Shown here: piece after piece, positions 1 through 64,000 of the stretch
Layout of the letters: each line of letters opens with the position of its first letter
Position numbering within the stretch: position 1 is the first letter of the stretch
NCBI GenBank assembly: GCA_028716845.1
Contig: JAQUPF010000011.1
Span: forward strand, 1 to 64,000
Source of the DNA: a bacterium
Lineage (GTDB): Bacteria; Auribacterota; Tritonobacteria; UBA1439
DNA length: 64,000 bases
Direction of reading: 5' to 3'
Program-made: the position numbers and the translations under genes
Notes under the pieces: generated by a model
Told to the model about the DNA's origin: nothing
What the model saw: only the letters and a program-made list of their open reading frames with translations
Databases searched by the model: none

Positions 1-3000
1 CACCACATGATCATCCCCCCCATCGAAGGACAGGGCCCCTCCCCCTATGCCGCCAGTCCACGTGGGCGCGTTCCGAGGCGTCGCCTCACATGCCGGCATC
101 AGTCCCCCATCCCTCCCGTTCCCCGAACTGTCGACCGCGACGCATCCCGACTCTTCATTGAACCTCCAATATCCGACCGGAGGCATCGGCATGGCGGTCC
201 CGGTCGGCGTGGGCGTGGGAGTGCCCGACCACGCATCGGTGGGAGTCGCCGTAGGAGACGGCTCCACTGTCTCCGTCGGCGTGCAGGTGGGCGTTGACGT
301 CGGCACCTCCGTCGGCGTCGGCGTGGGGGTCGGACCCGACGTCGGCGTGGCCGTCGGCGTCGGCGGCACAATCAGCTCCACCGATGTCGCATAGTCGAGG
401 AACCTGTTCGGATCATTGTACGGCACATCCACGGGCTCCCGCGCGATGTAGTGCGGCGCCCATGTCCCCATGGCCGCATTATCGAGGCCTGCATCCTCGT
501 ACGTGGCGCCGTCGATGGCGACGTACAACTCTCTCTCCTGACTGCTCTCCACACGCGGAAAATGCACATTGATCACGCTGCCGTCGCGGCAGGTCAGCGC
601 GAGCGCAAAATACTCACGCACCACCGCGTCTTCGGACGTCGATACCTTTACTTTCACGATGTCCGGCTCGTTTGCGATCTGACCGGGGGTATAGGCCGGA
701 ACACCTCCGTCCAGCACAAACTCCCCTATCTTGTCTCCACCCGTGAAGAACTCCCACTGAATAACCCCCTCCCTCGGCGGCCAATTGATGTGGGTGAGCT
801 CCACCGCGGGCAGCGAATCCAGCACCAGAGGAACGGGGGGATCGCTGATGTCCTCATACGTGCTGTCCTTGTCCGTCATCCACGACCGATACGCCAGATC
901 AAATGCAGCGTCTGCGGCAATGCGGATCTCTCCGCTCGACACCGCGTTCTCGCCGTGCAGGAAGAACGCCAGCCGCAACTCGAGAATCTCGGTCCCCTCG
1001 GGCAGCTCAACCGTGCCGCTCTCACGGATCGGATCGCCGAGACAGCTCCCTCCGCCATCATACGCCTGCACACTGTGGAACCCGCCCCTGTCTACCGAAA
1101 GGAACGATTCCCCCTCTCCGACCTTCAGCCAGACGCCGCCCGACCGATCATCACCCAGGATCCGCTCGCCCGGATTGTTGTTCGCAAGATCCACAAGGAT
1201 CCTCGCCTCATTGCCGGTGAACGAGACGACCTCGATGGCCGCCTCCGGCGCGGGATAGTCCATGTCGTCACCGACGAAACCCTCGTCCACGCCGGAGTAC
1301 TCACTGAAGGCTTCTTCATATGGTATAGCGATAGCGCCGCTGTACGAGGTCGGATAGGGACTCTCTTCTGCCCCGGCGATACATGCCTCTATCTGCCTCC
1401 TCCAGCCGACCGGTGTCATCTCAACTATATCGGCCCACGCATCTTGATATACAGGACGGTTCGGAGGGAAATGCTCGGGCGCCGTGGCGGAGAATCGGTA
1501 CAGCGATGTGCCTGCCTCATTGAAATAAACAACGGAGGCCAATGGAAGGCCCCTGCTGAGAAGTAGTGGAATGGCGTTAGGATTGTCGGGAGAAAAAGGA
1601 GATTCCCGAAGTCCGAATCCGTAAATGTCATCCTTTTCATAATTCCCATCGTCGACTTTGTTGATAAAACGAATAGGATTCATTGCCGCACCATGTGTTA
1701 GATAATGCCCTCCGGCGCCCATGGCGGTTATGGATTCATTTGTAATCTTCTTCGTGTAAGAATTATAACTGTTCACATGGAGGAACCCGTCTTCATAGGG
1801 AGAAAAGGGAATGCCCTCCATCTCCTCCGGCGATGAACGCCATAAATCCTCTCTCCCGTCTCCGTACGACCCGTACACCATCGGCATGATGGTGTCCACA
1901 TGCGTCTCTTCCACAAGCGCTCTGTAAAGATGTATGTCCTCGGGCCAGCAGTGCGCCGTGAAGATCAGGTCCGGCGGCACGTTCAGGTTTTGATAGAGAT
2001 TGAACATCTCCTCCCATACGCCTTGATCGATCGCATGCTCAAAAACGATTGTGATACCGTCAAATTCACTATCAGCATCGACGGCATCGTTATACTTGAT
2101 CACGGCGCCGATACAATCTTGATTACATTTGATCCAATTTCTATCAGAGTCGCAGGTTGGGTAATAGTATTCGTCCGGGCAACCTATATAATCCCCTATT
2201 GAATTGTTATTTACAATCGCGTGGACTTGCATTCCCTTCTCATGTGCTTCGCGGATAAAATCTTGTAAACCGTCATAGTCCCAGTCCCAGCCACCACAAT
2301 CATAACACCAATCCTCCGTCGTGAGGAAAACGTGCTTGACCCCCCTCTCCGCAAGCAATTCAGCTGTGTTGTAACTGAATTCCGCATCTTTAAGATCGAC
2401 CGTCCGGCCCTCCGATATCTGTACGCCGTCACCATATTCCAGCACCGCCTCATCATGTTGCCTGAGCCCATATAGCCATTCCACCTCGCTCGCGCTCAAC
2501 TCCCTGTCGAATATGTTCACCTCGTCAATGATCCCGTCGAAATGCCAGTTGGGATTGCCGCCGTCATACGCGCCGCATCCGATGTACATCGGGTCGGTCG
2601 ACCCATGGTACACCGCTTCGTATTCACTCTCACTGGCCTGCTTCACCCCGTTGACGTACATCTTCACGACGGTCCCGTCACCGCCCCACGTCACCACAAG
2701 GTGGTACCAGCGATCAGCCTCCATCTTGCTGTTGCTGATCACGCATCCCTCATCCTGCTCATTGAAGGTGAACAAGATCCGCTGATACACATCATGATTG
2801 GCGAACAGGTTCCAGTTCGGCCACTCGGAATACCCCCCGCTAATCGAATCCCTCCCCTTCCCCATCAGCACCACGTGATCATCACCGACGGTGGCCGCCT
2901 TCGCCCACAACGAGATCGTGAACGGCCTACTCAAATCGAACACACCTGTCGGGTCGTCCACATGTACATGATCCTCGTCCCCGGCGAATTTCAGCGCCGT

Positions 3001-3906
3001 GCCCTTCACACCATCAACCCAGCAATTCGACTCGCACGGCTCCATGTTTACCAGCACGCCATCCCTGCCGTTCTCCAAATCGTCATGCGCCGTGCAGCCG
3101 ATCCCCTCGTCAAACCGCCACCGGCCCGCAGTCAGATAGTACCTGTCACGCACCTCCTGCGCGCTTATCTCCCTCCCCAGCACCTCCACCTCGTCGATGA
3201 TCCCATCGAAATGCCAGTTGGGATTGTCGCCGTCATACGCCCCGCATCCGATGTACATCGGGTCGGTCGACCCATGGTACACCGATGTGTATCTACTCGC
3301 ACGATCCTGGATCACCCCGTCCACGTACATCTTCACCCGCGTCCCGTCACCGCCCCACGTCACCACGATGTGGTACCAGCGATCAGCCTCCATCTTGCTA
3401 TTGCTGATCGCACATCCCTCATCCTGCTCGTTGAAGGTGAACATGATCCGCTGATACCCGTCGTGATTGGCGAACAGATTCCAGTTCGGCCATTCGGAAT
3501 ACCCCCCGCTGATCGAATCCCTCCCCTTCCCCATCAGCACCACGTGATCATCACCGACGGTGGCCGCCTTCGCCCACAACGAGAGCGTGAACGGACCGTT
3601 CAAATCGAATGCCGCTCCCGCATCCTCCACCACCACATGATCATCAACTACAGGTTCCTCCGTTCCATTGAACTCCAGCGCCCCGCCCTGCACGCCACCT
3701 ACCCAGCATTCTTCCGTGTCCATATTGACCAACACGCCATCCCTGCCGTTCCCCGAACTGTCGACCGCGAGGCACCCCGACTCTTCGTTCAATCTCCAAT
3801 GGGCAAGCAGGTCCTGCGCGTGCGCGGGAGTCCGCTGCAGCGTACTGAGGAGGATTACAGCCAAGGTGCTGCTTGCAATGCCGTACTTGCCGGTGAAAAG
3901 ATTCAT
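1..3906 (-). CDS. Secreted multi-LamG protein with TIM-barrel-like core (paralogue 1, 3' end beyond window)
   Basis: The frame is open for all 1302 codons from the ATG at 3906 to the window edge, so the C-terminus is missing. A strong Shine-Dalgarno (AGGAGG) lies about 8 nt upstream. Residues 1-31 form a Sec signal peptide ending near AHA. Two LamG/concanavalin-like lectin domains follow (about 32-265 and 266-480), each with WRxxE and SLWAKA-type strands. About 490-840 is a TIM-barrel-like region resembling GH18-type folds: FDGITIVFE near 613-621 and MPMVYG near 674. Relative to GH18 DGxDxDxE, the first Asp and final Glu are kept and the middle Asps are lost. A beta-rich region, a Pro/Thr linker (about 1180-1239) and the start of a third LamG domain follow. 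It probably acts outside the cell, binding or processing glycans. A GEMM-I riboswitch precedes it. Its G+C looks lower than downstream genes. Specific function unknown. Confidence 0.85.
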   Translation of the reverse strand, partial: MNLFTGKYGIASSTLAVILLSTLQRTPAHAQDLLAHWRLNEESGCLAVDSSGNGRDGVLVNMDTEECWVGGVQGGALEFNGTEEPVVDDHVVVEDAGAAFDLNGPFTLSLWAKAATVGDDHVVLMGKGRDSISGGYSEWPNWNLFANHDGYQRIMFTFNEQDEGCAISNSKMEADRWYHIVVTWGGDGTRVKMYVDGVIQDRASRYTSVYHGSTDPMYIGCGAYDGDNPNWHFDGIIDEVEVLGREISAQEVRDRYYLTAGRWRFDEGIGCTAHDDLENGRDGVLVNMEPCESNCWVDGVKGTALKFAGDEDHVHVDDPTGVFDLSRPFTISLWAKAATVGDDHVVLMGKGRDSISGGYSEWPNWNLFANHDVYQRILFTFNEQDEGCVISNSKMEADRWYHLVVTWGGDGTVVKMYVNGVKQASESEYEAVYHGSTDPMYIGCGAYDGGNPNWHFDGIIDEVNIFDRELSASEVEWLYGLRQHDEAVLEYGDGVQISEGRTVDLKDAEFSYNTAELLAERGVKHVFLTTEDWCYDCGGWDWDYDGLQDFIREAHEKGMQVHAIVNNNSIGDYIGCPDEYYYPTCDSDRNWIKCNQDCIGAVIKYNDAVDADSEFDGITIVFEHAIDQGVWEEMFNLYQNLNVPPDLIFTAHCWPEDIHLYRALVEETHVDTIMPMVYGSYGDGREDLWRSSPEEMEGIPFSPYEDGFLHVNSYNSYTKKITNESITAMGAGGHYLTHGAAMNPIRFINKVDDGNYEKDDIYGFGLRESPFSPDNPNAIPLLLSRGLPLASVVYFNEAGTSLYRFSATAPEHFPPNRPVYQDAWADIVEMTPVGWRRQIEACIAGAEESPYPTSYSGAIAIPYEEAFSEYSGVDEGFVGDDMDYPAPEAAIEVVSFTGNEARILVDLANNNPGERILGDDRSGGVWLKVGEGESFLSVDRGGFHSVQAYDGGGSCLGDPIRESGTVELPEGTEILELRLAFFLHGENAVSSGEIRIAADAAFDLAYRSWMTDKDSTYEDISDPPVPLVLDSLPAVELTHINWPPREGVIQWEFFTGGDKIGEFVLDGGVPAYTPGQIANEPDIVKVKVSTSEDAVVREYFALALTCRDGSVINVHFPRVESSQERELYVAIDGATYEDAGLDNAAMGTWAPHYIAREPVDVPYNDPNRFLDYATSVELIVPPTPTATPTSGPTPTPTPTEVPTSTPTCTPTETVEPSPTATPTDAWSGTPTPTPTGTAMPMPPVGYWRFNEESGCVAVDSSGNGRDGGLMPACEATPRNAPTWTGGIGGGALSFDGGDDHVV
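189..370 (-). repeat. Low-complexity Pro/Thr-linker coding repeat
   Basis: An approximate hexamer repeat (CCGACG/CCCACG on the minus strand) encodes a PTPTATPT-like linker in the LamG paralogue 1 protein. It separates the catalytic-like part from the C-terminal LamG domain. Such linkers are typical of secreted modular proteins, and the DNA is prone to length variation by slippage. Confidence 0.75.
2521..3620 (-). repeat. 669-bp internal direct repeat encoding LamG domains 1 and 2
   Basis: Sequence at about 2521-2955 recurs at about 3190-3624 with high identity and an offset of 669 bp (223 codons). Matching landmarks are the block around 2581 (GATGTACATCGGG) and that at 3250. The repeat corresponds to the two N-terminal LamG domains and indicates an intragenic domain duplication that is recent or has been homogenised. 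Confidence 0.85.
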
Positions 3907-4066
3907 CAGGTCCCCCTCCTATCTTGAAGGATGGTCGTCAACTGACGCACTTTCCGCTTCGCCCTTTCCGGGACGGCGAGAAAAGGCGGATCTCGGTGTT
4001 CAGTTCTTTGAAGCGCAATTCCAGTGTGTGATTACCCTGGCGACTTGCTTCGGTTCTCCGTACGCC

Positions 4067-4114
4067 AAAAAAAATAACCGGGCTGCCGAATTCTCAACAC
4101 CTTCGGCAGCCCGG
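4067..4114 (-). terminator. Intrinsic terminator in the leader of LamG paralogue 1 (riboswitch expression platform)
   Basis: On the minus strand a perfect 13-bp stem (CCGGGCTGCCGAA at 4114-4102 pairing with 4090-4078) closes an 11-nt loop and is followed by TTATTTTTTTT (4077-4067). The 5' arm is the same sequence that forms the 3' strand of the GEMM-I aptamer, so aptamer and terminator folds are mutually exclusive. Confidence 0.88.
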
Positions 4115-4203
4115 CCATCTTCCCCGCGCATCACCACCGCCACTTGAGGGGTAAGATCCGTGGCTTTGCGTCGCCCGGTCTCCCGGGTTTTGCCTTTATC
4201 GAA
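4102..4203 (-). promoter_or_regulatory. GEMM-I (cyclic-di-GMP-I class) riboswitch aptamer, copy 1
   Basis: Read on the minus strand, the leader shows GGCAAAACC, a CCCGG/CCGGG helix capped by a GAGA (GNRA) tetraloop, then GACGCAAAGCC. A second helix follows (ATCTT-a-CCCC with GGGGAAGAT), then GGCCGGGCTGCCGAA. Outer TTCG/CGAA bases can close it. This order and these conserved blocks match the GEMM-I motif. The base aligning with position 20 of the V. cholerae Vc2 aptamer appears to be G (c-di-GMP type rather than cGAMP type), although one extra A makes that alignment uncertain. Because the 3' strand is shared with the terminator arm, ligand binding is predicted to prevent termination (ON switch) for the LamG gene. 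Confidence 0.88.
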
Positions 4204-4212
4204 TTAATTTAT

Positions 4213-4241
4213 ATCCTGCTATGACTCACTAGTTATGTCAA
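4213..4241 (-). promoter_or_regulatory. Sigma70-like promoter for LamG paralogue 1
   Basis: Perfect -35 TTGACA (4241-4236), a 17-bp spacer and a weaker -10 CAGGAT (4218-4213), just upstream of the riboswitch aptamer. An A/T-rich tract lies upstream of the -35 box and could act as an UP element. The same arrangement is found before paralogue 2. Confidence 0.6.
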
Positions 4242-4377
4242 TATCTTTTTAAATATTTTTCCGCCATCATGTATCCCTTCAGCCGTCGCTACCTCGCATG
4301 TAATGAGCGTATATCTTGATCGGTGGAAATACCGCGCTCATGCGATGTACGAAGGACGAAGGACGAACGACGAATTG

Positions 4378-4656
4378 CGTGTACAGGATCCGCGTCCATC
4401 CGCGGCAGAAATGCTGTTTCTTCCGGCTGCAATCAGATCCGCGTGAATCCGCAATAATCCGCGTGCATCCGCGGTGAATTGTTTCTTCGCGCTCTCGGCT
4501 ATCAACTTCCCGCTGCGGGCGGATCCGTGGAGATCCGCAATGATCCGCGGCAATCCGTGGTGGATTGGTTCTTCGCGCTCTCGGCTATCAACTCCCCGCC
4601 GCGGTCGTATCCGTGGAGATCCGTGATGATCCGTGGGGATCCGTGGTGGATTGGTT
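4378..4656. repeat. Decamer repeat array (ATCCGYGNNN units)
   Basis: Gene-free stretch made of degenerate 10-bp units, e.g. from 4611: atccgtggag, atccgtgatg, atccgtgggg, atccgtggtgg. It includes two right-hand ends of the form CCGTGGTGGATTGGTTCTTC. It lies next to the clpB fragment and is the copy of the array found downstream of the intact clpB. Confidence 0.8.
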
Positions 4657-4673
4657 CTTCGACATGGACGGCG

Positions 4674-4836
4674 TCAGGACGCCTTCCGGAAGGTGAACCC
4701 GCCGCGGGCGTCCGCGTCCACCTCGACCGCGTCCCCCTCGCGGAACTCCCCCTCGAGGACCTTGAGGGCGAGCGGATCCTGGACGGCGCGCTGGATGACC
4801 CGCTTGAGCGGCCGGGCGCCGTAGACCGGGTCGAAG
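4674..4836 (-). pseudogene. Duplicated 3' fragment of clpB
   Basis: This 163-bp segment is identical, as far as I can see, to 10427-10589, the last 53 codons plus stop of clpB. It begins at the codons for [11 protein letters not shown] and ends with FTFRKAS-stop. Identity ends abruptly at 4836/4837, where the sequence joins the 3' flank of LamG paralogue 2. It has no start and is a remnant marking one breakpoint of the tandem duplication. Confidence 0.92.
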
Positions 4837-4867
4837 TACCCCATCCATCTGTTATTGGAAAACGGCG

Positions 4868-7800
4868 CTATTGGGCAGGCTCCAGGTTGTACCCGTACTG
4901 CATCTGGCCGTTATAGAAAATGTACGCGTGCGCCACGAGCGCCCCCGTCGCACCATCATGGCTTACCCTGATCGAACCGCAGTCGAACCCAGGCGGGAAG
5001 TACTCGAAAAAGCCCCGCGACACGACGCCATGAGGCGCGATCGTGAAATCAACCGGCGGCGATACCTGCCCGTCGAGGTTCGTCAGCGTCACCGTCCCAT
5101 TCACCACCGCCGATGTGGTGTTCGCAATGTAAAGCACCGTGTCGTTCTGCTCCTCCTGTCGCCACGTCCAGTACCACGCACCATACAGGGGGCCTGCAGT
5201 CGCATGGACAGGTTCCAAGTTGTACCCGTACTGCATCTGGCCGTTATAGAAAATGTACGCGTGCGCCACGAGCGCCCCCGCCGCACCATCATGGCTTACC
5301 CTGATCGAACCGCACTCGAACCCAGGCGGGAAGTACTCGAAAAAGCCCCGCGACACGACGCCATGAGGCGCGATCGTGAAATCAACCGGCGGCGATACCT
5401 GCCCGTCGAGGTTCGTCAGCGTCACCGTCCCACTCACCACCGCCGATGTGGTGTTCGCAATGTAAAGCACCGTGTCGTTCTGCTCCTCCTGTCGCCACGT
5501 CCAGTACCACGCACCGCATAGTTGTTCGGGATACGAAAATACATGAGCCGCATATTCATTCTTAAGGAACTTATCGGGGTTATGATAGGGAATGTCTATC
5601 GGGTCTCTGGATATGTAGTGTGGAGCCCATGCACTCTGTGCACAGTTCGCGAGGGCCTGATCGTAATGGGTTGATCCATCAATCGCAACATACATTTCTC
5701 GTTGGGTCTTTGCCCAAGGATAATGCACATGGATTACGCTGCCATCCTCGCATGTGATTGCAAGCAGGAAATCTGCTGGAACATATCCACCGCCTGACAT
5801 GGCCACTCGCACTCTCATCGGCGCCGGGGCAGTATCCAATCCTTTGGCATAGGATGGCTCCCCATTGGTCAGGGTGAATGTTCCCAAAGTTCTTTCCTCA
5901 GCCCCTTCCATAACATAAAAGGTCCAGGTGATAGTACCTGCCCCTGGAGGTTCGGGGCGATTGACAGCCGTCAATGCAACATTTCTTATCGATCCTATGA
6001 CTAATGGAATCGGGTTCAAGCCAATATCTTCGAATGTGCTGTCTTTATCGGTCATCCAGGAACGGTAATAAAGTGTGAACGGTGCTTCGATGCGAATGTC
6101 GCCGCTCGTTACCGTATGCTGTCCCGGCAGGAAGAACGCCCTTCGCAATTCCATTATCTTCGCATCTTCTGGGACGGACTCCCCTGGGAGCACAGGTTCA
6201 CCCATTGGGGTTCGAGAACCATCATACATTTGGATGCTGTGGAAATCCCCATGTTCCGCTAAGAGGAAGCATCCTTCTCCGACAAGCTCTAAATAGACCC
6301 CGCTGGAACGGTCATCTCCCACGATAGCCTCTTCCGGATTATTGTTGATCAACTTAACACGAATGGTGGCCATGCCATTGTCCCATGAGATCACTTCGAT
6401 CCGAGTATCCGGTTCCGGATATACGTTGTCATCCGGCAGTGCGCCCTCATCGAACAATGCCCTCTCCATCCCGATAAATGAATCCCCACAGCCAACCTCA
6501 TCGGCACCTCTTTGACTTTTAATCGTGCTGCGGCGTGTGCATATCACGCCGGATTCACGTACGTCGTACCAGTGCTCAGGATCATCATTCTTCTCAAAGC
6601 GATATACACTCACTCCTGATTCATTGCAGTACCACGCGCCATGAAAGGAGAACTCTTCGCTTGATGAAAGCATGGGTATTCCATACGGGTTATTCGGATT
6701 AAAGGCACCATAATGACCCTCATCGTCTAAATCTTCGATATGGCCGATACTGAATTCAGGATGGAGCCAGAGCGGTCCAGAATACGATCTACTAAGTTTG
6801 ATATAAGCTTCACAATTAGGTCCACTCCAAAGTAAATATCCTTCAGGCCCCATATTGTAGAATGCGCGCTTTGTCCATGAACGGTAGAAATCGTAACTAT
6901 CGTGAATCGGCATCCCTTCTCTGTAGGCGATATTGCCACAACCCCACCCAAATGTGATGAATGATTCGGGCATTACTCCATCAAGGTGAGTTTCTGTTAA
7001 GACTCCCTCTTTTTCGCAATGCGTTACCCAGCTCCAGAGTGTGAAATATAGATCCGGGGGCACATGGAGATTCCTAAAGAAACTCAGCATGGTGTCAGTG
7101 TCTCCAGCCCCCTCATATTGGATAACTATTCCATCAATCTTCTCGGAGTCCCTCTCACATACTTTGTTATAGTCCACAAGCGCATCTATGAATTGTTGAT
7201 TGAACTCAACTCCGCCATGAGGGGATAGACTCCGATATGTCGTCCAACCCTTGTAATTGTTAAGTACAAAGGCATGGATCTTGATGTCATGCTGATGTGC
7301 TCGCACGTACAATTCCTTTAGATCCCCATAATCAGGAGCACCCGGTATTCCCCACTCCTCGGCGCGAAGAATAATCTGTTTGATCCCCTCTCTCGCGAGA
7401 TCGTCCACGAGTTCTTCCTCATGGCCGATGAATTCTTCACCGGATAAGAGCAGCCAAGGACTCTTGGCCAATGGCCCAATTCTCCTCAGCGCACTATGCC
7501 ATCTAATTTCATCGTGGCTGAGTTCTCTGTGGTAAATCATTACCTCGTCGATGGCACCGTTGAAATGCCATTGGGGAGGATCGTAGCACTCTGCACCGCT
7601 CCCGACATTAATATCGCCGCCTGAGGGAAGCAATCCTGAAGGAGACTGAGCCGATTCTGCGGCCGCATTGCCGTTGATATACATTCTAACCTTATTGGTT
7701 CCGCCACCCCATGATATCGCTATGTGATACCACTCCCCCGGCTCCATTTCTAAGCCGCTTTGCACAAGGCAGCTTTCCTCGCCGAACATGAACACCAGCT

Positions 7801-9634
7801 GGTCATCGATATTCGTGTATTTGGCGAAGAGCGTCCAGACAGGCCATCCGGACTCATCACGCTTGCACACGAGAGCGGCGTGCTGGTTCTCCTGAAAAGA
7901 AACCGCTTTCGCCCATAAGGACAGCGTGAAAGGTGTCCTGAATTCAAAATCCGACTCGTTATCGGCAACCGCAATATACTCACCCGGTTCAAAGATCATA
8001 GCCTGCCCGACAATGTGTTCTTGAATCCGTTTCGGGGATGTAATCGGGCAGTTCGGCATCAGCATGCCGTCATGGGCGTTGGGGGAACCATCCAGCACCA
8101 AACATCCATCACTTTCCTCAAATGCCCACCGTGCGCCTATCATACAATACTTGTCGATAATCTCGACTGGGCTGAGCCTGCGATCGTATAGCTCGACCTC
8201 ATCGATGATTCCATTGAAATGCCAAGAAGGGGTGTTATGATCTCCCGATGCGCATCCGATGTACAGAGCGTCTGTCGAGCCGATAGACTCTGCCTCATAC
8301 GGCTCAGCGGACTCATCTTGGAGAACGCCGTTTACGTATAAGAGGACATGATTCCCGGCCCCACCCCAAGTGACTACGATGTGGTGCCACTTGTCGGGCT
8401 CCATCGGCTGGATGCTGCTGACCTCCGCATCATGCTCTCCGTATGTGAACCGAATACTGTTGCCGTCTACGGTCCCTCCCTTGGCGAAGAGATTCCAAGT
8501 GGGCCATTCTGAATAGCCCCCTTCGCTGATAGAATTCCTGCCTTTCCCCATCAAGCCATATGTCTGTGGCAAGAAACCTTCTCCCCGAGGAGAGAGATCC
8601 CATGCCTTTGCCCAGAGAGAGATTGTGAACGCACTGGATAAATCCAGCTTTGCATGGGAATCATCCACACGCAGGTAGTCATCTGTGCCATTGAATGAAA
8701 GCGCCCTGCCTCTTATCACATCTGAATCCAGCCGTGTCGGAGTATTAATAAGCTCTCCATGCAATCCATTCCTCCCAGTATCATAAGCAAGAGAACCGGT
8801 TTCCTCGTCGAATGACCACCGGGAGTATTGAAATTTCTTATACTCGTTATTGATCTCACTCTCGCTCAGCTTCCTAGGGAATACCTTTATATCATCCACA
8901 ATACCGTCAAAGTGCCACTTCGGGCTTGCATCGTCTCCATAGGCAGCGCACCCGACATACACAGGGTCCATGGAGCCATGTGATGTAGCTGTGTAAGGTC
9001 CAGAAGTATTACTCTGCAACGCTCCATCCAGATACATCCTCACAGGAGTGCCGTTCCCACCCCATGTGACTGCAATGTGATGCCATTGGCCCACAATCAT
9101 CGATTGATCACTGTATGCGTACCCCTCCTGTTCACGGAATATAAAAGCTATCTTGCCCCCGAACTGGCAACTCGGATCAACGGCATAAAGGTTCCATGCG
9201 GGCCATTCCTCCCCGCTGATTCCCTTTCCCATAAGCCCTATCCGTTCCCACCAGCACGCCCATTCACCAATACCCCCGTCCTTGGGAGTCAGCGAATATG
9301 CCTTTGCCCAGAGAGAAATTGTGAAGGGAGCATTGAAGTCAAATACTCCAGCGGTGTCGTCTACACCTACATAATCATCATCGCCGTCGAATTCAAGTGC
9401 GCTTCCTTGTATTCCGTTTCCTATCCACGTTGGACTATTCAAAGCACAACTCGGCTCAAGCAATCCCTGCCTGCCGCTCCCTGAACTGTCGCCGGCGACA
9501 CACCCTGATCCCTCGTTGAACCTCCAATGGGCCAAAAGGTCCTGGGATTGTGCATGAGATTGCGGCAGGGCGACGAAGAGGATCATGATAAGTGTCCCAC
9601 ATGCAATGGCGCATTTGCCGGTGAAAAGATTCAT
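4868..9634 (-). CDS. Secreted multi-LamG protein with TIM-barrel-like core (paralogue 2)
   Basis: 1588-residue secreted protein. The ATG at 9634 has the same AGGAGG ribosome site as paralogue 1. A signal peptide covers about residues 1-30. Three LamG lectin-like domains span roughly 30-262, 270-495 and 505-735. About 745-1060 is a TIM-barrel-like region with IDGIVIQYE near 831-839, keeping the first Asp and last Glu of the GH18-type motif but not the middle Asps. Beta-rich segments shared with paralogue 1 follow. The C-terminus is two nearly identical ~100-residue beta-rich repeats (about 1375-1480 and 1486-1588), each starting [13 protein letters not shown]. It is probably an extracellular glycan-binding or glycan-acting protein controlled by the riboswitch at 9830-9931. 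G+C is visibly lower than in the clpB side genes. Enzymatic activity is not demonstrated by the sequence. Confidence 0.88.
4880..5516 (-). repeat. 333-bp tandem direct repeat at the 3' end of LamG paralogue 2
   Basis: Two copies (about 4880-5183 and 5213-5516) are offset by 333 bp (111 codons) and differ at only a handful of bases. They encode the two C-terminal beta-rich repeats of the protein, pointing to a very recent or homogenised intragenic duplication. Confidence 0.92.
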
Positions 9635-9794
9635 CAGGTCCCCCTCCTATCTTGAAGGATGGTCGTCAACTGACGCACTTTCCGCTTCGCCCTTTCCGGG
9701 ACGGCGAGAAAAGGCGGATCTCGGTGTTCAGTTCTTTGAAGCGCAATTCCAGTGTGTGATTACCCTGGCGACTTGCTTCGGTTCTCCGTACGCC

Positions 9795-9842
9795 AAAAAA
9801 AATAACCGGGCTGCCGAATTCTCAACACCTTCGGCAGCCCGG
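9795..9842 (-). terminator. Intrinsic terminator in the leader of LamG paralogue 2
   Basis: Same 13-bp perfect stem (9842-9830 with 9818-9806) and TTATTTTTTTT tract as at 4067-4114. The 5' arm overlaps the 3' strand of the upstream GEMM-I aptamer. Confidence 0.88.
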
Positions 9843-9931
9843 CCATCTTCCCCGCGCATCACCACCGCCACTTGAGGGGTAAGATCCGTGGCTTTGCGTC
9901 GCCCGGTCTCCCGGGTTTTGCCTTTATCGAA
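9830..9931 (-). promoter_or_regulatory. GEMM-I (cyclic-di-GMP-I class) riboswitch aptamer, copy 2
   Basis: Identical in all conserved blocks to the copy at 4102-4203: GGCAAAACC, the GAGA-capped CCCGG helix, GACGCAAAGCC, the P3-like helix and GGCCGGGCTGCCGAA. It precedes the terminator and LamG paralogue 2, with the same predicted antitermination logic. Confidence 0.88.
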
Positions 9932-9940
9932 GCAATTTAT

Positions 9941-9969
9941 ATCCTGCTATGACTCACTAGTTATGTCAA
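9941..9969 (-). promoter_or_regulatory. Sigma70-like promoter for LamG paralogue 2
   Basis: TTGACA (9969-9964), 17-bp spacer and CAGGAT (9946-9941), conserved with the promoter of paralogue 1. Confidence 0.6.
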
Positions 9970-10109
9970 TATCTTTTTAAAATATTTTTCCGCCATCATG
10001 TATCCCTTCAGCCGTCGCCTCCTCGCATGTAATGAGCGTATATCTTGATCGGTGGAAATACCGCGCTCATGCGATGGGCGAAGGACGGACGACGACCGAT
10101 GCGCTGCCA

Positions 10110-10413
10110 TACAATACGCGGCGATCCGTGATGATCCGTGGCAATCCGTGGCAGTAATTCCATTTCTTCCGGCTGCAATCAGATCCGCGTGAATCCGCAA
10201 TAATCCGCGTGCATCCGCGGTGAATTGTTTCATTGTGATTTCGGCTCTGGGCTTTGGACTTCCCGACGCGGTCGTATCCGCGGAGATCCGTGATGATCCG
10301 CGGCAATCCGTGGTGGATTGGTTCTTCGCGCTCTCGGCTATCAACTTCCCGCTGCGGGCGGATCCGTGGAGATCCGTGATGATCCGCGGCAATCCGTGGT
10401 GGATTGGTTCTTC
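10110..10413. repeat. Decamer repeat array downstream of clpB
   Basis: Gene-free array of ATCCGYGNNN units with two right ends reading CCGTGGTGGATTGGTTCTTC. The last end lies about 15 bp beyond the clpB stop codon. No open frame here resembles a protein. Confidence 0.8.
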
Positions 10414-10426
10414 GACATGGACGGCG

Positions 10427-13014
<2,588 letters not shown>

Positions 13015-13018
<4 letters not shown>

Positions 13019-13473
13019 CGCCCCCCCCGCGTCCCCTTCCGCCGCCGGCCCGCCGCGCCGGACGGCGTGCCGCCCCCCTCGAACACCGATCGGACGGCGT
13101 CGATGAGCGTATCCTCCGTGAACGGCTTCGTCAGGTACGCGGCCGCGCCGAGCCTGAGGCCCTTCTCGATGTCCGACCTCCGGTCGAGCGCGGAGATGAT
13201 GATGACGGGGATGTCTCTCGTGGCGGGGTTCTTCTTGAAGATGTCGCAGTACCAGTAGCCGGAGAAGAACGGCATCATGATGTCGAGCAGGATCAGGTCC
13301 ACGCCGCCGTCGATGGTCCTGGAGACCGCCTCGACGCCGTCCCGGGCGAGGACGGCGGCGTAGCCGTGGCGCGCGAGCATCTCGGCGACCATGTCGGCCA
13401 CCTGGGCGTCATCCTCGACGACGAGGACCGTGCGTCCCGCGGATGCGTCGGCCGCTCCCATCGCGCGCTCCAT
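13015..13473 (-). CDS. Single-domain response regulator (CheY-like receiver)
   Basis: About 152 residues from the ATG at 13473, chosen because it lies just past the stop of the upstream gene (13481) and has a GGGG-type ribosome site. A longer frame to 13545 would overlap that gene. The receiver fold is evident: VLVVEDD (acidic pocket), phospho-acceptor Asp in LILLDIMMP, conserved Ser/Thr region in VIIISA and Lys in YLTKPF. After the receiver comes a short basic tail and no output domain. It overlaps clpB by 4 bp, so the two are probably co-translated. Its kinase is not in the window. A role in stress or protein quality control is inference from position only. Confidence 0.88.
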
Positions 13474-13480
13474 CGCCCCG

Positions 13481-14350
13481 TCAGGCCGGGGCCGCCTCCG
13501 CCGCCTCGGCCGCCTCGGGGATCTCGAGGAGGAGGAGGCAGGCATCCTCCATCCGCACCTTCTCGGACGGCGGCTCGAGGAGGAAGACGGGGATCAGCAC
13601 CTCGAGGGCCAGGTTGAGGCAGGCGTACACCGACAGGTTCATCTCGTCCCTTCCCTTCGCCGCGATGCGCGAGAGGCAGCCGTCCATGGCGGCGGTGTCC
13701 GCCGCGATGAAGAGGTGGTGGTACTCGCCGGTCTTCGGGAAGAAGTCCGCCATCGCCGCCGCGCCCGCCCCCGAGAGCTCCTCCGCCCCCTTGACGGGGG
13801 CGAGCTCGATCTTCCTGCTCCCGACGGCGATCTTGAGGAGCAGCCCCTTCGCGTGCGGGACGGCGCCGGTCCGCCGCGTCGAGAGGACGCTCGTGACGGC
13901 GATGGGGACGCGCCCGGCGTCGAGCTCGCGCAGGAACGCGGCGACCTCCCGCTGGGAGGAGAGGAACGCGACGGCGTCCACCCGGTGCGGCCCCTCCGGC
14001 GCGCTCGAGCTGGAGAGGTGCCCGGTGAGCGTGAGGGCGCCCCCCTCGCACCGGAGGTTCTTGATGACGTACTCGGCCTTGAGCTTGATCCACTTGCTGT
14101 CGCCGCCGAAGAGCGGCACGAACGGGAGGATGACGTCGGCCTTGTCCTCGTCCAGGCTCAGCGTCACCGTGAGCTTCCTCGAGAGGGGGGCGGGCTTCGC
14201 GGCCGGCGAGGCCTTCCCGCCGAGGAGCGCCTCGATCCGCTCGAGCCCCAGGAAGAGGAGCGCCCCGAGGCTGTAGAAGGCGAGGAGGAACGGCTTCCGC
14301 GCCCACCGGAGCCACTCGACCGCCGGTCGCTTCTTCTTGCCGCGGGCCAT
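13481..14350 (-). CDS. Uncharacterised membrane-anchored protein
   Basis: 289 residues. A basic N-terminus (MARGKKKR) is followed by one hydrophobic segment at about 22-40, consistent with a signal anchor, then a largely soluble mixed alpha/beta region. A second hydrophobic stretch near 245-260 and an Ala/Glu-rich tail follow. I recognise no family. It sits 15 bp downstream of a 66-residue gene and just upstream of the receiver gene, so it is probably in the same operon as clpB. Confidence 0.72.
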   Translation of the reverse strand: MARGKKKRPAVEWLRWARKPFLLAFYSLGALLFLGLERIEALLGGKASPAAKPAPLSRKLTVTLSLDEDKADVILPFVPLFGGDSKWIKLKAEYVIKNLRCEGGALTLTGHLSSSSAPEGPHRVDAVAFLSSQREVAAFLRELDAGRVPIAVTSVLSTRRTGAVPHAKGLLLKIAVGSRKIELAPVKGAEELSGAGAAAMADFFPKTGEYHHLFIAADTAAMDGCLSRIAAKGRDEMNLSVYACLNLALEVLIPVFLLEPPSEKVRMEDACLLLLEIPEAAEAAEAAPA

Positions 14351-14365
14351 GACGTGCGCCCCCTT

Positions 14366-14566
14366 CTACCGGATGAGGCTGAACTCGAAGTAGTGGAGGG
14401 TGCGGTCGGTCGCGTCAGGGAAGGCGTCCGCGATCCGCCGCTGGAGGTACTCGTAGACCTCCCCCTTCCGCTGCCGCACCTCGTAGTCCATCGTCGTCTC
14501 GTCGACGCCCGGAAGGGCGAGGTCGGCCTTGAAGCTCAGCTCCGCGTAGATCCGAAAGGTGCTCAT
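14366..14566 (-). CDS. Small conserved-looking protein of unknown function
   Basis: 66 residues starting MSTFRIYAEL and ending HYFEFSLIR, soluble, with no signal or membrane segment. It lies 33 bp downstream of hppA and 15 bp upstream of the next gene, in the same direction and with matching codon character, which supports a real gene. Family not recognised. Confidence 0.6.
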   Translation of the reverse strand: MSTFRIYAELSFKADLALPGVDETTMDYEVRQRKGEVYEYLQRRIADAFPDATDRTLHYFEFSLIR

Positions 14567-14599
14567 CCCGGTTTCCCTCCCCGCCGCGTCGTATGACGG

Positions 14600-16906
14600 T
14601 CAGCGCATGTGCAGGAACGCGCCGACGACCGGCGCGTATTTCACCACGAGCCCGGCGACCACGACGCTCACCATGCTCATGAGCTTGATGAGGATGTTGA
14701 GCGAGGGGCCCGCGGTGTCCTTGAACGGGTCGCCGACCGTGTCGCCCACCACGCCCGCCTTGTGCGACGCCGACCCCTTCCCGCCGTGGTGCCCCCCCTC
14801 GATGTACTTCTTCGCGTTGTCCCAGGAGCCGCCGGCGTTCGCCATCATGACGGCGAGGACGAAGCCCGTGGCGAGGGCGCCCGCGAGGAGCCCCATGACG
14901 CCGGGCACCCCGAGGGTGAGCCCGACGAGGATCGGAACGAGGATCGCGCCGAGCGACGGCGGCATCATCTCGCGCTGGGCCCCCCGCGTGGAGATGTCCA
15001 CGCAGGCGGCGTAGTCGGGAGGGGTCTTCCCCTCCATGATCCCCGGGATCTCCTTGAACTGGCGCCGCACCTCCTCCACCATCCGCCGGGCGGCGCGGCC
15101 CACCGCCTTCATCGAGAGGGCGCAGAAGACGAATGCCATCATGCTGCCGAGGAGCATCCCGACGAGCACCTTCGGGTTGATGAGGTTGATCTCGAACGTG
15201 TCCATGAAGAAGGCGAGGTCCGCCGTCTGGATCTCGGCGACCCGGAACGTCTTCTCGCCGATCCGCACGAGGCCGTCGGCGGTCTGCGCCGCGACGCGGA
15301 CGAGGCCGATCCGCACCTCCTCGATGTACGCCGCCAGGAGCGCGAGCGCCGTGAGCGCCGCCGAGCCGATCGCGAACCCCTTCCCCGTCGCCGCGGTGGT
15401 GTTGCCGAGGGAGTCGAGCGCGTCGGTCCGCTCCCGCACGTGCGGCTCGAGGCCGCTCATCTCGGCGTTGCCGCCCGCGTTGTCCGCGATCGGGCCGTAG
15501 GCGTCCGTCGCGAGGGTGATGCCGAGGGTGGAGAGCATCCCCACCGCCGCGAGCCCCACCCCGTAGAGGCCCATCTCCGGATGCGAGAAGCCGCCGGCGA
15601 AGACGAAGGCGAACAGCGTCGCGACCGAGATGGTGACGACCGGCGGCATGGTGGAGAGCATCCCGAGCGCCATCCCCTCGATGATGACCGTGGCGGAGCC
15701 GGTGACCGACTGGGCGGCGACGAAGCGCGTCGGGGAGTGGTCCTGCGAGGTGAAGTACTCGGTGGACTTTCCGATGAGCCAGCCGGCGGCGAGGCCGATG
15801 ACGATCGATCCCCAGATCCCGGCGTGGCCGGGGAGGAGCCAGCGGACGAGGAGGAGCGACACGACGGCGATGCCGATCGTGCTCAGGTTGATTCCCCGGT
15901 CGAGCGCGCGGAGGAGCTCCCGCTGCGTGGCCCGCTCGCCGCTCCGGACGAAGAAGATGCCGAGGATGGAGAGGAAGATGCCGGCCCCCGCGATGATCAT
16001 CGGGAGGACGACCGAGTTGATCCGAATGGCGGGCTCGGCGGCGAATGCGGCGACGCCCAGCGCGGCCGTCGCGAGGATCGAGCCGCAGTAGGACTCGTAC
16101 AGGTCCGCCCCCATCCCCGCCACGTCCCCCACGTTGTCGCCGACGTTGTCGGCGATGGCCGCGGGGTTCCGGGGATCGTCCTCCGGGATCCCCGCCTCGA
16201 TCTTCCCGACGAGATCGGCGCCGACGTCCGCCGCCTTCGTGAAGATGCCGCCCCCGACGCGGGCGAAGAGCGCCTGGGTGCTCGCGCCCATGCCGAAGCA
16301 GAGCATGGTCACAGTGGTCTCCACGAGCGTGAGCCCCATCACGGCGTTGAGGACGTGGAACCAGATGCAGATGTCGAGGAGACCGAGGCCGACGACCACG
16401 AGGCCCATGACGGCGCCGCTCCGGAACGCGACCTGGAGGGCGCCGTTGAGCGACTGCCGGGCGGCGTTCGCCGTCCGGGCGCTCGCGTGGGTGGCGGTCT
16501 TCATCCCGATGAAGCCGCAGAGGCCCGAGAAGAAGCCACCGGTGAGGAAGGCGAACGGCACCCATCTCGACTGCACCTTGAGGACGAACGAGAGGAGCAC
16601 GAAGAAGAGGGCGGCGACGACGAAGCAGACGGAGACCACCTTGTACTGCTGCGTGAGATAGGCGCGGGCCCCCGTGCGTACGTACGAGGCGATCTCCCGC
16701 ATCCGGTCGGTCCCCTCGGAGGACCGCTTCATGGAGCGGTAGAAACGCCATGCGAAGATGAGGGCCGCGATCGCGCCGAGCGGGGCGATGAGCCAGATGA
16801 CGGGCGGCGCCGCCCCGGCCGCCGCGGCCGAACCGGTCTCCGCGGCGGCGAGACAGGGAATGACGGCGGCGGCGCCGATGCACGCCGTCCCTATCCGCTT
16901 CTGCAT
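14600..16906 (-). CDS. hppA: Membrane-bound ion-translocating pyrophosphatase
   Basis: 768 residues from the ATG at 16906, which has the strong ribosome site AAGGAGGGG; a longer frame to 16954 lacks one. The enzyme hydrolyses pyrophosphate and exports H+ or Na+ across the cytoplasmic membrane. About 16 membrane helices are visible. Signature DVGADLVGK (227-235) and the Asp-rich IADNVGDNVGDVAG (251-264) bind Mg-pyrophosphate. GNTTAATGK (500-508) carries Ala at 504 where K+-independent enzymes have Lys, so K+-dependence is predicted. The sequence alone does not tell H+ from Na+ pumping. The first hydrophobic segment may act as a signal anchor. Confidence 0.95.
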   Translation of the reverse strand: MQKRIGTACIGAAAVIPCLAAAETGSAAAAGAAPPVIWLIAPLGAIAALIFAWRFYRSMKRSSEGTDRMREIASYVRTGARAYLTQQYKVVSVCFVVAALFFVLLSFVLKVQSRWVPFAFLTGGFFSGLCGFIGMKTATHASARTANAARQSLNGALQVAFRSGAVMGLVVVGLGLLDICIWFHVLNAVMGLTLVETTVTMLCFGMGASTQALFARVGGGIFTKAADVGADLVGKIEAGIPEDDPRNPAAIADNVGDNVGDVAGMGADLYESYCGSILATAALGVAAFAAEPAIRINSVVLPMIIAGAGIFLSILGIFFVRSGERATQRELLRALDRGINLSTIGIAVVSLLLVRWLLPGHAGIWGSIVIGLAAGWLIGKSTEYFTSQDHSPTRFVAAQSVTGSATVIIEGMALGMLSTMPPVVTISVATLFAFVFAGGFSHPEMGLYGVGLAAVGMLSTLGITLATDAYGPIADNAGGNAEMSGLEPHVRERTDALDSLGNTTAATGKGFAIGSAALTALALLAAYIEEVRIGLVRVAAQTADGLVRIGEKTFRVAEIQTADLAFFMDTFEINLINPKVLVGMLLGSMMAFVFCALSMKAVGRAARRMVEEVRRQFKEIPGIMEGKTPPDYAACVDISTRGAQREMMPPSLGAILVPILVGLTLGVPGVMGLLAGALATGFVLAVMMANAGGSWDNAKKYIEGGHHGGKGSASHKAGVVGDTVGDPFKDTAGPSLNILIKLMSMVSVVVAGLVVKYAPVVGAFLHMR

Positions 16907-16964
16907 GGATCCCCTCCTTGTGGCAGGCACGCGGGGGGAATTATGTCTCTTCATGCACCCTCCG

Positions 16965-19405
<2,441 letters not shown>

Positions 19406-19409
<4 letters not shown>

Positions 19410-20062
19410 CCGTCTCCGCCTTTCGCGGCGCGCCAGCCGATGACCGCCGTGATCGATTTCTCCGGCACGAGGATGCACGCCTCGCCCAGCCGGATGCCGA
19501 TCCCGGCGGCGCCGGCCTCGTCGAGCAGGCCGCCCTGCGCGTCGAGCCCCCAGTCGCCGTAGCCGGGACTGAAGCGCATCGTCGGCTCGAGGCCGTCCCG
19601 CGCGGCGAGGCGACCGAGCGTCCGCGAGACGAGGCCCGCGAGCGCCTCGACCGCCTCCGACCCGTAGGCGTCGAGGGCCATCGCCTCCGTCATCCGCCCC
19701 GCCGCCATGAGCGCCGCCGCGGCGCGCGTCACCGCCTCCCCCACGGTGGCGGCCAGGATCGTCGCCCGCCGGCAGGGGGCGAGGAGTTCCGCCACCCGCG
19801 CGCTGCGGATCGCGAACGACGTGCCGCGGAACGCGACGGAGCGGCCCCCGGCGGCGGCGATCTCGAGCGTGCGGTACACGGCGGCGGGCTCGACCGCCCC
19901 GCGCCCCGACGCGACGGCCCGCTCCACGATCTCCCCCATCCGCCCGCCGGGCGGGGCGCCCCCCGGTCCCATCCGGAGGCGCCTGAGGACGGCCTCCATC
20001 CCGACCGTGAGGTCGCCCGGCCTCAGTACGCCGTCCCCCGGCACGCGATCCATGTCAGCCAT
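19406..20062 (-). CDS. Methionine synthase reactivation-domain protein
   Basis: About 218 residues. It matches the C-terminal activation domain of MetH, which binds S-adenosylmethionine to remethylate oxidised cobalamin. Visible signatures are RFSPGYGDWGLDAQ and ILVPEKSITAVIGW near the C-terminus. Starts at 20080 (TTG), 20062 or 20053 are possible; 20062 has a GGGGG site nearby, and all overlap uppP. The stop overlaps the metH start by 4 bp, so subunits are likely made together. The stand-alone form is known from Thermotoga and other bacteria. Confidence 0.87.
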
Positions 20063-20808
20063 GCGGCCCCCGCCGCGCAACAGTAGAAGCCGAACCAGGC
20101 GAGCCGCCCCTCTCGGACGAACCGGACGAGGAGGGCGATCGCCGGCAGCCCGCTCAGGAAGGCGGCTGCCGCGGCCGCCGCGAGCGCCCCCGCCCCCGCC
20201 TCACCGGCGGCGGCGCCGATGTGGCGGCCCTCGACGACCAGGGCGCCGAGGATCGCCGGCACGGCGAGCATGAACGAGAACTCGACCGCCCGCTCCCGCC
20301 GGACGCCGCCGAAAAGGGCCGCCCCCACCGTCATCCCGGAGCGGGAGACGCCGGGCAGGAGCGCCGCCGCCTGCGCCGCGCCGATCGCGAGCGCCCCCCG
20401 CAGGCGCACCTCGCCGGCGCCGCGCCGCCGCATCCCGGCGGCGATCATGAAGCCTCCTCCCGCGACGAGGCACGCCCCGACGAGCCGCGGGTCGTGGAAC
20501 CGCGCCGCGATCCGGTCGCGCAGGAGGAGGCCGGCGGCCGCCGCCGGGACGGTCCCCGCGGCGAGCAGGCCGATCCCGCGGATCCGCTCATCGAACGGGA
20601 GGCGGAGGAGGAGGTCCGCCCACTGCCGGCGAAAGTAGACGAGCGCCGCGGCGAGCGTCCCGGCGTGCAGGACCGCCTCGAGCGCCATCCCCGGCGCCCG
20701 TATCCCGAGGAGCCGCTGGGCGAACACGAGGTGCGCGGAACTCGAGACGGGGAGGAACTCCGTGACCCCCTGGACGACCCCGATCAGCACCGCCCCCGTC
20801 CACGACAT
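20023..20808 (-). CDS. uppP: Undecaprenyl-diphosphatase UppP/BacA
   Basis: 261 residues with about eight membrane helices. It dephosphorylates undecaprenyl diphosphate to recycle the lipid carrier for peptidoglycan and surface polysaccharides and gives bacitracin tolerance. Diagnostic motifs are QGVTEFLPVSSSAHL (13-27, with catalytic Glu17) and PGVSRSGMT (152-160, with catalytic Arg). Its 3' end overlaps the methionine synthase reactivation gene. It lies 19 bp downstream of a nucleotide-sugar epimerase gene, consistent with envelope glycan synthesis. Confidence 0.95.
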   Translation of the reverse strand: MSWTGAVLIGVVQGVTEFLPVSSSAHLVFAQRLLGIRAPGMALEAVLHAGTLAAALVYFRRQWADLLLRLPFDERIRGIGLLAAGTVPAAAAGLLLRDRIAARFHDPRLVGACLVAGGGFMIAAGMRRRGAGEVRLRGALAIGAAQAAALLPGVSRSGMTVGAALFGGVRRERAVEFSFMLAVPAILGALVVEGRHIGAAAGEAGAGALAAAAAAAFLSGLPAIALLVRFVREGRLAWFGFYCCAAGAAWLTWIACRGTAY

Positions 20809-20827
20809 GGCACCCGCCCGCCGCCCC

Positions 20828-21781
20828 CTACCGGGACCGCCCCCGCCACCACGAGACGTACCGCTCGATCCCGTCCTCGATCGGGACGCGCGGCCGGTAG
20901 CCGAGCATCTCCCCCGCCCTCCGCACGTCCGCGTACGTGACCGGGACGTCGCCGGGCTGCTCGGGGAGGCGGTTGATGCGCGCCTTCCGTCCCGCCGCCT
21001 TCTCGATGAGCGCGATGAGCTCGCCGAGCGCGACGGTCCGCGACTCGCCCAGGTTGAACACCTCGTAGGGGAACGGGGTGTCGATCGCCCTCGTCGCGCC
21101 GTCGACGATGTCGTCGACGTGGGTGTAATCGCGACGGCTCGACCCGTCGCCGTACACGTCGATCGGCTCCCCGCCGATCACCCGCCGCGTGAAGCCGGCG
21201 ACGGCCATCTCCGGCCGCTGCCGGGGGCCGTAGACGGTGAAGAACCGGAGGCAGGTGACCCGCATCCCGTACAGGTGGTGGTAGACGAAGCAGAGGAGCT
21301 CCCCCGCCCGCTTCGTGGCGGCGTACGGAGAGATCGGGTGCACGGCCGGGTCCTCCTCGGAGAACGGCACCCTGCTCGCGCGCCCGTAGACGGACGAGGA
21401 GGAGCCGAAGACGAAGCGCCCGATGCCGTGCCGGCGACACATCTCGAGGAGATTGAGCGTCCCCCGGCAGTTCACGTCCTCGTAGAGGACCGGCTCCCTG
21501 ATGGAGGCCCGCACCCCCGCCCGCGCCGCGAGGTGGACGACCGCGTCGAACCGGCCGTCCCGGGCGACGGCCTCGAGGAGCGCCGCGTCCCGGATGTCGC
21601 CCTCGATGAGCAGGAAGCGCTGATGCGCGGCCGCCGCGCGGATGTTCTCCCGCTTGATCGCGGGGTCGTAGTAGTCGTTGAAGTCGTCCAGGCAGACGAC
21701 CTCGTCCCCCCGGTCGAGGAGGCGCTCGACGAGGTGGGAGCCGATGAAGCCCGCGCCGCCGGTGACGAGGAGCCGCTGCAT
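20828..21781 (-). CDS. NAD-dependent nucleotide-sugar epimerase (UDP-glucuronate 4-epimerase-like)
   Basis: 317 residues of the extended short-chain dehydrogenase family. Rossmann GxxGxxG is at 8-14 (TGGAGFIGSH), the Ser of SSSS/VYG is near 127-132 and the catalytic YAATK is at 153-157. FFTVYGPRQRPEMA and the overall pattern are closest to UDP-glucuronate 4-epimerases, but substrate is inferred. Cytoplasmic. It is the first gene of a run with uppP, preceded by the divergent intergenic region 21782-22142. Confidence 0.85.
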   Translation of the reverse strand: MQRLLVTGGAGFIGSHLVERLLDRGDEVVCLDDFNDYYDPAIKRENIRAAAAHQRFLLIEGDIRDAALLEAVARDGRFDAVVHLAARAGVRASIREPVLYEDVNCRGTLNLLEMCRRHGIGRFVFGSSSSVYGRASRVPFSEEDPAVHPISPYAATKRAGELLCFVYHHLYGMRVTCLRFFTVYGPRQRPEMAVAGFTRRVIGGEPIDVYGDGSSRRDYTHVDDIVDGATRAIDTPFPYEVFNLGESRTVALGELIALIEKAAGRKARINRLPEQPGDVPVTYADVRRAGEMLGYRPRVPIEDGIERYVSWWRGRSR

Positions 21782-22142
21782 GAGGTCAGGCCCTCACCGG
21801 CGGGCCGGGGGCCCGCCGCTCGCCGCCGGTTCCGGTCGGGCGGGGGCGGTCGTCGGGGTGCCGTATGCGGGGAGGACGGGCCATGCCGCCATTCTAGCCG
21901 GCGCGGCGGCCAAGTCAAGGGGAAGGATGCCCCCGCGAGGCGGCAATCCGCCATGGATTTCCACCGATCATCACGGATGTGCACTTTCTCCTCTCGGCCG
22001 CAGTTGAATCCGCGATCACCCGCGCGAATCCGCGGCAATGCCCCTGATGCTTTCAACCTTGGACTTTCAACCTTGAACTGTTGTTGCGTCCGTGCGGATC
22101 CATGGCTGGGGGCGCGTGTCGTCGGTGTGGTATAGTGCGGGC
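21782..22142. other. Divergent intergenic region with repeats
   Basis: 361 bp between two divergent genes, so promoters for both should lie here, but I see no convincing -35/-10 pair. Degenerate decamer units (gatttccaccgatcatcacgg and aatccgcgatcacccgc type) occupy 21946-22040. TTTCAACCTTG/CTTGAACTG units lie at 22051-22084. Confidence 0.6.
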
Positions 22143-24092
22143 ATGCAGGACGGCGCACCCAGCATCGCGCGCACCATCGCCTTCGCGGCGGCCCTCGCCG
22201 CCGTCGCCGCGATCTACTCGTTCACGATCTTCAGCAACCTCTGCATCGACGGCGACACGCTCGACTGGGCGGCCGAGCTCGCCCGGGGCGGGGAGGGGAT
22301 GACGCTGAAGGGGAGCTTCGCCGTCATGGGGTGGTTCACGAAGTTCCACCTCCTCATGTTCGTCCTCCTCCGGGCCGTCACGGGTCTCCTCGCGCCCTGG
22401 CGGGGCTGGGATTACCTCCTCGGCTTCAAGCTCATCACCCTCGCCTGCGCCCTCCTCACGCCGCCGCTCCTCCTCTGGATCTGCCGCCGGTCGATGCGCT
22501 CCTTCCCGGTCATGCTCGTGACGAGCTTCATCCCCCTCTTCACGCTCGGCTACTCGTGGCTCATCACCACCTGCGACGACAACGTCCTCGCCAACCTCTG
22601 CACCCTCGCCTTCCTCGCCTGCGTCCTCGTCGCCTCGGGGGCCCTCATGGAGCGGGAGCGCGAGCGGCGATGCGGCATCTGGGCGTTCGCCGCCGGCGTC
22701 GCCGCGGGGATCAGCATGGCCTCGCACATGAAGAACATCGTCTCCCTCCCCCTCCTCCTCGCCCCCGCCCTCTTCCCCCCGCCCCGCGGGCGGACGCGGG
22801 AGGGGATCGCCGCGGCGTCCCTCCTCGGCCTCCTCCTCTCCTTCGGCCTCCCCTACCTCGCCTACTGGACGCTCACCGCGGGCGAGCCCGCCTCCTCGAA
22901 GCTCGACTTCTGGGTCTTCCACCGCGTGAGCGGCAGGTTCTTCTTCACCCCCGGCCCCCGGCGGCCGCTCCTCGCCGACCACCTCGTCTTCGTTCTCGCC
23001 GGAATCAGGTCGAGCCTCTACGCCTTCCAGGAGCTCGTCGTCCACACCGACCTCCACGACGGCGACCCGGCCGGCCCCGTCCTCATCGCCCTCTTCTTCG
23101 CCGTCTTCCTCGCCTCGGCCTGGCGGGTCCGCCGCCGGCGCATCGCGAAGATCCTCTTCGCCCTCTTCCTCCTCGACGCGGGCCACTCGTTCTTCTACGA
23201 CTCGTGGGTCGTCGAGCGCTGGGACTCCTTCACGCTGCCCGTCTTCCTCACCATCGGGCTCTTCTGGGACGAGGCGCTCAGCGGCGCGGCGGGCCGGTTC
23301 GCACGGCGCCGCCTCTCCGCCCTCCTCCTCATTTTCTACGGGGCGCTCGTCTGGGCGAACGTGTCGAGCACGCGCCTCCTCATCGGCGTCACGAACGGCT
23401 CCATCCCCGCCCGGATCGAGGAGAAGACCTGGTGGGCCGGGCACCTCAAGTTCTACTTCTACTTCGACCACCGGGGGATCCGCGATCTCTCGCGGCGGTT
23501 CGACTCTTTTTTCGACGATCGGACATGGTGCCTCTCCCCCGCCGCCGTGCGGGGGATCTCCCCGCACGTCGCCGCGGTGATCGACCGCTACCTCACCCTC
23601 GACTCGCGGCGCTACCCCGGCCGCCGGATCGACGACCCCTCCGCCGTGCAGGCGATGGTCGAGCGGGGGGAGCTGCGGCGGCTGCTCTACCTCGACACGG
23701 TGCGCGCGCCGCTCTACGGGGGGACGGGCCGGTCCGCCGTCCGGTTCGATCCGTCGATGCGCGCGACGGTCTACGAGAACAGCCAGGTCGTCCTCGGCGA
23801 GGCGGTCTTCGCCGGGGGCGGCTCACCCCCGCCGCCAGAGGGCGGCGGCGAGGAGGAGGCCGGCGAGGGAGAACGCGCAGCCGGCGATGAAGAACGGCGG
23901 GACGTACCGGAGGTCGACGGGCCCTCCGCCCCGCGGGACCGGGGCGGCGAGGAGGCCGCCGAGCGCGACGACGTCCCCGCCGGCGCGGCGCCAGCCGGGG
24001 TCGAACCGCTGGTTGACGACGAGGAGCCCGGGCCCGTCCGCCTCGACGCGGAAGCGGAGCCGGTTCGGACTCCACGAAATCTCCTCGACTGA
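22143..24092 (+). CDS. Polytopic membrane protein, putative GT-C-type glycosyltransferase
   Basis: 650 residues and the only well-supported plus-strand protein gene here. ATG at 22143 is preferred because a frame from 22092 adds an unlikely hydrophilic extension. About ten to twelve membrane helices fill residues 15-440, with an acidic IDGDTLDWA just after the first, as in GT-C enzymes. A soluble segment follows to about residue 560. The last ~90 residues are low-complexity (GGGEEEAGEGE type) and are encoded antisense to the convergent gene ending at 23823. They are likely read-through after loss of an earlier stop, or an error. Role in surface glycan assembly is inferred from neighbours. Confidence 0.72.
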   Translation: MQDGAPSIARTIAFAAALAAVAAIYSFTIFSNLCIDGDTLDWAAELARGGEGMTLKGSFAVMGWFTKFHLLMFVLLRAVTGLLAPWRGWDYLLGFKLITLACALLTPPLLLWICRRSMRSFPVMLVTSFIPLFTLGYSWLITTCDDNVLANLCTLAFLACVLVASGALMERERERRCGIWAFAAGVAAGISMASHMKNIVSLPLLLAPALFPPPRGRTREGIAAASLLGLLLSFGLPYLAYWTLTAGEPASSKLDFWVFHRVSGRFFFTPGPRRPLLADHLVFVLAGIRSSLYAFQELVVHTDLHDGDPAGPVLIALFFAVFLASAWRVRRRRIAKILFALFLLDAGHSFFYDSWVVERWDSFTLPVFLTIGLFWDEALSGAAGRFARRRLSALLLIFYGALVWANVSSTRLLIGVTNGSIPARIEEKTWWAGHLKFYFYFDHRGIRDLSRRFDSFFDDRTWCLSPAAVRGISPHVAAVIDRYLTLDSRRYPGRRIDDPSAVQAMVERGELRRLLYLDTVRAPLYGGTGRSAVRFDPSMRATVYENSQVVLGEAVFAGGGSPPPPEGGGEEEAGEGERAAGDEERRDVPEVDGPSAPRDRGGEEAAERDDVPAGAAPAGVEPLVDDEEPGPVRLDAEAEPVRTPRNLLD

Positions 24093-25499
24093 TCCCTCCG
24101 CCCCCTCGAGCCACGCCTCCCCCCTGTAGCCGGGCCCGTCGAACGCCCGCACCCCCGCGTCCGGGAAATCGAGCGGCTCGTAGTTGTTGACGAGACCCTC
24201 GTTCCGGAGGAAGAGGAGGGGGGCGAGCGGCCCCTGCCGCTCCGTCTTCGGGAGCCGCCGCTGCCGGAAGGCGCCCGGCGCGGCGGGCGCGGGCGGCGGG
24301 ACGCTCGAGAGGCGCGCGTAGATCGGGCCGCAGACAAGCCAGAGGTCCGCCAGGAGCAGCGCGGTCGCGAGGACGGGCAGGAGGGCCGTCGCCCCGCGCC
24401 GCCGCCCCGCCTCCTCGAGACGCTCCATCCCGCGCGCCGCCAGGACGGCGACTGAGAGGACGAGGAGGACGCGGAACCTGACCGGGTCGTGCATCGAGGA
24501 GAAGGCGGGCAGGCGGTGGACCCAGCGCCAGGGGGCGAGCGGCCCGAAGTCGCCGAAGGTGAGGGCGCCGAAGAGAAGGCCGACGGCGGCGGTCGTCCAG
24601 GAGCGCCGCCCGAGCCCCGCGGCCGCCAGGACCAGCGGCACGAGGCCGACGTACATCCCGTACTCCCACCAGCCGAGCCACGCCCCCCTGAAGGCGCTCT
24701 CCGACAGCTGGTCCCGGCCGAGGAGCATCCGCGGGACGGCGGCCCACGGCAGGACCGGCTCGCGCCAGAAGGTCGGACGGGGATAGCGGAGATGCAGATC
24801 GATGGCGGGGAGCAGCTTGAGGCCGCCGATCAGGGCGCCGATCGCGAGGACGGCGACGGCGCTGCGGAGCGGGCCGGTGTCGCGGCGCCGCGCCGACTCG
24901 AAGACGGCGAAGGCCGCGATGAAGAGGACGGCGTAGGGAACCGGGTAGACGCCCCCCTCGAGGAACATGAGGGCGAGCGTGACGCCGCCGGCCGCGCGCC
25001 AGCGGGGACGGTCGGCGCCCATCAGCAGGAAGAGGAGGAGCCAGGGGGCATAGACGAACGGGATGAACTCGTCGTGCCAGCGGGACAGGTAGAGCGGGTA
25101 CCAGCTCGAGAGCATGAAGACGAAGGCGCAGACCCAGGGCGCGAACCGGCCGCGCGCCGCCTTCCGGCCGAGCGCGGCGGCGCCGCACAGGCCGATCCAG
25201 AGGCCGAGGAGGACCCGCACCTTCAGCCCCGCGACGATCCCGGCCGCGGCGACCGCCAGGAACGTCGGCGAGAGGAACGAGGAGGCGGGATTCGCGAGGA
25301 GGGGGCTCCCGCCCGAGAGCCACGGGTTCCAGAAGGGGAACTGGCCGTAATCGAGGATCGTCCGGCGCGCGGCCCCCGCGAGGGTGAAGGCGCGGTGCCA
25401 CATGTCGTCCCCCCAGGCGTCCATGCGCGCCGCAGCCGGGAGCCAGAAGACGAACGCGACGGCGAACAGGACCGCGGCCCGCAGGCGGCGCTCGGTCAT
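23823..25499 (-). CDS. YfhO-like polytopic membrane protein
   Basis: 558 residues with about twelve membrane helices and a C-terminal beta-rich extracytoplasmic segment before a last helix. Features of the YfhO group include WNPWLSGGSPLLANP after the first helix and NQRFDPGWRR in the soluble part. YfhO proteins are implicated in glycosylation of lipid-linked or surface polymers; substrate unknown. Its start overlaps the upstream gene by 4 bp. Its 3' 270 bp overlaps the plus-strand gene ending at 24092. Confidence 0.8.
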   Translation of the reverse strand: MTERRLRAAVLFAVAFVFWLPAAARMDAWGDDMWHRAFTLAGAARRTILDYGQFPFWNPWLSGGSPLLANPASSFLSPTFLAVAAAGIVAGLKVRVLLGLWIGLCGAAALGRKAARGRFAPWVCAFVFMLSSWYPLYLSRWHDEFIPFVYAPWLLLFLLMGADRPRWRAAGGVTLALMFLEGGVYPVPYAVLFIAAFAVFESARRRDTGPLRSAVAVLAIGALIGGLKLLPAIDLHLRYPRPTFWREPVLPWAAVPRMLLGRDQLSESAFRGAWLGWWEYGMYVGLVPLVLAAAGLGRRSWTTAAVGLLFGALTFGDFGPLAPWRWVHRLPAFSSMHDPVRFRVLLVLSVAVLAARGMERLEEAGRRRGATALLPVLATALLLADLWLVCGPIYARLSSVPPPAPAAPGAFRQRRLPKTERQGPLAPLLFLRNEGLVNNYEPLDFPDAGVRAFDGPGYRGEAWLEGAEGSVEEISWSPNRLRFRVEADGPGLLVVNQRFDPGWRRAGGDVVALGGLLAAPVPRGGGPVDLRYVPPFFIAGCAFSLAGLLLAAALWRRG

Positions 25500-27412
25500 T
25501 CCGCACCCCCCCGGGCGGCCGCCCGGTCCCGCTCCGCGGCCTCCCGGGATCCGAGGAGGTCGAGGAGCGCCGCCCGCTCGAGGAGCGCTCCCGCGTCGCC
25601 CGCGTCCCGCTCGATCCGTTCGGTGAGCGAGAGGAGATGCAGGAACGCCTCCGCCCGACGCCCCAGTACGGGGTCGTCGGGACGGGCGGCGAGCGCGCGG
25701 ACATGGATGTCGGCCGCCGGCCCGTACTCGCCGCGGCGAAGGAGGATGACGGAAAGGTCACGGAGGACGAGCGGATCGGCCGGCTCGACGCGCAGCGATT
25801 CCACGAACCACGCGGCCGCCGCCTCCTCGTCGCCGGCGACGTCGTACGAGTGGCCGAGGACGGCGCTCCTGTACGCCCCGTCGTCGGTCCGGTGGAAGAG
25901 GAGGAGGAGCGCCATGCCGGCCGCGGCGGCCGCGCAGGCGACGAGCGAACGCCGCCCCGGCCGCGGCGCGGAGGGGACCGGGGGCGGCCGCCGGCGGCCC
26001 GTCAGGAGGACGACGGCGCAGCCGGCGCCGACCATGGCGGCGATGAGGCCGAGGCTCTCCCCCCTCCCCGCCCCCGCGAGGAGGAACAGGTTCGGCCTCG
26101 CGTTCCCCCTCGCGAACGACGGGATGAGGAACTCCATGAGCGGGTTCCGGAGATACTCGTGCGCGAGGGGGCCGGCGGCCGTCCCGACTAGGTGGAGGGC
26201 GATCGAACAGGCGACGAGCGCGCCGAGGAGGAGGCCGGCCCCCCTCCCCCGCTCCGCCATGAGCGCCGCCGCCGGCACGACGAAGAACGGGAGGGCGGGG
26301 AGGAGGAACCGGGGGCCGTAGGCGGCGCCGCCGGACCACGCCCCGTAGGAGGAGACGAGCAGGAGGTACCCCGCCATCACGAGGAGGCAGACGGCACAGA
26401 GCCGGCGCGGCCCCGCGCCGACCGCCTTCCGGAAGAGGCCGGCGTCGTCGTCCCGCGCCCACAGGGCGCCCAGTCCCGGCAGGGAGAGGAGGAGGAAGGG
26501 CGAGGAGAAGAAGATGCCGCGCCAGGGGCTGAAGAGGAGCTTGGCGAGCGGCACGAGGCGCGGCGCCTGCACGCCGAAGAGGCCCCTCCCCTGCACCTCC
26601 CGGGCGATCGGCATCGCCTCGTGCGCGTACGGGAAGCTCAGGACGTGGCCGAAGCAGGCGCGGTTGTACCAGAGGACGAGGATGAGTCCCGGGACGCAGC
26701 CGAGGGCGAAGAGGGCGACGGCCGCCGGCCGCCGGAGCGGCAGGAGCGCGCAGACGATGATCGCGAGGATGACCGCCGCCTGGTACTCGGCGGCGACGGC
26801 GAGACCACCGAGGAGGCCGGCGCCGGCGAGGAGGGACGGCGCGAGGGGGGGGCGCGCCGACGCCGCGTCGCAACCGCGGCGCCATCGGAGGATGGCGAGG
26901 AACGAGGCGAAGAGGAGGACGGCGGCGAGCTGGTGCCCCAGGAACAGGGTGCTGTACGGGTAGGCGATCGTGCCGAGGCCGTAGCCGAGGACGAGGAGGT
27001 CCGCGTCCCGGTCGGGGCACCCCGTGCGGAGGAGGAGGCCGTGGAGGAGGAGGACGAGGACGACCGCCGGGATCGTGATCACCGACAGCGTGACGAGGAA
27101 GAGCCCGGCGCGGTCGGAGAGGGGGCCGGCGGCCCGCCGCGCGAGGGCGTGGACGGGAACGGCGAGGAGGGAGGCGGCGGGCGCCTTCCCCGAGTAGAAC
27201 CGCCCCTCGTACAGGGCCGCGTCGATGCCCTCGCCGTAGAATCGCCCGATCTCGAGGCTCCCGTCCTCGACGAGCGCCTTCGTGAGCGCGTAGCGGACGC
27301 GCTCGTTCGTGCCGAACCGCTCGGGGGAGGAGGGGGGGATGAAGACCGCGCACGCGGCGAGGATGAGGAGCGCGATGGCGGCGCGGTGCGCCGTCCCGCC
27401 GTTCGCCCTCAT
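25496..27412 (-). CDS. Polytopic membrane protein with C-terminal TPR-like region
   Basis: 638 residues from the ATG at 27412, which overlaps the upstream stop (ATGA). A much longer N-terminal frame is a shadow of the upstream gene. About eleven membrane helices cover roughly residues 10-510. GTNERVRYALTKALVEDGS after the first helix and YSGKAPAASLLAVP resemble GT39/GT-C-type glycosyltransferases. The last ~110 residues are helical with TPR-like spacing (EEAAAAWFVESLRVEPADP). 4-bp overlaps at both ends place it in one transcription unit with its neighbours. Confidence 0.8.
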   Translation of the reverse strand: MRANGGTAHRAAIALLILAACAVFIPPSSPERFGTNERVRYALTKALVEDGSLEIGRFYGEGIDAALYEGRFYSGKAPAASLLAVPVHALARRAAGPLSDRAGLFLVTLSVITIPAVVLVLLLHGLLLRTGCPDRDADLLVLGYGLGTIAYPYSTLFLGHQLAAVLLFASFLAILRWRRGCDAASARPPLAPSLLAGAGLLGGLAVAAEYQAAVILAIIVCALLPLRRPAAVALFALGCVPGLILVLWYNRACFGHVLSFPYAHEAMPIAREVQGRGLFGVQAPRLVPLAKLLFSPWRGIFFSSPFLLLSLPGLGALWARDDDAGLFRKAVGAGPRRLCAVCLLVMAGYLLLVSSYGAWSGGAAYGPRFLLPALPFFVVPAAALMAERGRGAGLLLGALVACSIALHLVGTAAGPLAHEYLRNPLMEFLIPSFARGNARPNLFLLAGAGRGESLGLIAAMVGAGCAVVLLTGRRRPPPVPSAPRPGRRSLVACAAAAAGMALLLLFHRTDDGAYRSAVLGHSYDVAGDEEAAAAWFVESLRVEPADPLVLRDLSVILLRRGEYGPAADIHVRALAARPDDPVLGRRAEAFLHLLSLTERIERDAGDAGALLERAALLDLLGSREAAERDRAAARGGAE

Positions 27413-28998
27413 CGCCGCGGCCCTCCCCCGGCCCGCCGGAAGACGAGGAAGCGCCCGATCGCCGCCTCGAAGGCGTATCCGTCCGCGATGTGCCGCTCGA
27501 TCGCCGGCCAGCGGCGGAGCGCCGCGAGGGAATCCTCCATCGTGCCGGTCACCCACCAGAGCGGGTCGCCCCGCGCGACGAGAATGTACGCCGGCGTCGT
27601 CTCGCGGAGTTCCTCGAGGAGGGCGTCCCCGAACCGCGGCGGCGTCCAGTCGCACCGGAACGGGAGGTTGTGGATGAAGCGCGATCCGCACCGCCTCCCG
27701 GCGAGCCGGTAGACGAGCGTCTCGTTCCCCCAGATGAAGAGCCGGTCGTCCGGCCCGGTCCGCCGCGCGAGGTACGACGCCGCGGCGAGGTCGGCGGGCA
27801 GCGAGAAATCGTCCGAGGTGAAGCGGATATTCATGTAGTAGTCGCCCGGCACCCGGCCCGAGACCACCCGCGCGGCGAGCGCCCGCGCCGCCGCGCGGTA
27901 GACGGCGATGCAGTAGAAATTATACGGCCGGTTCACCGCCAGCAGCGACGCGACCGCGGCGCAGATCACGGCCGTCGCCGCCGCGGCGCGGGCGACACTG
28001 CGCCTCGCGCGATCGAACGGCAGGACGGCGGCGGCTGATGCCGCGATCGCGAGCGGCGGGAAGAGCGGCGAATAATGGTACAGGAAGAACTTGGCCTGGA
28101 GGAAGAGATTGAACAGCGCGGCGAGCGCCCAGAGCGCGACGAGGGCCGCGGCGGCCTCCCGCCGGGGCCTGGCGAACGCCGCGCCGATCGCCGACAGGAG
28201 CGCGAGGGCGGCGATGCTCCAGTGCGAAACGGCGAGCTCCCGGAGCCGGAGCGCGCCCGCGATGCCGGGGGCGGCGGCGCCGACCCGCGCGTAGTGCCGC
28301 ACCCAGACGAACGAGGTGTAGAGGAACTCGTCCCACGCCCCCGCGCCCCTGAGGCGGAGGGCGTACCCGCCCGCGGCGAGGGCGAACCCCGCCAGCATCG
28401 AGGCGACGCCGGGGACGGCCCGCCGCCCCCGCGCCGCGAGGAGGCCGGCCGCGAGGAGGGGGAGCATCACGCCCATCGGGTACTTGAGGAGGAAGACGAC
28501 CGCGAGGAGGAGACCGGCGCCGAAGAGCGGGAGCGGGCGGGCGTCGTCGAGCGATCGCAGGACGATGAGAACGGCGAGGGCGGCGGGGAGATTGAGGAAG
28601 GCATCGGGCTGCGCCGTGTGCCACCATCCGGTGCTCGCGAAGGCGAGGACGTAGATGAGCCCCGCGGCGAAGGCGGCCCCCGCGCGGCCGGCCGAGACCC
28701 GGAGGGCGATGGGAAAGATCACGGCGGCGGTGGCGACCTGGGCGGCGAGATCGAGGATCCGGATCGAGGCCATCGAGCCGCCGAAGAGGATCTCCGAGAG
28801 GGCGTAGAGGTAGTAGATCCCCGGCGGCTTTGTGTCCCAGAAATCCCTGAACGGCACCGCGCCGTCGAGGACGAGGCGGCCGGCGTAGGCGAACATCCCC
28901 TGGTCCCTCCCGTGCGGGTAGAGGAGCGTCGGCAGGAGGATGACCGCCGAAAGGGCGGCGAGCGCCCAGAACGCGACCCGGGTCGATTTCACGTTCAT
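27409..28998 (-). CDS. GT39-like membrane glycosyltransferase
   Basis: 529 residues from the ATG at 28998 (ribosome site GAGGGA). About eleven membrane helices. After the first helix comes the catalytic-type loop RDQGMFAYAG (Asp32) and FRDFWDTKPPGIYY (52-63), the hallmark arrangement of the dolichyl-phosphate-mannose/ArnT (GT-C, PMT-2) superfamily. These transfer sugars from polyprenyl-phosphate donors on the outer face of the membrane. Donor and acceptor unknown. Third in a minus-strand set of membrane proteins. Confidence 0.85.
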   Translation of the reverse strand: MNVKSTRVAFWALAALSAVILLPTLLYPHGRDQGMFAYAGRLVLDGAVPFRDFWDTKPPGIYYLYALSEILFGGSMASIRILDLAAQVATAAVIFPIALRVSAGRAGAAFAAGLIYVLAFASTGWWHTAQPDAFLNLPAALAVLIVLRSLDDARPLPLFGAGLLLAVVFLLKYPMGVMLPLLAAGLLAARGRRAVPGVASMLAGFALAAGGYALRLRGAGAWDEFLYTSFVWVRHYARVGAAAPGIAGALRLRELAVSHWSIAALALLSAIGAAFARPRREAAAALVALWALAALFNLFLQAKFFLYHYSPLFPPLAIAASAAAVLPFDRARRSVARAAAATAVICAAVASLLAVNRPYNFYCIAVYRAAARALAARVVSGRVPGDYYMNIRFTSDDFSLPADLAAASYLARRTGPDDRLFIWGNETLVYRLAGRRCGSRFIHNLPFRCDWTPPRFGDALLEELRETTPAYILVARGDPLWWVTGTMEDSLAALRRWPAIERHIADGYAFEAAIGRFLVFRRAGGGPRR

Positions 28999-29045
28999 GC
29001 GTGATCCCTCACGGCCCCCATGATACGGCCGCGCCGGCCGCCCGT

Positions 29046-31454
29046 TCAATCCCCTCCTGCATTTCCGGGGAATGTCCCCCCTCGGCGGCGCGCGGCGCAC
29101 AGATACGCGGCGAGGAGGCAGAGGCCGATGCCGCTGCTCCACGCCCCCAGCCGGAAGGAGCCGGGCTCGTACCGGAGCGTCACCCGGCTCCGCCCCGCCG
29201 GAAGGCACACCGCCCTGAAGGCGTGGTCGGCCCTGAGGACCGGCAGCTCCCGGCCGCCCGCGTACGCCCGCCAGCCGGGATAGTACGTGTCCCGGAGGAC
29301 GAGGAAACCGGGCCGGGAGAGAACCGCCTCCACGGTGATCTCGCCCGCCGTCTCGGCGACGATCTCGGCCGGCGACGTCCCGCCGTCACCGCCGTCCGCG
29401 AGGGGCGCCCCCGGGTCGCGGTCGAGGAGCGCCTCGGCGGGCCGGGCCGCCGCCGACCGCCGGAGCTCGGCGAGGAGCAGTTCCTTCTCCGGGATGACGC
29501 GCGCGGCGTGGGCGACGTAGGCCCGGGGCGCGGGATCCTCCTTCTCGTACACCGCCGTCCGGCCGTCGGTATACGACCGCCGGTACCCCGCGAGGCCGAA
29601 CGGCTCGCCCGCCGGCAGGAGGACATACTTGAGGCCGAGCGCCTCGAGCATCGGCGTGACGCGGTCGATCCGGAAGGCGAGCCGCGATGCGGGGTCGATC
29701 CCCTGTGAGCGGTCCACGTACTCCTTGTAGGCGCCGACGTTGAGCGTCTCGTAGCCGTCGATCGCGTGGATGCGCGCGCTCATGTTCTGGTTCGCGCCGG
29801 GGACGCCGATGTTCGGGGCGCAGATCCGGAAGGCGGAGCGGTCCGCCCGGAGGAAGCCGGCGAGGCCGGGGGACCAGAAGCAGGTCTCGAGCGGGCTGAC
29901 GATGACGTACTTCGCGCCGAACCGCCAGAGGTCGCTGAGCGCGATCGCGAGGACGAGGAGGGCGAGCGCGCCGCCCCGGACCGCGCCCCGCGCGGCGGCG
30001 AGGAGGAGGCCGCCCGAGAGGAGGAGGAGAACGGCGGCGGCCGCCGCGGAGGAGCGGGCGACGCGGTAGGCGGCGGGGAACATCTCCCCCTCCAGGGGGC
30101 TGAGCGGCGGCGTCCCCTCGAAGCCTCGCGCCTCCCTGAACCGGACGAGCCCCCTCCAGAGGGGCGAGCCGGCGCCCCCGCCGGCCTCGGCGAGGATGCA
30201 GAGGGCGGCGACCGCGAGTCCCGCCGCGAGGCAGACGGCCGCGATGCGCGACAGCCGCCTCCCCTCCCCCGCCCGGGGAGCCGTGACGAGCCGGCAGCCG
30301 AATCCCGCGAGGACCGAGAGGGAGAAGGCGGTGATGAGAATGAACTTCGCCTGCCCCCTGAAGAGCGAAAGCCCGGGCGCATACCGGTGGAGGAGCGGGA
30401 AGAGCGGCGAGTACGCCCCGAGCGCCAGGACGGCGGACGCGGCGGCGAGGGCGGCGAACAGGAGCGCGCGCCGGTCGCGGGCGAGGAGCGCCCCCGCGGC
30501 CGCGAGGACGAGCGGGAGGATGCCGACGTACAGGCAGGTCTCCCAGAGCAGCCACCTGCCCCAGTACCGGCTCCCCTGCATGTCGCCGAAGAGGCCCGGG
30601 GCGACGAGCGTCGCGATGTTCTCCGGCGGGAGGGAGACCTCGCCGACAGTCTCGGGACCGCCGAGGAGCGCCCGGTTCGACAGCCGCGCGAACTCGATCC
30701 CCGGGAGGAGCTGGACGGCCGAGAGGAGGGCCGCCGTCGCGAGGGCGATCGCCGTCAGGGCCGCGGCGACGGCGAGCGGGCGGAGGGAGCGGCCGCCGGC
30801 GGGCGCGGCGCGGCCGAGGGCGTAGAGGACGGCCGCCCCGATCGCATAGAAGGCGTACTGCGGGTGGCCGGCGAGGAGCATGAGGGCGAAGACGGCGCCG
30901 AGGAGGACGGCGTCACGGAGGCGCCGTTCCGCCGACGCCCGGTCGGCGAGGAGAAAGGCGAGCGGCGTCCACGGGATGGGGTTCGAGACATGGCCGGGAA
31001 GGATCTGGACGATGACCGGCCCCGAGAACATGAAGGCGATCGCCGAGAGGAGCGCCGCCGTCCGGTCGCCGAGGAGCCGCCGGGCGAAGGCGTAGGTGAG
31101 CGCCCCCCCGAGAAGGAAATGGGCGGCGATCGACCAGTTGAGGGCGGTATGGACGGGAAGGAAGAGGAAGACGGCGTTCGGCGGGTAGAAGATCGCCGAG
31201 TGCCAGTTGGCGAGGAACGGGACGCCGCAGAACGAGTACGGGTTCCAGAGCGGGATGGTCCCCTCGCGCAGGAGGCCGAAGCCGAAGAGCCGCCACGGGT
31301 AATACTGGTGCGTGAGGTCGAGGAAGATCGGGTGGCTCATGACCACCGCCCCGCCGAAGAGCGCCCGCCGGAAGAGCGCGACGGCCAGGAGCGCCAGGAC
31401 GGCGAGGCACCGGGCGTCGCCGGCTCGTCCGGTCCACCCGTCAGCGCGTCCCAT
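29046..31454 (-). CDS. YfhO family membrane protein
   Basis: 802 residues from the ATG at 31454, which has GAGGGG upstream and overlaps the previous gene by 14 bp. About thirteen membrane helices. The YfhO signature is clear: HPIFLDLTHQYYPWR and IPLWNPYSFCGVPFLANW in the first external loop, then a large beta-rich extracytoplasmic domain (DTYYPGWRAY near 720) and a last helix. YfhO proteins are linked to glycosylation of cell-envelope polymers, e.g. lipoteichoic acid in Firmicutes. The role in a diderm is not established. Confidence 0.87.
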   Translation of the reverse strand: MGRADGWTGRAGDARCLAVLALLAVALFRRALFGGAVVMSHPIFLDLTHQYYPWRLFGFGLLREGTIPLWNPYSFCGVPFLANWHSAIFYPPNAVFLFLPVHTALNWSIAAHFLLGGALTYAFARRLLGDRTAALLSAIAFMFSGPVIVQILPGHVSNPIPWTPLAFLLADRASAERRLRDAVLLGAVFALMLLAGHPQYAFYAIGAAVLYALGRAAPAGGRSLRPLAVAAALTAIALATAALLSAVQLLPGIEFARLSNRALLGGPETVGEVSLPPENIATLVAPGLFGDMQGSRYWGRWLLWETCLYVGILPLVLAAAGALLARDRRALLFAALAAASAVLALGAYSPLFPLLHRYAPGLSLFRGQAKFILITAFSLSVLAGFGCRLVTAPRAGEGRRLSRIAAVCLAAGLAVAALCILAEAGGGAGSPLWRGLVRFREARGFEGTPPLSPLEGEMFPAAYRVARSSAAAAAVLLLLSGGLLLAAARGAVRGGALALLVLAIALSDLWRFGAKYVIVSPLETCFWSPGLAGFLRADRSAFRICAPNIGVPGANQNMSARIHAIDGYETLNVGAYKEYVDRSQGIDPASRLAFRIDRVTPMLEALGLKYVLLPAGEPFGLAGYRRSYTDGRTAVYEKEDPAPRAYVAHAARVIPEKELLLAELRRSAAARPAEALLDRDPGAPLADGGDGGTSPAEIVAETAGEITVEAVLSRPGFLVLRDTYYPGWRAYAGGRELPVLRADHAFRAVCLPAGRSRVTLRYEPGSFRLGAWSSGIGLCLLAAYLCAARRRGGTFPGNAGGD

Positions 31455-33045
31455 GCCCCTCGCGCCCCATCCGGTAGACGACGACCGGGTTGGCCCGGGC
31501 GACCGCACCCGGGTAGCTCATCTCGGCGTGGAGCGGCTCGAGCGGCGGGAGCGGCTCGCGCCGCGCTTGGACGCTCCGGAACCGGAGCGAGTTGGGCGTC
31601 TCGACGAGATACCCGATCCGCTGTTCCGCGGCGTAGGCGAAGACGCGCCCGTCGAGGATCGCCCGGTAGGCGGCGCCGTTGACGACGCCGTCGAGGTTGA
31701 TCACCGTCTGCGGGCAGTAGTAGGCGAGGATCCCCGAGTTGAACGAGCCGATGCGCGCGTCGCGGGGCAGATTCCCCGCCGACCAGGCCGCCGCTCTGTA
31801 CATGTCGATCTGCCAGCCGCGCAGCCCCCGCTCCCAGAGGACGGCGGCCCGCCACAGGAAGACGCCCGCGACGAGGGCCCCCGCGATCGTCCAGGCGCCG
31901 CCCGCCGCCGCTCCCCCGCGCCCGCCGGCGGCCGCGCCGCCGATGAGGTCGAGGAGGCATCCGGCCGCGACGCAGCCGGCGAAGACGATCGAATAGTAGT
32001 ACCAGTCCTGGCTGTACCAGAGGCGCCCGGCATAGAGGAGGAATGCGCCGAGGCCGTAGGCGGGGACGAACCAGAGCATCCGCGCCCGGCCGAGCCACTT
32101 CCTGAAGGTCGCCGGCGAGCGGGCGGCGGCGGCCGCCGCCGCGGCGCAGAGGCCGGCGAGCGCGGCGATCCCGGCGGGGAGCGGCGCGCCGCAGAGGTAC
32201 GAGATCGCCCGGAGGGCGTCGCGGGCGTTCGAGAACGACCGGAGGAGGTACGCCGCCGCGTACCGGGGCGCCGATGCCCCCTCGTGGGCGAGCCGGAAAA
32301 GGACGTGCTGCTGGTGCAGGATGGCGCTCCCGCTCGTGTAGAAGATGAAGCCGGTCCGCCAGGAGGACCAGATGAACCAGGGCGCGACGGCGAGGGAGCA
32401 GGCGAGGGCGAACGCCGCCGACCGGGCGGCCCTCCCCGCCCGGGGTCCGCTCCCCGCGAGCGCGCCGGCCGCGATGAGGAGGGCGAGGAGGGCGCCGTCG
32501 AATCTGGCCATGATCGTCGCCCCCGCGAGAAGACCGAGCCCCGCCCAGGCGGCGGGCGGGGCGTCCGGCCGCCTCCCGAGCGCCAGGAAGGCGCAGGCGG
32601 TCGCGCCGAGCAGGAGGGTGAAGAGCGGCGCCTCGACGCCGGAGAGGGCGACGAGGACCGGAAACGGGCACGAGAGCCAGGCGACCGCCGCGAGCAGCGC
32701 GGGGGCCCTCGCGCAGGAGAACCGCAGCAGCCGGTAGAGCGGCCAGGCCGCGAGCACCGACAGCGCCGTGGAGAGGATGAGCGCCCACCGGAGCGCGTCC
32801 CCTCCCGCGATCGCGACGACCGGCACGAGGAGGAGCGCCCAGAGCGGATGGAAGCCGTTCGTCGGGTTCTCGCCGTCGGCCGTCGCGCCGTCGCCGCGGG
32901 CGATGTGCCGGGCGATGCAGAGGTAATAGAACATGTCGTCGGAGACGACCTTCGGAATGAGCGTCTCGGGCGGCCCGAGGCAGAGCGGGATCCTGATGAG
33001 GAGGGACATCGCCATGCACGCGACCAGCACCCTTCCCGCGCTCAT
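31441..33045 (-). CDS. GT-C-like membrane glycosyltransferase
   Basis: 534 residues with about eleven membrane helices. The loop after the first helix holds SDDMFYYLCIARHIA (Asp36-Asp37) and PTNGFHPLW (61-69), matching the acidic catalytic loop of GT-C-type polyprenyl-phosphate-sugar transferases. The C-terminal ~130 residues are soluble and extracytoplasmic. Acceptor unknown. It lies between a YfhO gene and a related large membrane protein gene. Confidence 0.82.
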   Translation of the reverse strand: MSAGRVLVACMAMSLLIRIPLCLGPPETLIPKVVSDDMFYYLCIARHIARGDGATADGENPTNGFHPLWALLLVPVVAIAGGDALRWALILSTALSVLAAWPLYRLLRFSCARAPALLAAVAWLSCPFPVLVALSGVEAPLFTLLLGATACAFLALGRRPDAPPAAWAGLGLLAGATIMARFDGALLALLIAAGALAGSGPRAGRAARSAAFALACSLAVAPWFIWSSWRTGFIFYTSGSAILHQQHVLFRLAHEGASAPRYAAAYLLRSFSNARDALRAISYLCGAPLPAGIAALAGLCAAAAAAAARSPATFRKWLGRARMLWFVPAYGLGAFLLYAGRLWYSQDWYYYSIVFAGCVAAGCLLDLIGGAAAGGRGGAAAGGAWTIAGALVAGVFLWRAAVLWERGLRGWQIDMYRAAAWSAGNLPRDARIGSFNSGILAYYCPQTVINLDGVVNGAAYRAILDGRVFAYAAEQRIGYLVETPNSLRFRSVQARREPLPPLEPLHAEMSYPGAVARANPVVVYRMGREGHGTR

Positions 33046-33072
33046 CTCCCCGTCCGCTCCCCGGCCCGCCGC

Positions 33073-34806
33073 CTACGTTCCGCCATTATGCCATCTCTCG
33101 AGCCGTCGGATCTCCTCCCGTATCCGCCTCCCCTCCGGCATGAGGCGCGCGGCGGCCCGGTACTCGCGGAGGGCGAGCGGGATGAACTCCCCCCCGAGGC
33201 GGCCGTAGCAGTGGCCGAGCATCAGGCGGGCGTTGAGGTTGTAGCGCTCGTTCCCCAAACTCCGCCGGAGCTCCGCGATCACCGCCGCGGCGGAGGCCGG
33301 ATCGGCGAGGAGCCGGTCGAGGTAGTCGAAGCGCGTCTCCGCCGGGCGGACGTGGCGGTAGCCGAACCGGCGGATGGTCGCGGCGTTCTCCGGCACGCGT
33401 CGCAGGTACACCATGGCCCGGTCGTCGAAGAAGACGAGCGTCCAGTCCGGGTGGCCGTCGAGGTACGCGGTGGTGTAGGTCGGCTCCCGGTCGATGATCG
33501 CGCAGGTGATGCCGTACCGCCGGACGTACTCCTCCCACACGTCCGGCCTCCAGTAGCGCATGTAGGCGTCGAGGAAATCCGTGCCGTACATCTCCACCCG
33601 GCCGTCCACGAAGACCCTGTGCGCCGGGAAGAGCCGCCAGATGAGGTAGCCGCCGATGCCGTAGGAGTTGAAGATCGGCCCGCCGGTGCCGTGCCGCTCG
33701 ATGAAATCGACCGCCTGGACGGGGACGATCTTCATGTTGACGCCGAGGCCGAACGAGTAGTCCCGGTGGAACCGCCCCACGTCCCTGAAGAGGAACCAGA
33801 CGGCGAAGGCGCCGACGGCGGCGGCCGCGAGCGGCGGCCACCACCCCCCCCGGGCGGGGCGGCCGAGGCGCGCGGCGACCACCGGGGCGATGACGGGGAC
33901 CGACACGATGGCGAAGAACGGGAGGCTGCGGGGCGCGTCCACCGACATCGCCCCGAAGACGGCGACGAGCGCCGCGTCGGTCCAGTCGATCCGCCGGAGG
34001 CCGGAGAGGAGCGCGGCGGCGGCGAGGGCGAGGAAGAGGCCGTGCAGGCCGAGGAGGTCGCCGAGCCCCATGCGGCGCCACTCGACGATGTGCCGGAAGA
34101 CCGGGTCGCGGCTCATCAGGAAGTACGCGACGGTGCGGTGGCCGTTCGGGTTGACGAAGGCGGCGCAGAGGCAGAGGAGCGCGGCGAGCGCGAGCGGCCG
34201 GACGGCGCCGCGGCGCGCCTCCGGGGCGGTGCGGAGGAGGCCGTTCAGCGCCTCGCCCCCGCAGAAGCAGGCGAGGAGCACGAGGCCGACGATCGAGCCG
34301 CCGCCGTAGAGGTTCGTCCAGAGCATCTGGAGCGGGGGGAAGAGGAGCAGGATGCGATGCCGCCCCTCCCGCCGCCATCGCCGGAAGAGGGCGAGGTAGA
34401 GGGCGGTGAGGAGGAAGGAGAAGGTCTCCGGCCGGACGTAGAAGCGGGACCTGCTCGCGTACACCGCCAGCATGGAGACGAGGACGGCGGCGGGCGTCCC
34501 TCCCCCGCCGGCGGCGGCCGTCCGCATCACGATCCAGAAGGAGAGGGTGATGAGCGCGGCGTTCGCGAGGATGAGGCCGGGGGTGCCGACGACGCGGTGG
34601 AGGAGGAAGCCGACGACGTCCGCGAGCCAGTAGTGGGCGATCCAGGGGCGCGTGGCCGTGTGGGAGAAGACGTCCTCGCGGGGGATGGTCCGGTGCTCGA
34701 CGATGTATTTCCCCGTGGCGAGGTGCCACCAGTAGTCGTGCTCCGTGATATCGAAGACGGCGAGGGCGAAGGTGGCGATGAGGAACATCACCGTGAGGGC
34801 CGACAC
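33073..34806 (-). CDS. Polytopic membrane protein with C-terminal soluble domain
   Basis: 577 residues from GTG at 34806, chosen because GAGGGGCGGGGG sits directly upstream and just beyond the stop of the preceding gene (34818); ATG at 34788 is an alternative. The very long N-terminal frame above 34806 is antisense/shadow. The first loop DYWWHLATGKYIVEHRTIP plus EDVFSHT matches the paralogue at 39134 (SIWRHLAAGRYILE, EDVFSFT). About eleven helices, then a soluble region including YGIGGYLIWRLFPAHRVFVDGR, then a short helical C-terminus. Family unnamed to me; likely GT-C fold. Confidence 0.8.
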   Translation of the reverse strand: MSALTVMFLIATFALAVFDITEHDYWWHLATGKYIVEHRTIPREDVFSHTATRPWIAHYWLADVVGFLLHRVVGTPGLILANAALITLSFWIVMRTAAAGGGGTPAAVLVSMLAVYASRSRFYVRPETFSFLLTALYLALFRRWRREGRHRILLLFPPLQMLWTNLYGGGSIVGLVLLACFCGGEALNGLLRTAPEARRGAVRPLALAALLCLCAAFVNPNGHRTVAYFLMSRDPVFRHIVEWRRMGLGDLLGLHGLFLALAAAALLSGLRRIDWTDAALVAVFGAMSVDAPRSLPFFAIVSVPVIAPVVAARLGRPARGGWWPPLAAAAVGAFAVWFLFRDVGRFHRDYSFGLGVNMKIVPVQAVDFIERHGTGGPIFNSYGIGGYLIWRLFPAHRVFVDGRVEMYGTDFLDAYMRYWRPDVWEEYVRRYGITCAIIDREPTYTTAYLDGHPDWTLVFFDDRAMVYLRRVPENAATIRRFGYRHVRPAETRFDYLDRLLADPASAAAVIAELRRSLGNERYNLNARLMLGHCYGRLGGEFIPLALREYRAAARLMPEGRRIREEIRRLERWHNGGT

Positions 34807-34817
34807 CCCCCCGCCCC

Positions 34818-36977
34818 TCACGGCGTCATCCCCCCCGCCGCCGCGCGGAGCGCGGCCGCGACGCCGTGTCCCGGGAAGCGATCGAGGAGCTCGTCGAGCT
34901 CGGCCCTGGCGCGGCCGGCATCCCCCGCACGGAGCGCCGCGCGGGCGCGCCCGATCCGCGCCTCGACCAGGTCGTGCTCCGACGGCCCGATGAACGACCC
35001 GCGGCCCGGCGGCCCCGGCGCGCTCCCGGCCATGTGCGCGAGGAGGACGCGGCGGTTGTGCCGCGGCGTCTCGCCGCCTGAGGCCGCGGCGGCCGTGAAC
35101 TCGCCGAGGGCGCGGGAATAATCGCCGGCCGCCGCCGCGGCGACGCCGATCGAATTGCGCAGCATCCAGTCGCCCCCGCGGCCCGGCAGCCCCGCCTCGA
35201 GGAGGGCGCGCGCCTCGAGGGGGCGGCCCCCCCGCTCCATGAGCTCCGCGAGCCGGACGCGGCCCGGCGCCTCGTCGCGTCGTTCCATCCCGATCGCCGC
35301 GGTGAAATGCGCCGCCGCGAGGTCCTCCCGCCCCGCCCCGGCGGACAGGATCCCGAGCCGCACGTTCGCGTGGACGTCGTGCGGCTTGAGCTCGAGCTTC
35401 CGGGCGTACGCCTCCGCCGCCGCCGCCGAGAGGCCGAGCCGCTCGTTCGCCTCGCCGAGGAGATCGTAGAACTCCGGCTCCGTGACCGGGAAGGCGGCCG
35501 CCTCGAGGCAGAGCCGCCGCGCCGCCTCCCAGTCGCCGAGGGCCGAGGCGCGCCGCGCCTCCACGTAGCGCGTCTCGCCGGCGAGCGGGGCCGCAAGCCG
35601 GGGGACCAACGAGGCCCATGCCGCGATGAGCGCGGCGGCGAGCGCGGCCCGCGCGGCGGCGGGGATGCCGTCCAGGGCGACGCGGGCCCGTCCGGCGGCG
35701 GCCCCGGAGCCGATGAGCCCCATCAGGACGGCGGCGGCGACGGCGGAGGCCGGGACGCGGAACGGGTAGCTCACGGTGCTCTGGACGAGCAGCGCCGCGA
35801 TGCCGCAGGCGCCCCCCGCGTCGATCGCGGCCTCGAGCGGACCGCCGCCGGCGGCGAGGTTCCGCGCGCCCTGCGAGAAGACGGCCGCCGCGAGCCAGGC
35901 GGCGAGGAGGAGGCCGACGACGCCGAGCTCGACCCAGACTCCCAGGTACTCGTTGTGGGCGAAGTTCCCCTCGTAGACGGCGACGGCGCCCGCGGGGACG
36001 CCGGCGGGGAAATCGGAGGCGGCGATGCGGGCGAGGCGCGCGGGGGCCTCGGGGGCGAAGGCGTTCAGGCCGTGGCCGGCGATCGGTCGCTCCCGGATCA
36101 TCCGGACGCACGCACGCCAGTAGAGATACCTCGTCCGCATCCCCGTGTCGTCCGCCGCGACGGTCGCGCGGTGCAGCCAGAGGAACGCCGCCGCCGCCGC
36201 CGCGCACAGCCCGAGCGCGGCCGCCGCCCGCCCGGGCCGGAGGTGGGCCCGGCACCGGCCGGCGGCGAGGCGGAGGAACAGGAGGGCGGCGACGAGCCAG
36301 CCCGCCCAGCCGCCCCAGGAGACGGTGAAGAGAAGGCAGAGGAACGAGAGGGCGAGGACGAGGGCGAGGGGCGCGGCGGCGAGGCGCCCGATCGCCCGCA
36401 TCGAGAAGAGCGCGAGGGCGAGCGGGAAGAGGCAGATGATGAAGTCGGCGAGGAAGTTCGGGTTGAGCATCGTCGCGTAGACGCGCCTGCCGAGGCCCGC
36501 CCCCCACGGGCTCTCGACCGGGAAGAGGCCGGCGTAGTGCGCGACGCCGAGCGCCGAGACCGCCGCGAGCCCCGCGCAGGCGGCGGCGGCGAGCGCGGCG
36601 CGCCGCCGCGCCCCGTCCGCCGTGGAGGAGACGACGAGAAAGACGAGGACGAAGAGGGAGATCTCATGGAGGCGCCTGCCGGCGTGATACGGGTGCGTCC
36701 CGGAGAGGAGCGACGCGAGCGACCAGAGGAAGAGGAGGGCGAGCGGCGCGTTGATCGCGCTGCGGCGCAGCCGGAACGAGCCGTCGGCGAGGGAGGCGGC
36801 GAGCCAGACGGCGGCGGCGAGCGTGGCGAGGATGCCGGCGAGGACCCACTTCACGAGGCCGTAGACGTCCCCTGGCCACCAGGCGAGCGGCACGAGGACG
36901 AGGAGGAGGGAGACGCCGGCCGTCGCGAACCACGCCGCGCCGCCGGAGAGGCGGCCTTCCTCGCGTGCGGGGGACAT
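34818..36977 (-). CDS. O-antigen ligase/polymerase (Wzy-C) domain protein with TPRs
   Basis: 719 residues. About twelve membrane helices over residues 15-460, with the Wzy_C/O-antigen-ligase signature RPIAGHGLNAF then HNEYL about 40 residues later in the large external loop. The last ~240 residues are TPR-type helical pairs (e.g. FYDLLGEANERLGLSAAAAE). The ligase family joins or polymerises lipid-linked glycans at the periplasmic face. The TPR tail is common in such proteins from environmental bacteria. It starts 7 bp after the stop of the DUF2723 gene. Confidence 0.87.
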   Translation of the reverse strand: MSPAREEGRLSGGAAWFATAGVSLLLVLVPLAWWPGDVYGLVKWVLAGILATLAAAVWLAASLADGSFRLRRSAINAPLALLFLWSLASLLSGTHPYHAGRRLHEISLFVLVFLVVSSTADGARRRAALAAAACAGLAAVSALGVAHYAGLFPVESPWGAGLGRRVYATMLNPNFLADFIICLFPLALALFSMRAIGRLAAAPLALVLALSFLCLLFTVSWGGWAGWLVAALLFLRLAAGRCRAHLRPGRAAAALGLCAAAAAAFLWLHRATVAADDTGMRTRYLYWRACVRMIRERPIAGHGLNAFAPEAPARLARIAASDFPAGVPAGAVAVYEGNFAHNEYLGVWVELGVVGLLLAAWLAAAVFSQGARNLAAGGGPLEAAIDAGGACGIAALLVQSTVSYPFRVPASAVAAAVLMGLIGSGAAAGRARVALDGIPAAARAALAAALIAAWASLVPRLAAPLAGETRYVEARRASALGDWEAARRLCLEAAAFPVTEPEFYDLLGEANERLGLSAAAAEAYARKLELKPHDVHANVRLGILSAGAGREDLAAAHFTAAIGMERRDEAPGRVRLAELMERGGRPLEARALLEAGLPGRGGDWMLRNSIGVAAAAAGDYSRALGEFTAAAASGGETPRHNRRVLLAHMAGSAPGPPGRGSFIGPSEHDLVEARIGRARAALRAGDAGRARAELDELLDRFPGHGVAAALRAAAGGMTP

Positions 36978-36984
36978 GCCCCGA

Positions 36985-39132
36985 TCACCTCCCCGGGGCC
37001 GCCGGCGGCGCCCCCGCCTCGAAGAGGCCGAGCAGGACGTAGTCGAACGCGCGCCCCGCGGCCTCTCCCGCCGCGGGCCGGTACGCGACGGCGTCGCCGT
37101 TCCCGTCGACCATGCCGACGGCGAGCGCGTACCGCCCCGGCGGGAGCGGCGGGGGCAGGAGAACGACGTCGTCCCGCATGACCGTCCCCTCGTCCCAGCG
37201 CGCGGGGCCGCGCGCGCCGCCCACCCTGAACCAGACCGGCTCGCCGAACCGCCGCATCCGCGCGTCCAGGAAGATCGCGCCGGCGTACACCTCGCCTTCG
37301 ATACCCGCCGCCGCCGTCCAGAAGAATTCGATCGGCAGGGCGTCCCTCCGGATCGCGCCCCCCGCCGGCAACGGCCGGAAGCCGGCGAGCGCCATGCCGT
37401 TGGCGAAGGCGCCGTCGTTCCCCGCCCCCCGCTGCAGCCCCTCCGGGAGGGCGGAGACGGGGGCCGCCTCCCTGAGGCCCGTCACCCGGTGGAGGAGCAG
37501 CTCCCTCGGGAAGGAGATGGCCGCCTCCGCGGGCGCGAGGAGCGGCAGCCACGGCTCGAGCGCGAGATCGGCGAGCAGCATCTTCTCGGGCGACTTGTCC
37601 TCGTCGACGATGTCGCCGGCGACGTACACGGGGCGCCCCTCGCCGAGGATCCGCTCGATGTCGCCGAGGAGGGCGCGGTGCCGCCGGGCGAAGAAGTCCC
37701 GCTCCCCCCGCCCGCCGAGGCGCCGGGCCGCGAGCTCCGGATCGTGGATGTCGACCTTCCCCGGCGGGATGCTCCGCTCCACCTCCCCGTAGAAGGCGTC
37801 GATCATGCCGTAGACGAGCTTGGAGACGATGACGGATCCGTCCGGCAGCTGCTCGAGCGCCCTCCGGGAGAAGACGGCCGCGCCGTCGTTCCCGCGGAGG
37901 TCGCAGGCGGATCGGTTCATGGCGAACTGGAACGCCGCGCCGGCGAGGAGGAGGGCGGGGACGACGCGCGGGAGATTCGCCGCCCGCGCGCGGAGCGCCC
38001 GGAGTGCCGCCGCCGCGCCGCACGCCCCCAGGAGCGCGAGGACGTAGAACGAGGGGAGGAAGAAATTCGCGAGGTACTCCGTCGCGCGGGGGTTGCTCGG
38101 GTCGTGGATGGAGATCGCCGGCAGGAACGTGAAGAGGAACTGGGCGAGGAGGAAGACCTTCAGGACGTCCGCCTCGCGGGGAGGGCGTCCCGCGGCGCGC
38201 CTCGCCAGCCGCACGGACGCCGCCGCGCAGGCCGCGACGCCCGCCGCGGCGAGCGCGAAGAGGGGCGGCCCGAGATCCCGCGCGGCCGTCCGGGCGTAGA
38301 GCGGGATGTTGGGGAGGATGCGGCCCGCGAAGAACATCGTGCCCCCCGTCCACGCCCTCCCGGAGATGTACCAGGCGTACCATGCGGGGCTCCCCATCTC
38401 GTGGGGGCCGATGGAGTTCATCGGATGGCTGTAGACGGACGGCCAGAGGGGCACCCGGATCGGGTAGTAGAGGTAGGCGCCGAACCCCGCGAACAGGAGG
38501 AGCGCCGCGGTCGCGAGCGTCCGCCGCGGCGGCCTGCGGCCCGGGGAGGCGGCGAGGACGGCGACGGGGACCGCCGCCGCGCACGTCCCGAGCAGGTTCA
38601 CGCCGATGCCGGCCGAGAGGGCGGCCGCGGCGACGAGGAGCCAGCCGGGCGGGCCGCCGGCGCGCCACCGCACGACGGCGTAGAGGCACAGGCCGACGGC
38701 GGAGAGGAAGAGGGTGTGCACCTCCGGTATGACGCTGTGGCTCCAGAAGACGAACGAGAAGGCGATGGTGAGGCCGACGGCGGCCGCCGTCGCGCCGTTC
38801 TCCCCGGGCCGACCCGGATTGAGGACGCCGAGGACCGCATCCGCGGCGAGGGCGAGGAGGAGGGCCGCCGACGCGCCGGCGAGGGCGGAGAGCAGGTTCA
38901 TGTTCCAGGAGGGGTCGCCGAACGGGAGCCGCGTGAAGAGGTGCCCGATGAGGAGATAGGTCGGGTGCCCCGGCGGGTGGTCGATGCCGAACCGCGCGGC
39001 GCAGATGACGTACTCGAGGCCGTCCCAGGTGTTGAAGAGCGCCATCGCGCCCCAGCCGGGCGCGAGGTGCGCGAGAAAGACCGCGGAGAGGCCGACGAAG
39101 AATGCGGCTGCGAGGGCGCGGCGCGCCGTCAT
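36985..39132 (-). CDS. DUF2723 (GT117/TMEM260-like) membrane protein
   Basis: 715 residues with about thirteen membrane helices. The first loop has the DUF2723 hallmark: TWDGLEYVICAARFGI then HPPGHPTYLLIGHLF (52-66), followed by WNMNLLSAL. This family includes human TMEM260, an O-mannosyltransferase of GT family 117, so protein O-glycosylation is a plausible but unproved role. The C-terminal ~200 residues are beta-rich and probably periplasmic. The start follows the upstream stop by a single base (TGACATG). Confidence 0.87.
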   Translation of the reverse strand: MTARRALAAAFFVGLSAVFLAHLAPGWGAMALFNTWDGLEYVICAARFGIDHPPGHPTYLLIGHLFTRLPFGDPSWNMNLLSALAGASAALLLALAADAVLGVLNPGRPGENGATAAAVGLTIAFSFVFWSHSVIPEVHTLFLSAVGLCLYAVVRWRAGGPPGWLLVAAAALSAGIGVNLLGTCAAAVPVAVLAASPGRRPPRRTLATAALLLFAGFGAYLYYPIRVPLWPSVYSHPMNSIGPHEMGSPAWYAWYISGRAWTGGTMFFAGRILPNIPLYARTAARDLGPPLFALAAAGVAACAAASVRLARRAAGRPPREADVLKVFLLAQFLFTFLPAISIHDPSNPRATEYLANFFLPSFYVLALLGACGAAAALRALRARAANLPRVVPALLLAGAAFQFAMNRSACDLRGNDGAAVFSRRALEQLPDGSVIVSKLVYGMIDAFYGEVERSIPPGKVDIHDPELAARRLGGRGERDFFARRHRALLGDIERILGEGRPVYVAGDIVDEDKSPEKMLLADLALEPWLPLLAPAEAAISFPRELLLHRVTGLREAAPVSALPEGLQRGAGNDGAFANGMALAGFRPLPAGGAIRRDALPIEFFWTAAAGIEGEVYAGAIFLDARMRRFGEPVWFRVGGARGPARWDEGTVMRDDVVLLPPPLPPGRYALAVGMVDGNGDAVAYRPAAGEAAGRAFDYVLLGLFEAGAPPAAPGR

Positions 39133-39133
39133 G

Positions 39134-41470
39134 TCACTCTCCGGGGACGTCGGCCGCGGCCACGAGCGATTCGGCGATCGCCAGGTTCGCCCGCGCCGCG
39201 CGGTCCGACGGGTCGATCACGAGGACCTCGTGGAACCGGCTGATCGCCTCGCGGTACGCACCCCGCTGGAGCGAGATGACGCCCAGGTTGTTGATGGCGA
39301 CCGTGTAGCGCGGGTCGTGGGCGAGGGCCTTCCTGAATTGCTCCTCCGCCCTCCGGAGATTGCCGGCGCCGTAGTACATCTGCCCCAGGCGGTTGTACGT
39401 CTCGACCGGGCGCTCCGCCATCTCGCGCGCGAGGGCGAGGTTCGCGGCGGCGGGCCCGTAGCGGGGATCGATCGCGAGCGCCCTGCCGAACTCCCCGGCG
39501 GCCTCCGCGACGCGTCCCTCCTCGAGGAGGACGAGTCCCAGGTTGTTCATCGCGTGGACGTAGCGCGGCTCGATCCGGAGCGCCTCCCTGAAGCACGCCG
39601 CAGCCCTCGCGAGATCCCCCGCCTCGTAGAATATCCTGCCGAGGTTGTTGTGGGCGGGGGGGAATTCGGCGTCCGCCGCGATCTCCCGCTCGTACTCGGC
39701 CTTCGCCCGTTCCATGTCCCCCCGCTGCGCCGCGAGCATGGCGAGGTTGTAGTGGACGCGCCTGACGCCCGGCTGGAGCGTCGCCACCTTTTCGAACTCG
39801 CCGAACGCCCGGTCGAGCGCGCCCGCGCGCAGGTAGTGCACGGCGAGCAGGTTCCGGGCGTCGAGCCTCTCCGGATGCGCCTTGAGGTAGTCGCGGAGCT
39901 CGCCGGTGAGCTGGAGCTCGTGCTCCGGCCGCCACTCCCTGAAGCCGAACTCCCCCTCGGTCCGGAGCGCCCGGTGGCGGCGGGCGGCGACGAGGGGCGC
40001 GTTCGCCGGGATGTCGCGAACGAAGACCATCGCGCGCGCGTCCCAGTACACGAGCCGCCAGCCGTGCGCCTCGCCGAGCCGGTCGATGAGCGCGTGGAAC
40101 CTCCCGGCCGTCGGGAGGATCATGAGGTTGACGCCGTACCGGTCCAGGACCTCCTCCCAGCCGTCGCGGGCGAGTTCCACCGTCCGGTAGGCCGCGAGGA
40201 CCCCGGGGTCGGGGGGGGGCGGTGACCCGGCGTCGATGAACACCCTGTAGCGGGGGATGAGCCGCCAGGCGAGATAGCCGCCCCATTCGGCGGCGTTGAA
40301 CAGCTGCGGCGCCGGCCCGCTCTCGAGGACATAGCGGGCCGCGCCCTCCGGCGGGGGGATCGCCTCGTCGCCGGTGTCGGGGTCCGGCCCGCCGAGCGAC
40401 CAGGCGGCGAGCGCGGCGAGGAGCAGCGCGAGCGCCGCGTCCGCTCCCCGCCTCCAGCGGGCGACGGAATCCCGCGCGGCACGGGGCAGCATGCCGGCGA
40501 GGCGGGCGAACTGCGCGGCGATGAGCGGCGACGCGCAGACCGGCAGGAGCGGCGCGTTCCTCGCCGACGCCACGGAGAGGAGGCCCGAGACGACGAGCAG
40601 CATGGTGTCCGCCGGCTCCATGATCGGCATGAACATGACGAGGGTGAAGACGGCGAGGAGCAGGAACGCGGCGAACCACGGGTACTGGAAGAGGGGGGGC
40701 TGCTCCGCCGCCGCGGGGGCCGCGAACAGCCCGGGGGACGGGAGGAGCCGCCCGCCGGCGGACGGCGTGCACATGCACGCGACGAACGACGCGGCGAGGA
40801 CGAGCGCGAGGAGGGCCGCCCCGCGGTTGCCGAGGCGCCGCCATCCGTTCGATTCGGCCTGCGCCGGCATGAGCCGGCAAGCGATCTCGCCGAGGAGCGG
40901 GATGCCGAGTATCGCGAGACCGACGACGGCGAGCGGGTCGATGTTCACCCAGAGGAGCATGAGGAGGGGGAAGAGGCAGAGCGGTCGCCGCCGGCCGTCC
41001 ATGAACCGGTCCAGGAGAATGAGGAGGACGGGGATGAGGAGCCACGTGAAGAGCTCCGGCCGGAGGGCGATCGCGGAGCGGCTCGCGAGCGCCGCGAGGG
41101 CGACGACGACGATGGAGACGGAGCGGAGATCGGACCGCCGGATGCACGCGACCGAGAGGAGGGCGATCGAGGCGGCGAAGATGGCCGCCTGCGCGAGGAC
41201 GAGGAGGCCCATGCCGCCGACCGCCTCGATGCGGGAGACGATGACACCGAAGAGCCATGCCGCGTAGGCCGAGGGGGAGGCGGTGAACGAGAAGACGTCC
41301 TCCCCCGGGATCGACCCCGCCTCGAGGATGTACCGGCCCGCCGCGAGGTGCCGCCAGATGGAGGGGCCGGGCGGCCGCGTGAGGGCCATCAGGAAGGCGG
41401 CCGCCGCGAGGAGCGCCGCGTGCAGGTGATGGATGCGGAACCGCCATTCGATCGTCTTTTCGCCGTCCAT
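39134..41470 (-). CDS. Polytopic membrane protein with C-terminal TPR array
   Basis: 778 residues from the ATG at 41470 (GAGGAG 6 nt upstream). About eleven membrane helices, then a soluble domain, then about seven TPR units over the last ~250 residues (e.g. VHAMNNLGLVLLEEGRVAEA). The first loop WRHLAAGRYILEAGSIPGED aligns with the gene at 33073-34806, so the two are paralogues. It is the first gene of the minus-strand surface-glycan island; no tRNA or terminator separates it from its promoter region 41471-41632. Confidence 0.82.
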   Translation of the reverse strand: MDGEKTIEWRFRIHHLHAALLAAAAFLMALTRPPGPSIWRHLAAGRYILEAGSIPGEDVFSFTASPSAYAAWLFGVIVSRIEAVGGMGLLVLAQAAIFAASIALLSVACIRRSDLRSVSIVVVALAALASRSAIALRPELFTWLLIPVLLILLDRFMDGRRRPLCLFPLLMLLWVNIDPLAVVGLAILGIPLLGEIACRLMPAQAESNGWRRLGNRGAALLALVLAASFVACMCTPSAGGRLLPSPGLFAAPAAAEQPPLFQYPWFAAFLLLAVFTLVMFMPIMEPADTMLLVVSGLLSVASARNAPLLPVCASPLIAAQFARLAGMLPRAARDSVARWRRGADAALALLLAALAAWSLGGPDPDTGDEAIPPPEGAARYVLESGPAPQLFNAAEWGGYLAWRLIPRYRVFIDAGSPPPPDPGVLAAYRTVELARDGWEEVLDRYGVNLMILPTAGRFHALIDRLGEAHGWRLVYWDARAMVFVRDIPANAPLVAARRHRALRTEGEFGFREWRPEHELQLTGELRDYLKAHPERLDARNLLAVHYLRAGALDRAFGEFEKVATLQPGVRRVHYNLAMLAAQRGDMERAKAEYEREIAADAEFPPAHNNLGRIFYEAGDLARAAACFREALRIEPRYVHAMNNLGLVLLEEGRVAEAAGEFGRALAIDPRYGPAAANLALAREMAERPVETYNRLGQMYYGAGNLRRAEEQFRKALAHDPRYTVAINNLGVISLQRGAYREAISRFHEVLVIDPSDRAARANLAIAESLVAAADVPGE

Positions 41471-41579
41471 GATCATCTCCTCGCCCCGTCCGCGGCCCGC
41501 GCGCATCGGGGCATTGTAGCACAAAGCCGGGAAAGGACGCCCGCTCCTCCCCCGGCCCCGTCGCCCCGCCCCGGACAGT

Positions 41580-41629
41580 GTCTTTGAACCTTCGACGCTT
41601 AACCTTGTACTTTCAACTTTGAACTGTAG
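41580..41629. repeat. TTTGAAC/TTTCAAC-type heptamer repeats
   Basis: Sequence gaaccttcgacgcttaacc followed by ttgtactttcaactttgaac, made of imperfect heptamers. Closely related runs occur at 22051-22084 and 41959-42010. It sits 4 bp from the tRNA 3' end. Confidence 0.65.
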
Positions 41630-41632
41630 TGC

Positions 41633-41709
41633 TGGTGGGCGATACTGGATTCGAACCAGTGACCTCTTGCGTGTCGAGCAAGCGCTCTAGCCAGCTGAGC
41701 TAATCGCCC
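41633..41709 (-). tRNA. tRNA-Val (GAC)
   Basis: 77 nt including encoded CCA. Acceptor GGGCGAT pairs with ATCGCCC, D-arm GCTC/GAGC, anticodon stem CTTGC/GCAAG with loop TCGACAC (anticodon GAC, decoding GUC/GUU), variable AGGTC, T-arm ACTGG/CCAGT with TTCGAAT. Position 33 is C, whereas U33 is almost universal. The 5' 23 nt plus the upstream ~90 bp are duplicated at 41842-41955. Confidence 0.92.
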
Positions 41710-41955
41710 ACGATATCGTTCGGTGTTGCCTGATCCCGGATGATTGCAGGTACCCTTTCCGACCTCGCGCCCCGCGCTCGGCCTTGCGTTCGACCATGCG
41801 ATTTAGGTTCGCCTCCCTCCCTAAATCGCGGTCTTACGCAACTAGCCAGCTGAGCTAATCGCCCACGATATCGTTCGGTGTTGCCTGATCCCGGATGATT
41901 GCAGGTATCCTTTCCGACCTCGCGCTCCGCGCTCGGCCTTGCGTTCGACCACGCG
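41687..41955 (-). repeat. 114-bp direct repeat carrying the tRNA 5' end
   Basis: 41687-41800 and 41842-41955 are the same 114 bp with about three substitutions, offset 155 bp. The second copy includes only the first 23 nt of the tRNA and the region upstream of it. The 41-bp spacer includes a palindrome (41799-41829). Confidence 0.9.
41799..41829. repeat. Perfect inverted repeat between the tRNA-region duplicates
   Basis: GCGATTTAGG (41799-41808) and CCTAAATCGC (41820-41829) form a 10-bp perfect stem with an 11-nt loop. No T-tract follows on either strand, so it is not an obvious intrinsic terminator. Confidence 0.8.
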
Positions 41956-41958
41956 CAT

Positions 41959-42010
41959 TCAACCTCAACTTTGAACTTTCAACTTTGAACTTTGAACTTT
42001 GAACTGTAGT
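41959..42010. repeat. TTTGAAC/TTTCAAC heptamer array
   Basis: Nearly perfect heptamer array (caactttgaactttcaac then tttgaac units). It lies directly next to the second copy of the tRNA-region duplication and within 42 bp of the stop of the next gene. Confidence 0.75.
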
Positions 42011-42051
42011 TATTGTATCCGATCCCCTCAACGCCGCGCAACAGCGGATGC

Positions 42052-42408
42052 CTACCGGCGGAAGAGGGGGATGATGAAGGCGTAGAGGAGGATGGCCGCG
42101 ACGAGCAGGATGGATGCCATCATGAGCACCGCCTTGACGCGCGCCGCCCGCATCTCGTGCTTTCGCAGGCCGATCGTCTGGAAGCTCCCCGTGCTCAGGT
42201 AGCTCACGAAGCGCTTCTTGGACTCTGGGAGGACCGTGGGGCCGAGGAGCCTCGTCCTCGTCACCTCCTCGCGTCGCCGGTCGGGCCGCGGATGGGCGAG
42301 GAACCGCTCGACCCGTCGGATCTCCGCCTCGATGCGGCCGAGCCGCTCGTCGATCGAGGCGATCCGCCCGCCGATGTAGCCGCGCCGCCTGCCGAACGGC
42401 CATTTCAT
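42052..42408 (-). CDS. Small tail-anchored membrane protein
   Basis: 118 residues. A basic N-terminus, a helical region with coiled-coil character (IASIDERLGRIEAEIRRVER, about 17-36), then one membrane helix at about 93-113 with a short FRR tail, so the bulk should face the cytoplasm. It lies 3 bp downstream of a larger coiled-coil tail-anchored protein gene. No family recognised; together they could form a scaffold or heteromeric complex (inference). Confidence 0.7.
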   Translation of the reverse strand: MKWPFGRRRGYIGGRIASIDERLGRIEAEIRRVERFLAHPRPDRRREEVTRTRLLGPTVLPESKKRFVSYLSTGSFQTIGLRKHEMRAARVKAVLMMASILLVAAILLYAFIIPLFRR

Positions 42409-42411
42409 GAT

Positions 42412-42978
42412 TCACACGAGCGAGAGGACGATGATGATGACGACCGCCATGAGCCCCGCCGGGAGGGCGAGCCAGAACCCGATCCTGAGGAGGTCCCCGG
42501 CGGCGAGCTCGCCGAGCCGCGGCAGGGCGCGCCCCTCCGGGGCCTCCCGCGCGCCCGCCGCCGCGCCGCGTTCGTCGAGGGCGGGGATGCGCCCGCGGGC
42601 GGTGCTCAGCTCCTTCCGCGCCTTCTGGAGGACGGCGAGCGCCTTGTCGAGCTCCTCGCGGAGCGTGGCCGGCGTCCACCGCTCCTCCTTCACGGCGGCG
42701 ATCTGCTCGAGGAGGCCGGAGAAGCTCTCCCGCGCGCCGCGGGCGAGGACGGCCATGCGCTGCGCGTCCGCCTCCTCGCTCTCCAGGATGGCGAGCGCCC
42801 GCCGCATGGTCTCCCCGATCTCCTTCTTCCCGCGGTACCACTCGTCCTGCCGCCCCTTGAGTTCCTCGAGCGCGCGCTTCTCGTGCTCGAGCTCCTCCTG
42901 CTGCTTCCGAAGCTTCACGAGCTGCTCCTTCGCCCGCTCCACCTTCGCGATCAGATCCTCGTGCTCTCTCAGGTTCAT
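42412..42978 (-). CDS. Coiled-coil tail-anchored protein
   Basis: 188 residues: long amphipathic helices rich in Glu/Lys/Leu (about 1-120, e.g. EELEHEKRALEELKGRQDEW) predicted as coiled coil, a Gly/Ala/Pro-rich joint, and a C-terminal membrane helix (about 166-187). No enzyme motif. It is followed by the 118-residue tail-anchored gene and preceded by a HAD phosphatase. Function unknown. Confidence 0.75.
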   Translation of the reverse strand: MNLREHEDLIAKVERAKEQLVKLRKQQEELEHEKRALEELKGRQDEWYRGKKEIGETMRRALAILESEEADAQRMAVLARGARESFSGLLEQIAAVKEERWTPATLREELDKALAVLQKARKELSTARGRIPALDERGAAAGAREAPEGRALPRLGELAAGDLLRIGFWLALPAGLMAVVIIIVLSLV

Positions 42979-43006
42979 CGACGCCCGCCTTTCTCCCGCG
43001 CCGCCG

Positions 43007-43753
43007 TCAGGCGCTCCCGATCACCCCGGCGATCTCCATCAGGCCGGTGACCTGGAGGTCGGGGATCTTGTGGAACGCCTCCGGATCGAGCCGCGCCTCC
43101 TCGATCTCGCGCTCCATCATCTCCACGAGCTCCCCGTCCTCCTCCCGCCGCTTCACGAGCACGGTGGTCATCCCGGCCATGTTCCCCATCTGGATGTCGG
43201 TGAGCCGGTCGCCGACCATCATCGCCCGCTCCGGCCGGACGCCGAGCTGCTCGAGCACCATGACCGCGATGCGAGGGTTCGGCTTCTCGAGCCGGTGGGC
43301 GAGCGAGTCGTTCCAGTCGAAGAACGCCTCCGGCGGCGGGAGCCCGGGGACCCGGGCGAACGCCTCGAGGACGACGTTCCGCGTGGTGAAGGTGGCGACG
43401 GCATACCGGATGCCGCGCCCGACGAGGAACCGCATGAACTCCACCGCGTCGGGAAAGAGACTGGATTTCCCCGCCCTGATGGAGCCGATCCGCTCCCGCT
43501 CGTCCACGACCCCCTTCGCCCGCTGGAAGGCGTCCCAGGTGGTCTTCAGGCCGATCGTCCCGAGTTTTTCCATGAACCCCTTGTTGGTGAAGTAGGAGAG
43601 CATGTACTCCTGCTCCCTCCCCGGCGGGATCTTCCCGCCGCACTCCTCGACCGTCTTGACGAAAATCTCCGTCCAGTACCGCTTCGGATCCGGGTATATC
43701 TTCGCGATCGTATTGTCGTTGTCGAAGATCACCGCCTCGATTCCGGCACCCAT
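43007..43753 (-). CDS. HAD-superfamily hydrolase
   Basis: 248 residues from the ATG at 43753, which has GGGAGGGGGC upstream. All four HAD motifs are visible: DNDNT (11-15; catalytic Asp11 and Asp13), Thr in ATFTTRN, Lys in EKPNPRI and GDRLTDIQMGN. A cap region lies between the first two. A cytoplasmic phosphatase, possibly phosphoglycolate-phosphatase-like, but substrate cannot be read from sequence. Confidence 0.88.
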   Translation of the reverse strand: MGAGIEAVIFDNDNTIAKIYPDPKRYWTEIFVKTVEECGGKIPPGREQEYMLSYFTNKGFMEKLGTIGLKTTWDAFQRAKGVVDERERIGSIRAGKSSLFPDAVEFMRFLVGRGIRYAVATFTTRNVVLEAFARVPGLPPPEAFFDWNDSLAHRLEKPNPRIAVMVLEQLGVRPERAMMVGDRLTDIQMGNMAGMTTVLVKRREEDGELVEMMEREIEEARLDPEAFHKIPDLQVTGLMEIAGVIGSA

Positions 43754-43779
43754 CGCCCCCTCCCTCAGTCGTCGCGCCC

Positions 43780-45558
43780 CTATTCGCTGCCCGTCCTCCG
43801 CCACGCCGAGAATTCGTCCACGAGGATGCCCCTCCCCTGCTCGAACTCCTCGACCGACAGCGGCCTCCCCGGCACGCCGCGGATCCGCTTGAGGGAGAGG
43901 TAGGCGTCGTAGGCGGTGAGCGGCCTTCCGATCCGCATCGCCTCGATGAGCATTCCCCTCGCCTTCCCGGTGCCGATCCGCTCCATCGCCACGGTGCAGA
44001 TCTCCGCCTCGGGGATCCCGATCTCCCTCGACGAGAGGATCCGCCCGATCTCGTCGAGCGCCGCCTCCTCGCCGAGGAGGCCGAGGGCGAGCACGGCCGG
44101 GTCGCGCACCTCAGGCGACGACGATTGCGCGTAGCGGCGGAGGACCGGGGCGGCCTCGGGGTCGCCCGCGAAGCCCAGGAGCCGCAGCAGGAAGGCGAGC
44201 GCCGGCATGCGCGCCTGCTCGATGTTGGCCGTCGCCCAGCGGATGAAATCCCCCCGCTCGGGCAGCGCCGCGAATGTCTGCCGGACGGACCGCCTGCGGA
44301 CCTCGTCGGCCAGGACCTGCATGTACTGGGCCATGACGCGCGCGGTGTCCGCGTCCGCCGCGTGGTAATCCTCCGCCATGCGGCGGGCAAGGCGGTAGAG
44401 CCGCCGCTCGCCCTCGGCGTGGACTTCCCGGTCGAGGGACGACAGCCTGCCGCACACCGCGTTGATCTCGTCGCCGATCCCGGTGAAGTAGGCCCTGTTG
44501 AACCGGCCGGCCTCCGGCAGCGAGTCGAACCCGGTCACGACGGTCAGGCCGATGATGTCGGCCCTCGGCTCCGCCGACGAGGGGTTGTAGGACGCCCCGT
44601 CGCCGAACCGCCAGGATGCCCACCGCCGTTTGAGCGTCCCGTCGGTCGGGCCGATCCCCCTCGGCGCCTCCGCGCTCCCGGCGGCGAGCCACTCGAGGAG
44701 GCCGAGGGCCGCCTGCCGCATGGTCGCCTCCGGGTTGTCGAGGAGCGAGATGAGGATGTCGAACACCGCCGGATCGTCGACGAGGAGGAGGACCCCCCGC
44801 ACCTCCTCGTACTTCCCGCCCTTGATCCGCCCCCGGGCGATGTAATCAACGAGGACGGGGATCGCCGACGGGTCGCCCGTGCGGAGGAGGGCGAGGGCCG
44901 CCTCGTCCTCGAAGACCCCCTCGGTCATGGCGCTCCGGAGGGCGTCCCTGGCGTCCGCGGCGCCGATGAGCCCCATCATCCGTATGGAGGCCCACCTCCC
45001 CACGTACGGGAGCCGCCCCCAGCCGGCCGCGAGCCGGCCGACGAACTCGCGCCGGGCGTCGGACTCCTCGAACCGGTACGGGACGCCGAGTACGTCCATC
45101 TGCTGGAAGATCGCCTCGACCCGGCGCAGGGCGTCGCTCGTCCGCCCCTCCCGCTCCTCGGCGGCGCAGAGGCGGATGAGCGCCTCGAACGCGTTGAAGA
45201 TCGTCGCCTCGGCGGCCACCCTCCGCTCCCGGTTGAAGTCGGCGAGCGCGCCGATGGCGTCGGCGAGCCTCGCCTCCTCCCGCTCGATCTCCGCCTCCCT
45301 GCCCGCCCGCGCGCCGGAGCCCGGCATCGGTGTCTCGATCCCGGTCGCGGCGTCGTCGATCGACGGCGTGGGGACGGGGGTGACGTCCGACATGAGGCCC
45401 GTTCCGAATTCCTCGAGCGGGATGTCCCTCGGGTTGAGGCTGTCGAGCCAGACGATCCGCTGCTGCCGTATCGTGATCGCCCAGATGATGAGGCCGAAGA
45501 GCAGGACCACGAGCGCCCCGATGGCGATGAGGACCTTGACGTAGAACGAGAGCCTCAC
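43780..45558 (-). CDS. Membrane-anchored HEAT-repeat-like protein
   Basis: 592 residues from GTG at 45558 (GTGA overlap with the plsC stop). The longer N-terminal frame runs antisense through plsC and is rejected. One membrane helix at about 7-29, a Pro/Thr linker (TPVPTPS), then mostly helical sequence with HEAT-like units such as DEAALALLRTGDPSAIPVLV and SSPEVRDPAVLALGLLG. Probably anchored facing the periplasm, acting as an interaction scaffold. Family not further identified. Confidence 0.75.
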   Translation of the reverse strand: MRLSFYVKVLIAIGALVVLLFGLIIWAITIRQQRIVWLDSLNPRDIPLEEFGTGLMSDVTPVPTPSIDDAATGIETPMPGSGARAGREAEIEREEARLADAIGALADFNRERRVAAEATIFNAFEALIRLCAAEEREGRTSDALRRVEAIFQQMDVLGVPYRFEESDARREFVGRLAAGWGRLPYVGRWASIRMMGLIGAADARDALRSAMTEGVFEDEAALALLRTGDPSAIPVLVDYIARGRIKGGKYEEVRGVLLLVDDPAVFDILISLLDNPEATMRQAALGLLEWLAAGSAEAPRGIGPTDGTLKRRWASWRFGDGASYNPSSAEPRADIIGLTVVTGFDSLPEAGRFNRAYFTGIGDEINAVCGRLSSLDREVHAEGERRLYRLARRMAEDYHAADADTARVMAQYMQVLADEVRRRSVRQTFAALPERGDFIRWATANIEQARMPALAFLLRLLGFAGDPEAAPVLRRYAQSSSPEVRDPAVLALGLLGEEAALDEIGRILSSREIGIPEAEICTVAMERIGTGKARGMLIEAMRIGRPLTAYDAYLSLKRIRGVPGRPLSVEEFEQGRGILVDEFSAWRRTGSE

Positions 45559-46184
45559 GGCGCGTCCCCCGCGAGCGCGCGGAGCTCCCGGGCGATGCGC
45601 TCCATCGTGACCTGCCGCGTCTTCTTTCCGGGCATCCTCGACAGGGAGGAGACGAGGAACGGCTCCCCGAGCCGGATGTCGATCTCGGGCCGCCGGACCG
45701 GGAACCGCCAGAAGCGGTAGAGCCCCCTGCAGCCGCTGATGCCGAGGGGGACGAGGGGGACGCCGGTCCGCTCCGCGATGAGGCTGATCCCGCCCCGCGG
45801 CCGCTCGCCCTTCCCGAGCCTGCCGATCCCCCCCTCGGGGAAGATGAGGATGACGCCGCCGTCGGTGAGAACCGCCATCGCCTCCTCGATCGCGTGCCGG
45901 TCGAGCGCCCCCCTGCTCACCGGAAAGCCGCCGAGCCTCCGAATGAGGAGGCCGAGCGGCGGGAAGGCGAAGAGCCCCTCCATGGCCATGATGTGCACCG
46001 GCACCGGCATGAAGGCCGCGATGATCACCGGGTCGAACCATGAGATATGGTTGGAGAAGATGATGAACGGCGGGCGCGCGGGGAGGCGCCCGATCCCCTC
46101 CGTGCGCACCCGCGCGACGACGCGGAAGAGGACGCGGAAGGCCGGCTTGAGGAACCGCTGGAGGAGGAGGCCGCGACGCGCCAT
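45555..46184 (-). CDS. 1-acyl-sn-glycerol-3-phosphate acyltransferase (PlsC family)
   Basis: 209 residues. It acylates lysophosphatidic acid or a related lysolipid at the inner membrane during phospholipid synthesis. The acyltransferase motif I is NHISWFD (45-51; His46, Asp51) and motif III FPEGG (115-119; most family members have FPEGTR). Motif IV is seen as VPLVPLGISG. Length fits small PlsC proteins. Tightly packed between the HMGL-Cache gene and the HEAT-repeat gene. Confidence 0.9.
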   Translation of the reverse strand: MARRGLLLQRFLKPAFRVLFRVVARVRTEGIGRLPARPPFIIFSNHISWFDPVIIAAFMPVPVHIMAMEGLFAFPPLGLLIRRLGGFPVSRGALDRHAIEEAMAVLTDGGVILIFPEGGIGRLGKGERPRGGISLIAERTGVPLVPLGISGCRGLYRFWRFPVRRPEIDIRLGEPFLVSSLSRMPGKKTRQVTMERIARELRALAGDAP

Positions 46185-46200
46185 GGTGTCTCTCCGCCGG

Positions 46201-47985
46201 TCACATCTTGGCGATATCCTCGAAGAGGATATCGACGCCGAGGACGCCGGCGATCGTCCCGTCCTCGCCGCGCACCGGCGCCGACACGGTGATGCAGAGC
46301 GCCCCGTCCATGAGCGACGTGTAGAAATCGCTCACGCGGCTCTCCCCCGTCTCCATCGGCCGCAGGTACCAGCTCCGGTTCGAGAAGTCGAAGCCGTCGG
46401 TGAAGTAGGCGTCGTACGTCTCCTGGTCGCCCGGCCGCACGATGTTCGGGGTGATCTTGCGCCCCCCGCGGTCGGTGACGTACAGGTACTTGACGAACGG
46501 CTGGTCGCCGAGCATCGCCCGGAGCAGCGGCTCGATCCGCGCCGGGTCCATGGAGCGTATCTCCTCCCGCTCGGCCGCCTCCTCGACGATGTGCCGCGCC
46601 ATGGAGGTGACCCGGCTCTTCAGCCGGTCGAAGTCCGACTTGAAGAGCCGCGGCAGGTAGATGCGCGCGAAGTGGAGCATCTCCTCGTCGGAGATGCCGG
46701 TCGTCCGCCCGGCCGCGTACTCCTCGTCGATCCGCTTCTTGATCCGCATGAGCCCCGGGTCGCGCTTGTCCATCCGGCGGTCGCCCTCCGTCCCGAGGTA
46801 CGCGTCGATCCAGTAGGCGATCCCCGCGATCCCCGACTTGTCCGTGATGCTCACCCGGACGGGCCGCCGGAGGAGCCGGACGGTGTCGAACGGGTTGTAG
46901 ATCTCCTCGTTCTTGAGCACGCCGTCGGCGTGGATGCCCGCCTTCGTCGTGTTGAAATCGAGGCCGACGAACGGGTAGTTCGGCGGGATGACGACGCCGA
47001 TCTCGTCCTGGAAATAGCGCGCGATCCTGGTGATGACGGTCGTGTCGAGCCCCGGCGCCGGCCCCCTGAGCGAGAGGTACTCCATGACGAGGCCCTCGAG
47101 CGGCGGATTGCCGGTGCGCTCCCCGAAGCCGAGGATCGCCCCGTTCGCCGCCGAGCAGCCGTACAGCCAGCCGGCGACGGCGTTCACGAGCACCTTGTGG
47201 AAGTCGTTGTGCCCGTGCCACTCGAGCCGCTCCGCGGGCACCCCCGCCTCACGCCTGAGGCCGTGGAAGAGCTTCGGCACGCTCCTCGGCAGCGCCGCCT
47301 CGGCGAAAGGGACGCCGTAGCCGAGCGTGTCGCAGACCCTGATCTTGATCGGGATGCCGCTCTCGTCGGAGAGGCGCATGAGCTCCTGCGCGAACGGGAC
47401 GACGAAGCCGTAGAAATCCGCCCGCGTGGCGTCCTCGAGATGGCAGCGGGGGATGATCCCCGCATCGAGGGCCGCCCGGACGATCCCCAGGTAGTTGTCC
47501 ATCGCCTGCCGCCGCGTCCAGTGCAGCTTGAGGAAGATGTGGTAGTCGGAGCAGGAGGTGAGGATCCCCGTCTCCCGGAGGCCCATCTCCCTGACGAGCT
47601 GGAAATCCTCCTTCTTCGCCCTGATCCAGCCGGTGACCTCCGGGTAGCGGCAGCCGATCTCCATGCAGCGCCGCACCGCCTCCTTGTCCGCGGCGCTGTA
47701 GAGGAAGAACTCGCACTGCCGGATGACGCCGCTGTCCCCGTCGAGCTCGTGGAGCAGGCGGTAGATGCGGACGACCTGGTCGGCGGTGTAGGGGGGGCGG
47801 GACTGCTGGCCGTCCCTGAAGGTCGTGTCGGTGATCCATATGCCGGCGGGCTGCTCCATCGGGACGGCCTTGCCGTCGAACGGGACCCGCGGGATCTCCG
47901 TGTAGGGGAAGATGTCGCGGAAGAAGAGCGGCTCCTCCACATCCCTGAGCGGGTACCGTTTCCCGGCCGAGGCCGTGCGCTTCAT
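46201..47985 (-). CDS. HMGL-family acyl-CoA condensing enzyme fused to a Cache-like sensor domain
   Basis: 594 residues from the ATG at 47985 (ribosome site AAGGGGAAG). Residues ~45-330 form an HMGL/isopropylmalate-synthase-type TIM barrel: DTTFRDGQ (53-60, metal/catalytic Arg57-Asp58) and HGHND (257-261). TKAGIHADG (347-355) matches the following subdomain of homocitrate/isopropylmalate synthases. These enzymes condense acetyl-CoA with a 2-oxo acid; Re-citrate synthase belongs here too. Residues ~470-594 look like a PDC/Cache ligand-binding domain (NRSWY 536-540, TVSAPV 566-571, GVLGVDI 580-586), a fold usually found outside the membrane in receptors, yet no membrane helix or signal is present. 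It lies 24 bp after sdhB. Re-citrate synthase with allosteric C4-acid sensing is a hypothesis. Confidence 0.82.
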   Translation of the reverse strand: MKRTASAGKRYPLRDVEEPLFFRDIFPYTEIPRVPFDGKAVPMEQPAGIWITDTTFRDGQQSRPPYTADQVVRIYRLLHELDGDSGVIRQCEFFLYSAADKEAVRRCMEIGCRYPEVTGWIRAKKEDFQLVREMGLRETGILTSCSDYHIFLKLHWTRRQAMDNYLGIVRAALDAGIIPRCHLEDATRADFYGFVVPFAQELMRLSDESGIPIKIRVCDTLGYGVPFAEAALPRSVPKLFHGLRREAGVPAERLEWHGHNDFHKVLVNAVAGWLYGCSAANGAILGFGERTGNPPLEGLVMEYLSLRGPAPGLDTTVITRIARYFQDEIGVVIPPNYPFVGLDFNTTKAGIHADGVLKNEEIYNPFDTVRLLRRPVRVSITDKSGIAGIAYWIDAYLGTEGDRRMDKRDPGLMRIKKRIDEEYAAGRTTGISDEEMLHFARIYLPRLFKSDFDRLKSRVTSMARHIVEEAAEREEIRSMDPARIEPLLRAMLGDQPFVKYLYVTDRGGRKITPNIVRPGDQETYDAYFTDGFDFSNRSWYLRPMETGESRVSDFYTSLMDGALCITVSAPVRGEDGTIAGVLGVDILFEDIAKM

Positions 47986-48009
47986 CCGTCTTCCCCTTCG
48001 CATGCGCCG

Positions 48010-48726
48010 CTACACCGTCTCTTTGAGCGCGGCGATCTTCAGCGCCGCGATCGCCTCGTTCGGCCGGAGCCCCTTCGGGCAGGCCTCCTCGCAGTTGTAG
48101 ACGGTCCGGCAGCGCCAGACGCCGTCCCTGCCGTCGACGAGCGCGAGCCGCTCGCCGCGGGCCTCGTCCCTGCTGTCGAAGATGAAGCGGAACGCCTTCA
48201 GGAGCGCCCCGGGACCGATGGAGCGGTTGTTGTACCAGAACGACGGGCAGGAGGAGGTGCAGCTCCCGCAGAGGATGCAGTTGACGGCGTTGTCGATCCG
48301 GTCCCGGTCGGCCGGCGACTGCGGGAGCTCGCGGTCGGGGAACCCCGTCTTCCGCACGAACCAGGGCAGGACCCGCATGAGCGAGTCGTAGAACTCGTCC
48401 ATGCAGACGACGAGGTCCCGGATGACCGGGTAGCCGGGGAGCGGCTCGACGGCGATCCGCCGCCCGCGGAGGAGCGCGACCTGGAGATGGCAGGCGAGGT
48501 CGTTCTTCCCGTTGATGTTCATGGCGCAGGAGCCGCAGATGGCGCTCCGGCACGAGCGCCTGAAGGTGAGCGTGCCGTCCTGCTCCGCCTTGATCGCCTG
48601 GAGGCAGTCCAGCACCGTCATCCCCCGCGACACCTCCATCTCGAAGGTGTCGCGGCGGGGACGTGCGGACCGCTCGGGGTCGTACCGGAAAATCCTGAAC
48701 GTGTATTTCCCCAGGGATTCGGTCAC
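48010..48726 (-). CDS. sdhB: Succinate dehydrogenase/fumarate reductase iron-sulfur subunit
   Basis: 238 residues. It relays electrons between the flavoprotein and the membrane quinone site. [2Fe-2S] ligands Cys59, 64, 67 and 79 (CRSAICGSC then C). Downstream Cys150, 153, 156, 160 (CILCGSCTSSC) and Cys206, 212, 216 provide the [4Fe-4S] and [3Fe-4S] centres. Encoded after sdhA with a 66-bp gap and before the HMGL-Cache gene. Direction of catalysis (oxidation or fumarate reduction) cannot be told. Confidence 0.95.
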   Translation of the reverse strand: MTESLGKYTFRIFRYDPERSARPRRDTFEMEVSRGMTVLDCLQAIKAEQDGTLTFRRSCRSAICGSCAMNINGKNDLACHLQVALLRGRRIAVEPLPGYPVIRDLVVCMDEFYDSLMRVLPWFVRKTGFPDRELPQSPADRDRIDNAVNCILCGSCTSSCPSFWYNNRSIGPGALLKAFRFIFDSRDEARGERLALVDGRDGVWRCRTVYNCEEACPKGLRPNEAIAALKIAALKETV

Positions 48727-48792
48727 CGCGCCGCCCTCCCCTTCCCCTCTCCGGGGCCCGTGACGCCGGGCCCGCCGCGTCCCGCCCCCGCC

Positions 48793-50505
48793 CTAGTACT
48801 TCCGCTCCTTCGGCTCGTACCGGGTGATGCGCACCGGGACATGGTCGAACACCGGCCCCTCCGGCCCCGTCCAGGCGAGGGAGTGCCGCAACCAGTCCGC
48901 GTCGTTGCGCCGCGGGTAATCGGTCCTGTAGTGCGCCCCCCTGCTCTCCGTGCGGGCGAGGGCGCCGGCGACGACGATCTCGCTGAAGTCGAGGAGGCTC
49001 CGGAGCTCGATCATCTCCACGAGCTCGGTGTTGAACCGCCTCCCCCTGTCGGTCAGGCGCGCCGCGGCGAACCGCTCCTTCAGCCTCCGGATGATGTCGA
49101 GCTGCTCCCGGAGGGGCCCCTCCGATCGGAAGATGCCGCAGTTCCGCTGCATACCCTCCTGGAGGTCGTCGCGGATGCGGGCGAACGGCTCCCGTCCCTG
49201 CCCGTCCGCGAGGGCGGCGAGGTCGCCCCGGACCCCCGCCTCCGCGGCGGGCGGGAAGGCGGCCCAGCCGAGCCGGGGGAGGTCGGCGCAGGCCGCCCGC
49301 CCCGCGCGCTCCCCGAAGACGACGGCCTCGAGGAGCGAGTTGCAGCCGAGGCGGTTCGCCCCGTGGACGGAGACGCAGGCGCACTCGCCGCAGGCGTACA
49401 GCCCCGGCACGACGGCGCCCGCCGCGTCCCGGCGGACGCGGCCGTCGTTGTCCGTCGGGATGCCGCCCATGGAATAGTGGGCGGTCGGCTGGATCGGGAT
49501 CGGCTCCCGCAGGGCGTCCACGCCGGCGAATCGCAGGGCGAGGTCGAGGATCTGCGGCAGGCGCTTCATGATCTTCTCGGCGCCGAGGTGCCGGATGTCG
49601 AGGTGGACAAAGGCGCCGCCGCCGATCCCCCGCCCCTCGTTGATCTCCGACTGGATGGCGCGCGAGGTCACGTCACGCGGCGCGAGCTCCATCATCTTCG
49701 GCGCGTAGCGCTCCATGAGCCGCTCGCCGGCGCCGTTCAGGATGTGGCCGCCCTCGCCGCGGGCCCCCTCGGTGACGAGGATCCCGCTCGGGAAGAGGCC
49801 GGTCGGGTGGTACTGGACGAACTCCATGTCCTCCAGCGGGAGCCCCGCCCGCGCGGCGACGCTCAGGCCGTCGCCCGTGTTCGCGTGCGCGTTGGAGCTG
49901 ATCCTGAACGCCCGGCCGTAGCCGCCGGTCGCGAGGATGACGGCACGCGCCCGGAAGGTGTGGAGCTCGCCCGTCGCGATGTCGAGCGCCACGACGCCCG
50001 CGCAGGCGCCCTCCTCGATGGCGAGCGCGAGGACCATGAACTCCGGGAAGAACCGGACCGCGTGACGGAGGCACTGCTCGTAGAGCGTGTGGAGAATGAC
50101 GTGGCCGGTGAGATCGGCCGCGTAGCAGGCCCGCTTCCTCGTGTGGCCGCCGAACTCGCGCTGGGCGATGCGCCCCGCCGGCGTGCGGCTGAAGGGGGTC
50201 CCCATGTGCTCCAGCCCGATGATCGCATCCGGCGCGGCCCGCACGAGGATCTCGATGGCGTCCTGATCCCCCAGGTAGTCGCTCCCCTTGACCGTGTCGA
50301 ACATGTGGAGCGTCCAGTCGTCCTCGTCCTCGTTCCCGAGCGCGGCGGCGATGCCGCCCTGCGCCGCGCCCGAGTGGGAGCGGGTGGGGAAGACCTTCGT
50401 GAGGACGCAGCAGGACCCTCCGGCCTGCGCCTCGACGGCGGCGCGCATGCCGGCGAGACCGGCGCCGACGATCACCGTGTCGTATCGGTGCAGCATGGCG
50501 TTCAC
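48793..50505 (-). CDS. sdhA: Succinate dehydrogenase/fumarate reductase flavoprotein
   Basis: 570 residues, standard length. Catalyses succinate/fumarate interconversion in the membrane-bound complex II. FAD-binding GxGxxG in [13 protein letters not shown] (11-23). [10 protein letters not shown] holds His44, the covalent FAD attachment site. HPTGLFPSG and the Arg/His catalytic region ([10 protein letters not shown]) are present. An in-frame ATG nine bases downstream is an alternative start. Confidence 0.96.
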
Positions 50506-50536
50506 TCTTTGGTCGCCGCCGGCACGCCCGGCGGCC

Positions 50537-50920
50537 TCACGGCCGAACCGCGAGAATCGTCACCAGCCCGAGGCAGAACAGCGCGAGCGCCGCCGCCGCG
50601 ATGAGGACCAGGAGGGCGACCCGCGCGCCGGCGGGGCGGACGCAGTCCTGCACGATCCCCCAGGCCCCGTACCAGCCGTGGGAGAGGGCGAGCGCGAGGA
50701 GGGCGAGATCGAACGTCTTCCAGAGCGGGTTGGAGAGCCGCGCCATGACGTCGGCGTACAGCCGCCGCTCGGCGCCCATGCAGTGCATGAGGACGAAATG
50801 GACGAGGACGAGGACGAACAGGGCGACGCCGCTCACCCGCTGGAAGAGCCAGCCGTACGATCCGGTCGGGTGCGCGGCGGTCGCGCCGGCGCCCCCCGAT
50901 TCACTCCGCGAGAAAGACAA
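50537..50920 (-). CDS. sdhD: Succinate dehydrogenase membrane anchor subunit (SdhD-like)
   Basis: About 127 residues with three membrane helices: [39 protein letters not shown], then a last helix ending VTILAVRP. His residues in the first two helices could ligate heme b and the quinone site lies here. The start is uncertain: no ATG is in frame before the first helix, and TTG at 50920, overlapping the sdhC stop, is the best choice. Longer frames run antisense through sdhC. Confidence 0.75.
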
Positions 50921-51257
50921 GGTAGATCCCCCCCGTGATGCCGAGGACGGCGCAGACCGCGAAGACGATCCAGAACGTGGCGCGGTGGTTCCGCATCCCG
51001 ATTCCCGCGTCCAGGGCGGCGATCCGGATCCCGTTGATCGAGTGGAAGAGGATCGCCGCCAGCAGCAGCGACTCCCCGACCCTGAACGGCGCGGTGGAGA
51101 GGGAGCGCATGAGCGCGTCGTACGACTCCTCCCCCTTCTGGACGTGGTGGATGACCCATATGTGCATCGTGAGGTAGACGAGGAGGGCGAGGCCGGAGAC
51201 GCGGTGCAGGACATGCGACCACATCCCCTCGCCCCACCGGTAATGGTACCGTCTCAC
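50901..51257 (-). CDS. sdhC: Succinate dehydrogenase cytochrome b subunit (SdhC-like)
   Basis: 118 residues from GTG at 51257 with GGGGGAAG upstream. Three membrane helices; MWSHVLHRVSGLALLVYLT in helix 1 is the SdhC signature with heme/quinone-site residues, and FHSINGIRIAALD in helix 2 is the H-x-NG-x-R motif. First gene of the sdhCDAB-HMGL run. The frame above 51257 is unlikely. Confidence 0.87.
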   Translation of the reverse strand: MRRYHYRWGEGMWSHVLHRVSGLALLVYLTMHIWVIHHVQKGEESYDALMRSLSTAPFRVGESLLLAAILFHSINGIRIAALDAGIGMRNHRATFWIVFAVCAVLGITGGIYLVFLAE

Positions 51258-51300
51258 GCGCGTCTTCCCCCGATCCCCCGGGCCCGCCGGAGGAGCCGCA

Positions 51301-53520
51301 TTATAGCATCGAGACCGGATCCGCATCCACCGCAAATTGGACGTCCCCCCCCGGCCGCAGCCGTCCGAGCACCGCGCCGACGGCCGCGGTCATGGGCGGG
51401 ACGGCCTCCCCCTTCAGGACGATCTGCCACCGGTAGCGCCCCCGCACCTTTTGGACGGGGGACGGCGCGGGGCCCAGCACATCGACGGCCGGGGGGAGCG
51501 CGCCGGCGAACTCGCGGGCGCAGTGCCGCGCGATCCACTTCACCGCCTCGCCGTTCCTCCCCTTCACGGTCACGAGGACGAGCCGCTTCAGCGGCGGGTA
51601 GCCGAGCTCCTCCCTGAAACCGATCTCCCTGCGGTAGAACAGCTCGTCGTCGCCGTCCCGCGCGGCGAGGATCGCCGGGTGCCCCGGGGCGTACGTCTGG
51701 ATGATCACCTCCCCCGCCCGCTCGCCGCGTCCCGCCCGTCCCGCCACCTGCGTGAGGATCTGGAAGGTGTACTCCGAGGCGCGGAAGTCCGGCAGGTGGA
51801 GCGCCGTGTCGGCGCAGATGACGCCCACGAGCGTGACGTTGGGGAAGTGGAGCCCCTTCGCGATCATCTGCGTGCCGAGGAGGATCTGGATCTCCCCCCG
51901 GCCGAAGGCGCCGAGCGTCTCGGCGTGCGCGTGCCTCCCGGTCATGGCGTCGGTGTCCATCCGCCCGACCCTGCGCTCGGGGAACAGCCGCGAGACCATG
52001 GCCTCCAGCTTCTGGGTGCCGAGGCCGGGGAAGCGGAGGTTCGGGGAGCCGCAGGACGGGCACCGGGCGGGGGCGCCGCGCGAGAAGCCGCAGAGATGGC
52101 AGATGAGCGTCTCCCCCGCGCCGTGGGAGGTGAGCGAGACGCTGCAGTGGGGGCATTTCTCCACCCACCCGCACCGGCGGCAGAGCATGAGCGGCGAGAA
52201 GCCGCGCCTGTTGAGGAAGAGGATGACCTGCTCGCCGCGGCCGAGCCGTTCCTCCATCGCCCCGAGGAGCCGCCGCGAGAAGAAGGTCGTCCGGCCGGTC
52301 CGCCGGCCCTCCTCCTGCATGTCCACGATGGCGACGCGCGGCATCGGGCGGTCGTCGATCCGCCGGGGGAGGCGGAAGAGCGCGTACCTCCCGGCGGCGG
52401 CGTTCCAGTACGATTCGACCGACGGCGTCGCCGATCCGAGGAGGACCGCCGCTCCCTCGAGGGAGCCCCGCGTGATCGCCGCGTCGCGGGCGTGGTAGCG
52501 CGGCGCGTCCTCCTGCTTGTAGGACCGCTCGTGCTCCTCGTCCACGACGATGAGGCCGAGGTCGGGGATGGGGGCGAAGACGGCGGACCGCGCCCCCACC
52601 GCGATCCGCGCCTCCCGCGCGCGCATCCGCTCCCACTCGACGAAGCGCTCGCCGGCCGAGAGGCGGCTGTGGAGCACCGCGACGCCGCGGCCGAAGCGCT
52701 CCCTGAACCTGCCGACCGTCTGCGGGGTGAGGGATATCTCCGGCACGAGGACGATCGCCCCCCTCCCCGCCGCGAGCGCGGCGGCGATCGCCTGGAGGTA
52801 CACCTCGGTCTTCCCGCTCCCCGTGACGCCGTGGAGGAGCGTCACGGAGAATCGCCCCGCCCGCACCTCCTCGCGCAGCCGGGCGAGCGCGCGCTCCTGC
52901 TCCGGGGTGGTCGGCAGGTGCGGGGCGGCGGCGGGCGGCGGGGCCCCCTCCCACGGATCGCGCCAGACCCGCGCCCGGCGGAGCTCGACGGCTCCCTTTC
53001 GCTCGAGGGATCGGAGCGCGGCATGCGCCGCGCCGGCGCGACGGAGGAGGACGCTCGCCTCGGCCGGCCCCTCCCCCTCGAGGAGGCGGTCGAGGATCCG
53101 TGCCTGCGCCGGGGCCCGCGCGCGGAGACCGTCGGGCGGGCCGAGGCCGTCGAGCCGATCGCGGCGGAGGCGGACGAAGAGCGGCATCTTCGCGCCCGCC
53201 CCCCGCCGGATGCCCGCCGGGAGGATGGCGGCGATCGCCGTCGGGAGGGGACAGCCGTAGTAGGAGGCCATCCAGCCGGCGAGGGAGAGGAGCCGCTCGC
53301 CGATGATCGGCGTCTCGTCCCGGACGGAGGCGATCGGCCGCGCGCCGGCGCGGGGCTCGCCCTCCCCGACCGCCACCACGTACCCGACCATGCGCCGCGA
53401 ACGGAACGGGACGACGACGCGGACGCCCGGCCGCACCGCGCCGGCGAGGGGCTCGGGGATGCGGTAATCGAACGCCCGGTCGACGTTGATGTCGAGGACG
53501 ACGGTCGCGTATCCTGCCAC
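51301..53520 (-). CDS. priA: Primosomal replication restart helicase PriA
   Basis: 739 residues from GTG at 53520. PriA binds stalled forks and loads the replicative helicase. N-terminal DNA-binding domain (about 1-105), winged-helix region, then helicase lobes with Walker A GVTGSGKTE (231-239) and DEEH (327-330). Eight zinc-ligand Cys between lobes lie at 447, 450, 456, 459, 474, 477, 487 and 490. Helicase motif IV-VI region GTQMIAKG and QVAGRAGRG present. Its stop is 43 bp from the sdhC start. Confidence 0.96.
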   Translation of the reverse strand: MAGYATVVLDINVDRAFDYRIPEPLAGAVRPGVRVVVPFRSRRMVGYVVAVGEGEPRAGARPIASVRDETPIIGERLLSLAGWMASYYGCPLPTAIAAILPAGIRRGAGAKMPLFVRLRRDRLDGLGPPDGLRARAPAQARILDRLLEGEGPAEASVLLRRAGAAHAALRSLERKGAVELRRARVWRDPWEGAPPPAAAPHLPTTPEQERALARLREEVRAGRFSVTLLHGVTGSGKTEVYLQAIAAALAAGRGAIVLVPEISLTPQTVGRFRERFGRGVAVLHSRLSAGERFVEWERMRAREARIAVGARSAVFAPIPDLGLIVVDEEHERSYKQEDAPRYHARDAAITRGSLEGAAVLLGSATPSVESYWNAAAGRYALFRLPRRIDDRPMPRVAIVDMQEEGRRTGRTTFFSRRLLGAMEERLGRGEQVILFLNRRGFSPLMLCRRCGWVEKCPHCSVSLTSHGAGETLICHLCGFSRGAPARCPSCGSPNLRFPGLGTQKLEAMVSRLFPERRVGRMDTDAMTGRHAHAETLGAFGRGEIQILLGTQMIAKGLHFPNVTLVGVICADTALHLPDFRASEYTFQILTQVAGRAGRGERAGEVIIQTYAPGHPAILAARDGDDELFYRREIGFREELGYPPLKRLVLVTVKGRNGEAVKWIARHCAREFAGALPPAVDVLGPAPSPVQKVRGRYRWQIVLKGEAVPPMTAAVGAVLGRLRPGGDVQFAVDADPVSML

Positions 53521-53603
53521 GGCGGGAACCCCCGGCAGGATGGTAGCACGAAGAGCGTCGCGAAGTCACGCCGCGCGGCGCCGCATTATCATGAACCGAT
53601 TCA

Positions 53604-53697
53604 CCACGGACGGGCACGGATTCTTACGGATCCTCGCGGATACTTCAAAGAATCCGTGCATATCCGTCAATGATCCGCGTGAATCCGCGGTCGATTG
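53604..53697. repeat. Decamer repeat array downstream of the uracil-DNA glycosylase gene
   Basis: Units atccgtgcat, atccgtcaatg, atccgcgtga, atccgcggtc end with CGATTGGTGCTTCTTACC, about 45 bp beyond the stop at 53742. Same orientation relative to the upstream gene as the array after clpB. Confidence 0.75.
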
Positions 53698-53741
53698 GTG
53701 CTTCTTACCGGCGGCAGAGGAGTTCCCTGCGGCGGCGGGCG

Positions 53742-54431
53742 TCAGGCCGCCCCGTCCAGGAAGGCCCGCACCTTCTTCAGGTCCTCCCACGCCCTCCGCT
53801 TCTCGTCGGGGTTCCGGAGGAGGTAGGCGGGATGGAACGTCGGGATGATCTTGATGCCGCGGTAGTCGTGGAACCGCCCCCGGAGGGCGCCGATGGGCCG
53901 CGTCGTCTGAAGGAGCGTCTGCGCGGCGTGGCGTCCGAGGGCGAGGATGAGGCGTGGCCTGAGGTGCCCGAGCTGGCCGAGGAGGTACGGCTCGCAGTGC
54001 CCGACCTCCTCGGGCCGCGGATCCCTGTTCCCCGGGGGCCTGCACTTCAGGATGTTCGTGATGTACACCGCGTCGCGGTCGAGGCCGATCGCGGCGAGCA
54101 TCTTCGTGAGGAGCGCCCCCGCCCTGCCGACGAACGGCACCCCCTGCCTGTCCTCCTCCGCGCCCGGGGCCTCCCCCACGAGGACGAGCGCCGCGGGGAC
54201 CGCTCCCGCCCCGAACACCGTCTTCGACCTCGTCTCCCAGAGGGCGCACTTCCTGCATCGGGAGACGGCGCGGGCGAGCTCCTCCATCGAGGGGATGTCA
54301 CGCCGCCGGGCGTCCGCGGCGAGGGCCGCCGCGCGGCGGGGGATGCGGCCCGCCCCGTCCGCCGCGAGCCGCTCGAGGCAGCCGCGGGTGAGGCGCAGGA
54401 TCTCCCTGAAATCGTCGAGCGGACCGTTCAT
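53742..54431 (-). CDS. Family 4 uracil-DNA glycosylase (iron-sulfur type)
   Basis: 229 residues. It removes uracil from DNA during base excision repair. Cys59, Cys62, Cys130 and Cys146 match the [4Fe-4S] ligands of type 4 enzymes. The active-site motif is GEAPGAEED (86-94), and the second motif with His200 is FHPAYLLRN. ILKCRPPGNRDP is also diagnostic. Followed by a decamer repeat array. Confidence 0.93.
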   Translation of the reverse strand: MNGPLDDFREILRLTRGCLERLAADGAGRIPRRAAALAADARRRDIPSMEELARAVSRCRKCALWETRSKTVFGAGAVPAALVLVGEAPGAEEDRQGVPFVGRAGALLTKMLAAIGLDRDAVYITNILKCRPPGNRDPRPEEVGHCEPYLLGQLGHLRPRLILALGRHAAQTLLQTTRPIGALRGRFHDYRGIKIIPTFHPAYLLRNPDEKRRAWEDLKKVRAFLDGAA

Positions 54432-54452
54432 TCGTGCGCAGGAACCGGCCGG

Positions 54453-55556
54453 CTACCGCATCGAGGCGGCGATGACCGCCCCCGCGACCTCCTCCACCTG
54501 CGGGCGGGCGAGCAGCGGATGGATGGGGAGGGCGAGCGTCTCGGCGGCCGCCCGCTCCGACTCCGGCAGCTCCCCGGCGGCGGGGCCGCAGCCGCGGAAG
54601 CACTCCTGGAGGTGGAGCGGGAGGGGGTAGTAGACGGCGCAGCCGATCCCCGCGGCGGCGAGCGCCTCCATGACCGCGTCGCGGCGCCGCACCCGCACCA
54701 CGTACTGGTTGTAGACGTGCCGCACGTAGGGGAGCTCGATCGGCGGCTCGATCCCGCTCCCCATGAAGAGCTCGCCGTACAGCCGGGCGTTGCCCCGCCG
54801 CCGCTCCGTCCACTCATCGAGGCGGGGCGCCTTCGCGAGGAGGACGGCCGCCTGGATCTCGTCGAGCCTGCTGTTGTAGCCAAGGATCGGATGGAAGTAG
54901 CGGGGACGCGCGCCGTGCTCGCGGAGCATCCGCAGGCGGTCGGCGAGGGCGGCGTCGCGGGTGAAGAGCATCCCGCCGTCGCCCATGCCGCTCAGGTTCT
55001 TTGTGGGGTAGAAGCTCACGCAGCCGATGTCCCCGATCCCCCCGACCCGCCTCCCCTTGTACTCGGCGCCGAGGGACTGGCAGGCGTCCTCGACGATCTT
55101 CACGCCCCAGTCCCGCGAGAGGGCGAGGAGCGGGTCCATCTCTGCGGGCTGGCCGTAGAGGTGGACGGGGATGATCGCCTTCGTCCGGACGGTCAGCCGC
55201 CGCTCGACGGAGTCGGGATCGATGTTGTACGTGCGGGGATCGATGTCCACGAAGACGGGACGGGCGCCGACGAGCACGATGGCGCTCGCCGAAGAGAAGA
55301 AGCTGTAGGCGGTGGTGATGACCTCGTCCCCGGGGCCGACCCCCGCCGCCCGGAGGGCGAGGATGAGGGCGTCGGTGCCTGAGGCGCAGCCGACCGCGTG
55401 CGGAACGTCCACGTAGCCGGCGAGGAGGCCCTCGAGGGCGGCGACCCGCTCGCCCAGGACGTACCTCCCGCTCCGGGCGACATCGAGCATCGCCCGCTCG
55501 ATATCCTCCTGGAGCTCCCTGTGCTGCCCCGCGATGTCGAGAAACGGCACGGCCAT
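54453..55556 (-). CDS. DegT/DnrJ/EryC1/StrS-type sugar aminotransferase
   Basis: 367 residues from ATG at 55556 (AGGAG 10 nt upstream; GTG at 55565 is too close to that site). PLP-dependent transamination of nucleotide-keto-sugars. Schiff-base Lys186 lies in SFYPTKNLSG; substrate/cofactor motifs GCASGTDALILAL and VEDACQSLGAEYKG are present. Probably makes an amino sugar for the surface polysaccharide together with the epimerase and UDP-sugar dehydrogenase genes upstream. Confidence 0.92.
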   Translation of the reverse strand: MAVPFLDIAGQHRELQEDIERAMLDVARSGRYVLGERVAALEGLLAGYVDVPHAVGCASGTDALILALRAAGVGPGDEVITTAYSFFSSASAIVLVGARPVFVDIDPRTYNIDPDSVERRLTVRTKAIIPVHLYGQPAEMDPLLALSRDWGVKIVEDACQSLGAEYKGRRVGGIGDIGCVSFYPTKNLSGMGDGGMLFTRDAALADRLRMLREHGARPRYFHPILGYNSRLDEIQAAVLLAKAPRLDEWTERRRGNARLYGELFMGSGIEPPIELPYVRHVYNQYVVRVRRRDAVMEALAAAGIGCAVYYPLPLHLQECFRGCGPAAGELPESERAAAETLALPIHPLLARPQVEEVAGAVIAASMR

Positions 55557-55596
55557 CTGTCTCACGCTCCTCCCGCGCGCCGCCCGCCCGGGCCGG

Positions 55597-56532
55597 TCAC
55601 GAGCGGTGGGCCCCGGCGGTGAGCCGGAGGCCCTCCCGAAGGCCGACCGACGGCGCGTAGCCGAGCACCTCCCCCGCCCTCCTGATGTCGGCGACGGAAT
55701 GCCGGACGTCCCCCGCCCGGGGCGCGCCCCGGCGCGCGGGGACGGACACGCCGAGGACCTCCTGGACCAGCCGCAGGAGCTCGTTGATCGTCGTCGATTC
55801 GCCGCAGGCGATGTTCAGGACCTCGCCGCCGCGGAGCGGGGCCTCGCAGGCGAGCAGGTTCGCCGCGGCGACATTCCGGACGAAGGTGAAGTCCCTGCTC
55901 TGCTCGCCGTCGCCGTCGATGACGATCCCGCCGCCGCCGAGCGAGCCGGCGATGAATTTCGGGATGACCGCGGCGTACGGCGAGGACGGGTCCTGGCGGG
56001 GACCGAAGACGTTGAAATATCGGAGCGAGACGCAGCAGAGGCCGAAGACCGCGCTGAAGGCGGCGCAGTAGTGCTCGCCGGCGATCTTGCTCGCCGCGTA
56101 CGGGGAGCGCGGCATCGGCCGCATCCCCTCCTCCTTCGGGAGGACCGGCGCGTCCCCGTAGACGGACGACGACGAGGCGAAGACGAACCGCTCCGCCCCG
56201 GCGTCGCGCGCCGCGAGGAGCGCGTTGAGGGTCCCGCCGACGTTGACCTCGTGGCAGGCGACCGGGTCCTCGACCGAGCGGACGACCGACGGGAGGGCCG
56301 CCTGGTGGAGGAGGAAGGCGCAACCGGCCGCGGCGCGCACGATCGCGGCGCGATCCCTGACGTCGCCCTCGATGACCTCGAGCGGCCCGGCGAGCCCCGC
56401 GAGGTTCTCCCGCCGGCCGGTGGAGAAGTTGTCGAACACCCGGACGCGCCCGCCCCTCGAGAGGAGGAGCTCGACGATGTGCGAGCCGATGAAGCCCGCG
56501 CCCCCGGTCACGAGGTGGATCCGGCCAGCCAT
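55597..56532 (-). CDS. NAD-dependent nucleotide-sugar epimerase (WbpP-like)
   Basis: 311 residues from ATG at 56532; longer frames run through the dehydrogenase gene in another frame. Extended SDR: GGAGFIGSH at 10-18, catalytic YAASK at 145-149 and SSSSVYG near 120-126. Pattern (YFNVFGPRQDPSSPYAAVIP) is typical of UDP-GlcNAc(A)/UDP-Gal 4-epimerases. It starts 8 bp after the stop of the dehydrogenase gene. Confidence 0.9.
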   Translation of the reverse strand: MAGRIHLVTGGAGFIGSHIVELLLSRGGRVRVFDNFSTGRRENLAGLAGPLEVIEGDVRDRAAIVRAAAGCAFLLHQAALPSVVRSVEDPVACHEVNVGGTLNALLAARDAGAERFVFASSSSVYGDAPVLPKEEGMRPMPRSPYAASKIAGEHYCAAFSAVFGLCCVSLRYFNVFGPRQDPSSPYAAVIPKFIAGSLGGGGIVIDGDGEQSRDFTFVRNVAAANLLACEAPLRGGEVLNIACGESTTINELLRLVQEVLGVSVPARRGAPRAGDVRHSVADIRRAGEVLGYAPSVGLREGLRLTAGAHRS

Positions 56533-56540
56533 CCCCCGCC

Positions 56541-57833
56541 CTACCTCCCGATGCTCTTGTAGATGAACCCCTTCTCCTCCATGACGTCGGGATCGAAGAT
56601 GTTCCTCCCGTCGATGACGATCGGGTGGGCCATCAGGCGGCGGATCCGGTCGAGGTTGAGATCCCGGAACTCGTCCCACTCGGTGACGATGAGGAGGGCG
56701 TCGGCGCCCTTCGCCGCGTCGTAGGGGTTCGCGCAGTACCGGACCCCCGTGAGGAGCCGCCGGGCGTTCTGCATCGCCTGCGGATCGTAGGCCCTGATGG
56801 AGGCGCCCTCGTGCTGGAGCGCGGCGATGATGTCGGTCGCGGGGGCGCTCCGCATGTCGTCGGTGTTCGGCTTGAAGGCGAGGCCGAGGACGCCGATCAC
56901 CTTGTCCTTCACGATCCAGAGCGTCTCCTCGACCTTCTTGACGAACCGGGCGCGCTGCTCCCGGTTGATCTTCTCGACGACCCGCAGGAGCTCGAAGTCG
57001 TAGCCGAGCTCCTCGGTGATCTTGATGAAGGCCGCGACGTCCTTCGGGAAGCAGGAGCCGCCGTAGCCGATCCCGGCGTTCAGGAAGGAGCGCCCGATCC
57101 GGCGGTCGAGCCCCACCCCCTCGACGACCTCGAGGATGTTCGCCCCGGCCAGCTCGCAGATGTGGGCGAGGGCGTTGGCGAACGATATCTTGAGCGCGAG
57201 GAAGGAGTTCGAGGCGTGCTTGATGATCTCGGCCGACTTGATGTCGGTCACGATCACCGGTGCCCGGAGCGGGGCGTACAGCTCCTTGAGGATCTTCGCC
57301 GCCCGCTTCGACGAGACGCCGATGGCGATCCGGTCGGGCTTCATCGTGTCCTCGACCGCCGTCCCCTCCCGGAGGAACTCGGGGTTCGAGGCGACGTCGA
57401 AATCCACGTGCTTCCGGTTGTAGCGCTTGATCGTCTCGGCGACCTTCTCCCCGGTCTTCACCGGCACGGTGCTCTTGTCCACGATGAGGCGGTAGCCGTC
57501 CATCGCCTCGGCGACGGCGCGGGCGACGATCGCCACCGCGCTCAGGTCCGCGGTCCCGTCCGCCTTCGGCGGGGTGCTCACGGCGATGAAGACGATCTCC
57601 GACTTCCGGACGCCCTCGGCGATGCTCGTGGTGAACCGCAGCCGCCCCGCCGCCGCGTTCCGGCGGATGATCTCGTCGAGCCCCGGCTCGTAGATCGGCA
57701 CCTTGCCCCGCTTGAGCATCCGGATCTTCTCGGCGTTGCTGTCCACGCAGATGACCTTGTTCTTCATGTCGGCGAGGCAGGCCCCGGTGACGAGGCCGAC
57801 GTAGCCCGTGCCGATGATGCACACCTTCTTCAT
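56541..57833 (-). CDS. UDP-glucose/UDP-sugar 6-dehydrogenase
   Basis: 430 residues from ATG at 57833, with GGAGG 5 nt upstream (an upstream in-frame ATG at 57845 is part of that site). NAD-dependent two-step oxidation of a UDP-sugar (glucose, GlcNAc or related) to the uronic acid. Rossmann GTGYVG (8-13), catalytic Lys205 in EIIKHASN and catalytic Cys261 in GYGGSCFPKD. Together with the epimerase and aminotransferase genes it makes sugar nucleotides. Exact substrate unknown. Confidence 0.94.
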   Translation of the reverse strand: MKKVCIIGTGYVGLVTGACLADMKNKVICVDSNAEKIRMLKRGKVPIYEPGLDEIIRRNAAAGRLRFTTSIAEGVRKSEIVFIAVSTPPKADGTADLSAVAIVARAVAEAMDGYRLIVDKSTVPVKTGEKVAETIKRYNRKHVDFDVASNPEFLREGTAVEDTMKPDRIAIGVSSKRAAKILKELYAPLRAPVIVTDIKSAEIIKHASNSFLALKISFANALAHICELAGANILEVVEGVGLDRRIGRSFLNAGIGYGGSCFPKDVAAFIKITEELGYDFELLRVVEKINREQRARFVKKVEETLWIVKDKVIGVLGLAFKPNTDDMRSAPATDIIAALQHEGASIRAYDPQAMQNARRLLTGVRYCANPYDAAKGADALLIVTEWDEFRDLNLDRIRRLMAHPIVIDGRNIFDPDVMEEKGFIYKSIGR

Positions 57834-57946
57834 CTCATCCTCCATCTGTTGCGGTTCCGCCGCGATCCCGACGCGCCCCTCTCCCCTCCGCGCGGACGAC
57901 CCGCGCCGCGACGGCCGCGACTGCTCGGGGATGGGGGCGGGGCGTG

Positions 57947-60502
57947 CTAGAAGCGGACCTCGAGGGGAACGTCCGGGTAGGCGTCGAGGTAGAAGAGCAC
58001 GAAGAAGCCGACGCTCGACTTCCTCCTCCCCCTGTAGCGCACGGTGAACGCCGCCTCCCACTCGTGGAGGTCCCTGAAGAGCGTCCACTCTCCTTCTTCG
58101 AAGGTCCCGTCGGATGCCTCGAAACGCAGGTACTGGCGCGCCGCCCAGTCGTCGTTGAGCTGGACGTTGAACTCGGTCGTCCAGAGGTTGCTGTCGTCGA
58201 CGAGGTAGCGCTGCCCGAGCGCCAGGCTCACGATGTCGTTCCGGTAGACGTAGAAGTCGGTGTTCCACTCGTCGAGGCGGTTCTTGTACATGTTGTAGTA
58301 GACCTCGAAGTCGAGCTTCGCCCAGTCGATCGGGCGGAACTCGGCGTCGATGAAGACGTCGTTGAACAGCTTGTCGAAGCCGTCCCGCACCTCGGCCGAG
58401 GAGTAGTGCTCGTCCGCGAAGGCGCGCGAGTTGAAGCCTCGGTACCGGCCGTTGTTCGTCACCATGTCGAGGTAGATCTTGATGTCGAACAGGTCGACGT
58501 CCTCCCCCTCGCCGCGCTTCGTCTGGAGGGCGTTCCTGAGGAGGAGGGTGAACATGCTCAGCTCGTTGAAGAAGTCGTACTGGTCGAAGGCGTAGACCTG
58601 CCGCGGGTACTCGCGCGTCGGATCGGAGAAGTACTGGTAGGTGAGTGAGGGCTCGAAGAGGTGCCGCAGCCGGTTGATCTTGAGGCGGTGGTTGTAGTAG
58701 TCCCAGACGCGCCAGACCTTCGTGTCGGCCTGCATGCCGAGGGTGAAGAGGCCGCGCCAGACGTTCCGGTCCTCGGGTGAGCGCACCTCGGAGAGGAGCT
58801 CCTGGTCGAGGACGCCGTCGCCGTCGGTGTCGACGAGCACGCCGGTCCCCTCGAACGTCGACGGGCCGGAGGGCGCCTTCGAGTAGAACGTCTGCCGGAT
58901 CCCCCCCCACGGCTTGATGTTGAGGAACTTCATGTACTTCTTCGGGTACGAGATCTCGTGGTAGGTGTCGGCGCGGACGCTCTTGATCGGGTCGGGGATC
59001 GGCGGCTCGGGCATCCCCGCCTCGGCCTGGTCGGCGGTGAGCGGGTCGTCCGAGAAGCGGTAGTCGAAGTTCGTCGCCGATGTGCGGCTCTCGTAGAAGA
59101 AGGGGGTGTCGCCGATCCGCTGGTTCACCGCGTCGATGGTGAACTCCGGGAGGCGCTGCACCACCGTGTAGAACTTGTTGAAGCGCGGCGAGACGAAGAG
59201 CGACAGCTGGTACTTCTCGGCGGCCTTCGTGATGTCGATGTAGTTCTCCCGCTGGATCTGGTCCTCGTACTCGTCGCGGAAGAACTCGTCGATGAAATCC
59301 TCGTCGCTCTGCTTGTTGAAGCGCACCGTCATCCGCGTGTCCTCGGAGAACTCCTGGATATGCTCGAAGGTGATCCGGTAGCGGTCCTTGAGGTCGAGGT
59401 CCGAGTTGAGGGTGTAGTCCGGATCCTCGTCGCGGGCGAAGTAGAAGACGGTCTGGCCGTCCGCCTGCGCGCTCGGCAGGTGGTGGCTGACGGTCACCCC
59501 GCTGCCGAGGCCGCGCTTGCTCCGGAAGTCGAGGTGGGGCGTGACGCGGATGTTCTTCGTCTTGTAGACGTCGAAGGCGGTGAGGAGGAAGAAGCCCCAG
59601 TCGCTCGTGAAGCCGGGCACCATGTTGTAGGGCGACTCGTCATCGACGAGGGAGTATTTCGCGTACGGCGACCAGAAGACAGGGGTCTCGTAGGCGTTGA
59701 AGACGACGTTGTGCGCCACGATGCTGTCACCGGGGTAGATGTAGATCGTTTTCGCGCGGAGGCTCGTGTGCGGCTTCGGGTAGTCGCAGGTGGTGACGTA
59801 GCCGTTCTCCACCTGGTACTCGCCGGCGGAGATACGCCGGACGGTCTTGCCGTAGCCGTACCAGGGCTGGACGTAGGCGTGGCAGTCGGTGATGTTCCCG
59901 GTCCCGTCGACGAAGTTGTAGCGGACGTTCTTCCCCGTGAGGAACTCCCCCTCCTGGAAGAGGCTCACGTTCCCCTCGGCGTACGCGTCCCCCGTGTCCA
60001 TGTAGACGGTGATCTTGTCCGCCGTGAGCTTCGCGTCGCGGTACCGCACGACGGCGTTACCGGTCCCGGTGACGATGTTCCGGTCCCGGTCGAACTCCAC
60101 GCTGTCCGCGTCGGCGACGATCGGGATCCCCTCCTCCCGCTCCCCCTCCGCCGTGGCGCGGCGGGGGAGCCGGTCGACGATGGTGACCCCCTCGGCCGAC
60201 TCCCGCGCCTCGCGATCGAGCTCCTCCTCCTCGACCCGCGCGGAGAACGGCGGCTCCTCCTCGGCCCACGCATCGCCCGCGAGCCCCCAGCCCGCCGAGG
60301 CGCCCGCCCGCGGGGATTCCTCGCCGTCATCCTCCCCGCCGGCGCCGTGGAAATCACGCGCGATCTCGGCCGCCTCGCGGAGCGACTCCTCCTCCCGCGC
60401 GATCTCGGCCGCGCGGTCGCGGACGTCCGGGCGCTCCTCGGCGAGGAGGAGCGTCCCGCCGAGGAACAGGAAGCAGACGACCGCCCTCACCGCCCGTGCC
60501 AT
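57947..60502 (-). CDS. lptD: LPS-assembly outer-membrane protein LptD
   Basis: 851 residues from ATG at 60502 (GGGAGGGGGA upstream; the frame above is intergenic repeat). Signal peptide ~1-24, an acidic low-complexity region to ~110, an LptA/OstA-like jellyroll (~130-250; VVRYRDAKLTADKITVY), then a large beta-barrel ending VPLEVRF with a terminal Phe. Family motifs: YVTTCDYPKPHTSLRA with its conserved Cys and TPVFWSPYAKY. It inserts lipopolysaccharide into the outer leaflet, so the organism should have an LPS-bearing outer membrane. The distance from lptA/B genes, not in this window, is normal. Confidence 0.9.
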   Translation of the reverse strand: MARAVRAVVCFLFLGGTLLLAEERPDVRDRAAEIAREEESLREAAEIARDFHGAGGEDDGEESPRAGASAGWGLAGDAWAEEEPPFSARVEEEELDREARESAEGVTIVDRLPRRATAEGEREEGIPIVADADSVEFDRDRNIVTGTGNAVVRYRDAKLTADKITVYMDTGDAYAEGNVSLFQEGEFLTGKNVRYNFVDGTGNITDCHAYVQPWYGYGKTVRRISAGEYQVENGYVTTCDYPKPHTSLRAKTIYIYPGDSIVAHNVVFNAYETPVFWSPYAKYSLVDDESPYNMVPGFTSDWGFFLLTAFDVYKTKNIRVTPHLDFRSKRGLGSGVTVSHHLPSAQADGQTVFYFARDEDPDYTLNSDLDLKDRYRITFEHIQEFSEDTRMTVRFNKQSDEDFIDEFFRDEYEDQIQRENYIDITKAAEKYQLSLFVSPRFNKFYTVVQRLPEFTIDAVNQRIGDTPFFYESRTSATNFDYRFSDDPLTADQAEAGMPEPPIPDPIKSVRADTYHEISYPKKYMKFLNIKPWGGIRQTFYSKAPSGPSTFEGTGVLVDTDGDGVLDQELLSEVRSPEDRNVWRGLFTLGMQADTKVWRVWDYYNHRLKINRLRHLFEPSLTYQYFSDPTREYPRQVYAFDQYDFFNELSMFTLLLRNALQTKRGEGEDVDLFDIKIYLDMVTNNGRYRGFNSRAFADEHYSSAEVRDGFDKLFNDVFIDAEFRPIDWAKLDFEVYYNMYKNRLDEWNTDFYVYRNDIVSLALGQRYLVDDSNLWTTEFNVQLNDDWAARQYLRFEASDGTFEEGEWTLFRDLHEWEAAFTVRYRGRRKSSVGFFVLFYLDAYPDVPLEVRF

Positions 60503-61057
60503 TCCCCCTCCCGATTGTGAAGGCATGCGATCACGAATGCCCCGGCCACCGCCTCCCGGAGCGGCGCACATCATACCACAGCCCTTTTCGGGCGGCCAAA
60601 TATTTTTTCGGGGGCCAAGGCGGCCGCCATAAGCACCAACCCACCACGGATTGCCACGGAGCACCACGGATTTCCACTGATACTCTGCGAGCAGATCCGT
60701 GAATATCCGTACGTATCCGTGAAGATCCGCGGCTCGTGGTTCATAAGGAACCGATCCGCCGCGGATTGACGCGGATTACCACGGATCCCCACAAACGGGA
60801 AATGCGTCCTTCCGCCACAGAGATCACAGAGAACCCGGATACTCAATCCCTGTCAATCCACGCTCACCTCCGTGAAGCTTCGACCTGGCAGTCGCCTCCT
60901 CCATGCCCTTCCGTCTTTCGACTCCCGGCTTTGAGCTGCGGTTTGCCTCTGTGTTCTCTGCGACCTCCGTGGCCGAAGATGCAATCCGTTTGAATCCGTC
61001 AATGATCCGTGCGGATCCGCGGTGGATTGGCGCCTCGTATCGGCCGGGCCGGCATCC
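60503..61057. other. Gene-free region with mixed repeats
   Basis: 555 bp. 60640-60800: decamer units in both orientations, with ACCCACCACGGATTGCC on the left and atccgtgaat/atccgtacgt/atccgtgaag/atccgcggct then CGTGGTTC on the right, followed by CCGCGGATTGACGCGGATT. 60810-60985: CACAGAGATCACAGAGAACC and CTCTGTGTTCTCTGCGACC, another dispersed-repeat type. 60985-61032: decamers ending GGTGGATTGGC about 27 bp beyond the ROK stop. No promoter could be called for lptD with confidence. Confidence 0.65.
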
Positions 61058-61972
61058 TCATCCTGACCCGGCCGCGGCGGCGGCCTCGCTCGCGGCGCCG
61101 ATGACCCCCGCGTCCCCCCCCAGGCCCGAACGGACGATCCGCACATGGGAGGCGGGGACCCGGAGGGCCCGTGCGCGCGCGACCCGGCGCGCCGGGGCGA
61201 GCAGGAGATTGCCCGCGCCGGCGATTCCTCCCCCGACGACGATCCCGTCGGGGTTGAGGAGGTTGATGACCGCCGCGAGGCCCAGACCGAGGTAGGAGCC
61301 GACCTTCTCCCAGACGGCGGCCGCGGCGCGGTCCCCCCCGCGCGCGGCGGCGGCGAGCGCCGCCGGGTCGGCCGGGGGATTCTTCATGCCGGCGCGCGCG
61401 AGCCGGAGGATGCCGTCCCTGCCGACGTAGCGCTCGAGGCAGCCGCGCCCCCCGCAGCCGCACGCAAGCCCGTCGGGAACGATCGGGACATGGCCGATCT
61501 CGCCGGCCGCCCCGGCGCCGCCGCGGTAGAGCGACCCGTCGATGATGAGGCCGCCCCCCACGCCGGTCCCCAGCGTGATGCAGAGGACGTGCCGCATCCC
61601 CCGCGCCGCGCCGTGCCGGAACTCGCCGAGCGCCGTCATGTTCACATCGTTGTCCACGGCGCAGGGAAGGCCGAGCCGCCGCTCCATGAAGCGGCGGACG
61701 GGCACGTCCGTCCAGAGGGGGAGGTTGGGCGAGAGGTGGAGGATGCCGCGCCCGGCGTCCACGCAGCCCGGGCAGCCGACCCCCGCGCCGGCCACCGACC
61801 GCGCCCCCCGCACCGCCGCGGCGGCGTCCGCGATCCGGCCCAGCATCTCCCGCCAGCCGGCCCGGGGATCCATCGCGACCGAGGCGCGGCGCGCGACGCG
61901 CCCCCCCGGACCGACGAGCGCGATCTTCGCCGAGGTGCCGCCGATGTCGATGCCGAGCGCGAACGTCCTCAT
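61058..61972 (-). CDS. ROK-family sugar kinase (glucokinase-like)
   Basis: 304 residues, ATG at 61972 with GGAGGG upstream. ATP-dependent phosphorylation of glucose or a related hexose in the cytoplasm. Phosphate-binding DIGGT (9-13), catalytic Asp109 in DNDVNM, and the ROK signature GEIGH (157-161) plus zinc cluster CGCGGRGCLE (171-180). It begins 30 bp after the stop of the permease gene, hinting at a shared transcript. Substrate inferred from family only. Confidence 0.91.
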   Translation of the reverse strand: MRTFALGIDIGGTSAKIALVGPGGRVARRASVAMDPRAGWREMLGRIADAAAAVRGARSVAGAGVGCPGCVDAGRGILHLSPNLPLWTDVPVRRFMERRLGLPCAVDNDVNMTALGEFRHGAARGMRHVLCITLGTGVGGGLIIDGSLYRGGAGAAGEIGHVPIVPDGLACGCGGRGCLERYVGRDGILRLARAGMKNPPADPAALAAAARGGDRAAAAVWEKVGSYLGLGLAAVINLLNPDGIVVGGGIAGAGNLLLAPARRVARARALRVPASHVRIVRSGLGGDAGVIGAASEAAAAAGSG

Positions 61973-62002
61973 GGCCCTCCGGTCGGTTGCGGGGTCGTCC
62001 CC

Positions 62003-62920
62003 CTACTCATATCGTATCCTCGGGTCGAGGTAGGCGTAGGCGATGTCGACGAGCAGGTTGAAGAGGAGCAGCATGGCGCAGTAGAGGAGCGCCACCCCCA
62101 TGGCGACCGTGTGGTCCCGGTTGAAGGCGCTGTTCACGAAGAACCGCCCCAGCCCCGGCAGGTTGAATATCTTCTCGACCACGACCGAACCGGTGAGGAT
62201 CTGCGCGGCGGCGGGGCCGAGGTAGGTGACGACGGGGAGGACGGCGACCTTGAAGGCGTGCCGGCAGACGATCGCCGCCTCGCCGAGCCCCCGGGCCCGC
62301 GCGGCCCGCACGAACGGCTGGTTGAGGGCGTCGAGCATCCCCGCGCGCGTGAGCCGCGCGACGTAGGCGGTGAACGGCGCCGCGAGCGTGAGCACGGGCA
62401 TCACGAGGTGGGCGGGGCCGCCCCACTGGCCGACGGGGAGGAGCCGCAGGATGAAGACGAAGACGATGATGAGCAGCGGGCCGATCACGAACGTCGGGAC
62501 CGAGACCCCCGCGAGCGCGACCGCCATCGTCGCGTAGTCGAGCGCGGTGTTGTGACGGACGGCCGCGACCGATCCGAGGAGGACGCCGGCGCAGACCGCC
62601 GCCGCGAGGGCGAGCCCCCCCAGGACGAGCGAGTAGGGCAGCGCCTGGCGGATGATCTCGCCCACGCTCCTCCCCTGGAGCTTGAGCGAGGGGCCGAGGT
62701 CGAGACGGGCGAGGCCCCACAGGTAGCGGAGGTACTGCCTCGCGAGCGGCTCGTCGTAGTGGTATTTCCGCATGATGTTCTCCTCGATGCTCGGAGGGAG
62801 CTTCCGCTCGGCGTCGAACGGGCCGCCGGGGGCCGCCCGGATCAGGAAGAAGGAGATGGAGGCGACGATCCATATCGTCGGGACCATCCAGATCAGCCGC
62901 CTGACGATGTACGCCCTCAC
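62003..62920 (-). CDS. Dipeptide/oligopeptide ABC transporter permease (DppB/OppB type)
   Basis: 305 residues. Six membrane helices with the first near residues 9-27; an external loop carries APGGPFD. The EAA loop that meets the ATPase is ARARGLGEAAIVCRHAFKVA. One of two permease subunits of a peptide importer; the partner DppC and ATPases are not in this window. It is separated from the binding-protein gene by 305 bp of repeats. Confidence 0.92.
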   Translation of the reverse strand: MRAYIVRRLIWMVPTIWIVASISFFLIRAAPGGPFDAERKLPPSIEENIMRKYHYDEPLARQYLRYLWGLARLDLGPSLKLQGRSVGEIIRQALPYSLVLGGLALAAAVCAGVLLGSVAAVRHNTALDYATMAVALAGVSVPTFVIGPLLIIVFVFILRLLPVGQWGGPAHLVMPVLTLAAPFTAYVARLTRAGMLDALNQPFVRAARARGLGEAAIVCRHAFKVAVLPVVTYLGPAAAQILTGSVVVEKIFNLPGLGRFFVNSAFNRDHTVAMGVALLYCAMLLLFNLLVDIAYAYLDPRIRYE

Positions 62921-63225
62921 GACTCACGCCTCCTCATCGCCGTCCCCGCAACGGACCAACAGCCGCGGATCCGCACGGATGCTTACGGATCTTCACGGAT
63001 TGCGGATGAACAGTGCGTTTTTCATATCCCGCATCCCGCAAGACCCGCAGCGACATATTGTGCTTTGCCGCAGATTATCCTGGATTACACGCAGATATGC
63101 GCAGATCACCGCATGTTACAAACAGATATGAATAACTTCCTCTCCTTTTCCCATTCAATCCGCGTCTATCCGCGTGAATCCGCGGCGGATTCTTTCTTAT
63201 GCTTCCCGCTTCGGGCCGGAGTCGC
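62921..63225. other. Repeat-bearing spacer between transporter genes
   Basis: 305 bp with decamer-type units at about 62955-63003 (ggatccgcacggatgcttac type) and 63150-63190 (atccgcgtctatccgcgtga, ending CGGCGGATTCTTTC, about 36 bp beyond the binding-protein stop). 63010-63150 is A/T richer, with no gene or clear terminator. No promoter identified. Confidence 0.65.
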
Positions 63226-64000
63226 TCACTCCCGTATGAATATGTACTTGAGCGGGTGCTCGTCGAGCGGGTTCGGCTCGATGCCGCCGATCCGCCCGGC
63301 GTCGTACAGGTTGAGGGAGACGTAGAAGTAGATCGGCATGATCGGCGTCTCCTCCACGACGAGGATCCGCTCCGCCTCCCGGAAGAGCTCCATGCGCCGG
63401 CGCGTGTCCCGCTCCCCGGACGCCTGCCGGATGAGGTCGTCGTACCGCGGGTCGCCCCAGCCCGTCCGGTTGTTGCCCCCCCCGGTCACGAACATGTCGA
63501 GGAAGGTGTTCGGGTCCGGGTAGTCGGCCACCCACCCCGCCCGCGAGATCCAGTAGTCGAGCCGGCTCTCCGTGTTCAGGTACGTCCCCCACTCCTGGTT
63601 CTCCAGGTCCACCCGGACGCCGAGGTTCTCCCGCCAGATCGACTGCATCTCGACGGCGATCTGGCTGTGCGCCTCGCTCGTGTTGAAGAGGATGCTCACC
63701 CGGGGGAAGCCCCTCCCGCCGGGGTAGCCCGCCTCCGCGAGGAGCCGCCGCGCCTCCGCGGGGTCGTAGCCGGGCCCCTCGGGGGGGGCGTAGCCTGGCA
63801 TCCCGGGCGGCACGAGCGTGGCGGCCGGCTCCTGCCCCGCGCGGAGAATTTTCTCCACGATCCGACGCTTGTCGGTGGCGAGGTTGAACGCCCGGCGGAC
63901 GCGCGCGTCCGTGAACGGGTGCCGCGTGACGTTGAACCGGTAGAAGTAGGTGACGAGGATCGTCGTCCGGTGGAAGTCGGGCCGCGCCGAGAGGAGATCG
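63226..64000 (-). CDS. Peptide ABC transporter substrate-binding protein (5' end beyond window)
   Basis: The frame is open from 64000, so the N-terminus and signal peptide lie outside; 257 C-terminal residues are seen. SBP_bac_5 (DppA/OppA) family: VRRAFNLATDKRRIV is the typical segment, and GYDPAEARRLLAEAGYP and WVADYPDPNTFLDMFVTGGGNN are conserved. It delivers peptides or similar solutes to the permease encoded downstream. An apparent internal GTG start at 63858 is rejected because homologous sequence continues upstream. Confidence 0.92.
   Translation of the reverse strand, partial: DLLSARPDFHRTTILVTYFYRFNVTRHPFTDARVRRAFNLATDKRRIVEKILRAGQEPAATLVPPGMPGYAPPEGPGYDPAEARRLLAEAGYPGGRGFPRVSILFNTSEAHSQIAVEMQSIWRENLGVRVDLENQEWGTYLNTESRLDYWISRAGWVADYPDPNTFLDMFVTGGGNNRTGWGDPRYDDLIRQASGERDTRRRMELFREAERILVVEETPIMPIYFYVSLNLYDAGRIGGIEPNPLDEHPLKYIFIRE

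Follow-up and report, generated by a model that had tools for sequence, protein, structure and literature searches.

A c-di-GMP class I (GEMM-I) riboswitch, very probably acting as a transcriptional ON switch ahead of a LamG gene, was found in two identical copies on the minus strand of the window (the whole stretch of DNA that was analysed, 64,000 nt). The window is a clear example of leader copying, in which a second gene has acquired the riboswitch leader and a scar marks where the copy came from. Its aptamer also warns against reading a ligand from the name of an Rfam variant.

Aptamer class and position

Aptamer copy 1 was located at 4101..4203 and copy 2, identical to it by sequence comparison and also matched by Rfam, at 9829..9931 (both minus strand). 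RF01051 (c-di-GMP-I) scored 70.7 and 70.6 bits for the two aptamers (cut-off 35). RF03167 (c-di-GMP-I-GGC), which was the top Rfam name by E-value, scored 63.0 bits for the aptamer at 4203..4101 (E 1.6e-12 in the 64-kb scan; cut-off 59). A third, diverged aptamer of the same genome was found at C2:84412-84318 (59.7/59.9 bits with the Rfam models). Read in the sequence, the window copy has the core GACGCAAAGCC, a P2 of CCCGG-GAGA-CCGGG, in which GAGA is a GNRA loop, and the P3 3' strand GGCCGGGCTGCC. The first-pass annotation had described the complete conserved order of GEMM-I in this leader, with a GNRA-capped P2, and had proposed a check against RF01051; all the elements that it named were found, on the minus strand, the P2 loop was as described and the score was twice the cut-off. 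On sequence grounds, the element is an ordinary representative of a well-known kind, the c-di-GMP-I (GEMM-I) riboswitch. All conserved parts of RF01051 (Vc2 type) are present, including G20, A47 and C92, but the window differs from that type by a long P3 extension (~30 nt insertion) and by a terminator that overlaps P3.

Ligand assignment

Pocket positions were numbered as in the Vc2 aptamer, counted along the Vc2 sequence. Alignment to the Rfam model gave G20, A47 and C92 for the window aptamer, which is the canonical c-di-GMP set. All three aptamers of the genome have G at position 20, not the A of the cGAMP type (GEMM-Ib), and A at position 47, not the G of RF03167. In the printed consensus, the pocket stretch reads GACGCAAAG for RF01051 (A at 47) and GACGCGAAG for RF03167 (G at 47). 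The name 'GGC' is taken here, in line with this consensus, to denote bases 20/47/92; the variant classes were reportedly described in a PNAS paper in 2017.

A true c-di-GMP-I-GGC variant, sensing a ligand other than c-di-GMP, would account for the first rank of RF03167 among the Rfam families, and the ligand of that variant may differ. Model and window also have the P3/P1 sequence AGCCggGcUGCcgaag in common, with a score above the cut-off. This reading is nevertheless highly unlikely, since at position 47, where the RF03167 consensus has G, the window and the readable relatives have A (fragmentary or weak matches aside) and since RF01051 also matches, at twice its own cut-off. Across ~60 aptamer matches from relatives, A47 was present wherever the core was readable (fragmentary or weak matches excepted), and an A47G copy was not found among these readable cores. 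RF03167 taken at face value was ruled out by the base at position 47; given A47, the name reflects overall sequence likeness and not a changed ligand.

A cGAMP (GEMM-Ib) or promiscuous dinucleotide riboswitch would share the same scaffold, and G20A copies occur among family relatives (L030, L031). An A at position 20 is the mark of cGAMP riboswitches. Position 20 merely guides the selectivity of GEMM-I (PMC9262584), which speaks in favour of such a switch, whereas G20 is kept in both window copies. Of the three GGDEF proteins of the genome, two have GHxxGD (the usual base-contact Asp) and one has GHxxGN (Asn). In the Hypr cGAMP synthases a Ser, S347 in GSU1658, presumably occupies the position of the GGDEF base-contact Asp. 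This Ser, S347 of the Hypr enzyme GSU1658 (PMC6456294), was found in none of the genome's three GGDEF proteins. The cGAMP reading was rejected on G20 and on the missing Hypr Ser, and a cGAMP or promiscuous switch is considered very improbable.

With G20, A47 and C92 all canonical, c-di-GMP is the best ligand call and is probably the cellular ligand of the window switch. The earlier wording, 'c-di-GMP or a related dinucleotide', was therefore narrowed to c-di-GMP, which agrees with G20/A47/C92, and the cGAMP (G20A) and 'GGC' (A47G) readings were dropped.

Elsewhere among the relatives, GEMM-I copies with the cGAMP-type A20 were noted in G001 (L030, L031, L033) and G024 (L067, L069), and both genomes also have G20 copies. 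Hypr Ser was seen in 0 of the GGDEF domains read in G001 and G024. L044 was tried as a further G20A copy and rejected: its C21-G46 pair is compensated and G20 is kept.

Riboswitch and GGDEF genes tend to occur together across 44 genomes of the phylum, apparently Candidatus Auribacterota: there were 21 with both, 1 with a riboswitch only, 7 with GGDEF only and 15 with neither (Fisher p 2e-5, a statistic that ignores shared ancestry). In G013 (94% completeness) there was one c-di-GMP-I match (L058) and GGDEF was not detected. The GHxxGN GGDEF protein is conserved across the family (L025 and the likely orthologs L164, L176, L178, L179 and L185). No other GGDEF protein was found in G002, a genome that has riboswitches.

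Terminator and switching mechanism

An intrinsic terminator was identified by folding and shuffling at 4067..4114 (minus strand), with a stem made of CCGGGCTGCCGAA (4114-4102), an 11-nt loop and TTCGGCAGCCCGG (4090-4078), followed by the U-tract TTATTTTTTTT. The stem has 13 perfect pairs (-27.5 kcal/mol), and an equally good one arose in 0 of 60 shuffles of the downstream sequence. The overlapping terminator of copy 2 (9795..9842, minus strand) is identical by sequence comparison. The 5' arm (4114-4102) consists of the P3 3' strand, C92 and the P1 3' strand of the aptamer, 13 nt being common to both structures. Because this arm is taken from aptamer strands, aptamer and terminator are mutually exclusive, as the first-pass annotation had proposed from the 13-bp stem and its U-tract; the whole arm proved to be shared.

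The ligand-free cost of forcing the aptamer was 0.9 kcal/mol at the aptamer end, 3.6 at +20 nt, 12.4 at +24 and 19.9 at the U-tract. Given this rising cost, ligand would probably not prevail at equilibrium and is expected to exert its effect while the RNA is still being transcribed; in the folding model, the decision window of the switch should be kinetic and span ~20 nt after the aptamer.

The closest known system is the pilM riboswitch of Geobacter metallireducens, a GEMM-I element with a 25-nt binding window and exclusive folds, in which the terminator takes the ligand-pairing C75 (PMC9262584). The window terminator is of the same type, its 5' arm holding the P3/P1 3' strand together with the ligand-pairing C. 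The exclusive folds and the pilM measurements together point to a transcriptional ON switch, so that both elements would be ON switches in which the terminator buries the ligand-pairing C; for the window, ON polarity is expected by analogy. The two differ in ligand, pilM sensing cGAMP and the G20 of the window predicting c-di-GMP, and in target, which is a pilus gene for pilM and a LamG exoprotein for the window. The window switch has a precise mechanistic precedent. A specialist would single out two points, the duplicated leader and the caution over the RF03167 name.

In the proposed mechanism, RNA polymerase would make the aptamer first. If c-di-GMP were bound within ~20 nt, the P3 3' strand, C92 and the P1 3' strand would be kept in the aptamer, and polymerase would read through into the secreted LamG-domain gene. 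In the unliganded RNA, the shared strand would pair with the sequence just downstream, C92 would be buried and transcription would stop at the U-tract. The LamG gene would then be transcribed only at high c-di-GMP. Computation supports the earlier prediction that a dinucleotide turns on a secreted lectin-domain protein, as regards the riboswitch class, the mutually exclusive terminator, the polarity (ON) and the target.

Promoter, ribosome-binding site and regulated genes

A -35-like hexamer, TTGACA, was read at 4236..4241 upstream of copy 1 and at 9964..9969 upstream of copy 2 (minus strand). At 4241-4236, no good -10 lies at 16-18 nt, the promoter scan found no sigma-70 -35/-10 pair, and the nearest TATAAA is 22 nt off. 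Of the perfect -35 box annotated earlier, the hexamer is thus present and its -10 partner is absent from the sigma-70 scan. Both leaders end with the Shine-Dalgarno sequence AGGAGGGGGA (3911..3920 in copy 1, minus strand) followed by ATG (3906, 9634).

The lack of a clear promoter and the very stable terminator (-27.5 kcal/mol) would also suit a decayed or duplicated relic, in which the terminator forms whatever the ligand. Such a relic is extremely unlikely: a leader of ~300 nt is identical in two copies whose flanks and coding sequence differ, the pocket is intact, and a Shine-Dalgarno sequence and long open frames follow. A functional ON switch is preferred.

The genes downstream encode LamG exoprotein 1 (1..3906, minus strand) and LamG exoprotein 2 (4868..9634, minus strand; 1588 aa, three LamG domains), both assigned by domain match and with signal peptides recognised by eye. 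Two or three LamG (Laminin_G_3) domains were found per protein. The contig end cuts gene 1, so the size of protein 1 is a lower bound, at least 1302 aa; the giant secreted LamG protein foreseen at copy 1 is a secreted LamG target with a full size that is open-ended beyond at least 1302 codons. A role of the LamG proteins in adhesion or polysaccharide handling seems plausible. The C-terminus of protein 2 contains a 111-codon tandem repeat (4872-5171, 5205-5504; DNA 98% identical).

The third switch of the genome stands before a sigma-54 activator (AAA+) gene (L027:5190-6269). This activator has no obvious receiver domain, and its C-terminal end looks frame-shifted.

Duplication of the leader

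The two leader copies are identical at 297 of 297 positions from 4203 to 3907, and the first eight codons of the two LamG genes differ at 2 of 24 bases. Beyond these codons, identity drops abruptly, to 73% for the coding DNA and 38-48% for the proteins. Between LamG gene 2 and leader 1 lies a copy of the clpB 3' end (4674..4836, minus strand; last 53 codons plus stop). This scrap is near-identical to the end (10427-10589) of the intact clpB at 10427..13018 (minus strand), which lies directly upstream of leader copy 2 and was identified by sequence comparison as its source. The identical leaders and the clpB scrap, set against the diverged coding regions, argue that a single block, spanning the clpB end, the leader and the first codons, was copied recently. 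By this comparison, a block of ~1 kb (clpB 3' end, leader, first codons) is a recent duplication onto an old, diverged paralog, the leader of gene 1 being the recent copy. Gene conversion and unequal recombination both fit as the route; an assembly join at a repeat is a possible source of the two identical leaders.

Similarity confined to the leader was also found among switches of one genome in G001, G012 and G017 (L078/L081, L055/L056/L057, L031/L035), which suggests that leader copying is a habit of the group. It is conceivable, though rather doubtful, that the riboswitch, terminator, RBS and signal-peptide start form a mobile regulatory cassette and that secreted and surface regulons of this lineage grow by leader copying before diverged genes, the clpB scrap being the scar seen here.

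Intergenic repeats of the form GATCCGCGG...ATCCGTGG were seen upstream of all three leaders (4387-4586, 10133-10339 and L027:6450-6640).

Relatives within and beyond the phylum

Overlapping terminators were searched at the 52 aptamers of the phylum that had enough sequence, with trimming of outer pairs allowed, as the window stems run on into the U-tract. They were found at 15 of the 52, whereas shuffling of the downstream sequence gave an expectation of 0.35. In the third copy of the genome, the overlap is kept with a different stem, GGCCGAACTGCC/GGCGGTTCGGCC, which indicates compensatory change.

In Rfam scans of Desulfobacterota, Nitrospirota, Omnitrophota, Elusimicrobiota and Auribacterota, the pattern GCCGGGCTGCC...GGCAGNCCGG...TTTTT was present behind GEMM-I at no fewer than 30 of 58 loci, so the overlap platform is not new. 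The overlap terminators of the first four of these phyla have a pattern like that of the window; their GEMM-I elements differ in hosts and genes, and many have a flipped C21-G46 pair.

Elsewhere in the phylum, the switch precedes genes for, among others, pilin-like N-methylation proteins, S8 proteases (subtilases), and fibronectin-III, sugar-active and large secreted proteins. Pilin-like, protease and secreted targets are usual for c-di-GMP regulons. A predicted c-di-GMP ON switch, with secreted lectin-domain, pilin-like and protease targets, is placed here in an uncultured phylum. In G024, two tandem c-di-GMP-I aptamers lie ahead of one gene (L066:202-429).
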